DNA from: Cytophagales bacterium
Lineage (GTDB): Bacteria > Bacteroidota > Bacteroidia > Cytophagales > 172606-1
Assembly: GCA_030448185.1 (NCBI GenBank)
Contig: JAUJNL010000019.1
Location: 1 to 64,000 of the forward strand
Direction of reading: 5' to 3'
Length of the DNA stretch: 64,000 bases
The position numbers were made by a program, and so were the translations under genes. Shown one piece after another: positions 1 to 64,000 of this stretch; the stretch's first letter is position 1, and each line of letters opens with the position of its first letter. Under the pieces are notes generated by a model, which ran no database searches, had not been told where the DNA came from, and worked only from the letters and a program-made list of their open reading frames with translations.

Positions 1-1
1 C

Positions 2-409
2 TTACGATATGACTATTATTATGACTCTATTTTTTTCGGAGATGTATTGGATCATTTACTCGATACTTGGGCTGTAGTAGTAAAAATAGCCAGGCAACTT
101 TAGACTGGTTGCCTGCTGATTGTGAGTATTCCTAATTTCAGTGAATTTAAGAATTTAATTAAAGTAGTTATCAAGGGCGATTTCACTTATGAAGAGTCCG
201 GAATTCTGGATAAAACGCATCTCAAGTTCTTCTGCAAAAAGAACATATTGCAACTAATGGAACTGGGTCCTTTCAGCGTGGCTAAAGTTTCTACGAATCT
301 TGAATATACCCCCTACGTTACTAAAAAGCATATATTCAATAAACTTACCTTCAAAGTTTTCGAAGAATTTCTGGCCTTGCAATATATTGTGGTGTCGGCA
401 AAGCGGTAA
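2..409 (+). pseudogene. Class I SAM-dependent methyltransferase, 3' part, frameshifted
   Basis: The reading frame enters from outside the window. Frame 2 from the first bases reads FFGDVLDHLLDTW, which resembles the post-motif I/II region of Methyltransf_11/23-type enzymes (usually GDVLEHL). It stops at a TAG near position 101. The neighbouring frame then continues with the motif III-like strand CLLIVSIPNFSEF and the C-terminal GILDKTHLKFF signature, ending at 409. One missing base near position 100 joins the two into one protein. Such methyltransferases are common in Bacteroidota surface-glycan clusters, which fits the glycosyltransferases just downstream. Only the C-terminal half is visible, so the substrate cannot be inferred. 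A GTG at 122 could be mis-called as a start, but the homology clearly continues upstream of it. Confidence 0.75.
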
Positions 410-429
410 AGTAATTTAATGGGTGAATA

Positions 430-1308
430 ATGAAATCACAAGTACAGGAGGTAGCCAATGCTGTAGCGGGAGTGGTGGTGCTATACAACCCTGACGAGAG
501 TGTGCTTGATCATATTGCCTCTTACATCGGTTCTCTTGACCGTCTATTTGTGGTTGACAATTCTGAAGTAGCGAACCAGGCGCTGCATCAATCTATTATA
601 CAGCAATTCCCTAAAGCCAGTCTTATCGTTAATCAGGCCAATCTGGGCATTGCCCGGGCACTAAATATCGGGGCTGAGGCGGCACTGGCCAGAGAATTTG
701 AATGGTTGCTTACGATGGACCAGGATAGTAAAGCCAGTCCTGCCATGATGAAGGACTTGGTTCAATACGCTAAAAGTTACCCGGATGGTACAATTGGTAT
801 TGTTGCGCCTACGTATACTGATAAGAATACGCCCGCTACTACGCCAGTTCACGAAGCCTGGCAAGAGATTTCTACCGTTATTACTTCTGGTAATTTGCTT
901 TCATTAAAGGCCTATAGGCAGGTTGGGCCCTTTGAGGATAAATTTTTTATTGACTACGTAGACCACGAATACTGTTTACGGCTGAGAAAGCATGGGTTTC
1001 GTATTGTGCAGGTTAATACCGCTACGCTCTATCATCAGCAGGGAAATATCGGCAGCAAAAAAGTATTTTCGCATCCGGTTTTTTTCTCTAATCATAATGC
1101 TACCCGACGATATTATATCACCCGGAACCGGTTGTACGTGATGGAAAAGTATGGTAAAGATTTTCCGGAGTTTCTGAAACTAGAGGTTTCTGGTATTTTC
1201 AAGGAGTTTGTTAAAATAATTTTTTTTGAGGACAGCAAGCTTCAAAAGCTGAAAAGTATTTGGAAAGGCTACTGGCACTATAAACAACGAAGATTTGGTA
1301 AATTATGA
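430..1308 (+). CDS. Glycosyltransferase family 2, rhamnosyltransferase-like
   Basis: Encodes 292 residues starting at ATG 430. The N-terminus carries the GT-A nucleotide-binding strand AGVVVLYNPDESV, and residues about 93-99 read LLTMDQDS, matching the DQD metal-binding motif of RfbF/WbbL-type rhamnosyltransferases. FFIDYVDHEYCLRLRKHG (about 175-192) is the usual acceptor-side region of GT2 enzymes. No signal peptide is visible, and the short hydrophobic C-terminal stretch fits a peripheral inner-membrane enzyme. The stop overlaps the next glycosyltransferase start by 4 bases (ATGA), suggesting translational coupling. It probably transfers a deoxyhexose to a lipid-linked glycan, but donor and acceptor are inferred from family resemblance only. 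Confidence 0.85.
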   Translation: MKSQVQEVANAVAGVVVLYNPDESVLDHIASYIGSLDRLFVVDNSEVANQALHQSIIQQFPKASLIVNQANLGIARALNIGAEAALAREFEWLLTMDQDSKASPAMMKDLVQYAKSYPDGTIGIVAPTYTDKNTPATTPVHEAWQEISTVITSGNLLSLKAYRQVGPFEDKFFIDYVDHEYCLRLRKHGFRIVQVNTATLYHQQGNIGSKKVFSHPVFFSNHNATRRYYITRNRLYVMEKYGKDFPEFLKLEVSGIFKEFVKIIFFEDSKLQKLKSIWKGYWHYKQRRFGKL

Positions 1309-2333
1309 CTATAAAAGGTGCTAGCCAGTCTCCCAAAGTATACGTTGTCATATTGAACTACCGGGGGTGGGAAGATACAATAGAGTGCCTCGAAAGTATT
1401 TTCAGGGCCGACTATTCTAATTTTCAGGTTGTTGTCATTGATAATCATTCACCCAATGATTCAGTGGCCCGAATTCGGCAGTGGGCTGAAGGAAAAGGAA
1501 CAGTAGCCCTGTCGGAAAATGCTTCCCCCGAATTCCAGTATTTGGTAGACGCCCCCATTGCCAAACCTATTCCTTACCAGTTTTTCTACGGGCAGGAGCT
1601 AACTCCGTCAATTATAAGGCAAACCCACAGTCCACTTATCCTTGTGCAGTCGGAGCATAATGGCGGTTTTGCTGCCGGAAATAATCTGTTTATCAAACAC
1701 ATTCTTGAGGAGGACGCCTACGTCTGGCTGCTGAACCCCGACATGGTGGCCGACCACCAGGCCATGTCGGCACTAGTGGCAGCAGCCCAAGCTTCCCCTG
1801 CCGCAACGGTAATCGGATCAGTAGTCAAGAGTTACGCTAATCCAGCTCAGGTACTGGAGTTTGGTGGATGCAAACTCAATCTAATGACTGGTACCGCTTC
1901 TTCGGTATTATCCAGGGAAGAAGTTACCCGGATTGATTATATATCGGGTGGCTCCTTTTTTACCCATCTTCGTAATTTTAAGCTTTATGGCTTACTTCCG
2001 GAAGAATATTTTCTGTACTGGGAAGAGACCGACTGGTGCTACCGGGCAAAAAAGGCCGGAGTAGGCTTTACAGTATGCGAGTCGGCGGTTTGCTACGATA
2101 AAGGGGGCACTTCGGTAGGACGCGGATTTTTAGCTGAATACTATTACAGCCTTAATGCCCTCCGGTTTTTGAATAAATATAACCCTAAATATATCCCAAC
2201 CGTACTTTTTTTCAACATTTTCAGGATCGGTAAACGGCTGATGCAAGGGCGAATGAACCGGGTAGATGCCATTATTAAGGCCAGCACCCACTTTGTACTG
2301 GCCAAGACACCATCAATCATAAAAAAGCAATAG
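1305..2333 (+). CDS. Glycosyltransferase family 2
   Basis: Encodes 342 residues and overlaps the previous gene by 4 bases. The N-terminal VYVVILNYRGWEDTIECL is the GT-A nucleotide-binding fold; VVVIDNHSPNDS and LLNPDMV (DxD-like) follow. EEYFLYWEETDWCYRAKK is the typical ED-containing catalytic region of WbbL/RfbF-like GT2 enzymes. A longer-than-usual insert lies between the DN motif and the LLNPD motif (about residues 60-120). With its partner upstream it belongs to the surface-glycan assembly cluster. Specific sugar unknown. Confidence 0.85.
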   Translation: MTIKGASQSPKVYVVILNYRGWEDTIECLESIFRADYSNFQVVVIDNHSPNDSVARIRQWAEGKGTVALSENASPEFQYLVDAPIAKPIPYQFFYGQELTPSIIRQTHSPLILVQSEHNGGFAAGNNLFIKHILEEDAYVWLLNPDMVADHQAMSALVAAAQASPAATVIGSVVKSYANPAQVLEFGGCKLNLMTGTASSVLSREEVTRIDYISGGSFFTHLRNFKLYGLLPEEYFLYWEETDWCYRAKKAGVGFTVCESAVCYDKGGTSVGRGFLAEYYYSLNALRFLNKYNPKYIPTVLFFNIFRIGKRLMQGRMNRVDAIIKASTHFVLAKTPSIIKKQ

Positions 2334-2488
2334 AAGTTTAAAATGTATGATGGGCAATCAGCAAGGGAAATTGTTTATGAGGTATTACTCAATAGGGCGG
2401 CATGCCCGTTATGATTCACTTCCGGATTTAGGATTGTACCTATATTTGCGGGCCAATCAGGCTTTGTTTCGTTGTTAATACCGGCTAT

Positions 2489-3765
2489 ATGAGGGTTAAT
2501 AAATATTATTTTCTGCTTGTATTCATTTACTTCTTCCTGAATAGTGCCGGGCTGCCCGCTAATTTGCTGTATACTATTTTACTGACACCCTTGTTTTATT
2601 ACTGGCTATTGGATAAAAAGGAGCAGTGGGTGATTGCGAAGTTCATTGCATCCCTGCTGCCGTTTGCCATTGTCCACCTTTTAATGAAGTAGACACCTTT
2701 TTCTACTTTAAATCAGTAGCTTATTATTTGGCAGTCTATATTTTCGTGTATACCTGCGCTGTTTTCGCCGCTTGGTATCGGGGATGGCCGGGTATTTTTT
2801 GAGAAAATAGTAAACTACAACTTTGCTTTTACCTTATTATCCCTGCTGCTCTTTTTTACCCCTTATCAAAAGCTAGTCTGGTATGTAAGTACCGTATCGG
2901 GAGGACTCGAAAACTTTCCCCGGCTGGCCATGCTTACCTACGAAGCCTCGTACTATTCCACCTTGTTGGTACCCTTTTTGCCTTATTCTTCCTGCGCCTG
3001 CTCTCCGGAAAGTTTGACCAAAGAACCATCCTATTTACCCTGATGGTTAGTTTTTCACTGGTTCTTTCCTTTTCGCTGGGTGTGCTTGCCTGTCTGGTCT
3101 TTGCCTTTATCCTGCTGATTTTATTCAATGCCAGCCTATTGCTTAAGCGCAAGGCCATCTTCTACAGTTTTTGTACCCTGGCCTTGTTAGGAGTGGCAGC
3201 TCTTCTATTTTTGTTCGTTATTTATCCCGAAAACCCGTTAACGGTACGCGTAGTCAATGTACTGTCCGGGGTAGACAGTTCCGGAAAAGGGCGCACCTTT
3301 GAAAGCGTTTCAATTAGGCTACCAGATAGCTGAAGCAAAAAGTGTTTGGTTTGGAGTAGGGCCCGGACAAGTAAAAGTAGCGGGAGACTTTATAATCCGC
3401 CGTTTTTATAGTCTGCCGGCCGCTTTTGAGGGTCGGTAACCATTCCGTGTGCCTTTGCTGAGACATTAGCCATCTTTGGATTTTTGGGAGCCGGACTTCG
3501 CTTGTTTATGGAGATTTTTCTCTTCTTCCGGACCCGAGTGTACAGCAATTATTTTCGGTTCTTCTTATTCACTTATATGTTTATCTACCAGTTTACCGGC
3601 AGCTTTATCACTAATATTGCCGAGTACATAATTTGGGTGTTTGCCTTTGTGAATGTGTTTCCGGAGTTTGATAAGAAGAACTTAACTGCCCCCCTGCTCA
3701 CCACGCTTAGGCCTTCCAATTATCTGATTAAAAGCGGACTTACCGCCAATACCCAACAGATCTAA
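2489..3765 (+). pseudogene. O-antigen polymerase (Wzy)-like membrane protein, frameshifted
   Basis: Three to five frame segments together give a very hydrophobic protein of about 420 residues. The pieces are 2489-2692 (an N-terminal pair of membrane segments), about 2680-2820 (an extension reading VDTFFYFKSVAYYLAVYIF), about 2840-3050 (containing LAMLTYEASYYSTLLVP), 3043-3333 (membrane segments then VLSGVDSSGKGRTFES) and 3484-3765. The YEASYYSTL and SGxDSSGKGRTFE motifs are typical of Wzy/O-antigen ligase-like proteins in Bacteroidota. Each break is repaired by a one-base shift, so either the gene is decayed or the consensus is wrong. Position between glycosyltransferases supports a polymerase role. 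Confidence 0.65.
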
Positions 3766-3777
3766 AACTGCTTCCAA

Positions 3778-4901
3778 TTGATTCCCCGTAAACTGAAAAT
3801 AGGGCTTGATGCCAAATGGTTTTTTGAAGGCCCGGTGAGTAACAGAATTGTTGTTCAGAATCTGATCATCCACCTGATTGGGCAAAATGTTGACCATGAA
3901 CTATTCTTGTTCTTGGATAAAAATCTCAATCAAAACCATTTCCCCTCCAAACCCCTCACGTCCATTTGATATACGTGTGGGCCGGGAATAATTTGTTGTC
4001 AAATTTGTTTGTACTCCCGCCGGAGGCCAGAAAATTAGGACTCGATATCGTTGTTTTCCAGAACTTCGCTTCTTTGGGCAGCCGGTTCAAAAAACTAACG
4101 TATATCTATGATGTGATCTTTCTTTCTAATCCTGAATTCTTTTCCTTGAAGGAAAGACTCTATTTTCGCCACTGAGGGCACTCGCCAGGCAGTCAGACCG
4201 GCTCTGCACGATTTCTGAAGAAGAAAAAAAGCGTTTATTAAAGTATCAATTAAGAGAGATGCTAGTGACATTGACGCAATTCCCCTGGGAGTTGACCCCC
4301 GATTCCAGCCTGCGGATTGCTATGACCAGGCGAGACTAAAGAATTTTCGCCAAAAATACAAGCTTCCGGAACGGTACCTGCTGTATGTAGGCCGTCTCAA
4401 TATCCGGAAAAACATTCTGAATTTACTGAAGGCGCTTCCGTTGCTGCGCGATCAAAACATTCCTCTGGTAATTGTCGGGGCAAAAGACTGGAAGATGCCT
4501 TCCTTCGATGCTATTATTACCGAACATAACCTGACCAACCGGCTCATCTTCACCGGTCATATTCCCGATGAGGATTTGCCCGTTTTTTTGCACTAGCCAC
4601 CCTTTTTTGTTTCCCTTCCTTCGCGGAAGGTTTTGGGCCGCCACCTTTAGAGTCCATGGCTTCCGGGGTACCCGTTGTAGTCTCTGACCGCACTTCGCTG
4701 CCCGAAGTCTGCGGAGAAGCTGGTAATTATGTGAATCCAGATGATCCTTATTCCATTGCCAGCACCATTAATATTCTCCTGGAAGATCAATTACTTTACG
4801 CGCAGAAGCAGGAACTGGGCCTGAAACGGTCCCGGTTATTTACCTGGGATAAATCCGCCCGGAAACTTATGCAAAGCATTTTAGTAACATTGCAATCATA
4901 A
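3778..4901 (+). pseudogene. GT4-type glycosyltransferase (family 1 domain), frameshifted
   Basis: The protein is spread over at least four frame segments. The N-terminus reads KLKIGLDAKWFFEGPVSNRIVVQNL, close to the start of mannosyltransferase-like GT4 enzymes. The middle piece (3966-4175) reads LTYIYDVIFLSNPEFFSLKERL. About 4330-4590 reads ERYLLYVGRLNIRKNILNLLKAL, the hallmark of the donor-binding lobe. The last piece, 4656-4901, starts at SGVPVVVSDRTSLPEVCGEAG, the E-x7-E region. The order is fully collinear with one GT4 protein of about 370 residues, so the breaks look like base indels and not a rearrangement. It probably forms part of the same surface-glycan pathway. Confidence 0.75.
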
Positions 4902-4938
4902 TTGGTCAGACCTGATAATCAGAAATACCAGAAACTGA

Positions 4939-6043
4939 ATGAAAATTGCAATTGCCGGTACTCGTGGCATCCCTAATAACTACAGCGGATTTGAGCAGCT
5001 AGCCGAATATCTCTCAAAAACATTGGTAGAAATGGGGCATGAGGTATACGTATATAACTCCCATAATCACGTGTATCAGGAAAAGCTGTGGAATGGGGTG
5101 CACATTATCCATCAGCACGATCCTGAGTATAAACTAGGTACCTTCGGGCAGTTTATCTACGATTACAATTGTGTAAAAGACAGTCATAAGCGGAATTTTG
5201 ATGTAATTCTGCTGCTAGGGTATACGAGTAGCTCAGTTTGGGGACGGCTGCTGCCTAAAAAGGCCATTATCATTTCCAATATGGATGGGTTGGAATGGAA
5301 GCGTTCCAAATACAGCCGTCCGGTGCAGGAGTTCCTGAAGTTTGCCGAAAAATGGGCCGTACAGACCAGCGACTATCTGGTTGCTGACTCAATAGGTATC
5401 CAAAATTACCTCAAAAACAAATACAAGGTCGAATCAAATTTTATCCCTTACGGAGCTTACCTTTTTACTTCCCCCGATCCGGCCGTTTTGGATGAGTTTA
5501 CACTAGTGCCCTACCAGTATGACATGTTGATGGCCCGGATGGAACCGGAGAATAATATTGATGTTATTTTACAGGGCGTGCAGCAATCGGCGGTTGACCG
5601 TACTTTTCTGGTAATTGGGAATTATAAGAAGAAGTTTGGCTTCTACTTGTACGATAAATTTAAAAGTGAAAGAATCCGTTTTATTGGTGGATTGTTTGAT
5701 ATCAATAAACTGAACCAGATTCGATACTTCTCTAATATTTACTTTCACGGGCACAGCGTAGGGGTACCAACCCTTCGCTGCTTGAAGGCTATGGCCTCAG
5801 TGCCCTAATCTGTGCCCATCAGAATGAATTTAACAGCTCTATTCTGGGAAAAGACGCTTATTATTTTTCGGATAGCCAGGAGGCTAAACACGTGTTGGAA
5901 TCCGTTGATAAACAAAAAGCCGAAGAATCAGCGAAGATAGAGGCTAACATCAAAAGATAGCCAACTTTTATACCTGGGAAAAAGTGAATAGCGATTATGA
6001 GAAAATGATGCGGGAGTGCATTGCTAAAGGCAAACGCATATAA
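4939..6043 (+). pseudogene. DUF1972 / GT4 glycosyltransferase with C-terminal frameshifts
   Basis: The intact part (4939-5808) encodes 289 residues beginning MKIAIAGTRGIPNNYSGFEQ, the signature of the DUF1972 N-terminal lobe found in WcaL/CpsF-like rhamnosyl- or galactosyltransferases. YDMLMARMEPENNI marks the start of the C-terminal GT4 lobe. At about 5765 the frame breaks; one base of shift gives GTNPSLLEAMAS, the expected donor-site loop, continuing to about 5960. A second shift gives ANFYTWEKVNSDYEKM, ending at TAA 6041-6043. The full protein would be about 365 residues, normal for the family. Downstream is the ligase-like gene, consistent with one transcript. Confidence 0.8.
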
Positions 6044-6128
6044 GTGGTTGTATGGGTAGCTTAAAAACGAGTCAAATATTCCAGATAAGGATCATGCTGT
6101 CCTGCATAATACCATCCGGTATTACTGT

Positions 6129-7367
6129 TTGTTGTTAATTATAATCACACTACCCTTCTCCGTTCCAATCAATAGTATTTGTATTATGCTGTTGGGAGCC
6201 CACTGGCTGATAGAAGGCAATTGGGGTACTAAATTCCGGCAGCTTACGCATAATTACCCCGCTTTGATTTTTATTGGTTTGTATGTACTCAACGTTGCGG
6301 GGATGCTGTATACCACCGATGTAAAGCCCGGCGCTGCGGATCTGGAAACCAAGCTTGCGATCCTGGTAATGCCGCTGGTGTTAGGCTCAGTTCCGCCAAT
6401 TGGTAATATTCGCGTGAGCCATCTATGTAAAGTATTTGTGGCAGTAAATACGGCAGCAGCTTTATTTTGCGTGGGTGGCGCAATCTATCATTACTTTTTC
6501 CACCAGACTAATAAATACTTTTTTTACCACGACCTGAGTGGGCTAATTGGCATGCACGCCATTTACTTTTCTATGTATCTGAGCTTTTGTCTGTTCACCC
6601 TGACCGATTATCTGGTAAATAACTGGTATCGTTCAGAAAGATGGCTTAAGTGGACCATCATGATGTTAATGGGGGTTCTGTTTGGGGTAGTCATACTGCT
6701 TTCCTCTAAAACGATACTGCTTTCGTTACTGCTTTTTCTGAGTGGCTTTTGTATATTTTATTTTCTCTCTAACCGGAAGCATTGGGTCAGTGCTTTACTG
6801 ATTATAGCCGCCAATGCTATAGTAATCTTTGCTCTGCTGGTGGTACCTTATACCCGGGAGAGATTCCGCCATGCTTTTGAAACGGATTTCCAGTTTATGC
6901 GGGAGGGTAATTATGATATTTACTATACCGGACTCTCTCTACGGGTGGTAATCTGGAAATTAAGTGTTGAAATTGTACGGGAAAACAACGTATGGTTAGC
7001 TGGCGTGGGCACCGGCGATTCACAGGCATTTCTGGATGATAAGTACCGGCAGTATCACCTGTATACCGGCAATAAGGCCCTCAACGACAATGGATACCTG
7101 GGCTATAATGGGCATAATCAATACATTCAGTTTCTGCTTTGCCTGGGTATAGTTGGCCTACTGTATTTCATACTCTATTTAGGAATTCCAGCTTGGACTG
7201 CCCTGAGGCGAAGAGATTATCTTTTTTTGGCATTTGTGCTCTTCTTCGCCATCTGCTGTCTTACAGAATCTATTTTATGCCGACAGAAAGGAGTCGTATT
7301 TTACGCCCTGTTCAGTGCGTTGTTCATGTTCCACCGGTTCCTGCCCAGCCGACCCTCCGCAAGATAA
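6129..7367 (+). CDS. O-antigen ligase family membrane protein
   Basis: Encodes about 412 residues with roughly ten hydrophobic segments and a large external loop near residues 230-330 containing RVVIWKLSVEIVRENN, VGTGDSQAFLDDKY and GYNGHNQYIQFLL. That last pattern (GxxxHNxYL-like) is characteristic of Wzy_C/WaaL-type O-antigen ligases. The open frame begins at a TTG, but an ATG at 6052 (MGSLKTSQIF...) joins after a one-base shift near 6080 to give a better N-terminus, so the true start is probably 6052. It closes the glycan cluster and is convergent with the SusD gene 80 bases away. It would ligate or polymerise lipid-linked glycan in the inner membrane. Confidence 0.8.
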   Translation: MLLIIITLPFSVPINSICIMLLGAHWLIEGNWGTKFRQLTHNYPALIFIGLYVLNVAGMLYTTDVKPGAADLETKLAILVMPLVLGSVPPIGNIRVSHLCKVFVAVNTAAALFCVGGAIYHYFFHQTNKYFFYHDLSGLIGMHAIYFSMYLSFCLFTLTDYLVNNWYRSERWLKWTIMMLMGVLFGVVILLSSKTILLSLLLFLSGFCIFYFLSNRKHWVSALLIIAANAIVIFALLVVPYTRERFRHAFETDFQFMREGNYDIYYTGLSLRVVIWKLSVEIVRENNVWLAGVGTGDSQAFLDDKYRQYHLYTGNKALNDNGYLGYNGHNQYIQFLLCLGIVGLLYFILYLGIPAWTALRRRDYLFLAFVLFFAICCLTESILCRQKGVVFYALFSALFMFHRFLPSRPSAR

Positions 7368-7447
7368 GCTGGCCTCATCTGCTAAAATGGAATAAGAACA
7401 CGTTGCCGAAAATTATACTGCTTAGGGAGTACTCATTAATTTACCCC

Positions 7448-8746
7448 CTAAATTTCCGGGTCAGCTGGCGTAGCTGGATTATTTTCCCGTTCAACCCTTG
7501 GGTACGGAAGGAAATTCCGGTTGCGTTCAGCACCCGGTTGGCCTGGTCCAGGACGCCCAAACCGGCGGTTATCTTCCAGGCGGAATCCCTGAAACGCCAG
7601 TTCAATGACCCGGTTACGGTAAATTTCGGTTAGCACCGCGGCTGCGGTCTCAGGACCTGAGTAGGGAGGTAAATCGGCTCCTATCCCGAAAGCATCCGTC
7701 TTTTTTGTCAACACTTTATTCAATTCACTAATGGCACTGGTTATGTCTCCCTTCCGGGCAAAGGCTTCGGCCCGGATCAGTAGCATTTCACCCGGCAGAT
7801 ATACGGGAATGGGAGCACTGTTTGCCGTATAAAAACCTGTTCCCAGATTCAATTTGGGATCAGGAGCGGAGCGGAGGTAGAATGTCAATCGTTTGTCATC
7901 GGCCGCAGGAGCTAGTTCACCCGTCAGGCCAAGAGCTGCATTAGCTGGCTCGAACAGATTCCGGTTACCGAAAGCTATATCGAAGAGTGGATTTCTGCTG
8001 GTCTCATCGAAAGTGAACACCGAACGCTTGGTCAGGTCTACCCGGCCGGCCGCTGCCAGGGCTTTGTCATAATCCCCGGCAAATAAACTATACCTTGCAA
8101 TCAATGCCTGCAAGGTGTTAGCTAGATCAATGCCAGGGACAATTTTTGCGTTAAAATCTGCCGACACCGGAGTGGCCGCTAGCTGCACCGCGGCTACTTC
8201 CAGTTGACTTACCGCATCCCTTAGTAACGCGACCCGGTCCACAAACGGGGCGTTTTCTGCTACTGACAACGGAGACTGCTGGAAAAATTCTACCAAAGTA
8301 CCAATCGCAAGAGCCCTGAAAATGGAGGCATACGCGACAATGCCACTTTGGGTACCAGGCTCTGGGGCATTACCTGCGTTTTTCAGTACTAAGTCGGCAT
8401 TAGCCTTGATCAGCTGGCTTTGGGTCCAGAGATTGCGCACCACCGCATTGGCATTGGTAACGTTGCCTGCCCCCACGCTCACATTGAATTCTTCAATGTT
8501 TCCCACGTTCAGTACAGTGAGCTCTCTGGTCGTTAAGCCACCGGCAGCAACTCTATTATAGAGCACGCTTAATAGGCCGCTAGTGCTATATCGTTGCTGT
8601 AAGCCATTGCATAGTGTTATCAATCCATCGGATGAGTTAACTACCTGCTGTTCCGCAGCAGTACTGGGATTAAGATATTCCTCCCGGCAGGCGCTTCCGG
8701 TCAGTAGCAATCCCAAAAAACTGAGGTAAATCCAATATTTCTTCAT
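7448..8746 (-). CDS. SusD/RagB family outer-membrane lipoprotein
   Basis: Encodes 432 residues. The N-terminus MKKYWIYLSFLGLLLTGSACREE is a lipoprotein signal with lipobox Cys at about residue 20. NADLVLKNA and RALAIGTLVEFF (about 115-150) belong to the N-terminal TPR-like helical region. The C-terminal half has YLPGEMLLIRAEAFARKGD (normally the LLrAEa helix), then EIYRNRVIELAFQGFRLEDNRRFGRP, the usual SusD signature before the C-terminal LPYPRVERENNP (LPiPq.Ei.aNP). It starts 3 bases after the SusC stop, the standard SusC-SusD order. It caps the transporter and binds an oligomeric ligand at the cell surface. It is somewhat shorter than the usual 480-550 residues. Confidence 0.93.
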   Translation of the reverse strand: MKKYWIYLSFLGLLLTGSACREEYLNPSTAAEQQVVNSSDGLITLCNGLQQRYSTSGLLSVLYNRVAAGGLTTRELTVLNVGNIEEFNVSVGAGNVTNANAVVRNLWTQSQLIKANADLVLKNAGNAPEPGTQSGIVAYASIFRALAIGTLVEFFQQSPLSVAENAPFVDRVALLRDAVSQLEVAAVQLAATPVSADFNAKIVPGIDLANTLQALIARYSLFAGDYDKALAAAGRVDLTKRSVFTFDETSRNPLFDIAFGNRNLFEPANAALGLTGELAPAADDKRLTFYLRSAPDPKLNLGTGFYTANSAPIPVYLPGEMLLIRAEAFARKGDITSAISELNKVLTKKTDAFGIGADLPPYSGPETAAAVLTEIYRNRVIELAFQGFRLEDNRRFGRPGPGQPGAERNRNFLPYPRVERENNPATPADPEI

Positions 8747-8749
8747 GGC

Positions 8750-11700
8750 TTAGAATGTCGCTGAAAGTTTAAGTTGATACGTCCGTGGAATGGGTACGTT
8801 GCCAAAATCAATGGCTCTGAGCAGGTCGCTGGATCCGCCGGCGTTGGTTTCGGGATCAAAGCCATTGTAATTGTCCCAGGAGATAAGGTTACGCCCTACC
8901 AATGATACGCTAAGACTACTGATAGCTTTTACTAATGTAGGCAAGGTATAGCTCAGGGCTACTTCGCGGAGCTTTACGAAGGAGCCATCGTCTATCCGGA
9001 AGGCCTCGGTATTATACACCGCGAAAATGTAGCCCCTGGGCAATTCGCCCCGAAGTTCCCGTTCGGCGTAATCTCCCAGCCCGACACCCTGGCGGGTCCG
9101 TTTATCGGCATTGAATACATCCACTCCCCGGACTGCATCCAGCAGAACATGCAAGGCGATTTTCTTATAGGAGAAATTGGTACTGAAGGAGCCAGTCCAA
9201 TCCGGATTGGGATCGCCGATAACGGCTGCAACGGGCGAACCGCTGGGTTGTCCGTCGGCGTTCCGGTTAACAGTATATTGCGCGGGGCCGGTTTGGGTAC
9301 CGCGTTCATCCTGGGGAAAACCCTGCGGGGTCAGCAGCAGCGAACCGTCCGGGTTAGTGGCGAAAGTAGTGCCATAAAAAACGCCGGCCGGCTGTCCTTC
9401 TATGAGATAGACGGGAGCGCCAGTTACGTTAGGTATCGAAATAGCCTGGTTATTTATTAATGACAGTACTTTGTTTCTGACCCGGTTAAAAATCAGGGTA
9501 AACTCCCAGTTAAAGTCCTTGGTTTTCACGGGGGCTGCATCCAATACCAGTTCAACACCCCGGTTTTCCATGGTGCCGACGTTATTGGTAATGGCTGAGC
9601 CACCCGAGGTGGGGGCAAGGTTTCGGGTTACAACCAATTCGTTTATTTTCTGGTAGTAAATGGTTGCACCAAGGTTTATCCGGTTATTAAGAAAGGCTAA
9701 ATCAACCCCTCCTTCTATTTCTTCCATCCTTTCGGGGCGTACACTTGGGTTTGCCAGCTTGGTATCAGGGACAATAGTGCCTTTTCCCAGAAAGGAAACT
9801 GGTCTGAACAGGCGAAAACGGTCGTACGTGCCTATTCCCGCTAAGTTGCCAGCTTCCCCGTAACTAGCCCGAAGCTTCAGGCTATTGAAAACGTTGTTGA
9901 AGGAGGAGTTCTTCCAGAAATCCAAGTCTGATACAATGAAAGAGCCACTCACCTTGGGGTAAATCTGATTTACTTCCGAGGGGGAGAATTTGGTGGAACG
10001 GTCACGCCGCACGGCGCCCGTCAGAAAGGCCAGGTTACGGAAACCTAGGGTAACCTGGCCATAATAGCCACTCAGGTTAAACCGATCCGGAGCATAGTTT
10101 ATAATAACGGTATTAGTAGCACCTGAGATGGTTTCAATGAAAGGAGCTAGGTTCTGGCCCTGAGAAGTAGTGTATTCCTGCTGACTGTACTGGTAGTTGT
10201 ATCCCGCAGTCAGATTCAGTTTAAAGTTTTCGGAAAAATTCCGTTCGTAGATAACATTCAAGTCAGTATTCAGTTGCAATACATTGTTATTGGCATTGGC
10301 GGCATACCCTCCGGGATATCGGGCAGCCGGTAACCCCGCTTGCGCCTGGTAAGGATAAGGACGGATGTAACTCTGCCCGGCTTGAGAGTAGACGTCTGCC
10401 CCAATGATATAGTCTATACTTAGTCCCTTCAGTGGCGAAAGGTTCACCTGAATATCACTGATGGTTCGGTTAATTCCTTGCGTGAACTTCATATCCTCGA
10501 TAGTGGAAAGCGGATTCACCCGCGTAGGTTCCACGGCCAGCAGGTTGCCGGCCGCATCCCGCCGGGTAATGTCGTAGATATTATTGGTGATGTTGACTGA
10601 ATTAATGGGGCTATAAAACACATTCCCGTTGGCTTTCTCGTTCGAGAAGCTGTTAATATAACTTAATCCCCCGGACACTTTCATCCAGTTCGTGAGCCGT
10701 TGGTCGACCCGAGCCCGGATGTTGTAACGAGTAAAATCAGTGCCTTTGATAATGCCCTGATTCTTTAAGTAACCTAGAGATAGATAATACTGCGTCCGGT
10801 CCGAGCCGCCGGAAACTGATAAGGCATTGTCCGTGCCGTAGCCCGTCCGGAAGATCTGCTCAAAGTAGTTGTAGCGTCGTGTTATGTCAACTAAGTTTGA
10901 CCTGATGTAATTCTCGGTGCCGGCCCGGGTAATTTTAATGAATGTTTCACCCGGTTGAGGCTTGTAGTTTTTTAGCTGTTCTTCAGTTAATGCGCCAATT
11001 GGATAAAGGCGTAAATTCTCAAACCCGAACTGCTGGCCGTACGTATTCACCGGCACCATTTTTCGTAGTTCGTTAATGTTAAAACTAGTGGTTAAGGTTA
11101 CCCGGGGAGCACCGCTCTGGCCTCGCTTCGTGGTAATAAGTACCACTCCGTTGGCAGCTCTGGAACCATATTGGGCTGCGGCCGCCGCACCATTAATTAC
11201 ATTGATAGACTGAATGTCGTTGGGATTGAGGTCAGCGAGGCGGTTTTGTCCAGGATTGGCTACTCCAACGTCATTCGCCACCGCTAATTGGGAGACATTG
11301 GTACTTTGATTACTGACAATCACCCCATCAATTACGTACAGCGGATCGGAGGGACCAGCCAGTGACTTTACGCCTCTTAACCGTACGGAGATAGATCCCG
11401 CCGGATCGCCGGAGTTCTGGACAATCTGTGCGCCTGGTACTTTCCCCTGGAGTGAATTAAGCAATCCGCCCGAACCGCTCTGGACAATATCCTGCGCCTT
11501 AACAGTACTGATGGCATTGCCCAACTCCCGCCGTGTGGTAGTGACCGTCGAACCAACTACGACTACTTCGTCGAGTGCCTGGGTGGATTCAGACAAGGTT
11601 ACATCCGTTGTCACCGTGCTTTGTGTGCCAAGCGTTAGCGGACGGGTCTGGCTGCCGTATCCTCGTGCACTGAATACGAGTGTGTAGGAGCCAGGATTCA

Positions 11701-11929
11701 CGGCAGCCTCTAAGGCATACGTGCCCTCTACCGAGGTAACTGTACCAAGAGTGGTACCCTGAAGTAATACGGTTATCCCCGGAAGCCCCTGACCACTCTG
11801 GTCGGAAACTTTACCCCTGAGGGTAAATTTTTGAGTTTGGGCAAAAGTCGCCCAACTAGTTAACATACATATCCATAGCAGCCATCCTCGAGTGCTGCTT
11901 CTGCCCACTGGCAATACCTGTTTCATCAT
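8750..11929 (-). CDS. SusC/RagA family TonB-linked outer-membrane transporter
   Basis: About 1059 residues from ATG 11929; the frame is open further upstream to 12010, but the MMKQ start gives a proper signal peptide ending around TFAQ. A carboxypeptidase-regulatory-like domain (FTLRGKVSDQSGQGLPGITVLL, about 33-115) is followed by the TonB box-like region and plug (LDEVVVVGS, LQGKVPGAQIVQNSG, PLYVIDGVIVS, INVINGAAAAAQYGSRAANGVVLITTKRG). The 22-strand barrel follows, ending TYQLKLSATF. No frameshifts, unlike the second SusC. It pairs with the SusD gene downstream; no sigma/anti-sigma genes are adjacent, so regulation must come from elsewhere. Substrate unknown. Confidence 0.94.
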   Translation of the reverse strand: MMKQVLPVGRSSTRGWLLWICMLTSWATFAQTQKFTLRGKVSDQSGQGLPGITVLLQGTTLGTVTSVEGTYALEAAVNPGSYTLVFSARGYGSQTRPLTLGTQSTVTTDVTLSESTQALDEVVVVGSTVTTTRRELGNAISTVKAQDIVQSGSGGLLNSLQGKVPGAQIVQNSGDPAGSISVRLRGVKSLAGPSDPLYVIDGVIVSNQSTNVSQLAVANDVGVANPGQNRLADLNPNDIQSINVINGAAAAAQYGSRAANGVVLITTKRGQSGAPRVTLTTSFNINELRKMVPVNTYGQQFGFENLRLYPIGALTEEQLKNYKPQPGETFIKITRAGTENYIRSNLVDITRRYNYFEQIFRTGYGTDNALSVSGGSDRTQYYLSLGYLKNQGIIKGTDFTRYNIRARVDQRLTNWMKVSGGLSYINSFSNEKANGNVFYSPINSVNITNNIYDITRRDAAGNLLAVEPTRVNPLSTIEDMKFTQGINRTISDIQVNLSPLKGLSIDYIIGADVYSQAGQSYIRPYPYQAQAGLPAARYPGGYAANANNNVLQLNTDLNVIYERNFSENFKLNLTAGYNYQYSQQEYTTSQGQNLAPFIETISGATNTVIINYAPDRFNLSGYYGQVTLGFRNLAFLTGAVRRDRSTKFSPSEVNQIYPKVSGSFIVSDLDFWKNSSFNNVFNSLKLRASYGEAGNLAGIGTYDRFRLFRPVSFLGKGTIVPDTKLANPSVRPERMEEIEGGVDLAFLNNRINLGATIYYQKINELVVTRNLAPTSGGSAITNNVGTMENRGVELVLDAAPVKTKDFNWEFTLIFNRVRNKVLSLINNQAISIPNVTGAPVYLIEGQPAGVFYGTTFATNPDGSLLLTPQGFPQDERGTQTGPAQYTVNRNADGQPSGSPVAAVIGDPNPDWTGSFSTNFSYKKIALHVLLDAVRGVDVFNADKRTRQGVGLGDYAERELRGELPRGYIFAVYNTEAFRIDDGSFVKLREVALSYTLPTLVKAISSLSVSLVGRNLISWDNYNGFDPETNAGGSSDLLRAIDFGNVPIPRTYQLKLSATF

Positions 11930-12089
11930 AGGTAAGCGGATTAAAATGAATTGACTAGACGAACATTCACTCCGGAAACTAACAAAGAAAATTAAATTCA
12001 ATCGTGGCAAGCCACATCCGGGAAATTTATAGATTATTAATGAGCGTAATTAAATAGGAGGGACAAAAATCCCTTTGGGAGCTAGATAT

Positions 12090-12107
12090 TTTGGCAATAT
12101 TGCCAAA
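12090..12107. promoter_or_regulatory. Perfect 18-bp palindrome, candidate operator upstream of susC
   Basis: TTTGGCAATATTGCCAAA is a perfect inverted repeat lying about 160 bases upstream of the SusC start on the - strand and about 210 bases upstream of the divergent transporter. It has no T-tract, so it is not an intrinsic terminator. Its symmetry fits a dimeric regulator. No regulator gene is adjacent, so the binding protein is unknown. Confidence 0.4.
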
Positions 12108-12314
12108 GCTGACAGTTATGCAAGTAAATGAGGAAATATTTTCTAAAAACTATATAAACGGGTTTTTATAAGGTCTCAAAGGCGTTTTTCTTTGTTGCCG
12201 AAAGGAGGAATGCCGTCCTTAGAAACAGGAAAGCCGTGCGATTTTCAGAGTTGATGCGGGCCGGACAGATACCTGAAAAGGTATTGCTTATACTTGCAGG
12301 GCAACCTCTCATTC

Positions 12315-13381
12315 ATGCGCCAGATTCTGCCGGGATTACTCTTTGCCCTGTTGTGGGCTTCTGCTTCCGTAGCCACTAAGGTTGGCGTTCAGTTTGCTGA
12401 CCCGCTTATACTGGCTAATGTACGTTTTTTGATTGCGGGCAGTGGCATGCTGGTATACGCCTATGCACTGCGGCCCGCTAAGGTTTCCATCCCCCAAGGC
12501 GTCGAATGGCGTCACTTACTCGTATTCGCCCTGCTTAACACCACCCTGTACCTGGGCGCTTTTGTCCTTGCTTTAAAGCAGGTATCGGCGGGTATTGGGA
12601 GCTTATCTACGGCTACCAGTCCGCTATTTATCACCTTGCTGTCGGCAGTCTGGCTTCGGCGTCCCTTACGCTGGCCCGAAGGCTTGGGCATTGGACTAGC
12701 TTTGGCAGGGGTAGCATTAGCCACGTATCCGCTCTTGGGTGCGTTTCAAAATTACTCGCCTTGTAAAAGTGCAAGAATATTATTCTGCAACTGCTAAGGG
12801 CTGAACCCAATTCAGGCAAAATCAGCCATAAAATCGGATCAGATTAATGCAGTATTCGTCCGTTTTACCCTATTATGCCGAAGATAATTTGGGATAAATT
12901 TCGGACCGCGTAATTTTGAAATGCACCCCCGCTCTTACAAAATAGTTATGCTACAGTCGGGGGATTGGTGATTCTGCCGGGAGGAATGGTGTCCGTATCC
13001 GCGGCTACGGTGTACTATGCCCGTATTCCCTGGAAATTGTCGGCGCTGGTGATTAATGGCTGGCAAGTGTTGCTGGGCGGCCTGCTTCTGCTACCAGCTA
13101 CCCTGCTCACGGCAGACTGGCACGCTACTACCTGGAATAGGCAGTTCTGGGCCTCCGTTTTCTGGTTAATTATTCCCGTCTCGGTAGTGGCTTTGCAGCT
13201 ATGGTTTTACCTGGTGCGACAAGATGCGGTACGGGCTTCCCTGTGGCTATTTCTGTGCCCTATTTTTGGGTTTATCTACTCATCTGCTCTGCTGGGAGAG
13301 CCCATTACCGTATTTACTTTTCTGGGAACGGGGCTGGTTTTGGGTGGATTATACCTGGCCCAGCGGGAAAAGTTTAAGTAG
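12315..13381 (+). pseudogene. EamA/DMT-family transporter, split by a MITE insertion
   Basis: The 5' part (to about 12736) begins MRQILPGLLFALLWASASVATK, a classic first EamA membrane segment, with YLGAFVLALKQVSAGIGSL and SPLFITLLSAVWLRRPLRW following. The 3' part (12937-13381) carries the second EamA repeat, including VPVSVVALQLWFYL and SALLGEPITVF. Removing 12737-12928 together with one 8-base duplicate joins the two halves in frame (PLL-QNSYATVGG) and restores about 288 residues, the normal DMT length. A TTG at 12294 could extend the start by 7 residues, but ATG 12315 fits better. The interrupted gene should be non-functional as read: the first half ends after about 26 foreign residues. 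Confidence 0.9.
12737..12928. mobile_element. 192-bp MITE with 22-bp terminal inverted repeats and 8-bp target duplication
   Basis: The element begins GGGTGCGTTTCAAAATTAC and ends with the reverse complement of GGGTGCATTTCAAAATTAC. The inverted repeats extend over 22 bases with two mismatches. It is flanked on both sides by the direct repeat CCGCTCTT (12729-12736 and 12929-12936), a target-site duplication. No coding capacity is visible inside. Precise removal of element plus one duplicate repairs the EamA reading frame. The 8-bp duplication and GGG termini fit families such as ISL3 or IS1595, but no autonomous partner is present in the window, so the family assignment is open. Confidence 0.93.
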
Positions 13382-13713
13382 AGAGAACGTGGGAGCAGGA
13401 GCGTTCTATACCCATTTGACTCTTATCAGAGACCGGGTTTGTTGGTTCTGGCCCTGAACCGGTTGGCGTTAATTTTCCTCTTTTTCAACTTGGCTTTATT
13501 GTCTTTAGAGGAATCGGCCTGCAAGGACGGTCTCCCCAGGGTATAAACCGCAGGTTCAGCATAAAGCTTCTGATCCAGTCGAGTAAGAATTTCGTCGGGT
13601 CCTGGCCCGGTAATCATGTTTGAATATGGCTGGTCTCTAACTGGTAGCTTATCGGTTGGCATACCTTGTCGAGAAAGCAGTCTTGTCAAACTGGCTCTCA
13701 ACCTACTCAAGCC

Positions 13714-14316
13714 ATGAATGACAAGACGATAGCAATATACCGATTTGTTTAAAGAATGGGACGAAAAAACAGCGGCGCATTGTAAACTTTCCGATCAGGT
13801 GCTTTGGTCGCGGCACCATCACTAACTACTGCTTTCAGTATATGCAAGCACACTATGGGATTGATTGACAAATCCGGATTTAATCGTCGATTGCACCGTT
13901 AGAAGCCTTTAGTAGTTATAAACGTTGCCCGTTATGTAAATTCCTTTCCGGTAGCCGTTTGCCGGAATCCAGGTCAAAGGCAAGGGCGCGGATTTGAATA
14001 TTTCTACGGGGTACAACTCATGGTCACCGGGGATAACCAGCCAGTAGACTACTTTATCACTGCCGGTAGTTTCTAGTACTGCTCAGGCTATGCAGTTGGT
14101 CTCCCATGCCGATAGTGCCTATACAGATTACGAGCAGGAAGACTTGTATGCGGAGTGGTGACCAGCATCGCAAAAAGAACTCACTGCGTCCCGACCAACC
14201 CTACGAGAAGTTTCTCAAGAACACCTTCGTAAACCAGTTGAAGCCGTTTTCAGTCAGTAAGAATTTCGTCGGTATTCCTGTTTATCCTGGCCTTTTCCAT
14301 TGCTGTCTGGAGGTAA
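13714..14316 (+). pseudogene. IS982-family transposase remnant
   Basis: Collinear fragments in shifting frames match IS982-type DDE transposases. The start at 13714 reads MNDKTIAIYRF; GLIDKSGFNRRLHR follows at about 13858-13900, then YKRCPLCKFLSG, ADSAYTDYEQEDLYAEW (around the second catalytic Asp), QHRKKNSLRPDQPYEKF, VEAVFS (final Glu region) and FILAFSIAVWR, ending at TAA 14314-14316. At 603 bases it is well short of the roughly 850-900 expected, so internal segments are deleted in addition to several frameshifts. The bases just downstream (about 14340-14375, containing GCAACTTGAATTAAC) resemble an IS982 right end; no matching left end was found. Confidence 0.72.
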
Positions 14317-14461
14317 TCATGTCTGGAGGGTACCTGTTTAGAACCCTGACTAGTACGCAACTTGAATTAACTAAAGATAAATGAATTGGTAAATAGCTAT
14401 CGCATTCCGGATGACGGTTTATTTGGCTTTATTAGGAGCGGCACAAAACAGACTCGGGTAA

Positions 14462-14719
14462 TTAATCCTCGTGGATCTGGATACCGTGCTTGCTGGCAGC
14501 CTGAGCGATTCGTTCCTTGATGAGCTTTACTTCGGAGGCGCTATACTTAGCCGCGTTATCCTGCTGGTTGATATAGCGGTGCGCTGCCTGCACATGCTGC
14601 GGTGTGTCCAATGGATACTTATGGTTCACCGGGTCCGCAAATTCCACGTCTCCGTATTTATGAATTCCTTCCTGAGGGTTGACATCTTCCCTAGGCTTGA
14701 TCTTTTTTCCTTGACTCAT
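14462..14719 (-). CDS. Small conserved protein of the DUF6582 type
   Basis: 85 residues, beginning MSQGKKIKPREDVNPQEG and rich in charged residues. The core, HKYPLDTPQHVQAAHRYINQQDN followed by KYSASEVKLIKERIAQAASKHGI, matches a widespread small family (annotated in places as DUF6582) recognised by a YPxDTxxHVxAAxxYI pattern and a C-terminal KxRIxxAAxxxGI helix. No signal peptide or membrane segment. Function is not known. It stands alone between an IS982 remnant and a Gfo/Idh/MocA gene. The compositional coherence and intact frame support a real gene. Confidence 0.7.
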   Translation of the reverse strand: MSQGKKIKPREDVNPQEGIHKYGDVEFADPVNHKYPLDTPQHVQAAHRYINQQDNAAKYSASEVKLIKERIAQAASKHGIQIHED

Positions 14720-14819
14720 AATGGATCAACTTTTTCAATAATGACTACTCCAAGTGAAGTAAAACCTACGCCTTATTCCTGTACCAGTACGCATGAGCCA
14801 TGCCAACGGTTGCTTTTCT

Positions 14820-14861
14820 GGTGGACTTCCTGCACTGGGTGTTAGGGGCAGGAAATCCACC
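14820..14861. other. Stable hairpin between two - strand genes
   Basis: GGTGGACTTCCTGC at 14820-14833 pairs with GCAGGAAATCCACC at 14848-14861, giving a 14-bp stem with one mismatch and a 14-base loop. It sits just downstream (- strand) of the Gfo/Idh/MocA stop. No T-run follows on either strand, so it may act as an mRNA-stabilising or processing structure and not as a terminator. Confidence 0.4.
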
Positions 14862-14878
14862 GGGACCATACCTATATT

Positions 14879-16009
14879 TTATTGTTTGTTAAGTGTCAGC
14901 CGCTGGGCCTGCTGCTGGGCTTTGAGGGCTAGTTCGGTAGCCAGAAAACAGTGCTCCTGCGACGTAGCCGTCTCGGTCCGGTTGAGTACGTCATCTACAA
15001 GTTGCTGCCCATAAGGTAAGGACTCCTGACTGCAGTCAATGTAGCGGGTAGATTTTTGGTCTACCAGGAAAAGGTGGTTGCCCCCGTTACGGCCGGCGAT
15101 GTCAATATTCTTGCGCAGTTCTATGTACCCGTCCGTACCCAGGATGGTAAGGCGTCCGTCGCCCCAGGAATTGAGTCCATCAGGCGTAAACCAATCCACC
15201 CGGATGTACCCGGTCCCTCCGTTTCCGCGCAGGGTTACGTCTCCAAAATCTTCGAAGGCAGGATACTGCGGGTGATGCACGTTGCCTACTTGTGAAGCCA
15301 CCACCTCGGCCTGAGTGGAACCGGTTAGAAAAAGAAACTGGTCGAACTGATGAGAACCAATATCGCAGAGGATGCCCCCGAAACGTTTACGGTCAAAGAA
15401 CCATTCCGGTCGGCTGGAAGCATTCATCCGGTGCGGCCCCAGGCCAATGGTCTGGACAACTTTCCCGATAGCTCCGGCTTTCACTAATTCGCCAGCCTTT
15501 ACGGTAGCCCGGTTCTCCAGCCGTTCGCTGTACATAATGGAATAGATGCGCCGGGTTTCTTTTTGCACCTTCCGTACCTGGGCTAATTGATCCAGGGAGG
15601 TAATGCCGGGTTTATCCACCATGAAGTCTTTGCCGTGCTGCATTACCCTGATTCCTAACGGGGCACGTTCGTCAGGAATTGCGGCACTAAGTATAAGGTG
15701 GATGGACTTGTCTTCAAGCACTTCTTTTTCGCTACGGGCCAATTTAGTCTGCGGGTAACGTTTGGCAAAAGCAGCTGCCAGATCCGCTTCTTTGGCATAG
15801 AAAGAAACCAGTTCGCCGCCGCCTCTGATCACCGCTTCGGTTTGTCCGTAGATGTGCCCGTGATTGACTCCAATTACGGAGAATTTAATCCGGGCAGGGG
15901 CCGGAACACGTAGCGTTCTTGCCGGCAATGCGGCTGTAACCGCCAACCCAGCCGCAGTGGTAACCGCACTCCGGATAAACGTACGCCGGTTAGGTTGTAA
16001 ATCTTTCAT
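14879..16009 (-). CDS. Gfo/Idh/MocA family oxidoreductase, Tat-exported
   Basis: 376 residues. The N-terminus NRRTFIRSAVTTAAGLAVTAALPA has the twin-arginine pattern RRTF followed by a hydrophobic stretch, so periplasmic export is likely. IKFSVIGVNHGHIYGQ (about 41-56) replaces the usual GxGxxG of the NAD(P)-binding fold. GKDFMVDKPGITSLDQL contains the family DKP/EKP lysine, and GGILCDIGSHQFDQFLFLTG is the conserved GGGxxxDxGxHxxD region with the catalytic histidine. Length is typical. It presumably oxidises a sugar or inositol derivative, but the substrate cannot be read. The start at ATG 16009 is the only one that gives the Tat signal. Confidence 0.9.
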   Translation of the reverse strand: MKDLQPNRRTFIRSAVTTAAGLAVTAALPARTLRVPAPARIKFSVIGVNHGHIYGQTEAVIRGGGELVSFYAKEADLAAAFAKRYPQTKLARSEKEVLEDKSIHLILSAAIPDERAPLGIRVMQHGKDFMVDKPGITSLDQLAQVRKVQKETRRIYSIMYSERLENRATVKAGELVKAGAIGKVVQTIGLGPHRMNASSRPEWFFDRKRFGGILCDIGSHQFDQFLFLTGSTQAEVVASQVGNVHHPQYPAFEDFGDVTLRGNGGTGYIRVDWFTPDGLNSWGDGRLTILGTDGYIELRKNIDIAGRNGGNHLFLVDQKSTRYIDCSQESLPYGQQLVDDVLNRTETATSQEHCFLATELALKAQQQAQRLTLNKQ

Positions 16010-16148
16010 TGTTCAGTAAAGGTTAGGTTAGATGGTTGGATAAATTTATTGTTTGAGAATGGAAGCCTTACCTGATTTGATAGTACCGGTTAGCAGCCGG
16101 TAGACGGATCAGCAGCAGTCTCTATTATGCTGTCATTGAAAACAAAGA

Positions 16149-16189
16149 AAGACGATACGTTAAAAAGATAGCGGGTGAGGGATCGTCTT
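16149..16189 (-). terminator. Possible intrinsic terminator of the downstream-reading - strand gene
   Basis: AAGACGAT at 16149-16156 pairs with ATCGTCTT at 16182-16189, an 8-bp perfect stem with a 25-base loop. On the - strand it follows the stop of the hypothetical gene ending at 16197 and is followed by a T-rich stretch (TCTTTGTTTT). The long loop makes this tentative. Confidence 0.3.
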
Positions 16190-16196
16190 CCTTTGG

Positions 16197-17128
16197 TCAG
16201 GAGTTATCAGCTTGGTTCTGGCCGGGGCCAGGCGAAAATTCAACCAGGACAGCTTGCTCAGCCTGGGGCGCTTCCACTGCTTCATTCTCCTTTTTGGATC
16301 TAGTTTTTCGTCCCGCTGGTTTTGCCGCAGGCGCCTTCCCTTTGTTTTTCTTTAAGATGGGCAGGAAGGCTGCTATCAACTCGTAAGCATAGGCATCAAT
16401 GTGGAACTTGCGGTCTAATTCCAATTCCTCATCAATCATGGCTACTATTCCGGTACGGTCGGCTTTGATTATTTTGTACGACTTGGTCTTGCCATTTTTA
16501 CTGTACGTGAATAGTTGGTCTACCAATATGGACTTTCCGCTTTTTTCATCCTTCAGGTCGGAAAGTACGTATTCCAGCGTTTCCCGCCATTCGGCTACCA
16601 GTGCCTTGTTTTGTCTTTCAGTATTGGCAAGCAGTAATGCCTCCAGCTTTTCGATGGCGCGGGGGTTGCGGGTATTGGCTTGGGTAGCATTAAACAGGCG
16701 CGGTAACAGATTGGCCTTTTTCAGGACAAACAAGTCTTTGTACAATACGTCAAAAGGAGGTAAGGTGTCCACTCCGAATTGCACTCCCTCCTCGACCCTC
16801 CATTCGTAGCCATTGGCAGTCGGAATCAATACCAGGGTAATCGGGGTGTCTTCATTGGCGGGCAGGTGGTAATAATCAAATTCCTTCTCGCTGCCTGCTA
16901 CAAAGTTACCTTTTACCTTTCCCTCACTCGACAATTTGTCTAAGGTCTGGTAGATGGCTTCAACTGCTTGGGCAGCATTTTCTTTTCTTCCTGTAAAGCA
17001 ACTTTAAGAGACTCTATTTCGGCAACTACTTTTTCGGGCAGCACTTCCGCATCCTGGACCGGTATTTCTCCAGCAGGTCCTGGACCTTGTCATAATTACT
17101 TTTTTTCCAATGGTTCTGATTGATTCAC
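16197..17128 (-). pseudogene. Hypothetical protein, N-terminal region frameshifted
   Basis: The intact 3' part (16197-16934) encodes 245 residues, with EKEFDYYHLPANEDTPITLVLIP near its start and a Lys/Ala-rich tail (KNKGKAPAAKPAGRKTRSKK). Upstream, one-base shifts extend the same protein through VVAEIESLKVALQEEK, AAQAVEAIYQTLDKLS and SNYDKVQDLLEKY to a possible GTG start at 17128 (VNQSEPLEKK), for about 305 residues. The upstream part looks helical/coiled-coil. No signal peptide. I do not recognise the family. The first break coincides with an A-run, consistent with a consensus indel. Confidence 0.5.
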
Positions 17129-17146
17129 TGTTCTGTTGATAAACCA

Positions 17147-17321
17147 CTAAACTTTTGTTTTTATATACTTTTTATAGATAAGCAATAGGTCGCCCTGCTT
17201 GCCGGAAGCGTTTTTGGCTTGCTGCTCCTGCTAGTAAACCTTAATTAGAGTCCGCTGGCTGTCCTTATGCTGGTTGATTTCTCTACTTAAAGATACCTAA
17301 CTATCCCTGGAAAGTACTCAT
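17147..17321 (-). pseudogene. Possible small frameshifted gene upstream of the hypothetical protein
   Basis: On the - strand, segments MSTFQG, SREINQHKDSQRTLIKVY and QEQQAKNASGKQGDLLLIYKKY form a plausible 58-residue basic protein ending at TAG 17147-17149, but need one base of shift and read through one stop. Codon choice resembles that of the neighbours. Not recognised, and it could be chance. Confidence 0.2.
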
Positions 17322-17588
17322 TTTTCCTGATAAGTAGGTAGTCAAATAAAGGGTAATTGAGCGTTTCTGACTAGGCGCAGTATGATACGGGATTTTAAGG
17401 AATTTACCGGAGTGTTATTCTCTTTTAAAGAGAATAAATTAGCCGATGCGCTTCCGGTAATCTCTAGGTGCTTTTCCGATTCAAGAAGTCGGGTCTGTAC
17501 AATTTTTACGAGAAGCAGAAGCGGACATTTTAGAAAAATAGACCAAGCCACACTTGGTCATGCCCATAAAAAATATAACTATCAAACC

Positions 17589-18347
17589 ATGAAAACTCTT
17601 GTTTCCTGTTCCAGTCTCTATTGGCAGCCTGGCTGCTTGCTGCCTGCACGACTGATCCTGCGCCTACCTGATCCTACGACAACTACCCCGCAAAAAGGAA
17701 TCGTTACCGGCAGGGTCTTAGATACGGAAGGCAAGCCGCTGGCTAATGCAGAAATCGTGGTCAATAACACGCAGTTTTATAACCACAATATTCTCGGCCG
17801 CACGGATGCCAATGGCAATTATAAACTCCAGCTCACCCCTGGCTCCTGGTACGTACGGGGTACGGTAAAAGTATCTTACGACAACCAGACTTATACCATT
17901 GACCTGCATCCGGAGACGGAAGGGGCTTTTGCTGGTACGGAAGGCGCGGTACGGAATCTGCAATGGAAGCTGACGGGAGCCAAACCGACTGAATTTGGGG
18001 GTAGTGGCTATTATGGGGGACTCGTAGAAGTGTATGGCGACATGGTAGGCGGCTTTTTTGATACCGAAGCAGTAGAGCTTACCCTCGAACCAACCGGCCC
18101 TTTGGTAGATGGCAGCACCGGAAAGACCCTGGTACGCAAATTAGTCGGAGGCATCATCGGACAAACCCTGGATGTCCCTCTGGGCCGTTACCGCATTACC
18201 GCCCGCTACCTGCCCACCGGCCAAGCCCTCGTGCTACGCATGCGAAACAAAGGCTCCTATCAGTCTTCCCTTACCAACAGCTTTGAACCCGCTTATGCAG
18301 GAGCTACCGGCAGTTATAAACTTACCCTGGAAGGCAGACTTCCCTAA
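17589..18347 (+). pseudogene. Lipoprotein with carboxypeptidase-regulatory-like domain
   Basis: From ATG 17589 the frame reads about 252 residues, but the first 35 look wrong. In an alternative frame, the bases after MKTL give LFQSLLAAWLLAACTTDPAPT, a lipoprotein signal with lipobox LAAC, and then return to the original frame at DPTTTTPQKG. Two compensating single-base indels therefore hide the signal. Next is a carboxypeptidase-regulatory-like domain (GIVTGRVLDTEGKPLANAEIVVNN, DANGNYKLQL, WYVRGTVKV). The second half (about 135-250) is beta-rich and not recognised. Probably an outer-membrane or periplasmic lipoprotein. It stands alone, followed by a strong terminator. Confidence 0.6.
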
Positions 18348-18465
18348 CCTCAACGTAACTGTCTAAAAGTCCTTAAGAGAAATTAGTCGCAGGCTATATT
18401 ATTGCGTATTTACTGCTGACTAACATCTGTGTTGCGAGCTACAATTAACTACAAAACCAACATCA

Positions 18466-18500
18466 ACCGCTTTAATTTAACATTAAAGCGGTCTTTTTTA
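18466..18500 (+). terminator. Intrinsic terminator
   Basis: ACCGCTTTAAT (18466-18476) and ATTAAAGCGGT (18482-18492) form a perfect 11-bp stem with a 5-base loop, followed by CTTTTTTATTTT. It lies downstream of the lipoprotein gene on the + strand and closes that transcript before the sigma factor. The rest of 18348-18707 holds no recognisable gene; a short tandem CGCCCCAATT pair is present near 18511-18530. Confidence 0.9.
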
Positions 18501-18707
18501 TTTTCTCTCCGCCCCAATTCGCCCCAATTCATTATACTCCAAGCCGAACATCGACTGAAAGGAGCAGGGAAGTGTATCTCCTGAATCTGGTTTATTGTCC
18601 CAAAGGCGTATGGTAGTTACCAAGTAGCCTGCACACCAATGATTGATTCAGTCAGTATGGAAAGTACGGCGCTACATATCTTTTAAGTATAATTATTTAT
18701 TATAAAT

Positions 18708-19373
18708 TTGATAAACAAGCTTCTGCCCACGCTGGTGAATACGGAAAAGGCCCAAATCCAAATACTGCCACTGCTACACAGTGTGTGTACACTGGACGAC
18801 GAGAAAGCATTCGAAACGCTTTTCCGGTTGTTCTATAGCCGGCTTTTCCGGTTCGCCCAACAGTACGTGCATTCCAGGGAACTGGCCGAAGAGGTGGTAT
18901 CTGATGTGTTTGTAAAGCTATGGAATAACCGGAAGGAGATGCTCCGCATTGAAAAGCTGGAAACTTATCTCTTTACCGCGGTAAAAAACCAGTCGCTTAA
19001 TTACTTTCATCAGGCATCCAGTCACGCTGGCTCTGCCTTACCCGATTCTTCTTCCGATCATCTGGTTTATACTTTTGATCCGGGCTGCGAACTCGAATGG
19101 AAAGAGTTACAGGCTGGTCTTGAAACCGCCATTGACAAGCTGCCTGTTCAGTGCCGGATGGTTTTTAAGCTTATTAAGGAGGAAGGGCTTTCGTACAAGG
19201 AAACGGCAGAAATTCTGAATATATCTCCCCGCACCGTCGAAACCCAACTCGTCAGAGCCCTACGAAAAATAAGTGTTGCCCTGTCCCCGCACCGTACCGA
19301 TAGCCTGCCTAGTGACCGGAAAATTTATTGCGTACTGGTGCCAATCGGGCCGTTATTAGCCATTTTTAAATAA
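18708..19373 (+). CDS. ECF RNA polymerase sigma factor (FecI/SusC-associated type)
   Basis: 221 residues in the frame from TTG 18708; GTG 18735 is an alternative start. Region sigma-2 is visible as AFETLFRLFYSRLFRFAQQYVHSRELAEEVVSDVFVKLW (about 40-80), including the core-binding and -10 recognition helices. Sigma-4 is KLPVQCRMVFKLIKEEGLSYKETAEILNISPRTVETQLVRALRKI (about 145-190), with the helix-turn-helix. The tail, about 30 residues after sigma-4, is longer than usual. The next genes are a FecR anti-sigma factor and a SusC with an STN domain, the standard trans-envelope cascade in Bacteroidota. It is expected to be held inactive by FecR until the transporter binds ligand. Confidence 0.92.
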   Translation: MINKLLPTLVNTEKAQIQILPLLHSVCTLDDEKAFETLFRLFYSRLFRFAQQYVHSRELAEEVVSDVFVKLWNNRKEMLRIEKLETYLFTAVKNQSLNYFHQASSHAGSALPDSSSDHLVYTFDPGCELEWKELQAGLETAIDKLPVQCRMVFKLIKEEGLSYKETAEILNISPRTVETQLVRALRKISVALSPHRTDSLPSDRKIYCVLVPIGPLLAIFK

Positions 19374-19467
19374 TTTTTCTACTTTTTTTGATAACCCTTG
19401 TCCGTAATCTCCCAATAATAGCTGCTGTCTATATCCCTGTAAGGAACATGATACCCTTCTGATAGCT

Positions 19468-20523
19468 ATGGAACGTTTATGGGTACTGACGGCCCGATCG
19501 TTGGCCGGTGAAGCTACCCCGGCAGAAGCAGAAGAACTGAAGCATCTGCTGGAAAAGCACCCCGATGATAAAGTGCGGTATGAGGCCTTGCAGGACTACT
19601 GGCATCATTCCTACAGGGCTGAAGAACCTGATGTTGACCAGGCCTATCTCAGCACCCTTTCAAAAATCCGGAGTCAGGCGGCGTTAGCGGAAATACCGAT
19701 GCCAGCAGTCGCCAGAAAAGCTCCTCTTTTCGAGCCCATCCGGAATTTTGCTCCGGGTAGCAGCTATGCTGCTGATCGGAGTGGGCTTGGGCTATATAGG
19801 ATTGCTGGCCAATGATGCAATCAGAAAAGGCTTTTTATCGGGCTGGGTCGAAAATCATACCCCGCAGGGCAAGCGTTCCCGGATGGTATTGGCCGATGGC
19901 AGTATTGTCCACCTGAATGCCGGCAGCACAATCAGATACCCGGCTTCGTTTGACCGGAAACGAGAAGTGTACCTGTCGGGAGAAGCTTTTTTTGAAGTAG
20001 TAAAAAACCCCAGTAGGCCCTTCCTGATTCACCTCGACAACGGGACGGTTAAAGTACTGGGCACCTCGTTCAATGTAAAGCCTTTGCCGGGGAAAAATTG
20101 ATCGAAACTTCGGTCGTGACCGGAAAAGTAGCTTTTATCCCGGAAGCAAAAACCTTTTTCAGCGCACCTGCTGACACCCTGTTGCTGACGCCAAACTATA
20201 AAGCGGTTTTCCAGACGGCCAACGGAGACTTACGCAAGGAAAAAACCGACAGTCGGCTCGACAAGGCCTGGACGGAAGGCAAACTGGTATTCAGGAATAT
20301 GCCCTTCGGCGAAATAGGAAAAATACTGGAAAGAACGTACGGGAAAAGCGTTGTTTTTGCGGACGAAAACCTTAAAAACTGCCGCCTGACGGGAACCTTC
20401 CAAAATAATTCTCTGCAGGAAGTTATGTTTTTCCTGTCCAAGACCAAAGATTATACCTATACCATTCACGGTGACCAGTTGCTTATCTCTGGCGCCGCCT
20501 GTAATGCCGCCCCGGGCAAATAG
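19468..20523 (+). pseudogene. FecR-family anti-sigma factor, two frameshifts
   Basis: Three collinear frame segments give about 350 residues. 19468-19740 is the cytoplasmic sigma-binding part (SLAGEATPAEAEELKHLLEKHP). 19748-20095 carries the membrane segment MLLIGVGLGYIGLLA followed by the FecR domain (RMVLADGSIVHLNAGSTIRYP, YLSGEAFFEVVKN, VKVLGTSFNVK). 20098-20523 is the FecR end (IETSVVTGKV) and a DUF4974 domain (MPFGEIGKILERTYGKSV). Breaks near 19745 and 20095 are single-base; the second is at an A-run in GGGGAAAAATTG. Restored, the protein is normal for the family. It would transmit occupancy of the adjacent SusC to the sigma factor. Confidence 0.85.
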
Positions 20524-20596
20524 GGAGCGCAGCCTTACATAAGTTTCTCATTAAGGTGAATAGAAAGCATTTACAATGTTTTAATCCTTATAAATT

Positions 20597-23500
20597 ATGA
20601 AAAAGAACAAGTACTGCTTTGGGGAAACTCCCGCTATATTCCGGAGTCAGCAGTGGGTTGTCAGCACAATCCTGCTGTTTTGGCTGATGGTAGCTACGTG
20701 GCCCATGTACGGGCAATCTTATGGGCCGGTGCTGACCCTTCACAATAGAAATCAGCAGGGTAATCAGCTCAATGTAATTATTCGGAACCAGCCACTACAG
20801 GTTATTCTGGAAGAGTTGGAGAAAAAAGCAGGCGTAGTGTTTGTGTACACTAATGACGAGGTGAACACCAGCCAGAAAGCCTCTCTGATTGTCAGAAATC
20901 AGACTCTGGAAAGGGTGCTGGAAGAGCTGCTGGCGCCGCTGGGCATCGGGTACGAACAGATTAGTAATAAGGTGGTTCTGACCGCTAGAAAGAATGGTTC
21001 CGGACGGATAAAGCGCGATAAATCAGGTAATTATGCCCCTGCTGGAACTACCATCCAAACCTCACTGCCCGAAGCTCAGGCGCTTACCGTAACGGGCCGG
21101 ATTACCTCCGAAACCGGGCAGGCAATGGTCGGAGTAAGCGTTTCCGAGAAAGGTACCACCAACGGAACGGCTACTGATGCCCAAGGCGGATACAAACTCA
21201 CCGTGGCGGACGAAAAATCGGTCATCGTGTTCAGTTTCATTGGTTATACGCCCGAAGAAGTGGTGGTGGGTAATCGTACCGTAGTGGATATAACCTTAGT
21301 GCCGGATATTAAATCGCTGAGTGAAGTAGTCGTAGTGGGCTACGGAACCGTTAGAAAGAGTGATTTGACGGGTTCGGTGTCCTCCATCTCCGCCGAGCAG
21401 ATCAAGAAAACGGTAAACACTTCCCTGGATCAGGCCCTGGCCGGCCGGGCCGCTGGCGTACAGGTAACCCAAACCTCCGGACAACCCGGGGGAGCCGTTT
21501 CCATCCGCATCCGCGGGGGCAACTCCATTAATGGCGGCAATGAACCGCTTTACGTAATTGATGGCTTTCCGGTGTATAACAATAATAATGAAACCAGTGC
21601 TGGGGCAAACCGTGGCCCTAATCTTAACGCCCTGGCCAGCCTGAACCCCAATGATATCGAATCCATTGAGGTACTCAAAGATGCTTCGGCTACGGCTATT
21701 TACGGTACGCGGGGCGCCAACGGCGTAGTTATTATTACCACCAAACGGGGCAAAGCCGGGCAGAATAACATTGATTTTGAATCCTATTATGGAGTACAGC
21801 AGCCGCAGGGGCTCATCCCCATGATGAATGCCCGGGAGTACGCCCAGATGGTCAACGAAGGACGGGCAAATGATGGACTGGCGCCCTATTATACCGACGA
21901 ACAGGTAGCCGCTTTCGGGGAGGGCACCAACTGGCAGAAGGAGCTGTTTCGTAATGCGCCGATTCAGAACTACCAGCTTACCTTTTCCGGCGGCGATGCC
22001 AAGACCCGTTACGCCATTTCTACGAGTTATTTTGATCAGCAGGGCATTATTATAAACTCTGACTTCAAACGTCTCTCCACCCGAATCAACCTCGACCGTA
22101 ACCTGTCGGACCGTTTCCGGATTGGCAACAGCCTCACCCTCAGCCGTACTAAAGCCAACCAGGTAGTGACGGATACGGACGGGGGAGGCAACACCGGCGT
22201 AGTACTGGGCGCTTTGCTGATGCAACCCACCTTGCCGGTGTACAACGCCGATGGGACGTACCTGCTGAGAAGTGACCTGGGTGAATTTGGCAACCCCATT
22301 GCGTACGCCAACGAACTGACCAATGAAAGTACTACTTACCGCGGTCTGGGAAATGTATTTGCTGAGTATGATCTTATCAAAGACCTCACGGCCCGCGTGA
22401 GTTTCGGCGCAGACGTGCTATTCAATAAGGAAAATCTATACATTCCCTCCAACATTTTTGCCGGCGTGGCTACCAACGGTCGGGGCAGCGTAGCTTCGGC
22501 GCTCAATACCGTATGGTTGAATGAAAACACGCTGAGTTATAAGCATTCCTTTAATGAGCGGCATTCTATTAATGCCGTGGCCGGATTTACCGTCCAAAAC
22601 TCCCGTTCGGAATCGGTGCGGGCCAACTCGCAGAACTTTCCCAACAACATTCTGGGCGCTGATGATTTGGCTTCCGGCGCAACGCCCACTTTTCCGGCTA
22701 CCGGGGCCCGCACCTGGGGTTTGGTTTCGTACCTGGGGCGGGTAAATTATAACCTGGCGGATAAGTACCTGATCACGTTTACGGGTCGGGCTGACGGCTC
22801 GTCTCGCTTCGGCTCCGGTAACAAATACGCCTTTTTCCCCTCAGGGGCCGTAGCCTGGCGGCTGATTAATGAGTCTTTTATGCAAAGCCAGAAGCTGTTT
22901 CACGACCTGAAGATCCGGGCCAGCGTGGGTATTACCGGCAACCAGGAAATCGGGCAGTTTCAGTCGCTGGCTACGCTTGATCCGGTTACGTACATCATCG
23001 GAAACCAGGTAGTAATCGGGTATACCCCCGGGCGGTTTGCCAACCCCAATCTGCGCTGGGAAAAAACGGCGCAGGCTGACGCCGGTGTAGACGCCGGTTT
23101 CCTGAAAGGAAGGTTTAATCTGACGGTTGATGCGTATTATAAGCAGACCAACGACTTGCTGCTGGCCGTGACCGTACCGTATACGTCGGGTTTTGCTACT
23201 TCCCTGCAAAACATCGGCCGGTCCGAAAACAAAGGTTTGGAAATCGGGGTAAATTCGGTGAACCTGGAAGGACCGTTGAAATGGACTACCGATTTCAATA
23301 TTGCTTTTAACCGGAATAAGATACTCGACCTGGGGCAGATCAATGAGTTCTTTGCGGGCGGCAATTCTGGCCACCTTAAAGTAGTCAATCCCACGCTGAT
23401 CCGGGTGGGACAACCTACCGGGCAGTTTTACGGATACGTGTCAGACGGTATCTTCCGGGACCAGGAAGAAGTAAACACATCGGCTCAGAAAACCGCCAAA

Positions 23501-24071
23501 CCCGGTGACCGCCGCTATAAAGACCTCAACGAAGATGGTCGAATCACGGCCGACGACCGTACCTATATTGGCAGTGCCCAGCCCAAGTTCATCGGCGGCA
23601 TCACCAATACCTTCACCTTCAAAGGATTTGAGCTAAGTGTGTTTTTCCAGTACTCCTACGGCAACAAAATTTTCAATTACAACAAGATCGAACTGGAACT
23701 GCCCGCCGGAATTCAGAATGTAAAAAAGGACCTGGTAAACCGCTGGTCACCTGACAACCCGGATGGGAAGTACCCCCGTGCCACTACCAACCGGACCATC
23801 GAATTCTCGGACCAGTACATTGAGGATGGTTCTTTTCTGCGGGCCCGCAATGTGAGCCTTTCGTATCAGTTGCCCCAGGCATTGGTCCAAAAATGCGTTT
23901 GCGGTCAGCAAGGGTGTACGTAAGCGGCCAGAACCTGTTTACCATTACCAACTACAGCGGTTATGACCCCGAAGTAAGCCGGTACGGACAAACCAACCTC
24001 AACATTGGCCAGGACTACGGTGGTATCCCCTGTCCCGCACCTTGCTGCTAGGCCTGAACCTGGGATTTTAA
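20597..24071 (+). pseudogene. SusC-type TonB-dependent transducer with STN domain, 3' frameshifts
   Basis: About 1158 residues after repair. A signal peptide near residues 20-40 ends at MYGQS. The STN (secretin/TonB N-terminal) domain covers about 50-125 (VILEELEKKAGVVFVYT, ERVLEELLAPLGIGYEQ). A carboxypeptidase-regulatory-like domain follows (TVTGRITSETGQAMVGVSV), then the plug (LSEVVVVGYGTVRKSDLTG, EPLYVIDGFPVY, VLKDASATAIYGTRGANGVVIITTKRG) and barrel. The open frame stops at 23923; adding one base in the A-run at about 23891 gives RLRSARVYVSGQNLFTITNYSGYDPE, and a shift near 24025 gives LSRTLLLGLNLGF, ending at TAA 24069-24071. The STN domain is the receiver for FecR signalling. Confidence 0.92.
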
Positions 24072-24129
24072 ATCTAGCTTACTCCTTAATCTGATTCATT
24101 GGCAAAGACGCTTTCAAAAAGAAAATTAT

Positions 24130-25595
24130 ATGAAAAAAATTATGACTATTTCGCTTTGCTTGCTGCGCTTACCTCATGCAGCGACTACCTGGAAGAAGCT
24201 CCGGAAGATACACTGGTCACTACCCGCTTTTACAAAACGGAGAGTGATGCGCTTTCGGCAGTCAGCGCCGTGTATGCCCGCCTCAACAAAGGCATGTATA
24301 ACCGTAATTTTTACCTGTACACCGACCTCCTGACCGACGACTGTACCGCCGCGTGGGTGTTAACAATCCATTCATCCGGGCCCTGGATAACTTTACCCAT
24401 GCTCCCGTAAATGACCGCCTGGAAAATGGCTGGCAAGAACATTATGACGGGATCAACCGGGCTAACGCCGCCATTAAATACGTACCCGCCATTAGCATGA
24501 ATCCGGAACTGCGTGACCGGCTGGTGGCCGAGGCAAAATTTATCCGGGCCTTGTTTTACTTTAATCTGGTCCGGTTGTTTGGTGCGGTACCTTTGGTGCT
24601 GGAGCCAACAGTTACTGCTGAGGGACTGGGAGTTACGCAGGCACCGGTTGAATCAGTGTATGAACAGATTATGAAAGACCCGCAAGACGCGGAAAAGGTG
24701 TTACCGCTGACTCACGGTTCCCAGAATCTGGGGCCGGGCCACCAAAGGCCGCCGCCGCCCTGCTGGCTAAAGTTTACCTGACCCGCAAAGAGTGGAATTT
24801 GGCCGCGCAGCAATGCCTGAAAGTAATGGACAGCAAGGTCTATGATCTGTGGGATGACTACGCTAAAATTTTTAATACAGCGACTGAAAACGAACGCGAA
24901 GCTATATTTTCAGTGCAGTTTATGAGTAACGTCCAGAATGGCAATAGCATGATGATCTTATCCATGCCGCGCAAATAAAGTTCCCGGCCTTACCGGAAAC
25001 GAAGCGGATATTCCTACCAACGATCTGGTAAAAGCCTACGAAACGGGCGACCGGCGGAAGGAAGTAACGATCCAAAACTCTCTGGAAGTAAGGGGAACGA
25101 TTTATACGTTTACCAATTGCTTTTTTAAATACTATGATCCGCTACTTTACGCGCAGTAACGACTCGGGCGTGAATTATCCCATTCTGCGCTACGCGGATG
25201 TGCTGCTCATGTATGCCGAGGCTTTGAACGAACTAAACGGTCCTACTACGGAAGCTTATATGGCCATTAACCAGGTGCGTCAGCGGGCCCGGATGAATAA
25301 CGTCAATGTGTTGACTGATCTAAAGGACTTAAGCCAGACCCAGTTCCGGGAAGCCGTTTTTAAGGAACGCCGGTTGGAGTTTGCCTTTGAGGGTCAGCGC
25401 TGGTTTGATCTGGTTCGTTCGGGACAAATGGTACTGGTAATGCAGGCACATGGAAAAACCAGTGCCCAGAAATTTCATGAATTACTGCCCATTCCACAGC
25501 GGGAAATAGATGCCAATCCTGCTTTGCAACAAAACGACGGATATAAATACCAATTATTCGTCTCATACTTGTACTCGTCATTTTGTAAGGAATAA
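24130..25595 (+). pseudogene. SusD/RagB family lipoprotein, multiple frameshifts
   Basis: Collinear fragments give a full SusD. From ATG 24130, MKKIMTISLCLLALTSCSDYLEEAPEDTL (after one shift) is a lipoprotein signal with lipobox TSC. Then come RFYKTESDALSAVSAVYARLN, ALDNFTHAPVNDRLENGW, YDGINRANAAIKYVP, EAKFIRALFYFNLVRLFGAVPLV, GRATKGAAAALLAKVYLTRKEW, RYADVLLMYAEALNELNGP, EAVFKERRLEFAFEGQRWFDLVRSG and LLPIPQREIDANPALQQNDGY, each a standard SusD landmark. At least four single-base shifts are needed (about 24165, 24350, 24740, 24975 and 25130). About 15 residues after NDGY are beyond the normal end and probably follow a last indel. Partner of the upstream SusC. Confidence 0.85.
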
Positions 25596-25671
25596 TTAGT
25601 TTGTTTATCTTCCCTTTTTGCGCTGTGTTTCACCATTCTCCCAATTTATTTTACCAAAATTCTATTATTCA

Positions 25672-27272
25672 ATGAGTTATTTTAAAAGAAGGAATTACTT
25701 TCTCTATAGCCTGGTGATCAGCTGGTTTGTGTTCGATGGTATCGGCGCAAACGAAAGCGCCGCTTCCGCCCTCCGCGATTCAGAAACTGCCTGGAGCCAA
25801 GCCCCGTAACGTGGTGTTTATCCTCACCGATGACCACCGCTACGATGCCTTGGGCTTTCTTAATAAACAGTCTTTTATCAAAACGCCTAACCTGGACAAG
25901 TTGGCGAAGGGTGGAGCTTACCTGCCTAATGCCTTCGTGACGACGGCCCTTTGTTCGCCTTCGCGGGCTTCGATCTTAACGGGTCTTTATGCCCATAAGC
26001 ACCGGGTGGTAGATAACAACAATCCCGTCTCGGAGGAGCTGGTCTTCTATCCGCAATATTTACAACAAGCCGGGTATGCTACCGGTTTCTTCGGCAAGTG
26101 GCACATGGGCGGGGAAGGCGACGACCCGCAGCGGGGCTTTGACTACTGGGTCAGTTTCAAGGGGCAGGGCAGCTATCTGCCGGAGAAAAACGGGCTGGAC
26201 GTAAACGGCAAGCAGGTACCGCAAAAAGGTTACATTACCGATGAACTTACCGACTATGCCCCTGATTGGCTCAAAAGCCGCAAAGACGACAAACCCTTTA
26301 TGCTCTATCTTTCCCATAAAGGCGTCCACGCCGACTTTGTACCCGCCCAAAGACACCAGGCCGCACCCAAAAATGAGAAATTCGTGCCGCCGGCTACGAT
26401 GAATCCCGCTAATATTCAGGAAGCGCCCATGTGGGTACAGAACCAGCGTAACTCCTGGCACGGCGTGGAGTATCCGTACCACTCTGATTTAGACATTGAG
26501 GCCTATTACAAACGTTACGCCGAAACCCTGTTGGGGGTGGACGAATCCGTGGGCCGGGTGATGGACTATCTGAGCGGGAAAGGCTTGCTGGAATCAACCC
26601 TGATTATTTACATGGGCGACAATGGGTTTCACTTCGGTGAGCAGGGCCTCATTGACAAACGTACCGCTTACGAAGCTTCCATGCGGGTACCCATGCTTGC
26701 CCACTGTCCGCAACTGATTAAACCCGGCACCACCGTAAATGAAGTCGTAGCTAATATTGACATTGCCCCTACCATCCTGGAAGCGGCCGGCCTCCAAACG
26801 CCTAAACACATGGACGGGAAGAGTTTTCTGCCCTTAACCCAGGGCAAGCAGATCGCCTGGCGGGACGGCTTGCTTATGAATACTACTGGGAGCGCAACTT
26901 CCCCAGACGCCTACCATTCACGCCCTTCGCGGAGACCGCTACAAGTACATTCACTACCAGGGCATCTGGGACACGGATGAACTCTACGACTTAGAGGCCG
27001 ACCCCGGCGAAAGCAAGAACCCGGTCCGCAGCCCGGAGCACCAGCAGGTAGTCAAAGACATGAATAAGCAGCTTTTTGAAGTGCTGGGGCAAACGGACGG
27101 AATGTACATTCCCCTGAACCCCGACCGGGCGGCCAGCAGAATAAGCGGCACCCCGACCGCAGTAAAGCGGCCGAATTTCCCGGCTATATGCTGGGCGAAA
27201 AGGAGCCAAATGGCGAAGCTAAACCAGCGAAGGGCGCTTCCGGAGCGGCCCTCCGGCACCAAGAAACAGTAA
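25672..27272 (+). pseudogene. Type I sulfatase (N-acetylglucosamine-6-sulfatase-like), frameshifted at both ends
   Basis: The central open frame from about 25727 gives PRNVVFILTDDHRYDALGF (metal-binding DD), TALCSPSRASILTG (CxPSR; Cys converted to formylglycine), TGFFGKWHMGG and LIIYMGDNGFHFGEQGLIDKR (metal-binding DN). A start at ATG 25672 (MSYFKRRNYFLYSLVISWF) joins after one shift to give a signal peptide ending near VSAQ. After about 26875 the frame breaks, but a shifted frame continues RGDRYKYIHYQGIWDTDELYDLEADPGES to about 27272. Around 525 residues in total. Periplasmic or surface sulfatase acting with the SusC/SusD pair and the second sulfatase; a sulfated glycan substrate is the inference. 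Confidence 0.88.
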
Positions 27273-27414
27273 GTGCAGCGCCGGGGATTGATCCGTATTG
27301 CGTAAATTAATGGGGCATTCGGAATGCCTCGTTTGGCTATCTGCTGGAATGGGGCGGAAAGAAAATCCGGTCACTTCCGCCCCAGTAAGCGATTAGAAAA
27401 GATATTTGTACTAT

Positions 27415-27968
27415 ATGAAAAGAAGAAATGCTCTCAAATCTCTGGCCTTGACCCTCGGGGGCACCCTTACCTTGCCGGCCTGGGCTACCGGCTGGACTCC
27501 GGGTGGCTTGCCTGCCCGGGAATTGCCCCTGACCGCGGGACAGCAAATGCTGCTGGCGGAAGTGGTAGAAGCCATCATTCCGGCTACTGATACTCCCGGC
27601 GCTAAAGAACTGGGTGTAGCTCAGTTTATCCGGGTTATGATAGCTGATTGTTACGATAGATCTGCCCGGGAAACCTTCCGGCAGGGGCTGGAGCAGTTCA
27701 ACGAGCAAACCCGGCAGCAGACCGGCAAAGCATTTCTGGATTGCAATCTGGCCCAGCGAACGGCTGTGCTGCAAAACCTGGACGCGGCGCATACGAAGTG
27801 TTCCCGGCGGGAAAAATGATTTTTATCCTTTTCCTCAAAAGACTCACCGTTCAGGGGTACCTCCACTCGGAATACGTTATGACGAACCTGTTGAAATACG
27901 AGCTCATTCCCTCCCGGTTTGATGGGGCATTTCCGGTGAAATCCTTAAAAGAATCTACTCAGAAATAA
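27415..27968 (+). pseudogene. Gluconate 2-dehydrogenase subunit 3 family protein, frameshifted
   Basis: From ATG 27415: MKRRNALKSLALTLGGTLTLPAWA, a Tat-like signal (KRRNALKSL). LTAGQQMLLAEVVEAIIPATDTPGAKELGV is the conserved core of the gluconate 2-dehydrogenase gamma-subunit family. The first frame stops at 27819; a one-base shift near 27790 continues YEVFPAGK, FLKRLTVQGYLHSEYVMTNLLKYELIPSRFDG and PLKS-like KSLKESTQK, ending at TAA 27966-27968. The stop overlaps the ATG of the GMC oxidoreductase (TAATG), so the pair is translationally coupled. The subunit is exported with, and escorts, the flavin subunit. Confidence 0.88.
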
Positions 27969-29680
27969 TGACTTATTTAAACCTAAAAAGCACCGCGGCA
28001 CGCACGTACGATGCCATTGTCATCGGCTCGGGCATCAGCGGCGGCTGGGCCGCTAAAGAACTCACCGAAAAAGGCTTGCACACCCTGGTGCTGGAACGGG
28101 GCCGCAGTGTGCAACACGTCACCGACTACCCTACCACGATGATGAACCCGTGGGAATTTACCCACCGCGGGGAAGTACCACTAGAGATCACTAAGGCCAA
28201 TCCGGTGGTAAGCCGCTGCTACGCATTCAGAGAAGACTCCCAGCACTTTTTCGTGAAGGACAATGAACATCCTTACGTGCAGGAGCAACCCTTCGACTGG
28301 ATCAGAGGTTATCAGGTAGGCGGCAAATCGCTGCTGTGGGCCCGGCATACCCAGCGGTGGAGTGACTTTGATTTTGAAGGCCCGGTCCGCGACGGTTTTG
28401 CCGTGGACTGGCCTATCCGCTACCAGGACATTGCTCCCTGGTACAGCTACGTAGAGAAATTCGCCGGGATTTCCGGCAACAAGGATGGTTTGGCCGAACT
28501 GCCCGACGGGGAGTTTTTAAAGCCTTTTCCCCTCACCAAGGTCGAGCAGTATTTCAAGGAGCAGGTAGCCCGGCAGTACCAGGACCGCCACGTAATCATT
28601 GCCCGCTGCGCCCATCTCTCCGACCCCCAGCCTGTGCACCTGGAACAAGGCCGGGCCCAGTGTCAGAACCGGGTACTCTGTCAGCGGGGCTGTCCGTTTG
28701 GCGGCTACTTCAGCAGCAATGCCTCCACTTTGCCTTGGGCGGCTAAAACCGGCAAAATGACCTTGCGGCCCGACTCGGTAGTGCATTCGCTGATTTTTGA
28801 CGAGCAGAAAAACAAAGTCACCGGCGTACGGGTGGTGGATGCCCATACCAAAGAAGTGACCGAGTTCTATGCCCGCATTATCTTTGTGAATGCGGCCGCT
28901 TTGAATACCAACCTGATCTTGCTCAATTCCACTTCCCGCCGCTTCCCCAAAGGGCTGGGCAATGACAATGGATTGCTGGGCCAGTACGTGGCTTTTCATA
29001 ATTACCGGGCCAAAATCTCGGCCGACTACGAGGGCTTCCTGGAATACACCACTGATGGCCGCCGGCCTACCAGCGGGTACATCCCCCGGTTCCGGAACGT
29101 ATTCAAGCAGGAAACGGATTTTCTGCGGGGCTACGCCGCCGGATTAAGCGCCTTCCGAAGTTCGGTTACCAACCAACAGGGCGTGGGGGCCGGTTTGAAG
29201 CAGCAGTTGCTCAACCCCACTTTGGGGCCCTGGCGGGTAAGCAGCCACATGATGGGCGAAACCATCCCGAAAGCGACCAATTATGTCAGTCTCGATGCTT
29301 CCACCAAAGACAATTGGGGCATGCCCCTGCTCAAAACCAGCATTGCCTATGACGATAATGATGAAAAGATGATTGCGGACTATTTTACGCAGCTTTCCGA
29401 TATGTTTACCAAAGCCGGTTTTACCAATATCCAAACCCGGGATACGAAGCAGGCTCCCGGGCTGGATATTCACGAAATGGGCGGGGTACGCATGGGCAAA
29501 GCCCCCCAAACGTCCCTGCTCAACAAGTGGAATCAGTTGCACGCCTGCAAGAATGTGTTTGTCACTGACGGGGCCTGTATGACTTCCACCGGTACGCAGA
29601 ACCCGTCCCTGACCTACATGGCCCTGACGGCCCGGGCCGCCGACTTTGCCGTCAAGGAAATGAAAAAAGGAAACCTGTAG
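27968..29680 (+). CDS. GMC-family FAD-dependent oxidoreductase
   Basis: 570 residues, intact. The FAD-binding Rossmann motif DAIVIGSGISGGWAAKELTEKGLHTLVLERG is at about 16-46. Further FAD-contact segments are YQVGGKSLLWARHTQRW (about 115-131) and RVLCQRGCPFGGYFSSNASTLPWA. The C-terminal GMC region contains GLDIHEMGGVRMGKAPQTS (active-site His) and VFVTDGACMTSTGTQNPSLTYMALTARAADFAV, the conserved substrate-side GMC_oxred_C. No own signal peptide, so it is likely exported in complex with the Tat-signal small subunit encoded directly upstream. No cytochrome c subunit is adjacent, so the electron acceptor is unknown. It probably oxidises a sugar or polyol. Confidence 0.93.
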   Translation: MTYLNLKSTAARTYDAIVIGSGISGGWAAKELTEKGLHTLVLERGRSVQHVTDYPTTMMNPWEFTHRGEVPLEITKANPVVSRCYAFREDSQHFFVKDNEHPYVQEQPFDWIRGYQVGGKSLLWARHTQRWSDFDFEGPVRDGFAVDWPIRYQDIAPWYSYVEKFAGISGNKDGLAELPDGEFLKPFPLTKVEQYFKEQVARQYQDRHVIIARCAHLSDPQPVHLEQGRAQCQNRVLCQRGCPFGGYFSSNASTLPWAAKTGKMTLRPDSVVHSLIFDEQKNKVTGVRVVDAHTKEVTEFYARIIFVNAAALNTNLILLNSTSRRFPKGLGNDNGLLGQYVAFHNYRAKISADYEGFLEYTTDGRRPTSGYIPRFRNVFKQETDFLRGYAAGLSAFRSSVTNQQGVGAGLKQQLLNPTLGPWRVSSHMMGETIPKATNYVSLDASTKDNWGMPLLKTSIAYDDNDEKMIADYFTQLSDMFTKAGFTNIQTRDTKQAPGLDIHEMGGVRMGKAPQTSLLNKWNQLHACKNVFVTDGACMTSTGTQNPSLTYMALTARAADFAVKEMKKGNL

Positions 29681-29730
29681 GGGGAATCTTTTTATGTTCC
29701 TCCTCTTGTCTAACCTGAATTTGTAAACGA

Positions 29731-31233
29731 ATGACCCGTATCCTGTTCGCCTGTATTGTTTTACTTGCCTTGGCGGGCTTCCGGCTGTTGTCCGGAAAAA
29801 ACCAATTGGCTTCTCAGGAAGTAGTCCAGTCCAAGCCAGGTTCCTACAACGTACTGTTCATCGCGGTAGACGACCTGCGGCCTGAATTGGGCTGCTACGG
29901 AGCCCGTCACATCAAATCTCCCAACATTGACCGCTTAGCGGCCGAAGGGATGGTGTTCCAAAGGGCTTATTGCCAGCAAGCCGTTTGTTCGCCTTCCCGC
30001 ACCAGCTTGCTCACCGGTCTGCGTCCCGATTCCACCCGGGTATACGATTTAGAAACCCATTTCCGGAAGACAATTCCCAATGTAGTTACCCTACCGCAAC
30101 ATTTTAAGGAGAACGGATACTACACGGCAGCAATGGGCAAGATCTACCACGGCAATCTCAATGATACCCTGTCGTGGAGTGAACCCTGGTGGCGGCCCCA
30201 ATCAAAACGTAAAGCGCCCCGGGGCTATGTTTCCGCCGAAAATGTTACCCTCGATACGGCTAAAAATTCCCGGGGTTATGCCTTTGAATCGGCTGATGAA
30301 CCCGATAGCATCTACCAGGACGGGATGACTGCCGACCGGGCCATCCAAACGCTGCGCAGAATTAAAGACAAGCCCTTTTTCCTGGCCGTAGGTTTTTTAA
30401 AGCCGCATTTACCCTTTGTGGCCCCAAAGAAATACTGGGATCTCTATGACCCGGCTACGATAAAAGTACCGCCGGTACAGGAACCGCAGGCAATCTCGCC
30501 GTATGCTTTAGCCCGTTTTGGCGAACTGAGGGCATATACGGGGATTCCTAAAAAAGGACTACTCACGGAGGCACAATCCCGGCAGTTGATCCACGGGTAC
30601 TACGCCTGCGTAAGTTACATGGATGCTCAGGTAGGACGGGTGCTGGATGAATTAAAAAAGCAGGGACTGGATAAGAATACGATTGTGATTTTGTGGGGGG
30701 ACCACGGCTGGAAACTGGGTGAATACGGAGAATGGTGTAAACACACCAATTTTGAAGTAGATGCTAAGGCCGCTTTACTAGTCAAAGCTCCACAAATGAA
30801 AGCCAAAGGCAAACCAACCAAAAATCTAGTTGAGTTTGTAGACATTTACCCGACCCTCTGCGAATTGGCTGGTCTGAAGAAACCATCTCACTTGCAGGGT
30901 ATAAGCTTCGCGCCTTTGCTCGATAACCCCACGGCTAAAGGTAAAGCTGCCGTATATAGCCAGTATCCCCGCAAAATGGTAATGGGCTACACAGTGAAAA
31001 CGGACCGTTACCGGCTGGTACGCTGGCAACTGAGAAGCAATCCCGATTCAGTTGCTGCCTACGATTTATTCGACCACGTGAAAGATCCCGGTGAAATGCG
31101 GAACGTTGCTGCCGAACCCGCTTATCAGTCCGTACGCGAAGAACTAGACCAGCTTTTAGTCAAAAATATCCGAACCTGGTCAAAGTCCGCCAGGTCCCTA
31201 CCCAACGGCAAAAGCAAGTCGCCGGTAAAGTAA
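29731..31233 (+). CDS. Type I sulfatase, iduronate-2-sulfatase-like
   Basis: 500 residues, intact, with an N-terminal hydrophobic signal (MTRILFACIVLLALAGFRLL). YNVLFIAVDDLRPELGCYGARH carries the metal-binding Asp pair. QQAVCSPSRTSLLTGLRPDS holds the CxPSR formylglycine motif. DLETHFRKTIPNVVTLPQHFKENGY and AMGKIYHGN are typical of iduronate-2-sulfatase-like enzymes, and WGDHGWKLGEYGEWCKHTNFE is the conserved C-terminal metal site. It lies 50 bases after the GMC gene and probably ends the transcript that begins at the sigma factor or at SusC. Iduronate specificity is family inference only. Confidence 0.93.
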   Translation: MTRILFACIVLLALAGFRLLSGKNQLASQEVVQSKPGSYNVLFIAVDDLRPELGCYGARHIKSPNIDRLAAEGMVFQRAYCQQAVCSPSRTSLLTGLRPDSTRVYDLETHFRKTIPNVVTLPQHFKENGYYTAAMGKIYHGNLNDTLSWSEPWWRPQSKRKAPRGYVSAENVTLDTAKNSRGYAFESADEPDSIYQDGMTADRAIQTLRRIKDKPFFLAVGFLKPHLPFVAPKKYWDLYDPATIKVPPVQEPQAISPYALARFGELRAYTGIPKKGLLTEAQSRQLIHGYYACVSYMDAQVGRVLDELKKQGLDKNTIVILWGDHGWKLGEYGEWCKHTNFEVDAKAALLVKAPQMKAKGKPTKNLVEFVDIYPTLCELAGLKKPSHLQGISFAPLLDNPTAKGKAAVYSQYPRKMVMGYTVKTDRYRLVRWQLRSNPDSVAAYDLFDHVKDPGEMRNVAAEPAYQSVREELDQLLVKNIRTWSKSARSLPNGKSKSPVK

Positions 31234-31366
31234 GAAGCTGTTTTTAACAGGATAAAACTGTATAAAATCGTTCCCTACCCCTTCTGCCATCAGCACGTAG
31301 CTTCCCCTAAGGGAAACTTTGGCTGAAAAATCCTTGTGAACCACTAAACTCCCATCCCTGCTGGTG

Positions 31367-31576
31367 ATGGCTAAAAATACCCCTAAAGGCTGGCAGATCA
31401 GTATCGCTAATCCCCGGAATGAACCTTTGACGGTACACGTGGAGGTAAATCAAAAGCTGGATTGCGAGGACTGTAAGCCGGTAGCCAAAAATACGACCCA
31501 ATGCACCGTGCAGCTTCCATCCGGGCCTTTTGCCGGACAAACGGTTACCATAAATTTACGGAAAATGAAGGAATAA
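31367..31576 (+). CDS. Small hypothetical protein
   Basis: About 69 residues from ATG 31367 (a GTG lies 3 bases earlier). GWQISIANPRNEPLTVHVEVNQKL and VQLPSGPFAGQTVTINLRKMKE look like an extracellular beta-sandwich fragment; two Cys occur in DCEDCKP and one later. No signal peptide in this frame, so this may be the 3' end of a longer gene whose start is lost to a frameshift in 31240-31360. Not recognised. Confidence 0.35.
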   Translation: MAKNTPKGWQISIANPRNEPLTVHVEVNQKLDCEDCKPVAKNTTQCTVQLPSGPFAGQTVTINLRKMKE

Positions 31577-31642
31577 ACGGGAAACAGGTTTCATGTGGGT
31601 GAAATCAACAAAGCGGCAAATAAACTAAAATAAGTATATTCA

Positions 31643-32080
31643 ATGATGCTGATGAAAAACACCCTTTATCTGCTGGCCGGATTGCTGGCACTCAGCCTGT
31701 CGGTACAGGCGCAGACCAAAGAAGAAAAGGCAGTAGCTGCTGCCGTAGAAACAATGCGTAAGGCCATGATTGATCCCCAAAAGGCGCAACTAGAGCGTCT
31801 CGCTGCCAATGAGCTCAGTTATGGTCACTCCAGCGGTAAGATCGAAGACAAAGCTGCCTTTGTGGAAGCATTGGTCAGTGGCAAGTCCGATTTTCAAACT
31901 ATTGACCTAACCGAACAAACCATCAAAATTGCCGGTACTACGGCGCTGGTTCGCCATAAATTGTCGGCTACTACCCTGGATGGCGGCAAACCGGGCACGG
32001 TCAACCTGGGCATTTTGCTGGTCTGGCAACAACAACAGGGTCAGTGGAAACTACTGGCCCGGCAAGCCTATAAGCTATAG
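31643..32080 (+). CDS. Secreted NTF2-like (DUF4440) protein
   Basis: 145 residues; ATG codons at 31643, 31646 and 31652 are all possible, with 31652 (MKNTLYLLAGLLALSLSVQAQ) giving the tidiest signal peptide ending VQAQ. The mature part, EEKAVAAAVETMRKAMIDPQKAQLERLAANELSYGHSSGKIEDKAAFVEAL, then a beta region with KIAGTTALVRHKL and LLVWQQQQGQWKLLARQAYKL, fits the cone-shaped NTF2/SnoaL fold of DUF4440 proteins. Role unknown; such periplasmic proteins often neighbour sugar-degradation genes. Intact frame. Confidence 0.8.
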   Translation: MMLMKNTLYLLAGLLALSLSVQAQTKEEKAVAAAVETMRKAMIDPQKAQLERLAANELSYGHSSGKIEDKAAFVEALVSGKSDFQTIDLTEQTIKIAGTTALVRHKLSATTLDGGKPGTVNLGILLVWQQQQGQWKLLARQAYKL

Positions 32081-32126
32081 AAGAAAAAAACTGATTCTTC
32101 ACCTTGCCCCTTCCAACTGCTAGTAC

Positions 32127-32272
32127 TAGTACACCGCCAATTTAGTTTTTATAAAATCGTGCATCCGCATTTGGAATGCGGATGCACAGAGAAGCGCATT
32201 TTAAATACGCCTTTCCGAAGTTCCGCATTGAAAATGCGGAACAACTCAAAAAATTAAATTGGCGGGGTACTA
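32127..32272. mobile_element. About 146-bp MITE-like element made of three hairpins between inverted repeats
   Basis: The ends are inverted repeats of 24 bases with two mismatches (32127-32150 and 32249-32272; outer part TAGTACACCGCCAATTT against TAGTACCCCGCCAATTT). Inside are three hairpins: GTGCATCCGCATT/AATGCGGATGCAC (32159-32187, 13-bp stem, 3-base loop), GCGCATTT/AAATACGC (about 32194-32211, one mismatch) and GTTCCGCATT/AATGCGGAAC (32220-32242, 10-bp stem). All three share a CGCATT/AATGCG core. A TA dinucleotide at each edge is compatible with a TA target duplication as in IS630/mariner-type elements, but this is uncertain. No coding capacity. Confidence 0.7.
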
Positions 32273-32402
32273 ATGCAGCAAGAACGAGTTAAATGATAGA
32301 TCTCGCAACTTTTAAGTTTTTGATATTCAATGAATTGGTGAAAAATAAAACTGTCAGATAACTCATACTTAATGCACTAGTTATGGGAAGGGGTGTCCCT
32401 TT

Positions 32403-32579
32403 ATGCTTCGCTTGTTCCTCCTGTATACCTGTACAGCTCCCGAAAAGCAAACGGCTGATTCGGCCTTTTACCAGGACCGCATTGGCCTCAACTTTGTCCG
32501 TCTCGACGCAGGCGGTCCCGGAAATTATGATTTTACCCACAATAGCCCCTGGCTCGTAGAGCAGTACAGGGCAGCTTAA
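32403..32579 (+). CDS. Small open frame of unknown function, possibly a gene 3' fragment
   Basis: 58 residues from ATG 32403 to TAA 32577-32579, reading MLRLFLLYTCTAPEKQTADS then FYQDRIGLNFVRLDAGG and NYDFTHNSPWLVEQYRAA. The last half has the look of a conserved C-terminus, but I cannot name the family. It ends 13 bases before the HGSNAT-like gene. Possibly the remainder of a larger gene truncated by the neighbouring hairpin element. Confidence 0.3.
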   Translation: MLRLFLLYTCTAPEKQTADSAFYQDRIGLNFVRLDAGGPGNYDFTHNSPWLVEQYRAA

Positions 32580-32592
32580 AAATGCTTTTCCC

Positions 32593-33786
32593 ATGCCCTA
32601 CGGCCCAGCCCATCAGTTATCCCAGGCAGTACCGCATACGGCTTCCCTCAGGGTCAATTCTATTGATATTCTGCGGGGGTTAGTCATGGTAGTAATGGCC
32701 CTCGACCACGTACGTGAGTTTTGGAGTGCTACGCCCTACCGGCCCGAAGACCTTAGCCAAACCTCAGTCTTCCTGTTTTTCACCCGCTGGGTAACTCACT
32801 TCTGTGCCCCTACTTTTGTGTTTCTATCCGGCATCAGCGTATTTTTATACGGGCAAAATAGAGGTTCCCGCCGGAAGCTGAGCACTTTTCTGCTTACCCG
32901 GGGTCTTTGGCTCATTCTGTTAGAAATTCTGGTGATTAACTTTTTCTGGCAGTTTGGTTACCAACTCATCTTAATTCAAGTGATCTGGGTAATTGGCTGG
33001 TCCATGATCCTGCTGGCTGGACTTATCTGGTTGCCCCGCTGGGTATTAGCCCTTCTGGTCCTGGGAATGATTGCCGGTCATAACCTGCTGCCCCCGATTC
33101 AACCGGTTACGGAGGCTAACGTAGGACTCGCCATCCTGCACAATACTCCCTTTTTTCTGCAAGCTGCGCCCCTACCGCCCATTTTGGTGGCTTACACGTT
33201 GGTGCCCTGGGTGGGGGTAATGGCTGCCGGCTACCTAATGGGTCCTTGGTTTACCTATCCTGTACCGGAACGGAAGCGTTTACTACAACTTGCTGGCGGG
33301 GGACTGCTGTTGATTTTCGTGGTGTTGCGGGCCCTGAACGGGTATGGTGATCCTGCTCAGTGGAGTACGCAACCCCGAGGCGTTAGCTATACGGTTCTCT
33401 CGTTTCTTAACGTATCCAAATACCCGCCCTCATTGTTGTTCCTGTGCCTGACCCTGGGAGTAGCCCTGCTCCTGCTGGCTGCTTTTGAGGAAGCTGCCAA
33501 TCGGGTGCTTGAGTGGCTGCGCACCTTCGGACGGGTGCCTTTCTTCTTCTATCTGCTGCACATTCCGCTCATCAGCGGAACTGCCTTACTGTGGACGTAC
33601 TTTACCTTCGGAAAGGTTACAAATTTTTCGTTTAGCCCCGTCACGGACTGGCCAAGGGAGTACGAGCCCAATCTGTTACGAGCTTACCTGGTCTGGCTGT
33701 TAATCATACTTACCTTATACCTACCTTGCCGCTGGTACAGCCGGTTTAGAAAGGAGCACGACTACTGGTGGTTTTCGTACCTGTGA
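32593..33786 (+). CDS. HGSNAT/DUF1624-type multispanning membrane acyltransferase-like protein
   Basis: 397 residues with about ten membrane segments. The N-terminal RVNSIDILRGLVMVVMALDHVREFW carries the Asp-Arg and Asp-His residues typical of the heparan-alpha-glucosaminide N-acetyltransferase (HGSNAT_cat, DUF1624) family, and HFCAPTFVFLSGISVFLYG follows as expected. FGRVPFFFYLLHIPLISG near residue 320 is the second conserved His region. Inner-membrane location. Family members transfer acetyl groups to sugars across the membrane; a link to the sulfated-glycan locus upstream is tempting but not shown. Start at ATG 32593; the conserved region begins about 20 residues later. Confidence 0.85.
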   Translation: MPYGPAHQLSQAVPHTASLRVNSIDILRGLVMVVMALDHVREFWSATPYRPEDLSQTSVFLFFTRWVTHFCAPTFVFLSGISVFLYGQNRGSRRKLSTFLLTRGLWLILLEILVINFFWQFGYQLILIQVIWVIGWSMILLAGLIWLPRWVLALLVLGMIAGHNLLPPIQPVTEANVGLAILHNTPFFLQAAPLPPILVAYTLVPWVGVMAAGYLMGPWFTYPVPERKRLLQLAGGGLLLIFVVLRALNGYGDPAQWSTQPRGVSYTVLSFLNVSKYPPSLLFLCLTLGVALLLLAAFEEAANRVLEWLRTFGRVPFFFYLLHIPLISGTALLWTYFTFGKVTNFSFSPVTDWPREYEPNLLRAYLVWLLIILTLYLPCRWYSRFRKEHDYWWFSYL

Positions 33787-33929
33787 TAGTTCTTTGAATT
33801 TTAACAGGATCAACAGAAGAAAGGAACCGGAACAATCACGATGATCAATAAGAACAGTCACAGAGTCTTCGTCCACGGAGACTGTCGGGTGGTTTTATAT
33901 TGGACAACCCTTCCCGTAAAAGCAGGCTA

Positions 33930-34322
33930 CTAACTGCTGGAAGCATTGGTGGTAAACTGCTTAATTAACTCATCGAGCAATTCCTGGCTGTAGCCGATAC
34001 GGCGGGCATAGCGCTGACAAAGTGCATACTCCCGGTCATGAATCTGCCCGTCTTCTGCCATCATCAGCACCAGCGTTTGCAGCTCCAGGGTCTTCTGCAG
34101 TCCTTCCTGGGGAATCACAAAAGTTAACTGATTCAGATTCTCAGCAATGCGAATGCCTTCTTCGGCACTAATTCCTAACTTATTGCCAATAGTAAGCAAG
34201 AAATTGCTTTCCTTACCATCGAGTTTACCGTCAGCAGCGGCCAGCAGAATCAGATTCTGATAAAAAGCCAACTTCTTCTCCTGGGTATCCAGCACATGTT
34301 CAAGGGTTTGTCGCTCCTGCAT
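33930..34322 (-). CDS. TerB-like helical protein
   Basis: About 130 residues from ATG 34322 (MQERQTLEHVLDTQEKK); the frame is open 22 codons further upstream but without coding character. KLAFYQNLILLAAADGKLDGKESNFLLTIGNKLGI is the first TerB-type helical hairpin with the DGxLDxxE metal-binding-like pattern, and TLVLMMAEDGQIHDREYALCQRYARRIG is the second copy (DGxIxxxE). Predicted cytosolic. Members of this family are linked to stress or to tellurite resistance operons; here it stands alone, so no role is assigned. Confidence 0.78.
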   Translation of the reverse strand: MQERQTLEHVLDTQEKKLAFYQNLILLAAADGKLDGKESNFLLTIGNKLGISAEEGIRIAENLNQLTFVIPQEGLQKTLELQTLVLMMAEDGQIHDREYALCQRYARRIGYSQELLDELIKQFTTNASSS

Positions 34323-34467
34323 ATCTTTCCTGTTAATAATTAAAAAATACTCGATTGATAGTTTTTCTACGTTTCCCGAAATAGTCAACGGGCCCTAGAA
34401 TAGAAAGTTGCCGGTGAGGACCGATCCGCGGGTGTTTTCCAATTAACCATAGAACCCCTTAAACCAA

Positions 34468-34499
34468 AAAAGCCCGATACGAATTCGTACCGGGCTTTT
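34468..34499 (-). terminator. Intrinsic terminator after the large phosphatase gene
   Basis: AAAAGCCCGATACGAA pairs with TTCGTACCGGGCTTTT, a 16-bp stem with one mismatch and essentially no loop beyond the AATT centre, flanked by A-run and T-run so it can work on both strands. It lies 20 bases after the stop of the - strand gene at 34521. Confidence 0.85.
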
Positions 34500-34520
34500 G
34501 ATCCTAACTGAATAGAGGAC

Positions 34521-37500
34521 TTACTCTTTCACAATCTTCACTACCTGCTGGGCACGATGCGTATATACTTTGAGCAGGTAGAACCGGCTGGGCAAGCCCC
34601 CCAGATTCAATTGGATTGACTGCTCCCCGTTCAGCATCGTTTCCGTTTCGAAATAGGTTTTGCGGCCCATTACATCGTACACTTTAACCGTAACCGGCCC
34701 GGTCAGGGATTTGCTAAACTGAAGCGTTAATTGGTCCCGAACGGGGTTTGGCGAAACTGATACCTGCCAGGGTTGTCCTTCCGGATTGACTCCTTTCTGG
34801 CTGCCGGCCGCTGCTACCCGGGCCGTGGAAGCACCAGGTTGTGTCGTAACCAGGCTGAAGTTCACCGCATACGCAGTGCCTGCTTCCATTTTTCCTCCTT
34901 TTTTGAAATAAGGAGTAGCCTTTACCAAATACTTCCCGTCCACTGGCTTCCAACCTTTCCCGACAGCACCTTCATCCCCGAAAAGCTCGTAAGGCTGCTG
35001 GGTATCAGCAGCGTAAATTTCCTTCTCATTCAAGCTGAATTCTACTTTCACCATTCGGCGGGGACTTGTTTCGGCTTGGATATTCAGGTTCGTTGCAGCC
35101 GTCACGCCAAGGGCCGACAGATTAATTACGTCACCCTCCCGGATTTCGGTCAATACTTTGTTCTTGGTCACGTCTACCAGGAACAATTTAGCCACGGCTG
35201 GTTCGTCTACTACTTCAAAGGTTATTTCCTTCATGGCACCCGCGGCACCCTTTCCTTCTGCTTCCGTATAAGGGGTAGCTTGTAACCGGTATTTTCCAAC
35301 TTTCAGGTCGAAAGGCAGGTATTCAGAGCCTTGGTTAGTATCCCCAAACAAAGCATAGGGCAGGAAATTTTCCGTCCGGTTCGCTTCCGTCTCCGGACCC
35401 GTAAAGTTAAACTTCACGCTGCCTACCTGCTGAGGAGCCGTTTCAGCCCGTATATTCACCTGTTTGCCGGGTAAATTCCGGAGGTTAATCACGTCATCTT
35501 CCTTAATTTCCCGCAGATCGGCAGCCGTTCGGGCATCAACCAATACCAAGCGATTGATTTTGGCGGAGTTTACGACTGTAAAAGAAATGGTGAGTGGAAT
35601 ACCAGCTGTTCCTTTGTCTGAAGCTTCGCTGTAAGGAGTAGCCGTAAGCGTAAACTCGCCTGCTTCCGGCGTCCAGGCCTGGTAATCACTATCGTTATTA
35701 CCGGCTAATGCGTAGTACGCGAAATTTTCGGTACTGAAAACTTCGCTGTTCAATTGGAATACCACGCTGCCCACGGTATCCGGGCTCACATTGGCCCGGA
35801 TGTTTAGGCGGGTGGTAGCCAGTTGGGCAAAATCAATAAGGGCGCCATCCTTCAGCGTAGTAATATCCTCATCCGTGTCGGCATTCACCAGCGTATAGCT
35901 AATTATGCTTTGTGGCTTGCTCACCCCGAAAATAGATGTCGTTCCGCTTACTTCATTGGCAACTACCAGCAGCGGCTGCCCATTGGGACTTTCCTTGGCA
36001 TTGATAAATACCAAACCTTCCGGGCCTAAATCACCGGCCGTTCCGGCTTTCGGATCTCCCGCAAAATTGCGGTTATTGAAGTACTGCACAAACTGGGATT
36101 GATCCGGATGGGTTACGTCATAGACCATGATTCCGCCAATGCGTTCCAGTCCCACAAAGGCGTAGGTACGGCCGTTGAGGGTTCCCGTGACCACGCCCTC
36201 CGGCTCGGGACCTTTGTCATCGCTGCGGACATCGAAATTATTGGCGTCGTTATTGGAATTGAAAAACTTCGGAAAATCAATGGCGGTAATTTTCTCAAAT
36301 TCGTCGCCGCTATCGTATACCCGGTTGCCGTAGGCATCCCAGATGGTAAATGACCGTGCACCATAAGCGACCAATTGGTCATAATCCCCATCTCCATCGG
36401 TGTCCGCATCTATTTTCGAAACTGTCAGGCGACCCAACTGCTCCGGATTCTTGAGGGATGCATCCGGGAAGGCGGTGGGGTCCAGGTTCAGGCTACCTAC
36501 TCTGGCATCCTCATTACGGACGTCGCCTTCGTTGGCCGTTACGTAATAGGTCTTGCCGTTGGCCTGGAAAGTAGCTACGGCATCAGGCATATAAGCGCCT
36601 TTTACGGGCCAGTTCTGCAAATTAATGCCATTGTCGCGGTCACTGGCATCGAGGGTATTGCCCTTTGAGAAGGTAATAATGCCTAACCCTACCGTGGCTA
36701 AGTCCGGTCCGTTTACGCCGAAATCGTTGTCGTTAATTACCGCCAGGGAACCATCCGGCAGTAGGGTAAGTCCTTCTACCTTGTCGCCGGGCAGGTACCC
36801 AATGGAAGGCAGATTCAGCACTTTGGTTTTCTTCACCGGCTTGATGCCCAGGGCTGCCAGTTCGTCCACCGTAGATTGCTCCAGGGTTTTTCCGGCCGGT
36901 AAGGCGGGGGCTCCTGCCGCTAAAAGATTCGTGGCTCCTTTCAGGTCAAACTGGAAAATGTATTTTTTGTTCTCGGGCTTGGCTTCATCGTCCCGTTCGA
37001 CGGCGTAGAAGGTTTTGGTTTTGGCATCGTAAGTGGCATCTCCCATTTTGTCTACGTTGGTCAGGCGCAGATTAGGCTTTTCCAGCACGTAGAGGTATTC
37101 GGCTACCGGCGTGCCATTTTCCGGGTTAATGCCTACGATCCGGATGATATTGGAATTATCCGAGGCGGCCCGGTTCGGATTGGCCAGCGGCGTCTGGATA
37201 AAGGCGTACAAAATGTTTTGCTCGGCATCCAGCGCCATCGCTTCGAATCCCCGGTTGGAACGCCGTTTGGCGTATTCGGCGGGCAGCGTTTCCTCGCCGT
37301 ACGTTCCGGCAGGCTGGGCCGGACTGGCTAACGCAGCGGTTCCTTTGGGCACAAACCGGTTCAGCAGCACACCGTCTTTCCCGAAGTGGTAAATGGCTGG
37401 GCGGTACTCGTCCACCATCCAGTACGAACCATCCTTAGCTACGGCAACTCCTTCCAGATCAGCGCCAAAAGGGTCGTAGGGCAAAAGATTACCCGCTTCG

Positions 37501-38129
37501 TCAATCGGTTTTTCGTCCACGCCGGGAATATTCGGGAAACCAGTAATGGCCTTTAATTGGTCACCGTCTTTCCGCTTCAGCGGCGTTTTCTCCAGAATGG
37601 AAATGGCGCCGGTGTTTTTGTCGAGAGCAAAACGAATCACTTCGGCTACGTAATCCGGCTTCAGGAACGGGCGGCCATTGGGTGATTCTTCGCCGTTGGG
37701 ACCACGGTCGGGTACGGTCACAAAAATGTACTGGCCATTTTCCTCTTTCTCGAAGAACAACCCCGACAAACCGCCGAACAGAATGGGATCACCGTTCTGC
37801 TTCTGACCGATGGCCGGTTCATTGAAATTATACTGCTTCAGTTGGGCTGGCCCGCGACTGTAATCTTTGTAGCCCAGCGGAATAATATCCACGAAACTGG
37901 CCTTGGGAATCTCCAGCACGGCAAAGGCATTGGCCTCCTGCAAAGTCACAAACGCAGTTTTACTATCGGGAGACACGGCAATGTACTCCGGTTCAAAGTC
38001 TTCAGTTACCCGCTTGCCGGGGAATACCCGTACGCCTTTGGCCCGCAACTCTTCTTCTTTGCCAACGTAAGCGTTAAAGGTTATGGTCGACACTTCTACC
38101 AATCCAAAGCCGAAGGTTAAATCAATCAT
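34521..38129 (-). CDS. C-terminal part of a giant secreted protein: choice-of-anchor I, esterase-like phytase domain, T9SS tail
   Basis: 1202 residues in the same frame as the upstream phosphatase part, separated only by one TAA and six codons. It opens inside a choice-of-anchor I domain (RVTEDFEPEYIAVSPDSKTAFVTLQEANAFAVLEI). About 80-440 is an esterase-like-activity-of-phytase domain (FGGLSGLFFE, VPDRGPNGE, GADLEGVAVAKDGSYWMVDEYRPAIYHF). The anchor domain then resumes (YMPDAVATFQANGKTYYVTANEGDVR, GPEPEGVVTGTLNGRTYAFVGLERIGGIMVYD). Three related beta repeats of about 110 residues follow (LVDARTAADLREIKEDDVINL and similar). The end is a T9SS type A sorting domain (VSPNPVRDQLTLQFSK, VKVYDVMGRK, YLLKVYTHRAQQVVKIVKE). 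Surface-exported phosphate-ester enzyme is the inference. Confidence 0.88.
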   Translation of the reverse strand: MIDLTFGFGLVEVSTITFNAYVGKEEELRAKGVRVFPGKRVTEDFEPEYIAVSPDSKTAFVTLQEANAFAVLEIPKASFVDIIPLGYKDYSRGPAQLKQYNFNEPAIGQKQNGDPILFGGLSGLFFEKEENGQYIFVTVPDRGPNGEESPNGRPFLKPDYVAEVIRFALDKNTGAISILEKTPLKRKDGDQLKAITGFPNIPGVDEKPIDEAGNLLPYDPFGADLEGVAVAKDGSYWMVDEYRPAIYHFGKDGVLLNRFVPKGTAALASPAQPAGTYGEETLPAEYAKRRSNRGFEAMALDAEQNILYAFIQTPLANPNRAASDNSNIIRIVGINPENGTPVAEYLYVLEKPNLRLTNVDKMGDATYDAKTKTFYAVERDDEAKPENKKYIFQFDLKGATNLLAAGAPALPAGKTLEQSTVDELAALGIKPVKKTKVLNLPSIGYLPGDKVEGLTLLPDGSLAVINDNDFGVNGPDLATVGLGIITFSKGNTLDASDRDNGINLQNWPVKGAYMPDAVATFQANGKTYYVTANEGDVRNEDARVGSLNLDPTAFPDASLKNPEQLGRLTVSKIDADTDGDGDYDQLVAYGARSFTIWDAYGNRVYDSGDEFEKITAIDFPKFFNSNNDANNFDVRSDDKGPEPEGVVTGTLNGRTYAFVGLERIGGIMVYDVTHPDQSQFVQYFNNRNFAGDPKAGTAGDLGPEGLVFINAKESPNGQPLLVVANEVSGTTSIFGVSKPQSIISYTLVNADTDEDITTLKDGALIDFAQLATTRLNIRANVSPDTVGSVVFQLNSEVFSTENFAYYALAGNNDSDYQAWTPEAGEFTLTATPYSEASDKGTAGIPLTISFTVVNSAKINRLVLVDARTAADLREIKEDDVINLRNLPGKQVNIRAETAPQQVGSVKFNFTGPETEANRTENFLPYALFGDTNQGSEYLPFDLKVGKYRLQATPYTEAEGKGAAGAMKEITFEVVDEPAVAKLFLVDVTKNKVLTEIREGDVINLSALGVTAATNLNIQAETSPRRMVKVEFSLNEKEIYAADTQQPYELFGDEGAVGKGWKPVDGKYLVKATPYFKKGGKMEAGTAYAVNFSLVTTQPGASTARVAAAGSQKGVNPEGQPWQVSVSPNPVRDQLTLQFSKSLTGPVTVKVYDVMGRKTYFETETMLNGEQSIQLNLGGLPSRFYLLKVYTHRAQQVVKIVKE

Positions 38130-38147
38130 AGAAACCGAGACTTCCAG

Positions 38148-40304
38148 TTACAGTGACGGGCCGAGTTCGCCTTCGTTGGCCACCAGCACGTGCCGGCCAT
38201 CGGGAGTGAAGGTGAGCATATCAGGCAGGGCGCCAACGGGCACGGTATGCAGCGGGGCCACGGTTCCATTAGCCAGATCGGAAGGGAAAAAGGTTACTAC
38301 TCCCGGTGCCTGATTGCCAGCGGCATCTTTCTTTTCAACCGCTACGGCGACTAGTCCGTTTTTCACGGCTACGCTGTTGGGCGTACCTCCAGTCAATGCT
38401 TTTATATCAATGGCAAACAATTTGGTGGGTTTGGCCGGGTTTTGAATGTCGAGCACATCCACGGAACCGTTGGCATTGACCACGAAAAGCCGCTTGGTTT
38501 TGGGATCGTAGGCCGGTATTTCGGCGGTGCCGCCATCAAATACGCCAGTGGCATACGTTCCCAGTAATTGGATATCCAGTCCTTGGGCCGTGCCGGCCGT
38601 GGTTGGCCGACCGGGAGCCGGCGCCGGCGTTTGGGTTTTACCGGGGCTTTCGGCGCCCGCCTTCTGCAACCGGTTCTGCCCATCGAGGGTATAGTAGCCG
38701 GCGTCAAATTTTTCCGGACTGTTGGGCTTCAGAATGGTTTCTACGAAATACCAATCGGCCTGGGCCTTTTCGGGGGTTAAGTCGAGAATAAAATACCCGT
38801 GGCGGTCCAGGTCCACGTACTTCATGTGTGGATTCGGATTTACCCCGGCAAAAGGGCCTGCCTGTTCCGGCAGGGGTTTATTGATTTGGAATTCAAAACC
38901 CGCGGCACCCTGGGCATCCAGGTTTTCGTCGAAATTAGCCGAAGAAATACTGGGCGTGGCAAACTCTACGGCTACTGAGCCGGCACCCGTGGCTGGGTTG
39001 TAATTGGGACCACCCTGACTGAAAGCAGATGGACGGGCAGCTACGTCAAAAGCGAAGGAGGAATGGAAGTCACCCGTCAGAATTACCGTGTTATCAATTT
39101 TATTTTGGGTGATAAAATCAATCACTCTCTGGCGTTCGGCGGGATACCCGTCCCAGATGTCCAGGAAAATACTCTCCAGTTGCTGCGGCGTGCCCAGTTG
39201 CGGAGACGAGGCCCAACCCACGTTGAATTCGCTGAAAATAATCTGATTGCCGATAATTTTCCACTTGGCTTTTGAACTTTTCAACTTTTCAAACAGCCAC
39301 TCCCGCTGCGTCTGGCCGAGCAGCGTCCGATCGGGGGCATACAGGGCCGGATTGGTTACGTCGTTGATCTGCGGATCTCGTCCCTCGATCCGGGTGTCAA
39401 TCATAATCAAGTCTACCAAGTCGCCGTAAGGCATTACCCGGTAAATGGGCATGGCGCTGCGGATGGGCATCCATTCTTCGTACACCTGCCGGGAAACGTT
39501 TTTGCGGACGTCCCAGGAACCTTCGGTTTCGGGCTGGTGGTTTTGGGCGCCGTCTTTGTTGGCATCATTCGCCGATTCGTGGTCGTCCCATACGGTAATG
39601 AACGGATGCTGCTGGTGCGCCCGGCGCAGATCAGGGTCCAGGCGGTAGTGGGCGTAGCGCTGCCGGTAATCCTGCAAAGTTACAATCTCGTTCTTGGGTT
39701 GCACGGACCTTTCACCCGTAGTAAGTAAGCTCTTAGCCCCGTATTGTCCTTCGGCTTGCTCATAGATGTAATCTCCCAGGTGCACCACGGCGTCCAGGTC
39801 ACTGCGGTCGGCAATGCGGCCAAACGCACTGAAATAGCCCCCTTCGTAGTTATTACAAGAGACCACGGCAAACCGCAGATGGGAAACGTCGCCAGTAGGA
39901 GTCGTTTTGGTCCGTCCGACCAGTGAGTTTTTACCCAGGGCTGTAAATCCGTAGTAGTACGCGGTATTGGCATTAAGCCCGGTTACGTCCACTTTCACGG
40001 TATAATCACGGTCGGCGTTGGTCGTGACGATGCCCGTACGAACCACCTGGGTCAGGCTGGGGTCAGTAGCTACTTTCCAGGTTACGGCTACGGAACCTTG
40101 TGATTCAGGCGTAACCCGCGTCCAGATAATGACCCGGTCGGCCATGGGGTCGCCGGAAGCAACGCCGTGGTAAAAAGGTTTAAGCGACTCATCGTAATGC
40201 TGGGCATAACCAGGCACGGACAATGACATCCAGAACAGCAGGCATAGACCAACGAGTCCTTGCCGCCAACCCAAAGTTGGGCAAGTGAGTAAAACTTTGA
40301 ACAT
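38148..40304 (-). CDS. PhoD-like alkaline phosphatase, N-terminal part of the giant secreted protein
   Basis: 718 residues. A signal peptide (about 1-35) ends VPGYAQ. A PhoD N-terminal Fn3-like domain follows (YHGVASGDPMADRVIIWTRVTPE). The metallophosphatase core has RFAVVSCNNYEGGYFSAFGRIADRSDLDAVVHLGDYIYE, TVWDDHESANDANKDGA, and TVILTGDFHSSFAFD near residue 410, all expected metal ligands. A Pro/Ala linker (about 590-610) leads into the start of a choice-of-anchor I domain (LLGTYATGVFDGGTAEIPAYDPKTKRLFVVNANGSVDVLDI). The frame stops at TAA 38148-38150, just after VLVANEGELGPSL, in the middle of that domain; the domain continues in frame at 38129. Very likely one protein of about 1925 residues broken by a mutation or sequence error. 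Confidence 0.93.
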   Translation of the reverse strand: MFKVLLTCPTLGWRQGLVGLCLLFWMSLSVPGYAQHYDESLKPFYHGVASGDPMADRVIIWTRVTPESQGSVAVTWKVATDPSLTQVVRTGIVTTNADRDYTVKVDVTGLNANTAYYYGFTALGKNSLVGRTKTTPTGDVSHLRFAVVSCNNYEGGYFSAFGRIADRSDLDAVVHLGDYIYEQAEGQYGAKSLLTTGERSVQPKNEIVTLQDYRQRYAHYRLDPDLRRAHQQHPFITVWDDHESANDANKDGAQNHQPETEGSWDVRKNVSRQVYEEWMPIRSAMPIYRVMPYGDLVDLIMIDTRIEGRDPQINDVTNPALYAPDRTLLGQTQREWLFEKLKSSKAKWKIIGNQIIFSEFNVGWASSPQLGTPQQLESIFLDIWDGYPAERQRVIDFITQNKIDNTVILTGDFHSSFAFDVAARPSAFSQGGPNYNPATGAGSVAVEFATPSISSANFDENLDAQGAAGFEFQINKPLPEQAGPFAGVNPNPHMKYVDLDRHGYFILDLTPEKAQADWYFVETILKPNSPEKFDAGYYTLDGQNRLQKAGAESPGKTQTPAPAPGRPTTAGTAQGLDIQLLGTYATGVFDGGTAEIPAYDPKTKRLFVVNANGSVDVLDIQNPAKPTKLFAIDIKALTGGTPNSVAVKNGLVAVAVEKKDAAGNQAPGVVTFFPSDLANGTVAPLHTVPVGALPDMLTFTPDGRHVLVANEGELGPSL

Positions 40305-40548
40305 GAATGTTAGGTTAAAAGGTGGCTAGCAATAAAACATGCAAATGCATTCCCTTTCCGGGAAGCTACCCGAGGAATGCAAGTGCCGTAAAATCACCCC
40401 GAAAATTGAGCAATTAGTTTTGCCAGTCCGTTACCAAAAAATTATAAAACTGTTAAGGTTGATCACCATATAGTTTCGAAAAGTAGCCTTCTTATAGAAT
40501 GGGGCTTGAAAAAAGTGGGAGGAGTTTTGCTTTTGCCAGCTGTTGAAT

Positions 40549-41232
40549 TTACACTTCAAGGTGTAACCTCTCCTTTAGCTCCGTTTGCCCCTTCGGCGTG
40601 ATCCATATTTGCCGGGAGTTTTTTACCCTTCTGATCCAGTCTTCTTGTAACATCATCCGCAGAAGCGATGCGCCCAGTGCCCCGGCTACATGATGTCTTC
40701 TTTCACTCCAGTCCAGACAGGGATGGGCAAAGGATCGTTTCTGGCATTTAATTTCTTCCACTCGGATACCAAGGGATCTGAACCAGCCATAGCCGCAGGC
40801 ACTTACTTCATACTTTTTTTCGACCGCACGGAGTATGCCTTGTCGGATCAATGCAGCCGTAATTTCTACCCCGGCACGGCCGGCAAGGTGGTCGTAACAC
40901 GTTCTGGCGTAGGTAACTCCGTTTGGAGTGGGTCGTTCTTTTCTTTGTTCGGAAGGTATTTGTACCAGGCTGGCCATGGATTCGACAACCTGGGCTACTT
41001 CCGCATTAGCCAATCTGAAATACCGGTGTTTACCCTGTTTTTCTACGGTTAGCAGATGAGCCTCCACTAATTTAGCCAAATGGTTACTGGCCGATTGGCA
41101 AGAAACATCCGCGCATAACGATAACTCAGTGGCGGTATAGGCCCTGCCGTCCAGCAAATTCCATAGCATCACGGAGCGGACTTTATCTCCTAAAAGAGCG
41201 GCCATCTGGCTGAATTGATTTTCAAATTCCAT
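40549..41232 (-). CDS. ArsR-family winged-helix regulator with C-terminal extension
   Basis: 227 residues. The winged helix is at about 10-75 (MAALLGDKVRSVMLWNLLDG, ATELSLCADVSCQSASNHLAKLVEAHLLTVEKQGKHRYFRL). A C-terminal domain carries ARTCYDHLAGRAGVEI and HPCLDWSERRHHVAGALGASLL, both conserved in a well-known long ArsR subfamily. Cysteines occur at about 40, 45, 112, 146, 163 and 172, so thiol or metal sensing is possible. Last gene of an osmC-ACT-arsR operon with gaps of only 9-12 bases. A palindrome in the operon promoter is a candidate binding site, suggesting autoregulation. Confidence 0.88.
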   Translation of the reverse strand: MEFENQFSQMAALLGDKVRSVMLWNLLDGRAYTATELSLCADVSCQSASNHLAKLVEAHLLTVEKQGKHRYFRLANAEVAQVVESMASLVQIPSEQRKERPTPNGVTYARTCYDHLAGRAGVEITAALIRQGILRAVEKKYEVSACGYGWFRSLGIRVEEIKCQKRSFAHPCLDWSERRHHVAGALGASLLRMMLQEDWIRRVKNSRQIWITPKGQTELKERLHLEV

Positions 41233-41241
41233 CTGCTTTGG

Positions 41242-41637
41242 TTATTGATATAGGCCTTTGCTCCAGTTTTCGGAAACCACTTGCCCCTTTTCAAAATTAT
41301 CTACTACCAGTATGAGCTGGTTGGAGTGATCACTGTAGATTACCTTAATATTCACTCCGGCCTGCTCCATTAAACGGGCTATTTTCCCCAGCTGCCCGGG
41401 TTGATCTTGCTTGAGTCGCTGAACCAGAACCGGACTTTCGCCAATCACCTCAATTCCTTTGCTTTCCAGGGCATGTCGGGCAGCAACGGTATCTTCAAAG
41501 AGAAAATGGGCAATTCCTTCTGCATCTGCCACCCAAGCTCCACCGCCTTCGATACTTACGCCTGCGCTTGCCAAGGCTTCTCCCATCTCGGCTAGTGCGC
41601 CCGGACGGTTTTCCAATCGTAGGGCTAAATCTTTCAT
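41242..41637 (-). CDS. Tandem ACT-domain protein
   Basis: 131 residues with two ACT-like units: DLALRLENRPGALAEMGEALASAGVSIEGG (about 3-65) and LVQRLKQDQPGQLGKIARLMEQAGVNIKVIYSDHSNQLILVVDN (about 72-120). ACT pairs bind small ligands, often amino acids, through the Pro-Gly turn between first strand and helix, which is present in both copies (NRPGAL, DQPGQL). No catalytic domain is attached. Sits between osmC and arsR genes with very short gaps, so it may be a ligand-sensing partner of the regulator; that is inference. Confidence 0.85.
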   Translation of the reverse strand: MKDLALRLENRPGALAEMGEALASAGVSIEGGGAWVADAEGIAHFLFEDTVAARHALESKGIEVIGESPVLVQRLKQDQPGQLGKIARLMEQAGVNIKVIYSDHSNQLILVVDNFEKGQVVSENWSKGLYQ

Positions 41638-41649
41638 AAAAGCAAGGGG

Positions 41650-42111
41650 TTATGATCCAATGATATGGATTACTGCTTTCACGGAGTTGGCCAGAAAGCA
41701 CTTTTCGTGCGCAGATTGGTGCAGCGCAGCAATTTGCTCTCTGGTAGGAAGGTTGGCACCCGAAAACGTTACGTTGGGTCTCAGCGTCACGACTGTAATT
41801 GCCATTCTCCCGTTCTCATCTTTGCTCATCAGGCCTTCCGCCTGGTCCTCATACCTTTCTACCTGGTAGTGCTTACCAGCCGCAAGGGATAAGAAAAACA
41901 GCATGTGGCAACTGGCAAGCGATGCGACAAAAGCCTCCTCCGGGTCAACGGCTGATGCATCGGACAGCGGCACTGGAACCACTTGGGGCGAGGCGGAGGC
42001 CGGTAGTTCTACTCCCCCATCAAAGCTCCAGGTATGAGCTCTGCTATACTTGTTGTCGGTGAAAGGCTCTTCGGGTTTCTTCTTCCAGAATACCCGTGCG
42101 GTATAGTGCAT
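41650..42111 (-). CDS. OsmC-family peroxiredoxin-like protein
   Basis: 153 residues. SAVDPEEAFVASLASCHMLFFLSLAAGKHYQVERYEDQAEG carries the first redox-active Cys of the OsmC fold (about residue 67), and HQSAHEKCFLANSVKAVIHI carries the second (about 142). No signal peptide; cytosolic dimer expected. Family members reduce organic hydroperoxides using thiols. First gene of a three-gene - strand operon with the ACT protein and ArsR regulator; a -7 promoter element and a palindrome lie upstream. Start at ATG 42111, 25 bases from the -7 box. Confidence 0.93.
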   Translation of the reverse strand: MHYTARVFWKKKPEEPFTDNKYSRAHTWSFDGGVELPASASPQVVPVPLSDASAVDPEEAFVASLASCHMLFFLSLAAGKHYQVERYEDQAEGLMSKDENGRMAITVVTLRPNVTFSGANLPTREQIAALHQSAHEKCFLANSVKAVIHIIGS

Positions 42112-42135
42112 CTGCGGCTTTTATTTAGTCTGGTA

Positions 42136-42143
42136 CAAAAGTA
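42136..42143 (-). promoter_or_regulatory. Bacteroidota -7 promoter element of the osmC operon
   Basis: On the - strand the bases read TACTTTTG, matching the Bacteroidota sigma-A -7 consensus TAnnTTTG, about 25 bases before the osmC start. No good -33 TTTG is seen; the -33 position falls against the palindrome at 42161-42184, which would suit repression. Confidence 0.55.
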
Positions 42144-42160
42144 TACGCTCCTCTTTTATG

Positions 42161-42184
42161 ATACTTCATTTTAGAATGAAGTAT
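42161..42184. promoter_or_regulatory. Inverted-repeat operator candidate for the osmC-ACT-arsR operon
   Basis: ATACTTCATT and AATGAAGTAT form perfect 10-bp arms around a TTAG spacer. The site lies 50-73 bases upstream of the osmC start, overlapping the expected -33 region, and about 95 bases before dinB on the other strand. Size and symmetry suit an ArsR-type dimer, the regulator being the last gene of the operon. Confidence 0.6.
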
Positions 42185-42276
42185 GAAATACAGCGGCAAA
42201 ATAATGCTTAGTTTCGCTATAGGTTAGCATTGCCCTCGGCACCAGAGAAGGCCAGTTAACCGGGTTGCATCGATGC

Positions 42277-43365
42277 ATGGACAAGGAACAAGTACATACG
42301 CCCCGTAAAATCATTCACATTGATATGGACGCTTTCTACGCTTCCGTTGAGCAGCGTGACTTTCCTTCCTTGCGAGGCAAACCTGTAGCGGTAGGGGGTA
42401 GCGGGCAGCGAGGGGTGGTGGCAGCGGCGAGTTACGAAGCCCGGGCCTTCGGGGTGCGTTCGGCCATGTCCTCTAAGATAGCCTATCAGAAATGTCCCGG
42501 GTTACTCTTCCAAAAACCCCGTTTTGAGGTGTATCGCGAAGTATCCAGACAAATACGGGAGGTGTTTTTCCAGTATACCGACCTGGTGGAACCCTTGTCA
42601 TTGGACGAGGCGTACCTGGATGTAACCCATAATAAAGCAGGAATTCGGTCAGCCCGGCAAATAGCCCAGCAAATCAAGGAAGAAATTCTAGCCAGAACCC
42701 GCCTTACGGCTTCGGCTGGCGTCTCAATAAATAAATTTCTGGCCAAACTGGCTTCCGCCTACCAGAAACCCAACGGACTTACTGTGGTTACGCCCGGGCA
42801 AGCGGAAGCCTTTGTTGCCGGCTTGCCCATTGAGAAGTTTTACGGGGTAGGCCCGGTAACGGCCCAGAAGATGCAAGCCTTGGGAATTAAACAGGGCCAG
42901 GATTTAAGGCAATGGTCGGAAGACGACTTGGTGGGGCAATTCGGAAAAGCCGGACGTTTTTTTTACGGCATTGCCCGGGGCATTGACTCCCGGCTCGTGG
43001 AGCCTAACCGGTTGCGTAAGTCGCTGGGGGCCGAAACTACTTTTCCCGAGGATTTGTGCGACATATCGCAGTTGCAGCAGGCCTTGTTTACCATTGCCGG
43101 GGAGGTATCGGGGAGTTTAGCCAAGTACGGCCTGCAGGGAAGAACCCTTACCCTGAAAGTAAAATACGCCGACTTTACCCAGATTACCCGCAGCCGCACC
43201 GTCACTTTCCCACTTAATACGGCCTCACAACTACTGCCCTTAACCGAACTCCTGCTCAAGGAAGTGGACACGAGTAAAGCCATACGCTTACTGGGACTAA
43301 CGGTTTCCGGCCTGGAAGCTACCACTCCCCTACTGGGTACCCAGCTCCCCTTGCCTTTTGAATAA
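42277..43365 (+). CDS. dinB: DNA polymerase IV (Y-family translesion polymerase)
   Basis: About 362 residues from ATG 42277 (a TTG at 42265 would add four). KIIHIDMDAFYASVEQRDFPSLRGKPVAVGG is the N-terminal catalytic motif with the first Asp, followed by VVAAASYEARAFGVRSAM. EPLSLDEAYLDVT holds the SxDE catalytic pair. KFLAKLASAYQKPNGLTVV and VGPVTAQKMQALGI (helix-hairpin-helix) follow, then the little-finger domain ending in LGTQLPLPFE, the beta-clamp binding motif (QLxLPF). It is a single-subunit error-prone polymerase acting at stalled forks. Divergent from the osmC operon. Confidence 0.96.
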   Translation: MDKEQVHTPRKIIHIDMDAFYASVEQRDFPSLRGKPVAVGGSGQRGVVAAASYEARAFGVRSAMSSKIAYQKCPGLLFQKPRFEVYREVSRQIREVFFQYTDLVEPLSLDEAYLDVTHNKAGIRSARQIAQQIKEEILARTRLTASAGVSINKFLAKLASAYQKPNGLTVVTPGQAEAFVAGLPIEKFYGVGPVTAQKMQALGIKQGQDLRQWSEDDLVGQFGKAGRFFYGIARGIDSRLVEPNRLRKSLGAETTFPEDLCDISQLQQALFTIAGEVSGSLAKYGLQGRTLTLKVKYADFTQITRSRTVTFPLNTASQLLPLTELLLKEVDTSKAIRLLGLTVSGLEATTPLLGTQLPLPFE

Positions 43366-43545
43366 GGCTATGCGGAAGGATTTTCTGCCATCCATAGAAC
43401 AACTTTCTCCTATCTTACCCTAAGCAAGTCTTTCTCTCACCATGCAAGGTTTATTAACTGAGGAATGGTTACCGGGTTCCGCAAAAACATGCGGGCAACG
43501 GAATCTTTCTCATTTCATTGCAACAGGTAATGAAACTTAATCTGA

Positions 43546-43707
43546 TTACTTTTCTTCAAGCGTCTCCCCTTCTTGGGCTAACCCTTCTTCATCCTCATCC
43601 CAAGACAGCTCTTCCTCAAAGTCTTCTTTGCCAAAACCATGAGAGGCACTGCCGGTTACAGTAATCTCTTCGGCGTCAATTTCCTTTTTTTCTTCTTTAG
43701 GCGACAT
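43546..43707 (-). CDS. Small acidic protein
   Basis: 53 residues on the - strand, from ATG 43707 to TAA 43546: MSPKEEKKEIDAEEITVTGS, then a Gly/Phe-containing turn (HGFGKEDF) and a strongly acidic tail (EEELSWDEDEEGLAQEGE). The consistent charge pattern and a palindrome just upstream support a real short gene. No family recognised. Cytosolic. Confidence 0.5.
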   Translation of the reverse strand: MSPKEEKKEIDAEEITVTGSASHGFGKEDFEEELSWDEDEEGLAQEGETLEEK

Positions 43708-43742
43708 ACAATTGAGTGGTTTGATCCATCACTAGGGAAATA

Positions 43743-43759
43743 AATACCCAGTGGGTATT
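43743..43759. promoter_or_regulatory. Palindrome upstream of the small acidic protein
   Basis: AATACCCAGTGGGTATT has 8-bp perfect arms around one base, and GGGTATT is repeated again directly after it (43761-43767). It lies 36 bases upstream of the - strand start at 43707, a plausible operator position. The rest of 43709-43940 and 43366-43545 shows no convincing gene. Confidence 0.35.
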
Positions 43760-43943
43760 TGGGTATTAAAATTAAATAAGTTCTTTCCGGGCTTTGTAAT
43801 GTCTCAACGGCTTGGGTTATGATTGTTTTCAATACGGTTTTTACCGCAAATGGGTTTACTGCTCTTTATTCATACTCCAAATGCTCATTCCGGCTCAAAA
43901 CAGAAGCTGAAAGGACAATTCCAACTTTTATTTATAAGAATTG

Positions 43944-44576
43944 ATGAAGATGAATAAAAATAAGCTGTTCCGCTGGTGGAGTGACTACTCGTCGCAAATG
44001 GGAAATTGGGGCGTGCATTTTATGGATGTAATCCGCTGGATGCTGGGTGAGCAGGCACCCGTAGCCATCAGCGCCCACGGCGGCAGATTCGCCCTGGATC
44101 ACGATGGCGATATTCCCGATACGGCGCAAGTTACGTACGAATTCGCCTCGGGCTGTATTGCTTCCTTCTGCATCTACGAAGCCAGCAGCGGTGCTTTATT
44201 CCCGGAAGGAGAAGTAGAACTGCGCGGAACCAAAGGAACCTTGTACGCCAGTGAAAGCAAGTATCAAATCATTCCAACTACTAACGGACAGTTTCAGACG
44301 GGAGGCCCGAAGATGGAAAAAGAGGAGTTTAACCCGAAAAACCAACTGCTCAGCGATGGCAGCAGCGACGACAGCACGGCCAGGCTGGTGCGCAACTTCC
44401 TGGATTGCGTAAAGTCGCACCAAACCCCACTTTGTTCACTGGAGGAAGGACACCGGTCTACCAGTTTTGCGCACCTGGCTAATATTGCCCTGGCTACCAA
44501 GGAATGCTTGCAATGGGACCCGGTAAGGGAACGCTTTACCAACAGCGAAGCCAATCAAAGATGGACGATTGCATAA
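43944..44576 (+). pseudogene. Gfo/Idh/MocA oxidoreductase, C-terminal half only
   Basis: About 210 residues that start abruptly at KLFRWWSDYSSQMGNWGVHFMDVIRWMLGEQAPV, which in intact relatives is mid-protein; the whole NAD(P)-binding Rossmann domain is absent. The rest matches the C-terminal domain (GEVELRGTKGTLYAS, RNFLDCVKSHQTPLCSLEEGHRSTSFAHLANIAL). The end is also abnormal: after FTNSEAN the expected RPPWxL-type tail is replaced by QRWTIA. Upstream bases (43800-43940) contain no missing half in any frame. It is a decayed remnant, truncated at both ends, next to a fragment on the opposite strand. Confidence 0.85.
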
Positions 44577-44664
44577 TTGGGTCCGGTGCCTGGGCAAAGC
44601 CAACTACCGTTAGCGTAATGCACACGGTAATGCAGGCAATACCCATATCTCTTTTAGTAATCAT
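44536..44664 (-). pseudogene. Signal-peptide fragment of a truncated secreted-protein gene
   Basis: 42 codons on the - strand from ATG 44664: MITKRDMGIACITVCITLTVVGFAQAPDP, a good signal peptide ending at FAQA, then a few residues and a stop inside the antisense of the preceding oxidoreductase remnant. The signal without a mature domain suggests the 5' end of a gene cut off by a rearrangement. Confidence 0.4.
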
Positions 44665-44708
44665 ACATTGAATTTTTAGTTTAAAGAAAACCTACCAGAC
44701 GGGTATTA

Positions 44709-44755
44709 ACTTGCCCTGAAAACTGAGATTATGGGATACTTCTTTCAGGGCAAGT
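44709..44755 (-). terminator. Long perfect hairpin after the Gfo/Idh/MocA gene
   Basis: ACTTGCCCTGAAA (44709-44721) and TTTCAGGGCAAGT (44743-44755) form a 13-bp perfect stem with a 21-base loop, 32 bases downstream of the - strand stop at 44787. No strong T-tract follows, so termination is likely but not certain; it may stabilise the mRNA end. Confidence 0.5.
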
Positions 44756-44786
44756 CACAAACAATCAAAAACGACAGTACATCGTT

Positions 44787-46127
44787 TTATACCGTGATGT
44801 CCCAACCTTTTTCGTATTCGCGGCGCCACAAGTCCATGGCTTCCTTATCGTTGAGAATATGTCCGTTCTTCTGATCACAGTTTAGTACCCTGCCGGTGCG
44901 TTGGGCAATATTACCTAACTGGCACAATAGTACGCTCTTATGACCGATTTCAATGTCGCCATTCGGGCGTTTGCCGTTTCGGACACAATCCAGAAAGTTG
45001 CTGATATGAAACGCATCTAACCGGTCTCCCGGGCCGGCAGGATCCAGGGTATTGGTTTTCACTTCATCTTTCACCTCTTTGATTACTTTGTTGCCAGGGT
45101 CATATACCGTGTAGCCATTATCACCGGTAGTAACGATGGTACCTTTGTCACCGTAGAAAATGGCGCCCCGGCCGCTGCCTTCAATGGGATAGTTATTACA
45201 ACTGCGACCTTCCCATTGAATAGAGATCCGGTTGGGGAAGTCCATGATGATTACCTGGGTATCGGGTGTTTCCCAATCGTCCTGATAGGCATATCGTCCT
45301 CCGGAAGAAGAAACCCGCGTCGGATACTCTACTCCAAGGCCCCAGCGCATTACGTCAATTTCATGGGTTCCGTTATTCAAAGCTTCGCCGGTTCCCCAGT
45401 TCCAGAACCAATGCCAGTTGTAATGAATCAGATTATCCTTGTAAGGCCGGCGTGGCGCAGGTCCTTGCCACAGTTCATAATCCAGGTGTGCCGGTACGGC
45501 AACCAGTTTACCCACGCCAATCGGCTTGCGGTTATTGGTATACCAGCCTTTGGCAAAATAGGCCCGGCCAATAATGCCGCTCTGCAATTCCTGTACGCAT
45601 TCCATAATCTTGGGCCAGGAGCGTCGCTGGTTTCCCATTTGTACCACCCGGTTGTATTTGCGGGCTGCTTCCACCAGCAATTCACCCTCATACGGATTGT
45701 GGCTGCAAGGTTTTTCTACGTACACGTGTTTACCCGCCTGACAGGCCATAATGGCACCCGGTGCGTGCCAATGGTCCGGGGTGGCCATGTATACGCCATC
45801 CAATGATTTATCCTCCAGCGCCTTGCGGAAATCTTTGGCTCCTTTCGGTTTAGTCTTGGCGACTTCCGTGATGCCTGCCATTGTTTTAGCCATGGCATTG
45901 GCGTCTACGTCGCATACGTAAGTAACCTCACAATTGGGTTGTTTGGCAAAATTTTTCGCCATCCCATTTCCGCGTCCATTTACCCCAATGGCGGCTATCC
46001 GGACTCTGTCGTTGGCCCCAATGATCCTGGCATAACTTTTTGCGGACATGCCAAAAGCCAATCCGGCTGATCCCAAACCGGCTTTTTTTATAAAATCCCG
46101 GCGGGAATTATCTTTTTCTGTTTGCAT
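44787..46127 (-). CDS. Gfo/Idh/MocA family oxidoreductase, Tat-exported
   Basis: 446 residues. SRRDFIKKAGLGSAGLAFGMSAKSYA is a twin-arginine signal. VRIAAIGVNGRGNGMAKNFAK is the NAD(P)-binding GxxGRG loop. GVYMATPDHWHAPGAIMACQAGKHVYVEKPCSHNPYEG has the conserved EKP lysine region. The C-terminal domain contains NWHWFWNWGTGEALNNGTHEIDVMRWGLG, with the catalytic HxxD pattern, and FHISNFLDCVRNGKRPNGDIEIGHKSVLLCQLGNIA. Length is typical for the secreted Bacteroidota subgroup. It lies beside a DUF1080 remnant, a frequent partner in putative keto-sugar catabolism. Substrate unknown. Confidence 0.93.
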   Translation of the reverse strand: MQTEKDNSRRDFIKKAGLGSAGLAFGMSAKSYARIIGANDRVRIAAIGVNGRGNGMAKNFAKQPNCEVTYVCDVDANAMAKTMAGITEVAKTKPKGAKDFRKALEDKSLDGVYMATPDHWHAPGAIMACQAGKHVYVEKPCSHNPYEGELLVEAARKYNRVVQMGNQRRSWPKIMECVQELQSGIIGRAYFAKGWYTNNRKPIGVGKLVAVPAHLDYELWQGPAPRRPYKDNLIHYNWHWFWNWGTGEALNNGTHEIDVMRWGLGVEYPTRVSSSGGRYAYQDDWETPDTQVIIMDFPNRISIQWEGRSCNNYPIEGSGRGAIFYGDKGTIVTTGDNGYTVYDPGNKVIKEVKDEVKTNTLDPAGPGDRLDAFHISNFLDCVRNGKRPNGDIEIGHKSVLLCQLGNIAQRTGRVLNCDQKNGHILNDKEAMDLWRREYEKGWDITV

Positions 46128-46198
46128 AGGATAGAGTGGATTTTTGTTTCATTCCTTAATTAAACGGTATTTTTAATAAAAGTAAGGGGCAGCATACA

Positions 46199-46636
46199 TT
46201 AAGAATTCGGCAGGGTTCTGATTTTTATATTCCGGTAGTGAACCGTATCGCCGTGGCCCTGTAACAGAATATGGCCTTGGGGCATTTCGCCAAACCTTTC
46301 AAATCCTTGTATTTACTGGCGGCCACCAGCTTCCGGAGCTCATTGCTACCCCTTTCGTACTCAAGCACTTTGCTGCCATTCAACCAATGTTCTACGTGGG
46401 TGCCTCTTACCCTAATTTTTACTGCATTCCATTCTCCTATTCTCCTACGGGTTTTGCTTGTTTATTGTTGGCGGGGATCAGGTCGTACAAAGAAGCAAGA
46501 GTCCGGTTGCCATTGACGCCTAATTTTGCATCGGCATGGTTCGCATGATCGATGATCTGATATTCTAACCCAAGATAATTACCAGTTTGGTTCGGAAAAT
46601 TATTTAAGTAGTTCTTTACAATTACTTTAGACTATC
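46199..46636 (-). pseudogene. DUF1080 (3-keto-disaccharide hydrolase) C-terminal remnant
   Basis: Read from about 46636 down to TAA 46199, the - strand gives [83 protein letters not shown] and [27 protein letters not shown], the C-terminal half of the DUF1080 jelly-roll family. The frame is broken by a direct 8-base duplication (TTCTCCTA twice, 46432-46447) and a few single-base changes. The N-terminal half is missing at the palindrome/IS5 boundary and is not found beyond the IS elements, so truncation predates or accompanied their arrival. Confidence 0.8.
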
Positions 46637-46637
46637 C

Positions 46638-46674
46638 TCTTAAATGTCATTCCCTCCGGGAATGACATTTAAGA
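46638..46674. repeat. 17-bp-arm perfect palindrome at the IS5 insertion point
   Basis: The core, TAAATGTCATTCCC - TCC - GGGAATGACATTTA (46641-46671), is perfectly symmetric, and the arms extend to 46638 and 46674, two bases into the IS5 left end. The TAA at its right edge is the IS5 target duplication. Could be a bidirectional terminator or the remnant of another hairpin element. Confidence 0.7.
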
Positions 46675-46771
46675 AACTGTTTTAAAAGGGTAATGGCAGA
46701 GAAAAATAGGCTAGGGAGTAAAGTACTCAAAGAGGTTAAGTTTGTAGTGCCAACTAACAGATAAAACCCCA

Positions 46772-47701
46772 ATGAGTACCCAACAAAAGAATGGAAAACG
46801 TCGCAAGTATCCAAACCTCTACGACAAAGATCGGCTACGTGATATGAGTGAGAACGGGTGGAAAAAGTTAAAGCCGTATTTACCGGGGGAAAAGTCGGAT
46901 GCACAAAAAGGAGGCCGCACCCCGTATTGTTAAAAGAAGTACTTAACGGAATACTGTACGTAGTCAAGACCGGTTGTTCCTGGAGAAGTCTGCCGCATGA
47001 TTTACCCAACTGGTCTACGGTTTATGGCTATTTCAACCGATGGAGTAAAAAAGTGGGCTGTACCTGATACCTGTGGAACATGGGCTACCGGCAAGAAATT
47101 CACGCATTTTTAGTCCGGAAAGTGCGCAAAAAGATGCAAAGGAAGTCTACCCCAAGTGCGGGGAGTTTGGATTCACAAAGTGTGAAGACGACTGCTTGCG
47201 GGGGAAAGCACCGGGGATTTGATGCAGGCAAGCTGATTAAAGGCCGCAAACGTTTTATTCTTACCGATAGTCAAGGATTACTCTTAGCCGTTTGGAATGG
47301 AGCGTAGATGCTCCAATGTGCGGCAAGTGTATCCGAAAAACAAGGCGCTAAACAGTTATTGCGTTATATCAAACGAGTAGCTTGTTTACAAGGATTGTGT
47401 CAAGGAATCAAACTTGTTTGGGTAGATGGTGGCTACCGGGGAGCAGACTTACTGGAGTACGTCGAAAAACTCTGGCAATGGACCTTAGAGGTGGTCTTAA
47501 GAACCGATGATAAGAAAGGTTTTAAACTCCTGCCCCGAAGGTGGGTCGTAGAGAGAACTGAACCTGCTACGCGTGCAGCATCGGCTCCATGCTTGGTTGC
47601 TCAATGCCCGAAGATTAAACAAAGATTACGAAAAAAACAGAAAAAACAGCCAGTCCATGGTCTACCTGGCTATGATTTCTATTATGCTTAATCGCCTTTA
47701 A
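46772..47701 (+). pseudogene. IS5-family transposase, frameshifted
   Basis: About 300 residues in four frame segments. The N-terminus MSTQQKNGKRRKYP leads, after an extra block at about 46815-46841, into [50 protein letters not shown] follows. The catalytic DDE residues are seen in SLDSQSVKTTACGGKHRGFDAGK, LVWVDGGYRGADLLEYVEKLW and RRWVVERT, with the end reading MVYLAMISIMLNRL to TAA 47701. Single-base shifts near 46920, 47065, 47300 and 47560 break the frame. The extra 9-residue block after KYP contains a 22-base sequence found again in the neighbouring IS701-like transposase. Confidence 0.88.
46817..46838 (+). repeat. 22-bp direct repeat, copy 1 (inside IS5 transposase)
   Basis: ACCTCTACGACAAAGATCGG plus CT, identical to 48762-48783 and in the same orientation. 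It falls within an apparent insertion in the transposase N-terminus, between KYP and DMSEN, where relatives have a single residue. Confidence 0.85.
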
Positions 47702-47797
47702 TTACCCTTTAAAACCGTTTCTAAGCTGGACTTTTGCATTAAGCAGCCCAAACCAATGCTTGCTGGAAAAGCTGTAATTGTTGTCTAGGTATTTTTA

Positions 47798-49270
47798 TTA
47801 TATCACCTTCAAAATAGGATGTTGAAAAGTCTTTGTGTTCCATAAAGCTTGTTTAACTGAAGCAATGGCATCCGAAAAGGTTGGCCATTGCTTTTGGTAC
47901 CAGGCTGAAGTTTTGGTAACCAGCTTTCCTTTCAAGTGCAGCGCCTGCGCCATAAGTGTTATCAGTGAAAACAGCCCCAGTAATATCGGAGTAGTACGGG
48001 CAATGGCTTTGGACCTGATACGTTGTTCATCTTCGGATACAGACCATTGTCTTTGGGTTTCTACGCCTAAATGGGCTCTTACTTCTTGAAAAGTAACTTC
48101 CATCGCCCAACGACGAGCAAAATAAGTAACGGACCCAAATAGTCTAAATGTCTAGCTCCATTTGCTCAGCAGTCAGTGCCATATCCGTTGAAAGTAAAGC
48201 ACTTGTTTCCAGTTTGCCTTCCGGGTCTTTGAGCAGTACCCACCGAATTGCTACTGGTACTTTACCGGAATGATACCACAGGGCGGTCCCCGTGGCTACT
48301 TGCATGGTTTTCTCCTCATAGCCATACCAGTGCGAAAAGACCAAAGTTTGCCAGACAGTAGTCGTGTCTTGGGCTACTTGTTGTAAAGTAGGTAGTCATT
48401 TGCCTTTCATTCTAGGACGACCATTTTGTCCTTTTTTTCTTTCCGGTACCGGTTCATACCAAGCCGCCTCTAGCCGGAGACGAGTAATAAAGGTTACTTT
48501 GCCTTCCAGTGCCGAAAGTAAGTCAATCACCGAGTAACTACTATCGCCTACGGCAATGATTCTTCTATCCGGCAACCATCGTTTTATTTGCAGAAGCATA
48601 GATCCTATACATTCTGTAAGTATGGCTAGAGTCTGGCCCAATCAGTTATTTTCTTATGGCTTTTCCCTGTTGCTTGTTATACCGTTCACTGGGAGCCAGT
48701 ACCGAAAGAAAAGGTAAGGCCCAGATTCTATTGGCCCAACTCACTGGCACTAACAGCATAGACCTCTACGACAAAGATCGGCTCTGCACTCATCCACCTT
48801 AAGCCACTGCTTTTGACAAAATGAGCCCCACTACTTCTCACACTATCTCGGTAAATACCCCTTTGCTTAATCATCTTGCCCCATCTTCTTTCGAATCTCA
48901 TACGTTGTAGAACTTCGGCTTTAGGGTTTCATCGATTCCAATAATGATTTCTCCTACTGGTAGAAAGCAAGCCAACAAGAGCAACAGTAAAATACGGGCA
49001 GCAGCTAAAACCCGCCACTCCACCAAACTCAGTACCCGGTGATACTTATGAAATCTTTTCTCCTCACTTAGTCCCATAATCCGCAACACCGCGCTTACCG
49101 TTCGTTTGCCAGGAGCTAAAATTGCCCCGCTTAGCAGTACCTTTACATGGACAAATACCGACTTGGAAAATAACTCCTGAAACGGGAGTATTACTGCGAA
49201 GAACTCATCGGGATAAGATTGCATGGGAAAACTTGTTTGGCGATAAGTTTTCTACTGCATCCTTTTCCAT
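47798..49270 (-). pseudogene. IS701-like (DDE_5) transposase, disrupted
   Basis: Read from ATG 49270 (MEKDAVENL): LPFQELFSKSVFVHVKVLLSGAILAPGKRTVSAVLRIMGLSEEKRFHKYHRVLSLVEWRVLAAARILLL, then IIIGIDETL (first catalytic Asp), RRWGKMIKQRGIYRDSVRSSG, LLVPVSWANRIWALPFLSVLAPSERYNKQQGKSHKK, LPDRRIIAVGDSSYSVIDLLSAL (second Asp), FITRLRLEAAWYEPVPERKKGQNGRPRMKGK, TALWYHSGKVPVAIRWVLLKDPEGK and MEVTFQEVRAHLGVETQRQW (Glu), ending ISV-like at 47798. Besides single-base shifts, two extra blocks of about 26-30 bases interrupt it (about 48760-48786 and 48893-48922). Inactive as read. Confidence 0.85.
48762..48783 (+). repeat. 22-bp direct repeat, copy 2 (inside IS701-like transposase)
   Basis: Identical to 46817-46838. 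Here it splits the transposase between WMS and LLVPVSW on the - strand, as part of an extra block of about 26 bases. Confidence 0.85.
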
Positions 49271-49541
49271 TGAGTTCTTTTTTTGTACTTTTTCCCCTCC
49301 CAAAATGCGAAAGTCCAGCTAAAAGCGTCTCACAAAAGGGTGATTAAGTATAAACTTCTCGCTGGAATAAAATCTTGCTGGAGTAGATTCCTGTTTACCG
49401 CTTAAGCTCCCTGCCTGATTGGGGAAAGGCACCTAACAAAATAAAATTAAAACAAGTAGTTCTTTAGAAGAATCTTGCCAGTAACCGGCAAAAACAATAG
49501 TTTACAAACCGATAGATGTATTCTCCTAACCACCCTTACAA

Positions 49542-50441
49542 TGGCTACTAAAAGCAGAGATTGATTACTCTTACTCTACCATGGACCAGATCTGGCGGTT
49601 AAGCGTAGGAGAAATGGCCGATTTTACCGGTGCTAAATACGATGGGGATTTTCGCTTTCCTTAGAGGAGGCGCAGCGAAAAAAACACGAGTTTATTGCCA
49701 CAAACCTCAATATTGGCTTTGGCAGCAAAGTCTTGGATATGGGTTGCGGCTGGGGACCTTTTCTCAATTATCTGCGTGAGGTTGGCGCAAAAGGGATTGG
49801 CCTTACTTTGTCTCAGGGGCAGTATGCTGCCTGCCAACGCCAGGGTTTCGAAGTCTATATCCAGGACTGCCGTAGGGTGACTCCTGAGGATTATGGTACG
49901 TTTGATGCGGTAGCTTCGGTAGGGGCTTTCGAACATTTTTGTTCAGTAGAAGACTACAAAGCCGGCAGACAAGACCAGGTGTATAGGCAGTTTTTTAAAA
50001 CTGTCAGTGATTTGCTTCCCTGGGGAGGCAGGTGTTTTATCCAGACGATGGTATTTGACCAAGGCATGATTGACCTGGATAAGTTTGATATTAATGCATC
50101 CAAAGACTCTGCTGAATATTTAATGGCCCTGGCGGCTAATGAGTTTCCTGGTTCGTGGCTGCCCTACGGCAAGGAGCAGATCATCAATAATGCCCGGCCC
50201 TACTTTAACCTGGTAACCCACCACAGTGGTAAGGCAGACTATATTGAAACCATTAAAGTATGGCGCCGGCGACTCAAACGCTTCGGCTGGCAAAAATACC
50301 TGGCTTACCTTCGCTGACTCCCCAGTTTGTAACCGATGTCCGGATGAGAAACCGCTTGAAAAACCTGCAGATTGCTCCCATTCGGGTAGCTTTCGAGAAA
50401 GAATCTGGGATCACTTCCGCCTGGTGTTTGAAAAGATTTGA
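49542..50441 (+). pseudogene. Cyclopropane-fatty-acyl-phospholipid synthase-like methyltransferase, frameshifted
   Basis: Collinear fragments from ATG 49542 (MATKSRD, then YSTMDQIWRLSVGEMADFTGAKYDG, SLEEAQRKKHEFIATNL) join the long open frame at 49733. SKVLDMGCGWGPFLNYLREVGAKGIGLTLSQGQ is SAM-binding motif I and the GxTLS strand characteristic of CFA synthases; FDAVASVGAFEHF is motif II. RCFIQTMVF and the C-terminal WRRRLKRFGWQKYLAYL, then VTDVRMRNRLKNLQIAPIRVAFEKE in a shifted frame, end at TGA 50441. About 295 residues if repaired. It methylates an acyl chain or related substrate on the membrane; exact substrate open. Confidence 0.75.
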
Positions 50442-50492
50442 AGCTGGCCGATGGGCTGGGCTTACCCCGTTAGAGTGGTTCTCCCGCAGCTT

Positions 50493-51343
50493 TGATACGG
50501 TTGGTGAAATCAGGAAAGGCCGAAATCGCCGTAGTTAGAGGCATCCTTCAAGGTGAATTTCCATACAGTAGCGGACTGGGAGGTGTTGACTACTTAAGCT
50601 TCCAGCAGTTGAGGCTCAGCGTAAATAAGTCAATTATGTCCCTTGAGTCCAGTACCAATTCCCGCTATACCCGCAGAGACAGTTCGCGTAGCCCGTGCTG
50701 CTTTTCCTCAGGGCAATATTTACATCCAGCTTAAAGACGAGTTGGGCAGTGTGTATGAGGTAGATTGGCAAAAACAGCAAGTCACTTGCCCGGAGGGAAG
50801 AATCAGTACCAGTTGGTCGGCCTACACTCACCCTAATGGCAAAGAGATGGTCAAAATTAAATTCGCTTGAGAAAGATTGTATCGCTGGACCCTCGACCAG
50901 GCCGGGCCTAGCCCATCCTGAGCTATCGGAGATCCAGTCTGGGGTCCGTAGAAGCTGGTCTAAATGTACCACGGCGGCCCGACGAACCGTTACGTTCTCG
51001 TAAAGAAGAACCTCATCAAGCTTTGGCTGCTCGGGGAAGAGAAAACTGTAGAACCATACAAGACTTCAGTATGCCAGGCGAGCCGGCATGCGGACCAAAA
51101 GCTTCAGCTTGGATCCGCTCAGGCACTATTTCCCAAGGAGTACGGGCTTTTGGACTACGACGAGCTAGATATATAGGAATGGCTAAAACGCATTTGTAAC
51201 ACGTCCTTACCGCTACCGCTATTAATTTCACTCGTATTAGTAACTGGCGCTGGGATCTTCCTTGGGAAAAGACCCGTACCTAGAGCCTTCCAGAAGCTGA
51301 TGCAACCCGTAGTAGCTGTTTCCTGATTTCGCCAACCGTATCA
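50493..51343 (+). mobile_element. Internally deleted IS1182-family element
   Basis: Terminal inverted repeats of 25 bases with one mismatch are at 50493-50517 (TGATACGGTTGGTGAAATCA...) and 51319-51343 (reverse complement TGATACGGTTGGCGAAATCA...). The 851-bp interior carries the beginning and end of an IS1182 transposase with most of the middle missing; full elements are about 1.6-1.8 kb. No convincing target duplication is visible. It separates the methyltransferase from a LytTR fragment. Confidence 0.82.
50643..51283 (+). pseudogene. IS1182-family transposase with large internal deletion
   Basis: The N-terminus PIPAIPAETVRVARAAFPQGNIYIQLKDELGSVYE matches the start of IS1182 transposases. 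The frame then jumps directly to the late central region (VDWQKQQVTCPEGRISTSWSAYTHPNGKEMVKIKFA), where the family has a zinc-like CPxGH segment, deleting roughly 300 residues with the catalytic core. Remnants of the C-terminus follow in shifted frames: GTISQGVRAFGLRRARYIGMAKTHL and LTATAINFTRISNWRWDLPWEKTRT, ending at TAG 51281-51283. It cannot encode an active enzyme but retains both element ends. Confidence 0.82.
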
Positions 51344-51346
51344 GGT

Positions 51347-51544
51347 TTGGTGCTGAACCAAGAAAAGCTGCCAGACTATTTTATCCGAATCAGCCGTTCC
51401 ATTATTGTTAACCGAAAGTGCATCCGGGAGATACAGCGGTATATGGGCGGCCGGTACGCTTTTATTTTACACGGAAAAGAGCCGGTGAAGCTGATTTCCG
51501 GTACAAGCTACGTAGATCAGGTCCGGGCACTATGGGACCTCTGA
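51347..51544 (+). pseudogene. LytTR DNA-binding domain fragment
   Basis: About 60 residues: EKLPDYFIRISRSIIVNRKCIREIQRYMGGRYAFILHGKEPVKLISGTSYVDQVRALWDL, the last two-thirds of a LytTR domain (FIRxHRSxxVN core and RGxxYxL strand). The rest of the response regulator is missing; the fragment begins right at the IS1182 right end (51343), so the element, or the deletion that accompanied it, removed the 5' part. Confidence 0.75.
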
Positions 51545-51649
51545 GGGCATCAGCCCGGCAAATGTTTAATTTTTAATGGCCAATGCTAAAAAAAGCATCA
51601 GTATCTTTGGGAGCCATGATTAATTCGTGAAAGTTTAAACGCTACCCCG

Positions 51650-52672
51650 TTGCCTTTTTCCTACGCCGATACACTGAATCTGATTTCTAAACTGACACCC
51701 AAGCGGGTAAGGAACGGGCTTCAGGTAGTTTCCAGCTATTATTTTTCCCGTTTGACGGGCCGGGCCACACACTGGGGACTGCCAACCAGTATCTCCTTTG
51801 AACCAACTACGTCCTGCAACCTCCGCTGCCCTGAATGTCCCAGTGGACTGCGTTCTTTTACCCGCCCTACGGGTATGTTGTCAGCTGATTTGTTTAAGCA
51901 AACCATTGACGAACTCCACCAGTCATTGCTTTACCTTACCTTTTACTTTCAGGGGGAACCTTATCTGCATCCTGCGTTTCTGGAGATGGTGCAGTATGCT
52001 GCGGCAAAAAAAATTTACACCTCCACCTCTACCAATGCGCATTATCTGACGGACGCCAATGCCCGCAAGACAGTAGAATCCGGACTGGACCGGCTTATTA
52101 TTTCCATTGATGGCACTACTCAGGAGACGTACCAGCAATATCGCATTGGGGGAAAACTCGAAAAAGTGCTGGAAGGGGTTAAAAATGTCATCCGTTGGAA
52201 AAAGGAATTAAAGTCGCAGACCCCGCACGTGGTGTTTCAGTTTTTGGTCGTGAAGCCCAACGAACACCAGATTGGGGAGGTTTATCAATTAGCCAGGCAA
52301 TTAGGCGTGGATGCCGTCGGATTAAAAACGGCGCAGATTTACGACTACCAAAATGGCTCTCCGCTGATTCCCAGTCTTAACCAATATTCGAGGTACCGGC
52401 AGGAAGCTGATGGCCGGTATTCCATCAAGAATCAGCTGCTCAGCCATTGCTGGCGGATGTGGCATTCCTGCGTAATTACCTGGGATGGCCTGATCGTGCC
52501 CTGCTGCTTCGATAAAGATGCCCATTACCGGTTGGGCGACTTGAAAACGGCTTCCTTTGCAAGCCAATGGGCAAGTGAGCCCTACCGCAACTTTCGTCAA
52601 ACCATCCTCCGCTCCCGCAGTGAAATAGAGATGTGCCGCAACTGCACCGAGGGCACTAAGGTCTGGGCTTAA
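51650..52672 (+). CDS. Radical SAM protein with SPASM-like C-terminal cysteines
   Basis: About 340 residues from TTG 51650; no ATG is in frame nearby. ISFEPTTSCNLRCPECPSGLRSF holds the CxxxCxxC iron-sulfur cluster motif (about residues 55-63). YLTFYFQGEPYLHP is the GEP region and RLIISIDGTTQETYQQYRIGGKLEKVLEGV the family's substrate-side strand. The C-terminus has CWRMWHSCVITWDGLIVPCCFDKDAHYRLGD and EMCRNC, a Cys set resembling the SPASM/twitch auxiliary cluster. No peptide substrate gene is obvious nearby. Cytosolic. Activity unknown: many relatives modify peptides, others modify small metabolites. Confidence 0.85.
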   Translation: MPFSYADTLNLISKLTPKRVRNGLQVVSSYYFSRLTGRATHWGLPTSISFEPTTSCNLRCPECPSGLRSFTRPTGMLSADLFKQTIDELHQSLLYLTFYFQGEPYLHPAFLEMVQYAAAKKIYTSTSTNAHYLTDANARKTVESGLDRLIISIDGTTQETYQQYRIGGKLEKVLEGVKNVIRWKKELKSQTPHVVFQFLVVKPNEHQIGEVYQLARQLGVDAVGLKTAQIYDYQNGSPLIPSLNQYSRYRQEADGRYSIKNQLLSHCWRMWHSCVITWDGLIVPCCFDKDAHYRLGDLKTASFASQWASEPYRNFRQTILRSRSEIEMCRNCTEGTKVWA

Positions 52673-52881
52673 CTGCTCGTCTCTTAAAAATTAGGTTCTA
52701 TCGAATGAAAACAAGTTTTCATCGAAGGACCAAGGTACGTTTTCAGTTGACAAGACTGGTTTTACCGGGTGAATCTCCCCCTTTCCGGGTGCTACCTTAC
52801 GTTTTCTTACTTGTACGTTCCGTTCGCCTGGTTGGGTCGCTGGGGTATTTAGCAATAGGTAGCTCAAACACCCGAAACGAT

Positions 52882-54336
52882 ATGAAAAAAATTTGTACTT
52901 CTACCCGCCCAACCACCAACCATAAGCCTTTTACCCGCCTGATGCACCTAGTGCTCTGTGGTAGTATTGCTTTCTCTCTTCACGCTCAAAAAGTTCCTTT
53001 TTCGGAAAAAGGGTTATATGGTATAAAAGACAATACGACTGGTACTACGGTTGCAATCCCTAAATATGATATGGTGTATGACTTCCGGGAAGGACTGGCT
53101 AAGGTAGTCAAAGATGGCAGAGCCGGTTTTGTGGATACTACCGGAACAGAAGTAATACCAGTGGCTTACGAATATGTATCCTCCTTCTCCGATGGGGCAG
53201 CCCGTTTTGAGTTAAACAACAAATGGGGTTTTATTAATATTAAGGGCAAGGTAGTGATCCCGGCCACCTATGATTTAGCGTCTTCTTTCTCCGAAGGCTT
53301 AGCTATGGTAGAGCGGAAAGGTAAAAAAGGCTTTATTGACAAGAAAGGGATGGTCGTTATTCCGTTGGCGTACGATGATATTACCTACTTCTCTGAAGAC
53401 CTGGCTGGCGCCCGTCGAGGCAACAAATGGGGATATATCAGTAAGAATGGTACGGTAGCCATTCCGTTTAATTACGAAGAAGTAACCCCTTTCCTGGATG
53501 GCCAGGCACTGGTAAAAAAGGGGTATCACTGGGCGATTATTAATAAAAACGGCCTTCAAAACTCCACTCTGTATTACGAGAATATCTCCTCTTTCTCCGA
53601 AGGAATGGCAATGGCCGAAAATGACGAACACCGTTTCGGATACATAGACCATAGTGGCCAGGTAGTCATTCCTTTCGAGTATGATCAGATCAACTCTTTT
53701 GAAAAGGGTTTGGCACTGGTAAAGAAAGATGATGCTTATTCGATCATTGATACGCTGGGCAATATCACAGTTGCCCTTCCTTATGAAGAGGTTTCTAACT
53801 TTGCTGATGAGTTTGCCAAAGCCCGTAAAGGCGAAAAGTGGGGCTTTATCGATAAAAAGGGGACGATAGTAATTCCAATAGTGTATGATGAGGTAGGTCA
53901 CTTCGCTGATGGTTGGGCTATTGTGACAAAAGGAGCCAAACAAGGCTTTATTGATCAAACGGGTAAGATAGCTATTCCGGCAATGTACGACAAAGTATAT
54001 CCTTTCGTAAATGGCTTGGCAATTGTGCGAAAAGGTGGTAAAACCGGCTTTATCAACCGTCAGAACCAGGTAGTGGTACCTATCAGCTTCGATGACGCAT
54101 ACGACTTTTCTGAAGGATTAGCCGGCGTGAAACAAGGCAACAAGTTCGGATTCGTGGATCATACCGGCAAAGTGGTGATTCCGGTAGAGTATGATGAAAT
54201 CCACTATTTTGCCGATGGACTGGTGAAAGTAGGTAAAGACACTAAAATATTCTATATCAATAAGGAAAACAAGTGCGTATCCTACAAGAACTTTGGGTGC
54301 AATTCAGATGGCATTGCCGATGCAGGGAATAAGTAG
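52882..54336 (+). CDS. Secreted WG-repeat protein
   Basis: About 484 residues from ATG 52882 (the frame extends upstream to 52705 but with no coding character). A signal peptide ends FSLHAQ. The rest is an array of about 12 WG/KWG repeats of around 35-40 residues, each with a Kxx(W/F)G(F/Y)I core, (K/T)G and xxVIPxxYDxxxxFxxG(L/M)AxV, e.g. NNKWGFINIKGKVVIPATYDLASSFSEGLAMVERKGKKGFIDKKG. Such repeats form beta-propeller-like or solenoid binding surfaces. The frame is intact for the entire array. Function unknown; probably a cell-surface or periplasmic binding module. Confidence 0.92.
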   Translation: MKKICTSTRPTTNHKPFTRLMHLVLCGSIAFSLHAQKVPFSEKGLYGIKDNTTGTTVAIPKYDMVYDFREGLAKVVKDGRAGFVDTTGTEVIPVAYEYVSSFSDGAARFELNNKWGFINIKGKVVIPATYDLASSFSEGLAMVERKGKKGFIDKKGMVVIPLAYDDITYFSEDLAGARRGNKWGYISKNGTVAIPFNYEEVTPFLDGQALVKKGYHWAIINKNGLQNSTLYYENISSFSEGMAMAENDEHRFGYIDHSGQVVIPFEYDQINSFEKGLALVKKDDAYSIIDTLGNITVALPYEEVSNFADEFAKARKGEKWGFIDKKGTIVIPIVYDEVGHFADGWAIVTKGAKQGFIDQTGKIAIPAMYDKVYPFVNGLAIVRKGGKTGFINRQNQVVVPISFDDAYDFSEGLAGVKQGNKFGFVDHTGKVVIPVEYDEIHYFADGLVKVGKDTKIFYINKENKCVSYKNFGCNSDGIADAGNK

Positions 54337-54357
54337 CAAACCAACCACTTGCGCCAG

Positions 54358-54391
54358 AGCCGGAACAGTCAAAAGCTGCTTCCGGCTTTTA
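54358..54391 (+). terminator. Intrinsic terminator after the WG-repeat gene
   Basis: AGCCGGAA (54358-54365) pairs with TTCCGGCT (54380-54387), 8-bp stem with a 14-base loop, then TTTT. Lies 22 bases after the stop, just ahead of the convergent small membrane gene. Confidence 0.6.
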
Positions 54392-54577
54392 CTTTGGGGT
54401 TGTAGCTATTTTTTTACGGGCTATCTCGGCCTCTATTTTGTTAAAGTCAATGCTGCTGCAAGCTCCGCAACCTTTGGCACAACCCGTGTTTTTGGGCTGA
54501 AAGGCGTTACGCACCTGAACCAATAGGTAAATCAGGGCAACCAGGAAAATCAAGCCAATGATCAGGTGTTCAAGCAT
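54389..54577 (-). CDS. FeoB-associated Cys-rich small membrane protein
   Basis: 62 residues: an N-terminal membrane segment (MLEHLIIGLIFLVALIYLLVQV) followed by GCAKGCGACSSIDFNKIEAEI, the CxxxCxxC motif typical of small FeoB-associated proteins. No FeoB gene is in the window, so the link to iron transport is by family only. It is adjacent to another small one-segment membrane protein. Confidence 0.75.
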   Translation of the reverse strand: MLEHLIIGLIFLVALIYLLVQVRNAFQPKNTGCAKGCGACSSIDFNKIEAEIARKKIATTPK

Positions 54578-54585
54578 AGGGTATT

Positions 54586-54720
54586 TTAATTAAACAAACT
54601 GATAATCAAGGCAACTACCCCCAGAATCAGGTATATAAGCACTTCCAGATATAAGGCTCCGCCGATAAATCTGCCCGTAGCAGAAAGCCAGGAATTTGCT
54701 GATTGTTTGCGGTTATTCAT
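54586..54720 (-). CDS. Small single-span membrane protein
   Basis: 44 residues from ATG 54720: MNNRKQSANSWLSATGRFIGG, then a membrane segment (ALYLEVLIYLILGVVALIISLFN). The frame is open to an ATG at 54804, but the extension is basic and Tyr-rich and unlike a coding start. It ends 8 bases before the next - strand gene. Not recognised. Confidence 0.5.
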   Translation of the reverse strand: MNNRKQSANSWLSATGRFIGGALYLEVLIYLILGVVALIISLFN

Positions 54721-54817
54721 AGTATAAATACGTTCTATTTGCTTTAACGGAAAAAGCATCCATTTCATTCGGCAAGTCCGATAATAATAGTATCGAAAAA
54801 ACATCCCTGGCAGTTGT

Positions 54818-55623
54818 TTACTTCATCGGCTGCCAGTGCCGATTAATCACTTCCAGGATTCCCTGTTGAATAGGCTCTGCTGCCGATGCAATAATTTGTC
54901 CGCCGAATAAATAGGTATTTCCGCCCTTAAAATCGGTGACCATGCCGCCAGCCTCTTGCACCAGCAACACACCGGCTGACATATCCCAGGAGTTAAGATT
55001 GTATTCGTAAAAGGCCTCAAAACGGCCACAAGCTACGTAAGCCAGATCTATGGCTGCCGAACCGAGCCGACGCAGACCGTGAGAACGCAGCAGCAGCTCA
55101 CGCAGAATGGCTAGATAAATGTCCATTTTTCCGGAGTCAGCATACGGAAATCCGGTTGCAATCAGGCTCTCCTCCAGCCGGATAGTTTTGGATACTTTGA
55201 TCGGCTGCCCATTGCAATAGGCCCCGCCGTCCTTCCAGGCGTAAAAGCACTCATTCAGATTTAACTCCTGAATTACGCCAGCTAATACATATTCCTTATG
55301 AGCAAAACCAACGCTTATACATAAAATGGGTAATCCGTGAATAAAATTAGTCGTTCCATCAAAGAGGGTCGTAGTCCAGTTCAAGGTATCGGAACGGTCC
55401 GTAGTAGTTTGTTCTTCGGTGATAAACCCTGCTTCCGGTAAGATTTGCCGCAAACCTTGCACCAGTAATTTTTCGGCTTCTTTGTCAGCATATGACACTA
55501 GGTTATTGGCGGCACCTTTGTATTCTACGTGGCTCAGATCAAAGGCAGCCGCTTCCGGTTTTGATAATTGACCGCTTTTTTGGTCAGTTCAGTTACTTGC
55601 AGACAAATGGCTTGAAGGTTCAC
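54818..55623 (-). pseudogene. Inositol monophosphatase family protein, N-terminal frameshifts
   Basis: From a GTG at 55623 (NLQAICLQVTELTKKAG) through shifted frames (AAFDLSHVEYKGAANNLVSYADKEAEKLL) to the long frame. EAGFITEEQ is the first metal-binding Glu. At the second metal site the frame reads WTTTLFDGTTNFIHGLP where the family has W-x-x-DPLDGTTNFIHG; two opposite single-base indels (one in the T-run of CTCTTT) explain this, so the true sequence is probably DPLDG. NSWDMSAGVLLVQEAGGMVTDFKGG is the third metal-binding Asp region. About 265 residues. It hydrolyses inositol monophosphate or related sugar phosphates. Confidence 0.85.
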
Positions 55624-55799
55624 GGGCAGGTTTGTTTTAATGACGAAATTTAGAAATGCGAATTTGAGAATTATCTACTTTATAAAAGAGTGTCAGACAA
55701 TGGCAAATTTTGAATGCTAACTATTAAATTAAGTAGCCATAATTTATTGAGAGATAACTTGTTGGCTCTACCCATTAGGCATTAAGCCTTTAAAATTTA

Positions 55800-57478
55800 T
55801 CATTTTTTAGAAGCAAGCGCCACTCTCCTGCTACGCCGCCTCATCACGGCTTTTACTAAGGTAAACAGCAACATTGCCAGGCCGGCCCCGGAAAACCAAA
55901 ACGGCCAATTACATCTCCATACCGGACGTAGAAGGTAACCTCATCATTAGCGGCAAACTCGCCCGGATGGCGGCCTGTTCCCAATATTTAGTTGCTGAAT
56001 ATCGCCCGCTGGTCCACAAAAGCCGAAATACCCGTATTGGCCGACCGGGCTATGCACCGTCTGGTTTCAATGGCCCGTAACGATCAAAGCCAGGTGTTGC
56101 CGGTGTCCCGGTGTATTGCCCCACCAGCCATCATTGGTAATAATCGTAATAAATTGAGCTCCGGCCCACACAGTATTCAGTCATAAACTCGCCATAAATG
56201 GATTCGTAGCAAATAGCCGGTGCCAGACCAATATCCTGTTCGTGTTTGAAAACAGTTCGTTCTTTTTTGCCTGCCATAGCCTCCTGAAGTTCCTCCCAAA
56301 TCAAAAATCAGTTGGGTGAGAAACCCAAAAACTTCCGGGTAAAGGCAGGATCTCCACGCCGGGCACCAGCTTGGATTTATGGTAGAATACCAGAGGCTGA
56401 TCCGGACGGACAAATAAGGCTGTATTATATACGTCAAAGTAGCCGAGATCACTGCGAAAACGGGCCGTAACAGACCTCTTCTTTACTGTTGAAATGCCAG
56501 GCTGGTTACCCCCGTGACCAACGATACCTGGGGGTGTCGGCGGACAAATTCCTTTATCTGGTTAATGACCCCTTCGTTTTCAATTTCTTCCTCCCAGAAC
56601 GTACCATCAATGGCGGTTTCCGGCCAGATTACAAACCGGGTATTGGGTGTAATCTGCGCTTCTGACAAGCTGATGAACCGGCTTACCCTGATCCTCAAAG
56701 GGAATAAAATGAGCAGTTCCGGCAAACTTTTCGGTATATGGGTCAATATTAGGCTGCACCACGACAAACTCAACAGCTTCTGCTTTCTTCAGCACACCGT
56801 GGGCATAATACAAGTAATAAGATAGTAGAATGGGCGTAATGGTTACCACAATCACGTAGAAATCAGCTCCGGCGGGCTGCTGGAGAATAGATACCCCGGT
56901 GACGGATGAGGGCAAAAAACGCAAACAGATTTGCCAGTAACACCCATAGGGTTCCCCCAGAACACCCGTGTACTCGTACCACTGCACCCAATGAAGGCGT
57001 AAACATGAACCCATTGCCTAAAGTCAGCCACGGCCAGGATAAATCCCAGTTCAGATGAATGTATTCAAAGGCGATCCAGTACAGCAGCAATGACAAGTAC
57101 CCAATCCGGGGCGTGGTTACGCGTTTGGTGTAGTGAAACAGCATCAGTGGAATACACTGCAGAAAAGAATTGGCAATAATGGCGAAAATACCCCCGGCTG
57201 CCGTGGCTGCTCCCGCTTCAATAGTATTAAGTGTCCACCAGGTGGTCAGCGTATTCCAGACAAATAGGCTCAGATAGGCGTATTTGAAGAATTTGCGTCC
57301 GGGGCAGGCAAAATCCGGAATAAAATACTGGCCTCCAGGCGGAGCAGAGGGACAAAAGCAAACAGCAGGGTAATGAAAGCGGTTTGATCAGCCAGCCCAA
57401 CGATAACAGTACACCGGTCATGATGGCCAGCAACGGGTAATACCAGCGACTATTTCTGATGGCTACTAACAACAACAA
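55800..57478 (-). pseudogene. lnt: Apolipoprotein N-acyltransferase, heavily frameshifted
   Basis: Collinear pieces run from MLLLVAIRNSRWYYPLLAIMTGVLLSLGW (57478) via IGYLSLLLYWIAFEYIHLNWDLSWPWLTLGNGF, a signature of Lnt N-terminal membrane segments, through AEAVEFVVVQPNIDPYTEKF, RFVIWPETAIDGTFW (catalytic Glu of the nitrilase domain), YFDVYNTALFV, FYHKSKLVPGVE (catalytic Lys), SSIYYDYYQ and a final membrane segment ending AMLLFTLVKAVMRRRSRR at TGA 55800. More than six single-base shifts interrupt it. It completes lipoprotein acylation in the inner membrane, an essential or important role, so a truly broken copy would be surprising; sequence error is likely. Confidence 0.82.
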
Positions 57479-57500
57479 TGGGGTTTAAAATAAACAATCG

Positions 57501-58701
57501 CTATACCTGTATTCTTTTTTCAGGTTGTCTGGCGCTTGTCTTCATATGATAATATAAAAACAGGGCTCTAGCGCCTAAGGCAAAGATCAAAGGGATGAGT
57601 TCCCCATCTATTTCCTGCGGTAACCACGGGAAGCTTTTCCAAGAGCCCGGCCAGAAGCATACCAGAAAGCCAGCCAGTATCCAGCGATGATTCCTTTGCT
57701 ACGGGCCATACCTAAAAGTAAGCAATGTCCCGGAAATGCCCATACCAGGTTCCAGTTGTTTTTTTTAGTGACTGAGTGGTCGGTACCAATCCCACAAAAA
57801 CAACAGCAAAAGACCTAACACTGCGGTAAAGCCGAATAGGAAAGCATCCAGACCGGGAGTCTTTTTTCTCCTTTTCAGGTCGAAAAAAGTAATGACCAAC
57901 ACCACTAATAGCAGGAGTAATGAGAACTGGTCTGAGAACGGTTGACTGGACTGGAACAGGACTAGCCTCAAATAAAGTCATTGTTTGGCTTACCAGCTGC
58001 ACTGGTTTGCCTGTTTGCAGCAGCGTGGCTGACTCGAATCCTCCCATCAGAAAGTCGGGCAGAAACATAGCCTGATACGGCGTAGCTATCCGGTCGGACG
58101 GCATGCCCTGCCCGATATCCATGCCAAAATCGGCCCCAATACTTGTCAATAGGTATATATCGAGTAGTTGCCGGAAGGTATACGTTTTATCCAGCTTCAG
58201 ATGAAACTGCAAGGAATCTCCGCAAGTTCGTTTAAGCGCATCGCGGATGCGGGTGGAGCAGTTATCGTAAAAAAAATCGTACCGGTAGTTGCGGTTTTCG
58301 GGTAGGGCATTCCATTCCAGAAAGGCAAACAGCCGCTGTTTTTGGACTACCGGCAAGGCAGAACCTGCTCGGTCAGGCTGCGGTTCTGCTGCTGTGCCTC
58401 CCAGTACATATGGGTGAATGGAGCCGTAGACAGCAGGTAGTCTAATTTGCCCCGCACAAACTTTACGTAAAACCCGGCTCCCCGAAGTCAAAAGTGCCGT
58501 AATTGTATACCTTGTCAGCCCATTCATAGGATCCATAACGCGGATAGCACTGTGGCCAAATGTCGAATAGAGTTCCTCGCCGGGGGATAAGGTAAGCAGA
58601 CTTACCTGAGCGGCTGGGGACAAGGTGGGTGCAACCGTCTGAGCGAACAGCCAGCCGGGATAGACTATTAGCAGCAATAGAAGCTTAAGATTTCTTTTCA
58701 T
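57501..58701 (-). pseudogene. DUF4105 domain membrane protein, frameshifted
   Basis: A signal peptide (MKRNLKLLLLLIVYPGWLFAQ) leads into VSLLTLSPGEELYSTFGHSAIRVMDP, the DUF4105 N-terminal region (normally GxxxSSxFGHxxLRI). NYRYDFFYDNCSTRIRDALKRTCGD is the conserved DNCxTR core. The C-terminal membrane part is split: FDLKRRKKTPGLDAFLFGFTAVLGLLLLFLW continues in other frames as FGTDHSVTKNNWNLVWAFP, IAGYWLAFWYASGRAL, LPWLPQEIDGELIPLIFALGARALFLYYH and ends at TAG 57501. About 400 residues. The ATG overlaps the RsmI stop (ATGA), so the two are coupled. Function unknown. Confidence 0.8.
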
Positions 58702-59377
58702 TTTTTTCCGTCCACTACAATCACAATTTCACCTTTGACCGTGTGTGCACCAAAATGGGCTATTATTTCCTGCAAAGAGCCGTTGACGGTCTCTTCGTAC
58801 AGCTTCGTCAGTTCCCGGGATACGAAGCCAGCCGTTCCGGGCCGAAGACTTCGGCAAACTGGGTAAGCGTTTTAACCAGCCGGTACGGCGATTCGTAGAA
58901 AATCATGGTACGTTCTTCTTCCGTCAGGAATTGCAGGCGGGTCTGACGGCCTTTTTTCTGGGGCAAAAATCCCTCAAATACAAAACGGTCACTGGGTAAG
59001 CCGGATTTTACCAAGGCAGGTACAAAAGCCGTAGGTCCAGGCAGGCATTCTACCGTTACCTCATTCTGCAAACACGCCCTTACCAGCAGGAAACCCGGAT
59101 CAGAAATGGCCGGTGTACCCGCATCGGATACCAAGGCCATTTTCTCCCCTTTCCGCATCCGTTCGATCAGATGATTGACAGTTTGGTGTTCATTGAATGC
59201 GTGGTGACTTTGCAACGGCTTCTGGATTTGCAGGTGTTTGAGCAGCATACCTGTATTCCGGGTGTCTTCGGCCAGAATTACATCCACTTCCTTTAGTATC
59301 CGGAGGGCCCGCAGCGTAATGTCTTCCAGATTACCAATAGGCGTCGGGACAAGGTAAAGTGATGTCTCCTGGGGCAT
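58698..59377 (-). pseudogene. rsmI: 16S rRNA (cytidine1402-2'-O)-methyltransferase, 3' frameshift
   Basis: From ATG 59377, LYLVPTPIGNLEDITLRALRILKEVDVILAEDTRNTGMLL is the signature N-terminus of RsmI; ALVSDAGTPAISDPGFLLVRAC and CLPGPTAFVPALVKSGLPSDRFVFEGFLPQKKG follow. The frame stops at 58808 after ERLASYPGN. A one-base shift gives SRELTKLYEETVNGSLQEIIAHF and VKGEIVIVVDGKK, the normal C-terminus, ending at TGA 58698-58700. The usual 230-residue length is restored. It methylates C1402 of 16S rRNA in the ribosomal decoding centre. First gene of the rsmI-DUF4105-lnt string on the - strand. Confidence 0.9.
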
Positions 59378-59480
59378 AGGTTAATGCGATGATTAGAGAA
59401 TGTACTTATGGGCGGATTATTGTTGAATTGTTTTTATCCTAAATGATTCTTTGCTAAGGCTTATCTGAGCTTTTTTCAGC

Positions 59481-59528
59481 CATTTAACCATTTAGCAATT
59501 CAACCATATAGCCATATAACAATTCAAC
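59481..59528. repeat. Short degenerate AACCAT/CAATTCAAC repeat
   Basis: The bases contain AACCATTTAGCAATTCAACC and a second, diverged unit (ATATAGCCATATAACAATTCAAC). AT-rich intergenic tandem repeat of two or three units between two - strand genes. No function proposed. Confidence 0.4.
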
Positions 59529-59536
59529 AAAGTCAT

Positions 59537-59773
59537 TCATCCTTGGTAAAGCTTATCTATTTTCTCAGCCAGTTTACGATCGCGGTCAGTCACCGTATTA
59601 CCGGCATCGTGCGTGTTGAGTTCAATGTCTACTCGGTTGTACACATTGTACCAGTTGGGGTGGTGGTTCATTTTTTCGGCTTCCAAAGCCACCTTGGTCA
59701 TAAAGGCAAAAGCCTCCACGAAATTCTTAAACTGAAAGGATCTTTTCAGCTTATTATCTTCTTCTTTCCACAT
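59537..59773 (-). CDS. 4a-hydroxytetrahydrobiopterin dehydratase (pterin-4a-carbinolamine dehydratase)
   Basis: 78 residues: [73 protein letters not shown]. The [22 protein letters not shown] pattern is diagnostic of the PCD/DCoH fold, with the paired His residues and the THD motif for pterin dehydration. It recycles the oxidised pterin cofactor of aromatic amino acid hydroxylases, none of which is in the window. It is shorter at the N-terminus than typical (about 95), lacking the first helix. Intact. Confidence 0.92.
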
Positions 59774-59917
59774 GGCTGTAAGTAGGTTTTAGTTGAATAG
59801 GCTGGTCAAAGTTGAACAAAACCAGAAACATAAAAAACTGGTTTTAGTGCAAAGTACTCCGAAAAGGGGGTAAAACTTCGGCAAATTCTGAAAATTTACG
59901 TATTACTCAATTGGATT

Positions 59918-60826
59918 ATGGATTTTGGTAAGTTAAAAGATATATCGAAGGTTGACTTCTCGCTGCCTCCCGATGCAGCGGGTACCGGGCAACTATTACG
60001 TCAATTCTCTAAAACGGATTCACTGAAAGTATACGTGGGCTGCCCGATCTGGACCCCCAAGGAATGGGTAGGAAAAATTTATCCGGCTACGGCTAAAGAG
60101 AAGGACTTTTTGTACCACTATACCAGGCAGTTTAACACCATTGAGCTGAACACTACGCATTACCGCATTCCCGATCCGGAAACGATTATCCGCTGGAAAG
60201 CTGCTTCTGCTCAAGGCTTTACCTTCTGTCCCAAGTGGCCCCAGATTATCAGTCATGAGCTGGGGCTGGTGAATGCAGAGGGAATCAGCCGGGAGTTTCG
60301 TGAATCCATCCGGGGATTAGGTGAACATCTGGGTATTTCGTTTTTGCAATTACCGCCCCAATTTTCGCCCCGTCAGGCCCCGGTGCTGGCGGCTTTTCTG
60401 GAGAAACTTCCCGCGGACATCCCTTTAGCCGTCGAATTCCGGCACGAGGGCTGGTTTATTCCTTCCCGGGAAGCAGAAGATGTTTTTGCCTTACTTGAAG
60501 ATTTAAAAATCAGCACTATTTTAACCGATGTAGCGGGCCGCCGCGACGCCCTGCATATGCGGTTGACTACTCCGACTGCTTTAATCCGTTTTGTGGGCAA
60601 TGGTCTGCATCCCAGCGATTACCGGCGGGTAGACGACTGGGTGCAACGCTTCGGAGAATGGTTTGAGCAAGGACTACAGACTTTATACTTCTTCGTACAC
60701 GAACCAGACAACGTAACTTCACCGGAGCTGGCTCTTTACCTGATCCGGGAATTGAATAAGCGGTATAAATTGAAATTGGCTGAACCACGAATTACGGTTC
60801 AGCCAATTCAGGGAAGTCTGTTTTAA
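59918..60826 (+). CDS. DUF72 (YecE-like) TIM-barrel protein
   Basis: 302 residues, intact. VYVGCPIWTPKEWVGKIYPATAKEKDFLYHYTRQFNTIELNTTHYRIPDPETIIRWKAAS is the DUF72 N-terminal region (GxxxWxxxxW...FNTVExNsTfYrxP). GFTFCPKWPQIISHELGLVN, SFLQLPPQFSPRQAPVLAAFLEKLPADIPLAVEFRHEGWF and LYFFVHEPDNVTSPELALYLIRELNK follow in order. DUF72 folds as a TIM barrel; function is unknown, but iron-sulfur and RNA-related roles have been discussed. Convergent with the collagen-like gene. Confidence 0.92.
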   Translation: MDFGKLKDISKVDFSLPPDAAGTGQLLRQFSKTDSLKVYVGCPIWTPKEWVGKIYPATAKEKDFLYHYTRQFNTIELNTTHYRIPDPETIIRWKAASAQGFTFCPKWPQIISHELGLVNAEGISREFRESIRGLGEHLGISFLQLPPQFSPRQAPVLAAFLEKLPADIPLAVEFRHEGWFIPSREAEDVFALLEDLKISTILTDVAGRRDALHMRLTTPTALIRFVGNGLHPSDYRRVDDWVQRFGEWFEQGLQTLYFFVHEPDNVTSPELALYLIRELNKRYKLKLAEPRITVQPIQGSLF

Positions 60827-60891
60827 ATCTAAAATAACTGATTTTACTTTTTACAGTACAATCATATTTGATTGACTGTCTTCTTATACCA

Positions 60892-63800
60892 TTAATTCAC
60901 TAGTACAATCCACGCTGAGCCATTCCATTGTTTGATTCTGCCAGTGGATGTGTCTAACCACAACATGCCTGTAAGGGGTGAAGTTGGAGCAGTAGTACTC
61001 ACATTCATCTGTCCGCCCTGGCGGCTTCCATTCAGAGCGGCAGGAGCAGCTACTTCCTCAGTATAGGTAACCACGATTGAATATATACGATGCCTGATTT
61101 TAAAAACATCTGACAGATTTTCGTATGCATACCTTTGCATATCTACCATCAGCCTGTAGGTATAATTTTGATTATCAACCACCTGATTAACATTAGGGGG
61201 AACTGTTTGAGAACCATCACCAGGAGTACCTGAAGAACTCCAGCTGGCAATCGGCTGATTTATAGCTCCTCCAATGGGTTTGCGGTAGAGCCGTACATCG
61301 ATGTTACCGTCTACCTCATCATCATAAAAATTTATTTTGATATTTTGAATAGTAGCCCCGTGCGGGAGATGAACCGGAGCTGCTACCTTTGTATCGATGT
61401 CTTCATCGGATATGAATAAAAACCCAGCCTCGTAATCATAGTATTTGATTACATCGTATCTCTTCCCGGTACCTACGAAATCAGTAGGATCTATCGAATA
61501 AAATCTGGTGATGTGGGAGGAAGGTGCCGATGGAACGTTGGGAGCACTCCACTTACTACCATCCCAGGTAAGGACTTTTTCCGTTGTCGGCAGTTGTAAT
61601 ACTGCTAAGAGCCGCATCCAGAGCCTTACTTTGTAACTGATTAGCGTTCCAGATAGCTGTAGTGTTCTGAGCATTAAAAGTAGTGCCAGTTAATGAGAGC
61701 CCCGTGCCAGTTGTATAAGTAGTATTATTATCAGCAGCCGGAGCCCAGGTAGTTCCATCCCATTTTAAGGCTTGACCAGTAGTGGCACTCATCTGACTGA
61801 TCTTTTCACCAGTAATGGCTCCGTTCCCAATCTTACCATTTGTAACCGCATTGGGGCTAGATCAACGGTAGCAACGGTAGCATCCTGAATTTGAGTACTA
61901 GTGACAGCACCAGGGTTAATTTTATTTGTAGTAATAGAGTTATTCAGAATCGTTAATACTCCAGCACTATTCATAGTGGCATCACCACTCAATACCTGCT
62001 CCTGGGCTTGATTAGAGGCATTTCCTACTAATATTCGTCCAGTGGTCAGGGTGGATGAAGCAAAATTGCTTTTATTTTCCCATTGGGGTGTGCCAGAGGT
62101 ATTGGTTGTCAACACCTTATTGGCATCGGTGCTCCCGGCTGAACTCATTTTACCAACGGTAATCGCCCCAGAGGCCAGCTCGTTGTTGCCAATGGCGCCT
62201 GCTTTGATCTGCAAGGCTGAAAATGTACCCGTTATGTCGCCGTCAGCTGTAGAGAGGTTAGTAATATCATCACTGGCATTGGTATCTCCCGTATTCGTAA
62301 TAGCACTACCACTGATACTGATGCCTGTACCTGCAGAATACATTGTATTATTGTCCGTATCAGCAACCCAAGAAGTGCCGTTCCATTTCAGCACTTTGTT
62401 ATTGTCTGCCACTCCCAATATGGGGGTAGCTACCGGATTACCCTGAATTTTAGCAATAGCAGTAGTATTCAAGCTCCCGGTAACATCCCCGCCTGCGGTA
62501 GCATCAAGCGTTGAACCAGATACACTAAGTCCGGAAGTTGCTCCTAATGCTATGGCTCCGGTTGCCCCGCCAACACTAGTTACCCCGGCGTTTGCAACCG
62601 GACTCAGGTCTACATCTTTGTTTACTCCGTTCTCCGTAATTCTTAGGGTATTCCCAATCAAAGCAGCAGAACTAATTAACTCGTTACTCGTACTTTCATC
62701 AGGGTGTGTAACTGTGTGTGACGAACCCGTCAACCCTAAAGCTGCTCCTGTCTAGGTCAGAGACTGGATTTCATTAGTTGGGCTATTATCGGCATCAGCT
62801 GGCAGAACGGCTGGTCTCCACTGATTAGCTGCACTATTCCAAGTAAGTACCTGTCCGTCGGTAGCACCCATTTGCCCTATTTTTTCCCCGCTGACTGCTC
62901 CAGCCGCAATTACGGGATTAGGATAACTCCCGGTCAAGTCACCTCCTGCAGGACCAGTAGCTGGTCCAATTAATGAGATCCCACTTCCCCAGTTACCTCC
63001 AGACTTAGGGCCATACAAAACGCTGGAAGAAGTATTCAGGTAGAAATCTCCGTCTGATCCTATAGAGGCAGCAGGCACTGTTGTACCACTTAGAATAGTC
63101 TTTCCATCCACCCCATTACTGCCAGCAGCACCCGCCACTCCTTGAGGTCCGGCAGGTCCCTGCGGACCAGTTGCGCCAGCAGGCCCTTGCGGTCCACTTG
63201 CACCGGCAGGTCCGATGGCTCCTACAGGTCCTTGTGGCCCTATTTCTCCTTGTGGTCCAACTGGTCCTTGAGCACCTGTATCACCTTTATCTCCTTTTAC
63301 TCCTTGAATACCCGCAAGCCCTTGCGGCCCTATTTCTCCTTGTGGTCCGGTATCTCCCTTGTCCCCTTTTGCTCCTTGAGGACCAACGGGACCAACTTCA
63401 CCTTGTGGTCCCTCGGGTCCCTGAGGACCAGCAGGTCCTGCTATTCCAGGATCCCCCTTATCTCCTTTTACTCCCTGCAGACCAGCAGGACCCTGTGGGC
63501 CTTGGATTCCCTCAGGTCCTACTTCCCCTTGCGGACCAACAGGGCCAGCAGGCCCTTGTGGACCCACTTCCCCTTGTGGTCCCTGCGGGCCAGCGGGGCC
63601 TTGAGGTCCGGTGTCTCCCTTGTCTCCTTGAGGTCCAACCGGTCCTGCTAAACCAGTATCACCTTTATCTCCTTTTGATCCTTGGATACCTGCTACTCCC
63701 TGCGGACCGATAGGCCCTATTTCACCTTGTGGTCCTTGCGGACCAACTTCACCTTGGGGACCAGTTGCGCCAACAGGGCCAGCAGGCCCTTGTGGACCCA

Positions 63801-64000
63801 TATCGCCTTTATCCCCTTTCAAACCCTGAGGGCCAGTTAACCCTTGAGGTCCAACTGGTCCTTGAGGACCAACATCTCCTCTATCACCCTTGTCCCCTTT
63901 TGCTCCTTGAGGGCCTACCATCGATACACCGCTTCCCCAATTGCCAGCTGTTTTGGGTCCGAACAAAACATTATTACTAACATTTATGTAAAAATCCCCA
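60892..64000 (-). pseudogene. Collagen-like repeat surface protein, 5' end beyond the window
   Basis: Enters from beyond 64000: the last bases read [24 protein letters not shown] on the - strand. Then follows about 270 residues of Gly-X-Y repeats ([23 protein letters not shown] type), a second [22 protein letters not shown] module, and short repeated phage-tail-fibre-like modules ([54 protein letters not shown]). The C-terminal part (60892-61550) contains an isolated beta domain and GMLWLDTSTGRIKQWNGSAWIV. One in-frame TAG (62752-62754, likely from CAG in SLTQTG) and homopolymer indels near 61870 and 61570 break the frame. Likely a long cell-surface fibre. Confidence 0.85.

What the first reader, a model, noticed from the sequence alone, without database searches (positions are those of the whole stretch)
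12729..12936. Textbook MITE insertion splits a DMT transporter, and exact removal restores its frame
A 192-bp non-coding element with 22-bp inverted repeats (two mismatches) is flanked by perfect 8-bp duplicates CCGCTCTT. Deleting the element plus one duplicate rejoins the EamA protein in frame, giving a normal-length product. This makes the insertion recent and the ancestral state recoverable. The GGGTGC(A/G)TTTCAAAATTAC ends may belong to an undescribed MITE family with an ISL3- or IS1595-like partner.
Basis: seen in the sequence. Interest (0 to 1): 0.72.

Follow-up and report, generated by a model that had tools for sequence, protein, structure and literature searches.

The report
ISKra4-type MITE splits a transporter gene
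A 192-base non-coding element, likely moved by the enzyme of a larger jumping gene (ISKra4 family) that has matching ends in a sister species, sits inside a membrane-transporter gene of an uncultured Cytophagales bacterium; related copies at other sites make it a new example of a known kind of bacterial hitchhiker DNA.

Summary
Observation confirmed. Window 12737-12928 is a 192-bp non-coding element with 22-bp inverted ends (two mismatches) between perfect CCGCTCTT duplicates inside an EamA gene. Without the element and one duplicate the gene reads as 295 aa, colinear with an intact orthologue in a congener. Relatives of nearly the same length sit elsewhere in this genome and in a sister genome, where two identical copies (plus one in another bin) have different 8-bp duplications. 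The partner is not ISL3 or IS1595: the sister genome holds 1.3-kb ISs with matching ends, 8-9 bp duplications (2 of 4 copies) and an ISKra4-type transposase in the two-ORF, -1 arrangement described for the ISMich2 group. No such IS was found in this 75%-complete genome. Beyond the finding, contig C49 carries a 2428-bp unit in which a 189-bp relative and a 96-bp hairpin enclose a thioredoxin-like gene; it has a 9-bp duplication and is absent from the syntenic congener locus. The element's right end also has an untested Bacteroidota-type promoter match facing the second half-gene. New member of a known kind.

The parts
12729..12736 (.). left copy of the 8-bp target duplication, CCGCTCTT
   Evidence: sequence, boundary scan
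12737..12928 (+). 192-bp non-autonomous element (MITE)
12737..12758 (+). left inverted repeat, GGGTGCGTTTCAAAATTACTCG
12907..12928 (-). right inverted repeat (GGGTGCATTTCAAAATTACGCG on the - strand)
12929..12936 (.). right copy of the 8-bp target duplication, CCGCTCTT
   Evidence: sequence, boundary scan
12294..12797 (+). first half of the EamA transporter gene; its last codons and stop lie in the element
12965..13381 (+). second half of the EamA transporter gene (first possible start in frame: TTG 12965)
12888..12918 (+). predicted Bacteroidota-type promoter match TTTG-N19-TAATTTTG facing the second half-gene; untested
   Evidence: consensus from passages of PMC6847099

Best explanation
A 192-bp non-coding element with 22-bp inverted ends and an 8-bp target duplication splits the EamA gene, and it was likely inserted in trans by the transposase of an ISKra4-family (ISMich2-like) insertion sequence, copies of which in a sister genome have matching ends. 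Shown: the anatomy, the other copies, their duplications, the matching ends, the intact orthologue. Inferred: the transposase binds the GGGTGC(G/A)TTTCAAAATTAC ends, excises the element (perhaps as a circle, as reported for IS256, ISLre2 and TnGBS relatives, PMC3942029) and joins it to a staggered target cut that repair fills in as the 8-9 bp duplication. Translation of the first half-gene ends inside the element, so the full-length transporter is likely no longer made.
For: Anatomy beyond chance. Further copies of 189-192 bp: own C49; G001 C10, C11, C12, C18; one in L137. G001 C11 and C18 and L137 are identical but have different perfect 8-bp duplications. 25 of 50 end pairs have exact 8- or 9-bp duplications against 28 of 100000 random placements; without the 8 ISs with other end motifs, 19 of 42. 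G001 ISs of 1289-1315 bp with matching ends, 2 of 4 with exact duplications. Transposase ORF2: best model ISKra4, E 7.2e-48; ORF1/ORF2 in the -1 relation at an A8 run in 3 of 4 G001 copies, as described for the ISMich2 group, with 8- or 9-bp duplications (PMC3942029, passages). Empty orthologues in G001 and G002.
Against: No IS with these ends was found in the window's own genome: of 10 end-like sites at up to 3 mismatches none encloses a transposase, and the 6 own ISKra4-type ISs whose ends I could define have other ends; the assembly is 75% complete. MITE and IS share little beyond about 22 bp. The ISKra4 model score, 163.7 bits, is under the curated cut-off of 205, with ORF2 alone as query. 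24 of 50 end pairs lack any exact 7-10 bp duplication. No movement was observed.
Confidence: 0.87

Rival explanations
1. The element was moved by an ISL3- or IS1595-family transposase.
For: 8-bp duplications and GG-type ends also fit those families (recalled).
Against: ISs with matching ends in G001 encode an ISKra4-type transposase; ISL3 DDE model 13.8 bits against a cut-off of 23, E 0.052; no IS1595 model at E 0.1.
Confidence: 0.04
2. The 192 bp are an old, vertically inherited part of the transporter gene, or a structured RNA, and not an inserted element.
For: The strand folds far better than its shuffles, z -6.2.
Against: The fold is dominated by the terminal inverted repeat; orthologues in G001 and G002 lack the sequence; copies sit at unrelated loci; no Rfam family reaches its gathering score in the window.
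Confidence: 0.01
3. The element is a MITE, but it was moved by another, more distant ISKra4-type IS of the own genome whose transposase accepts these ends.
For: The own genome has several ISKra4-type transposases, some with intact long frames and exact duplications.
Against: Their ends (GGGTGTAAATCAGAATTTCGCT, GGGTGTACGACAAAATGCAGAA, GGGTGTAGGACAAGTTCTGAAA) differ from the MITE ends over most of the inner repeat.
Confidence: 0.08

Closest known systems
ISMich2 group of the ISKra4 family (p-MULT 4 transposases; PMC3942029, passages read)
   Same: Partner IS: ISKra4-type transposase, two ORFs in the -1 relation, 8- or 9-bp duplications, inverted repeats ending in C.
   Different: No reference ISMich2 sequence was compared and no tree was built; the window element itself has no transposase.
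IS982-family MITE of Cardinium (PMC9769881, abstract read)
   Same: A MITE in Bacteroidota (Amoebophilaceae) tied to a parental IS.
   Different: Other IS family; there the parent IS is in the same genome.
TIMEs, Tn3-derived miniature elements (PMC4133298, abstract and one section read)
   Same: Pairs of miniature elements that can mobilise the DNA between them, like the reading given here to the C49 unit; one TIME had weak promoter activity in one orientation.
   Different: Tn3 family, 38-bp ends, 5-6 bp duplications, shown by experiment.

Membership tests
MITE | short, non-coding, terminal inverted repeats, target duplication | tested here: met
   192 bp, 22-bp ends, 8-bp duplication, no open stretch over 35 codons
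MITE | several related copies at different sites | tested here: met
   2 places in the own genome, 4 in G001, 0 in G002; one in L137
MITE | a parental IS with the same ends | tested here: met
   met in the sister genome G001; not found in the own genome
ISKra4 family (partner IS) | ISKra4-family transposase | tested here: inconclusive
   NF033572 is the best model, E 7.2e-48, but 163.7 bits is under the cut-off of 205 with ORF2 alone; one listed homologue is named ISKra4 family transposase
ISKra4 family (partner IS) | 8- or 9-bp duplications | tested here: met
   2 of 4 G001 copies exact (8 and 9 bp), the other 2 none
ISMich2 group (partner IS) | transposase in two ORFs in the -1 relation | tested here: met
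   3 of 4 G001 copies, with an A8 run; the fourth has A6 and one continuous frame there
ISMich2 group (partner IS) | place in the transposase tree | not tested
   no reference ISMich2 sequences were at hand
ISL3 | ISL3-type transposase | tested here: not met
   PF01610 13.8 bits, cut-off 23
IS1595 | IS1595-type transposase | tested here: not met
   no such model among the NCBIfam or Pfam hits at E 0.1

The most novel reading that the evidence does not exclude
ISKra4-type miniature elements remodel genes in Cytophagales: pairs of them carry foreign cargo as composite units (C49), and single ones bring a Bacteroidota-type promoter in their end repeat; in the window the insertion cuts a two-domain transporter exactly between its halves and drives the second half, turning one fused gene back into two half-transporters.
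Probability: 0.1. Interest if true: 0.65.

Novelty: new member of a known kind. Interest (0 to 1): 0.36.

Why it matters
It ties a set of short elements in Bacteroidota genomes to a named transposase family and corrects the likely partner. The end motif with its 8-9 bp duplications is a simple probe for further copies and for gene breaks in metagenome bins that could pass for assembly errors. The C49 unit suggests that pairs of such elements can carry genes.

Tried and rejected
ISL3/IS1595 partner: rejected on the transposase models. Structured RNA: no Rfam match at gathering score; the fold signal follows from the inverted repeat. Sigma-70 promoter scan of 12000-13500: 1 site against 1.7 expected, no support. 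Viral carriage: 0 stretches in viral contigs for the exact motif. Identical copy in L137 (a bin labelled Thermosynechococcaceae): its flank matched none of 3 genus genomes (which had no positive control), so misbinning or transfer stays open. Search of 390 genomes of the order: outside the genus only 21- to 24-bp matches in 2 genomes; at most 2 candidates per genome were scored; not followed up. End-like single sites in the own genome: those on C13, C48 and C119 showed no partner end; the one on C10 was not examined. Rows left out of the 50 pairs: second records of the G001 loci, the C12 copy at a contig end, and two alternative pairings in L087 and L105. Included there: 8 ISKra4-type ISs of this genus with other end motifs, and L013 three times. 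L101 and L125 show shifted near-duplications, and L089, L095, L133, L135 and L136 7 of 8 matching bases; all seven count as 0. One search stopped on a script error after 6 of 12 ISs; one search did the rest.

Full report
WHAT IS THERE. The window lies on contig C180 of a 6.4-Mb, 207-contig, 75%-complete assembly. At 12737-12928 lies a 192-bp segment with 22-bp inverted arms between two CCGCTCTT octamers. Of 1281 identical 8-mer pairs 60-600 bp apart in the window, no other is bounded inside by a 22-bp inverted repeat with 6 or fewer mismatches. No stop-free stretch inside it exceeds 35 codons.

HOST GENE. ORF 12294-12797 holds a first EamA domain and ORF 12965-13381 a second. The flanks joined without the element and one octamer read as 295 aa, colinear with a 305-aa ORF in G002 (both counted from TTG starts, with a shared Met-Arg-Gln a few residues in). 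The G001 orthologue also lacks the element but changes frame about 30 bp upstream of the corresponding site; mutation or sequencing error is open.

COPIES. In the three genomes of the genus, BLAST with the 192 bp finds two places in the own genome, four in G001, none in G002. The G001 C18, C11 and C12 copies and one in record L137 are identical to each other; identity to the window copy in the multiple alignment is 71% (C49), 83% (G001 C10) and 66% (the identical group). C18, C11 and L137 have different perfect octamers, which points to recent movement of that version. The C12 copy ends its contig and has the left flank of C11, so it may be the same insertion. C49 and G001 C10 have no duplication of their own. 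In G001 C18 the element splits another gene: 163 aa as it stands, 344 aa without element and one duplicate.

PARTNER. G001 holds elements of 1289-1315 bp with matching ends: C8 (exact 8-bp duplication), C2 (exact 9-bp), C18 and C1 (none). Upstream of the transposase C8, C2 and C1 end in CAAAACTTCGC and downstream in CAAAATTACGC; C18 has CAAAATTACGC upstream and CAAAACTACGC downstream. The 192-bp elements have the ATTAC form at both ends, except one end of the decayed G001 C10 copy. ORF2 of the C18 copy has ISKra4 (NF033572) as best model, E 7.2e-48 but under the curated cut-off, then ISLre2; Pfam UPF0236 passes its cut-off and the ISL3 DDE model does not. A protein search found 421 relatives at E 1e-3, 120 listed; one Hymenobacter protein is named ISKra4 family transposase. 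In C8, C18 and C2 a short ORF1 precedes ORF2 in the -1 relation at an A8 run; in C1 the run is A6 and the frame is continuous there. PMC3942029 (passages) reports for the ISMich2 group transposases in two ORFs joined by a -1 frameshift, and for these transposase families 18-39 bp inverted repeats with a terminal C and 8- or 9-bp duplications. The own genome has ISKra4-type transposases, but the six ISs whose ends I could define end otherwise.

WIDER FAMILY. An exact scan of the degenerate end motif over genome contigs gave 58 stretches from 17 genome records: 14 named as Bacteroidota groups, 1 Ignavibacteriae, 2 cyanobacterial bins (names sorted by hand). Pairing the ends gives elements mostly of 110-112 bp (Bernardetiaceae bin), mostly 131-132 bp (Hymenobacter), 148 bp (Sphingobacteriales bin), and 1.2-1.3 kb ISs. 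25 of 50 pairs have exact 8- or 9-bp duplications, 1 a 7-bp one and 24 none; random placements in the same loci give 28 of 100000. Without the 8 ISs that have other end motifs it is 19 of 42. Hymenobacter ISs L111 and L139 show ORF1 and ORF2 in the -1 relation at an A9 run; L124 is less clear.

C49 UNIT. Own contig C49:3304-5731 begins with the 189-bp copy and ends with a 96-bp hairpin of the same end type. Neither alone has a duplication, yet the outer flanks share TTGTTAAGA. Between them lie 2143 bp at 37% G+C (46% for the 14-kb stretch). ORF 4172-4840 matches thioredoxin families; the overlapping ORF 4732-5466, in another frame, has no Pfam match above cut-off, and outside the own genome its only match in the 8-genome family search is at 29% identity, in G001. 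That the two ORFs are one broken gene is inferred. In G002 the adaptor gene, a small ORF and the permease gene follow each other without the unit. Reading, inferred: two miniature elements moved as one unit with cargo.

PROMOTER LEAD. The right end reads TTTG-N19-TAATTTTG toward the second EamA half. The consensus TTTG/TANNTTTG is quoted in PMC6847099 (passages), which also says that in Flavobacterium johnsoniae the -33 motif is much less evident and that G is nearly absent from the two N positions; the window end fits that, TAGTTTTG ends do not. Over 40 ends of 20 of the 50 elements, 26 have TAnnTTTG near the end and 4 also a TTG 17-23 bases upstream, all four in 192-bp elements. No function is shown.

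MECHANISM. Likely: an ISKra4-type transposase acts in trans on the MITE ends and inserts it at a staggered 8-bp target, with fill-in repair. Translation of the first half then stops in the element. That the transporter is inactive is inferred.

IN PRINT. Searches for ISKra4 with MITE (4 papers), for two of 'miniature inverted-repeat transposable', Bacteroidetes, ISKra4 (16 papers), and for ISKra4 with non-autonomous (0 papers) listed no title or abstract start that describes an ISKra4-family MITE. The library holds open-licence papers only, and of the listed papers I opened only those named above and in Closest known systems.

VERDICT. A real, well-preserved MITE insertion, with its partner family corrected. 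New member of a known kind.

Noticed in passing
L013:3304-5731 (own genome, C49): 2428-bp unit: 189-bp MITE relative, thioredoxin-like cargo, 96-bp hairpin with the same end type; outer flanks share a 9-bp duplication; absent from the syntenic locus of G002.
   Followed up: partly
L029:2448-3682 (G001, C18): A second gene split by a 192-bp copy; without element and one duplicate its frame goes from 163 to 344 aa.
   Followed up: partly
L031:1657-2808 (G001, C11): A 383-aa ORF that looks like a tyrosine recombinase (by recall) ends inside a 192-bp copy.
   Followed up: no
L137:6126-6317: A copy identical to the G001 ones lies in a bin labelled Thermosynechococcaceae, with its own 8-bp duplication; misbinning or transfer.
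   Followed up: partly
L079:1711-2599 (G001, C11): The G001 EamA orthologue changes frame just upstream of the place where the window copy is split.
   Followed up: no
window 13582-13622 and 14256-14325: Two short direct repeats (17 nt exact, 14 nt at 93%) about 700 bp apart downstream of the transporter, perhaps a decayed duplication.
   Followed up: no
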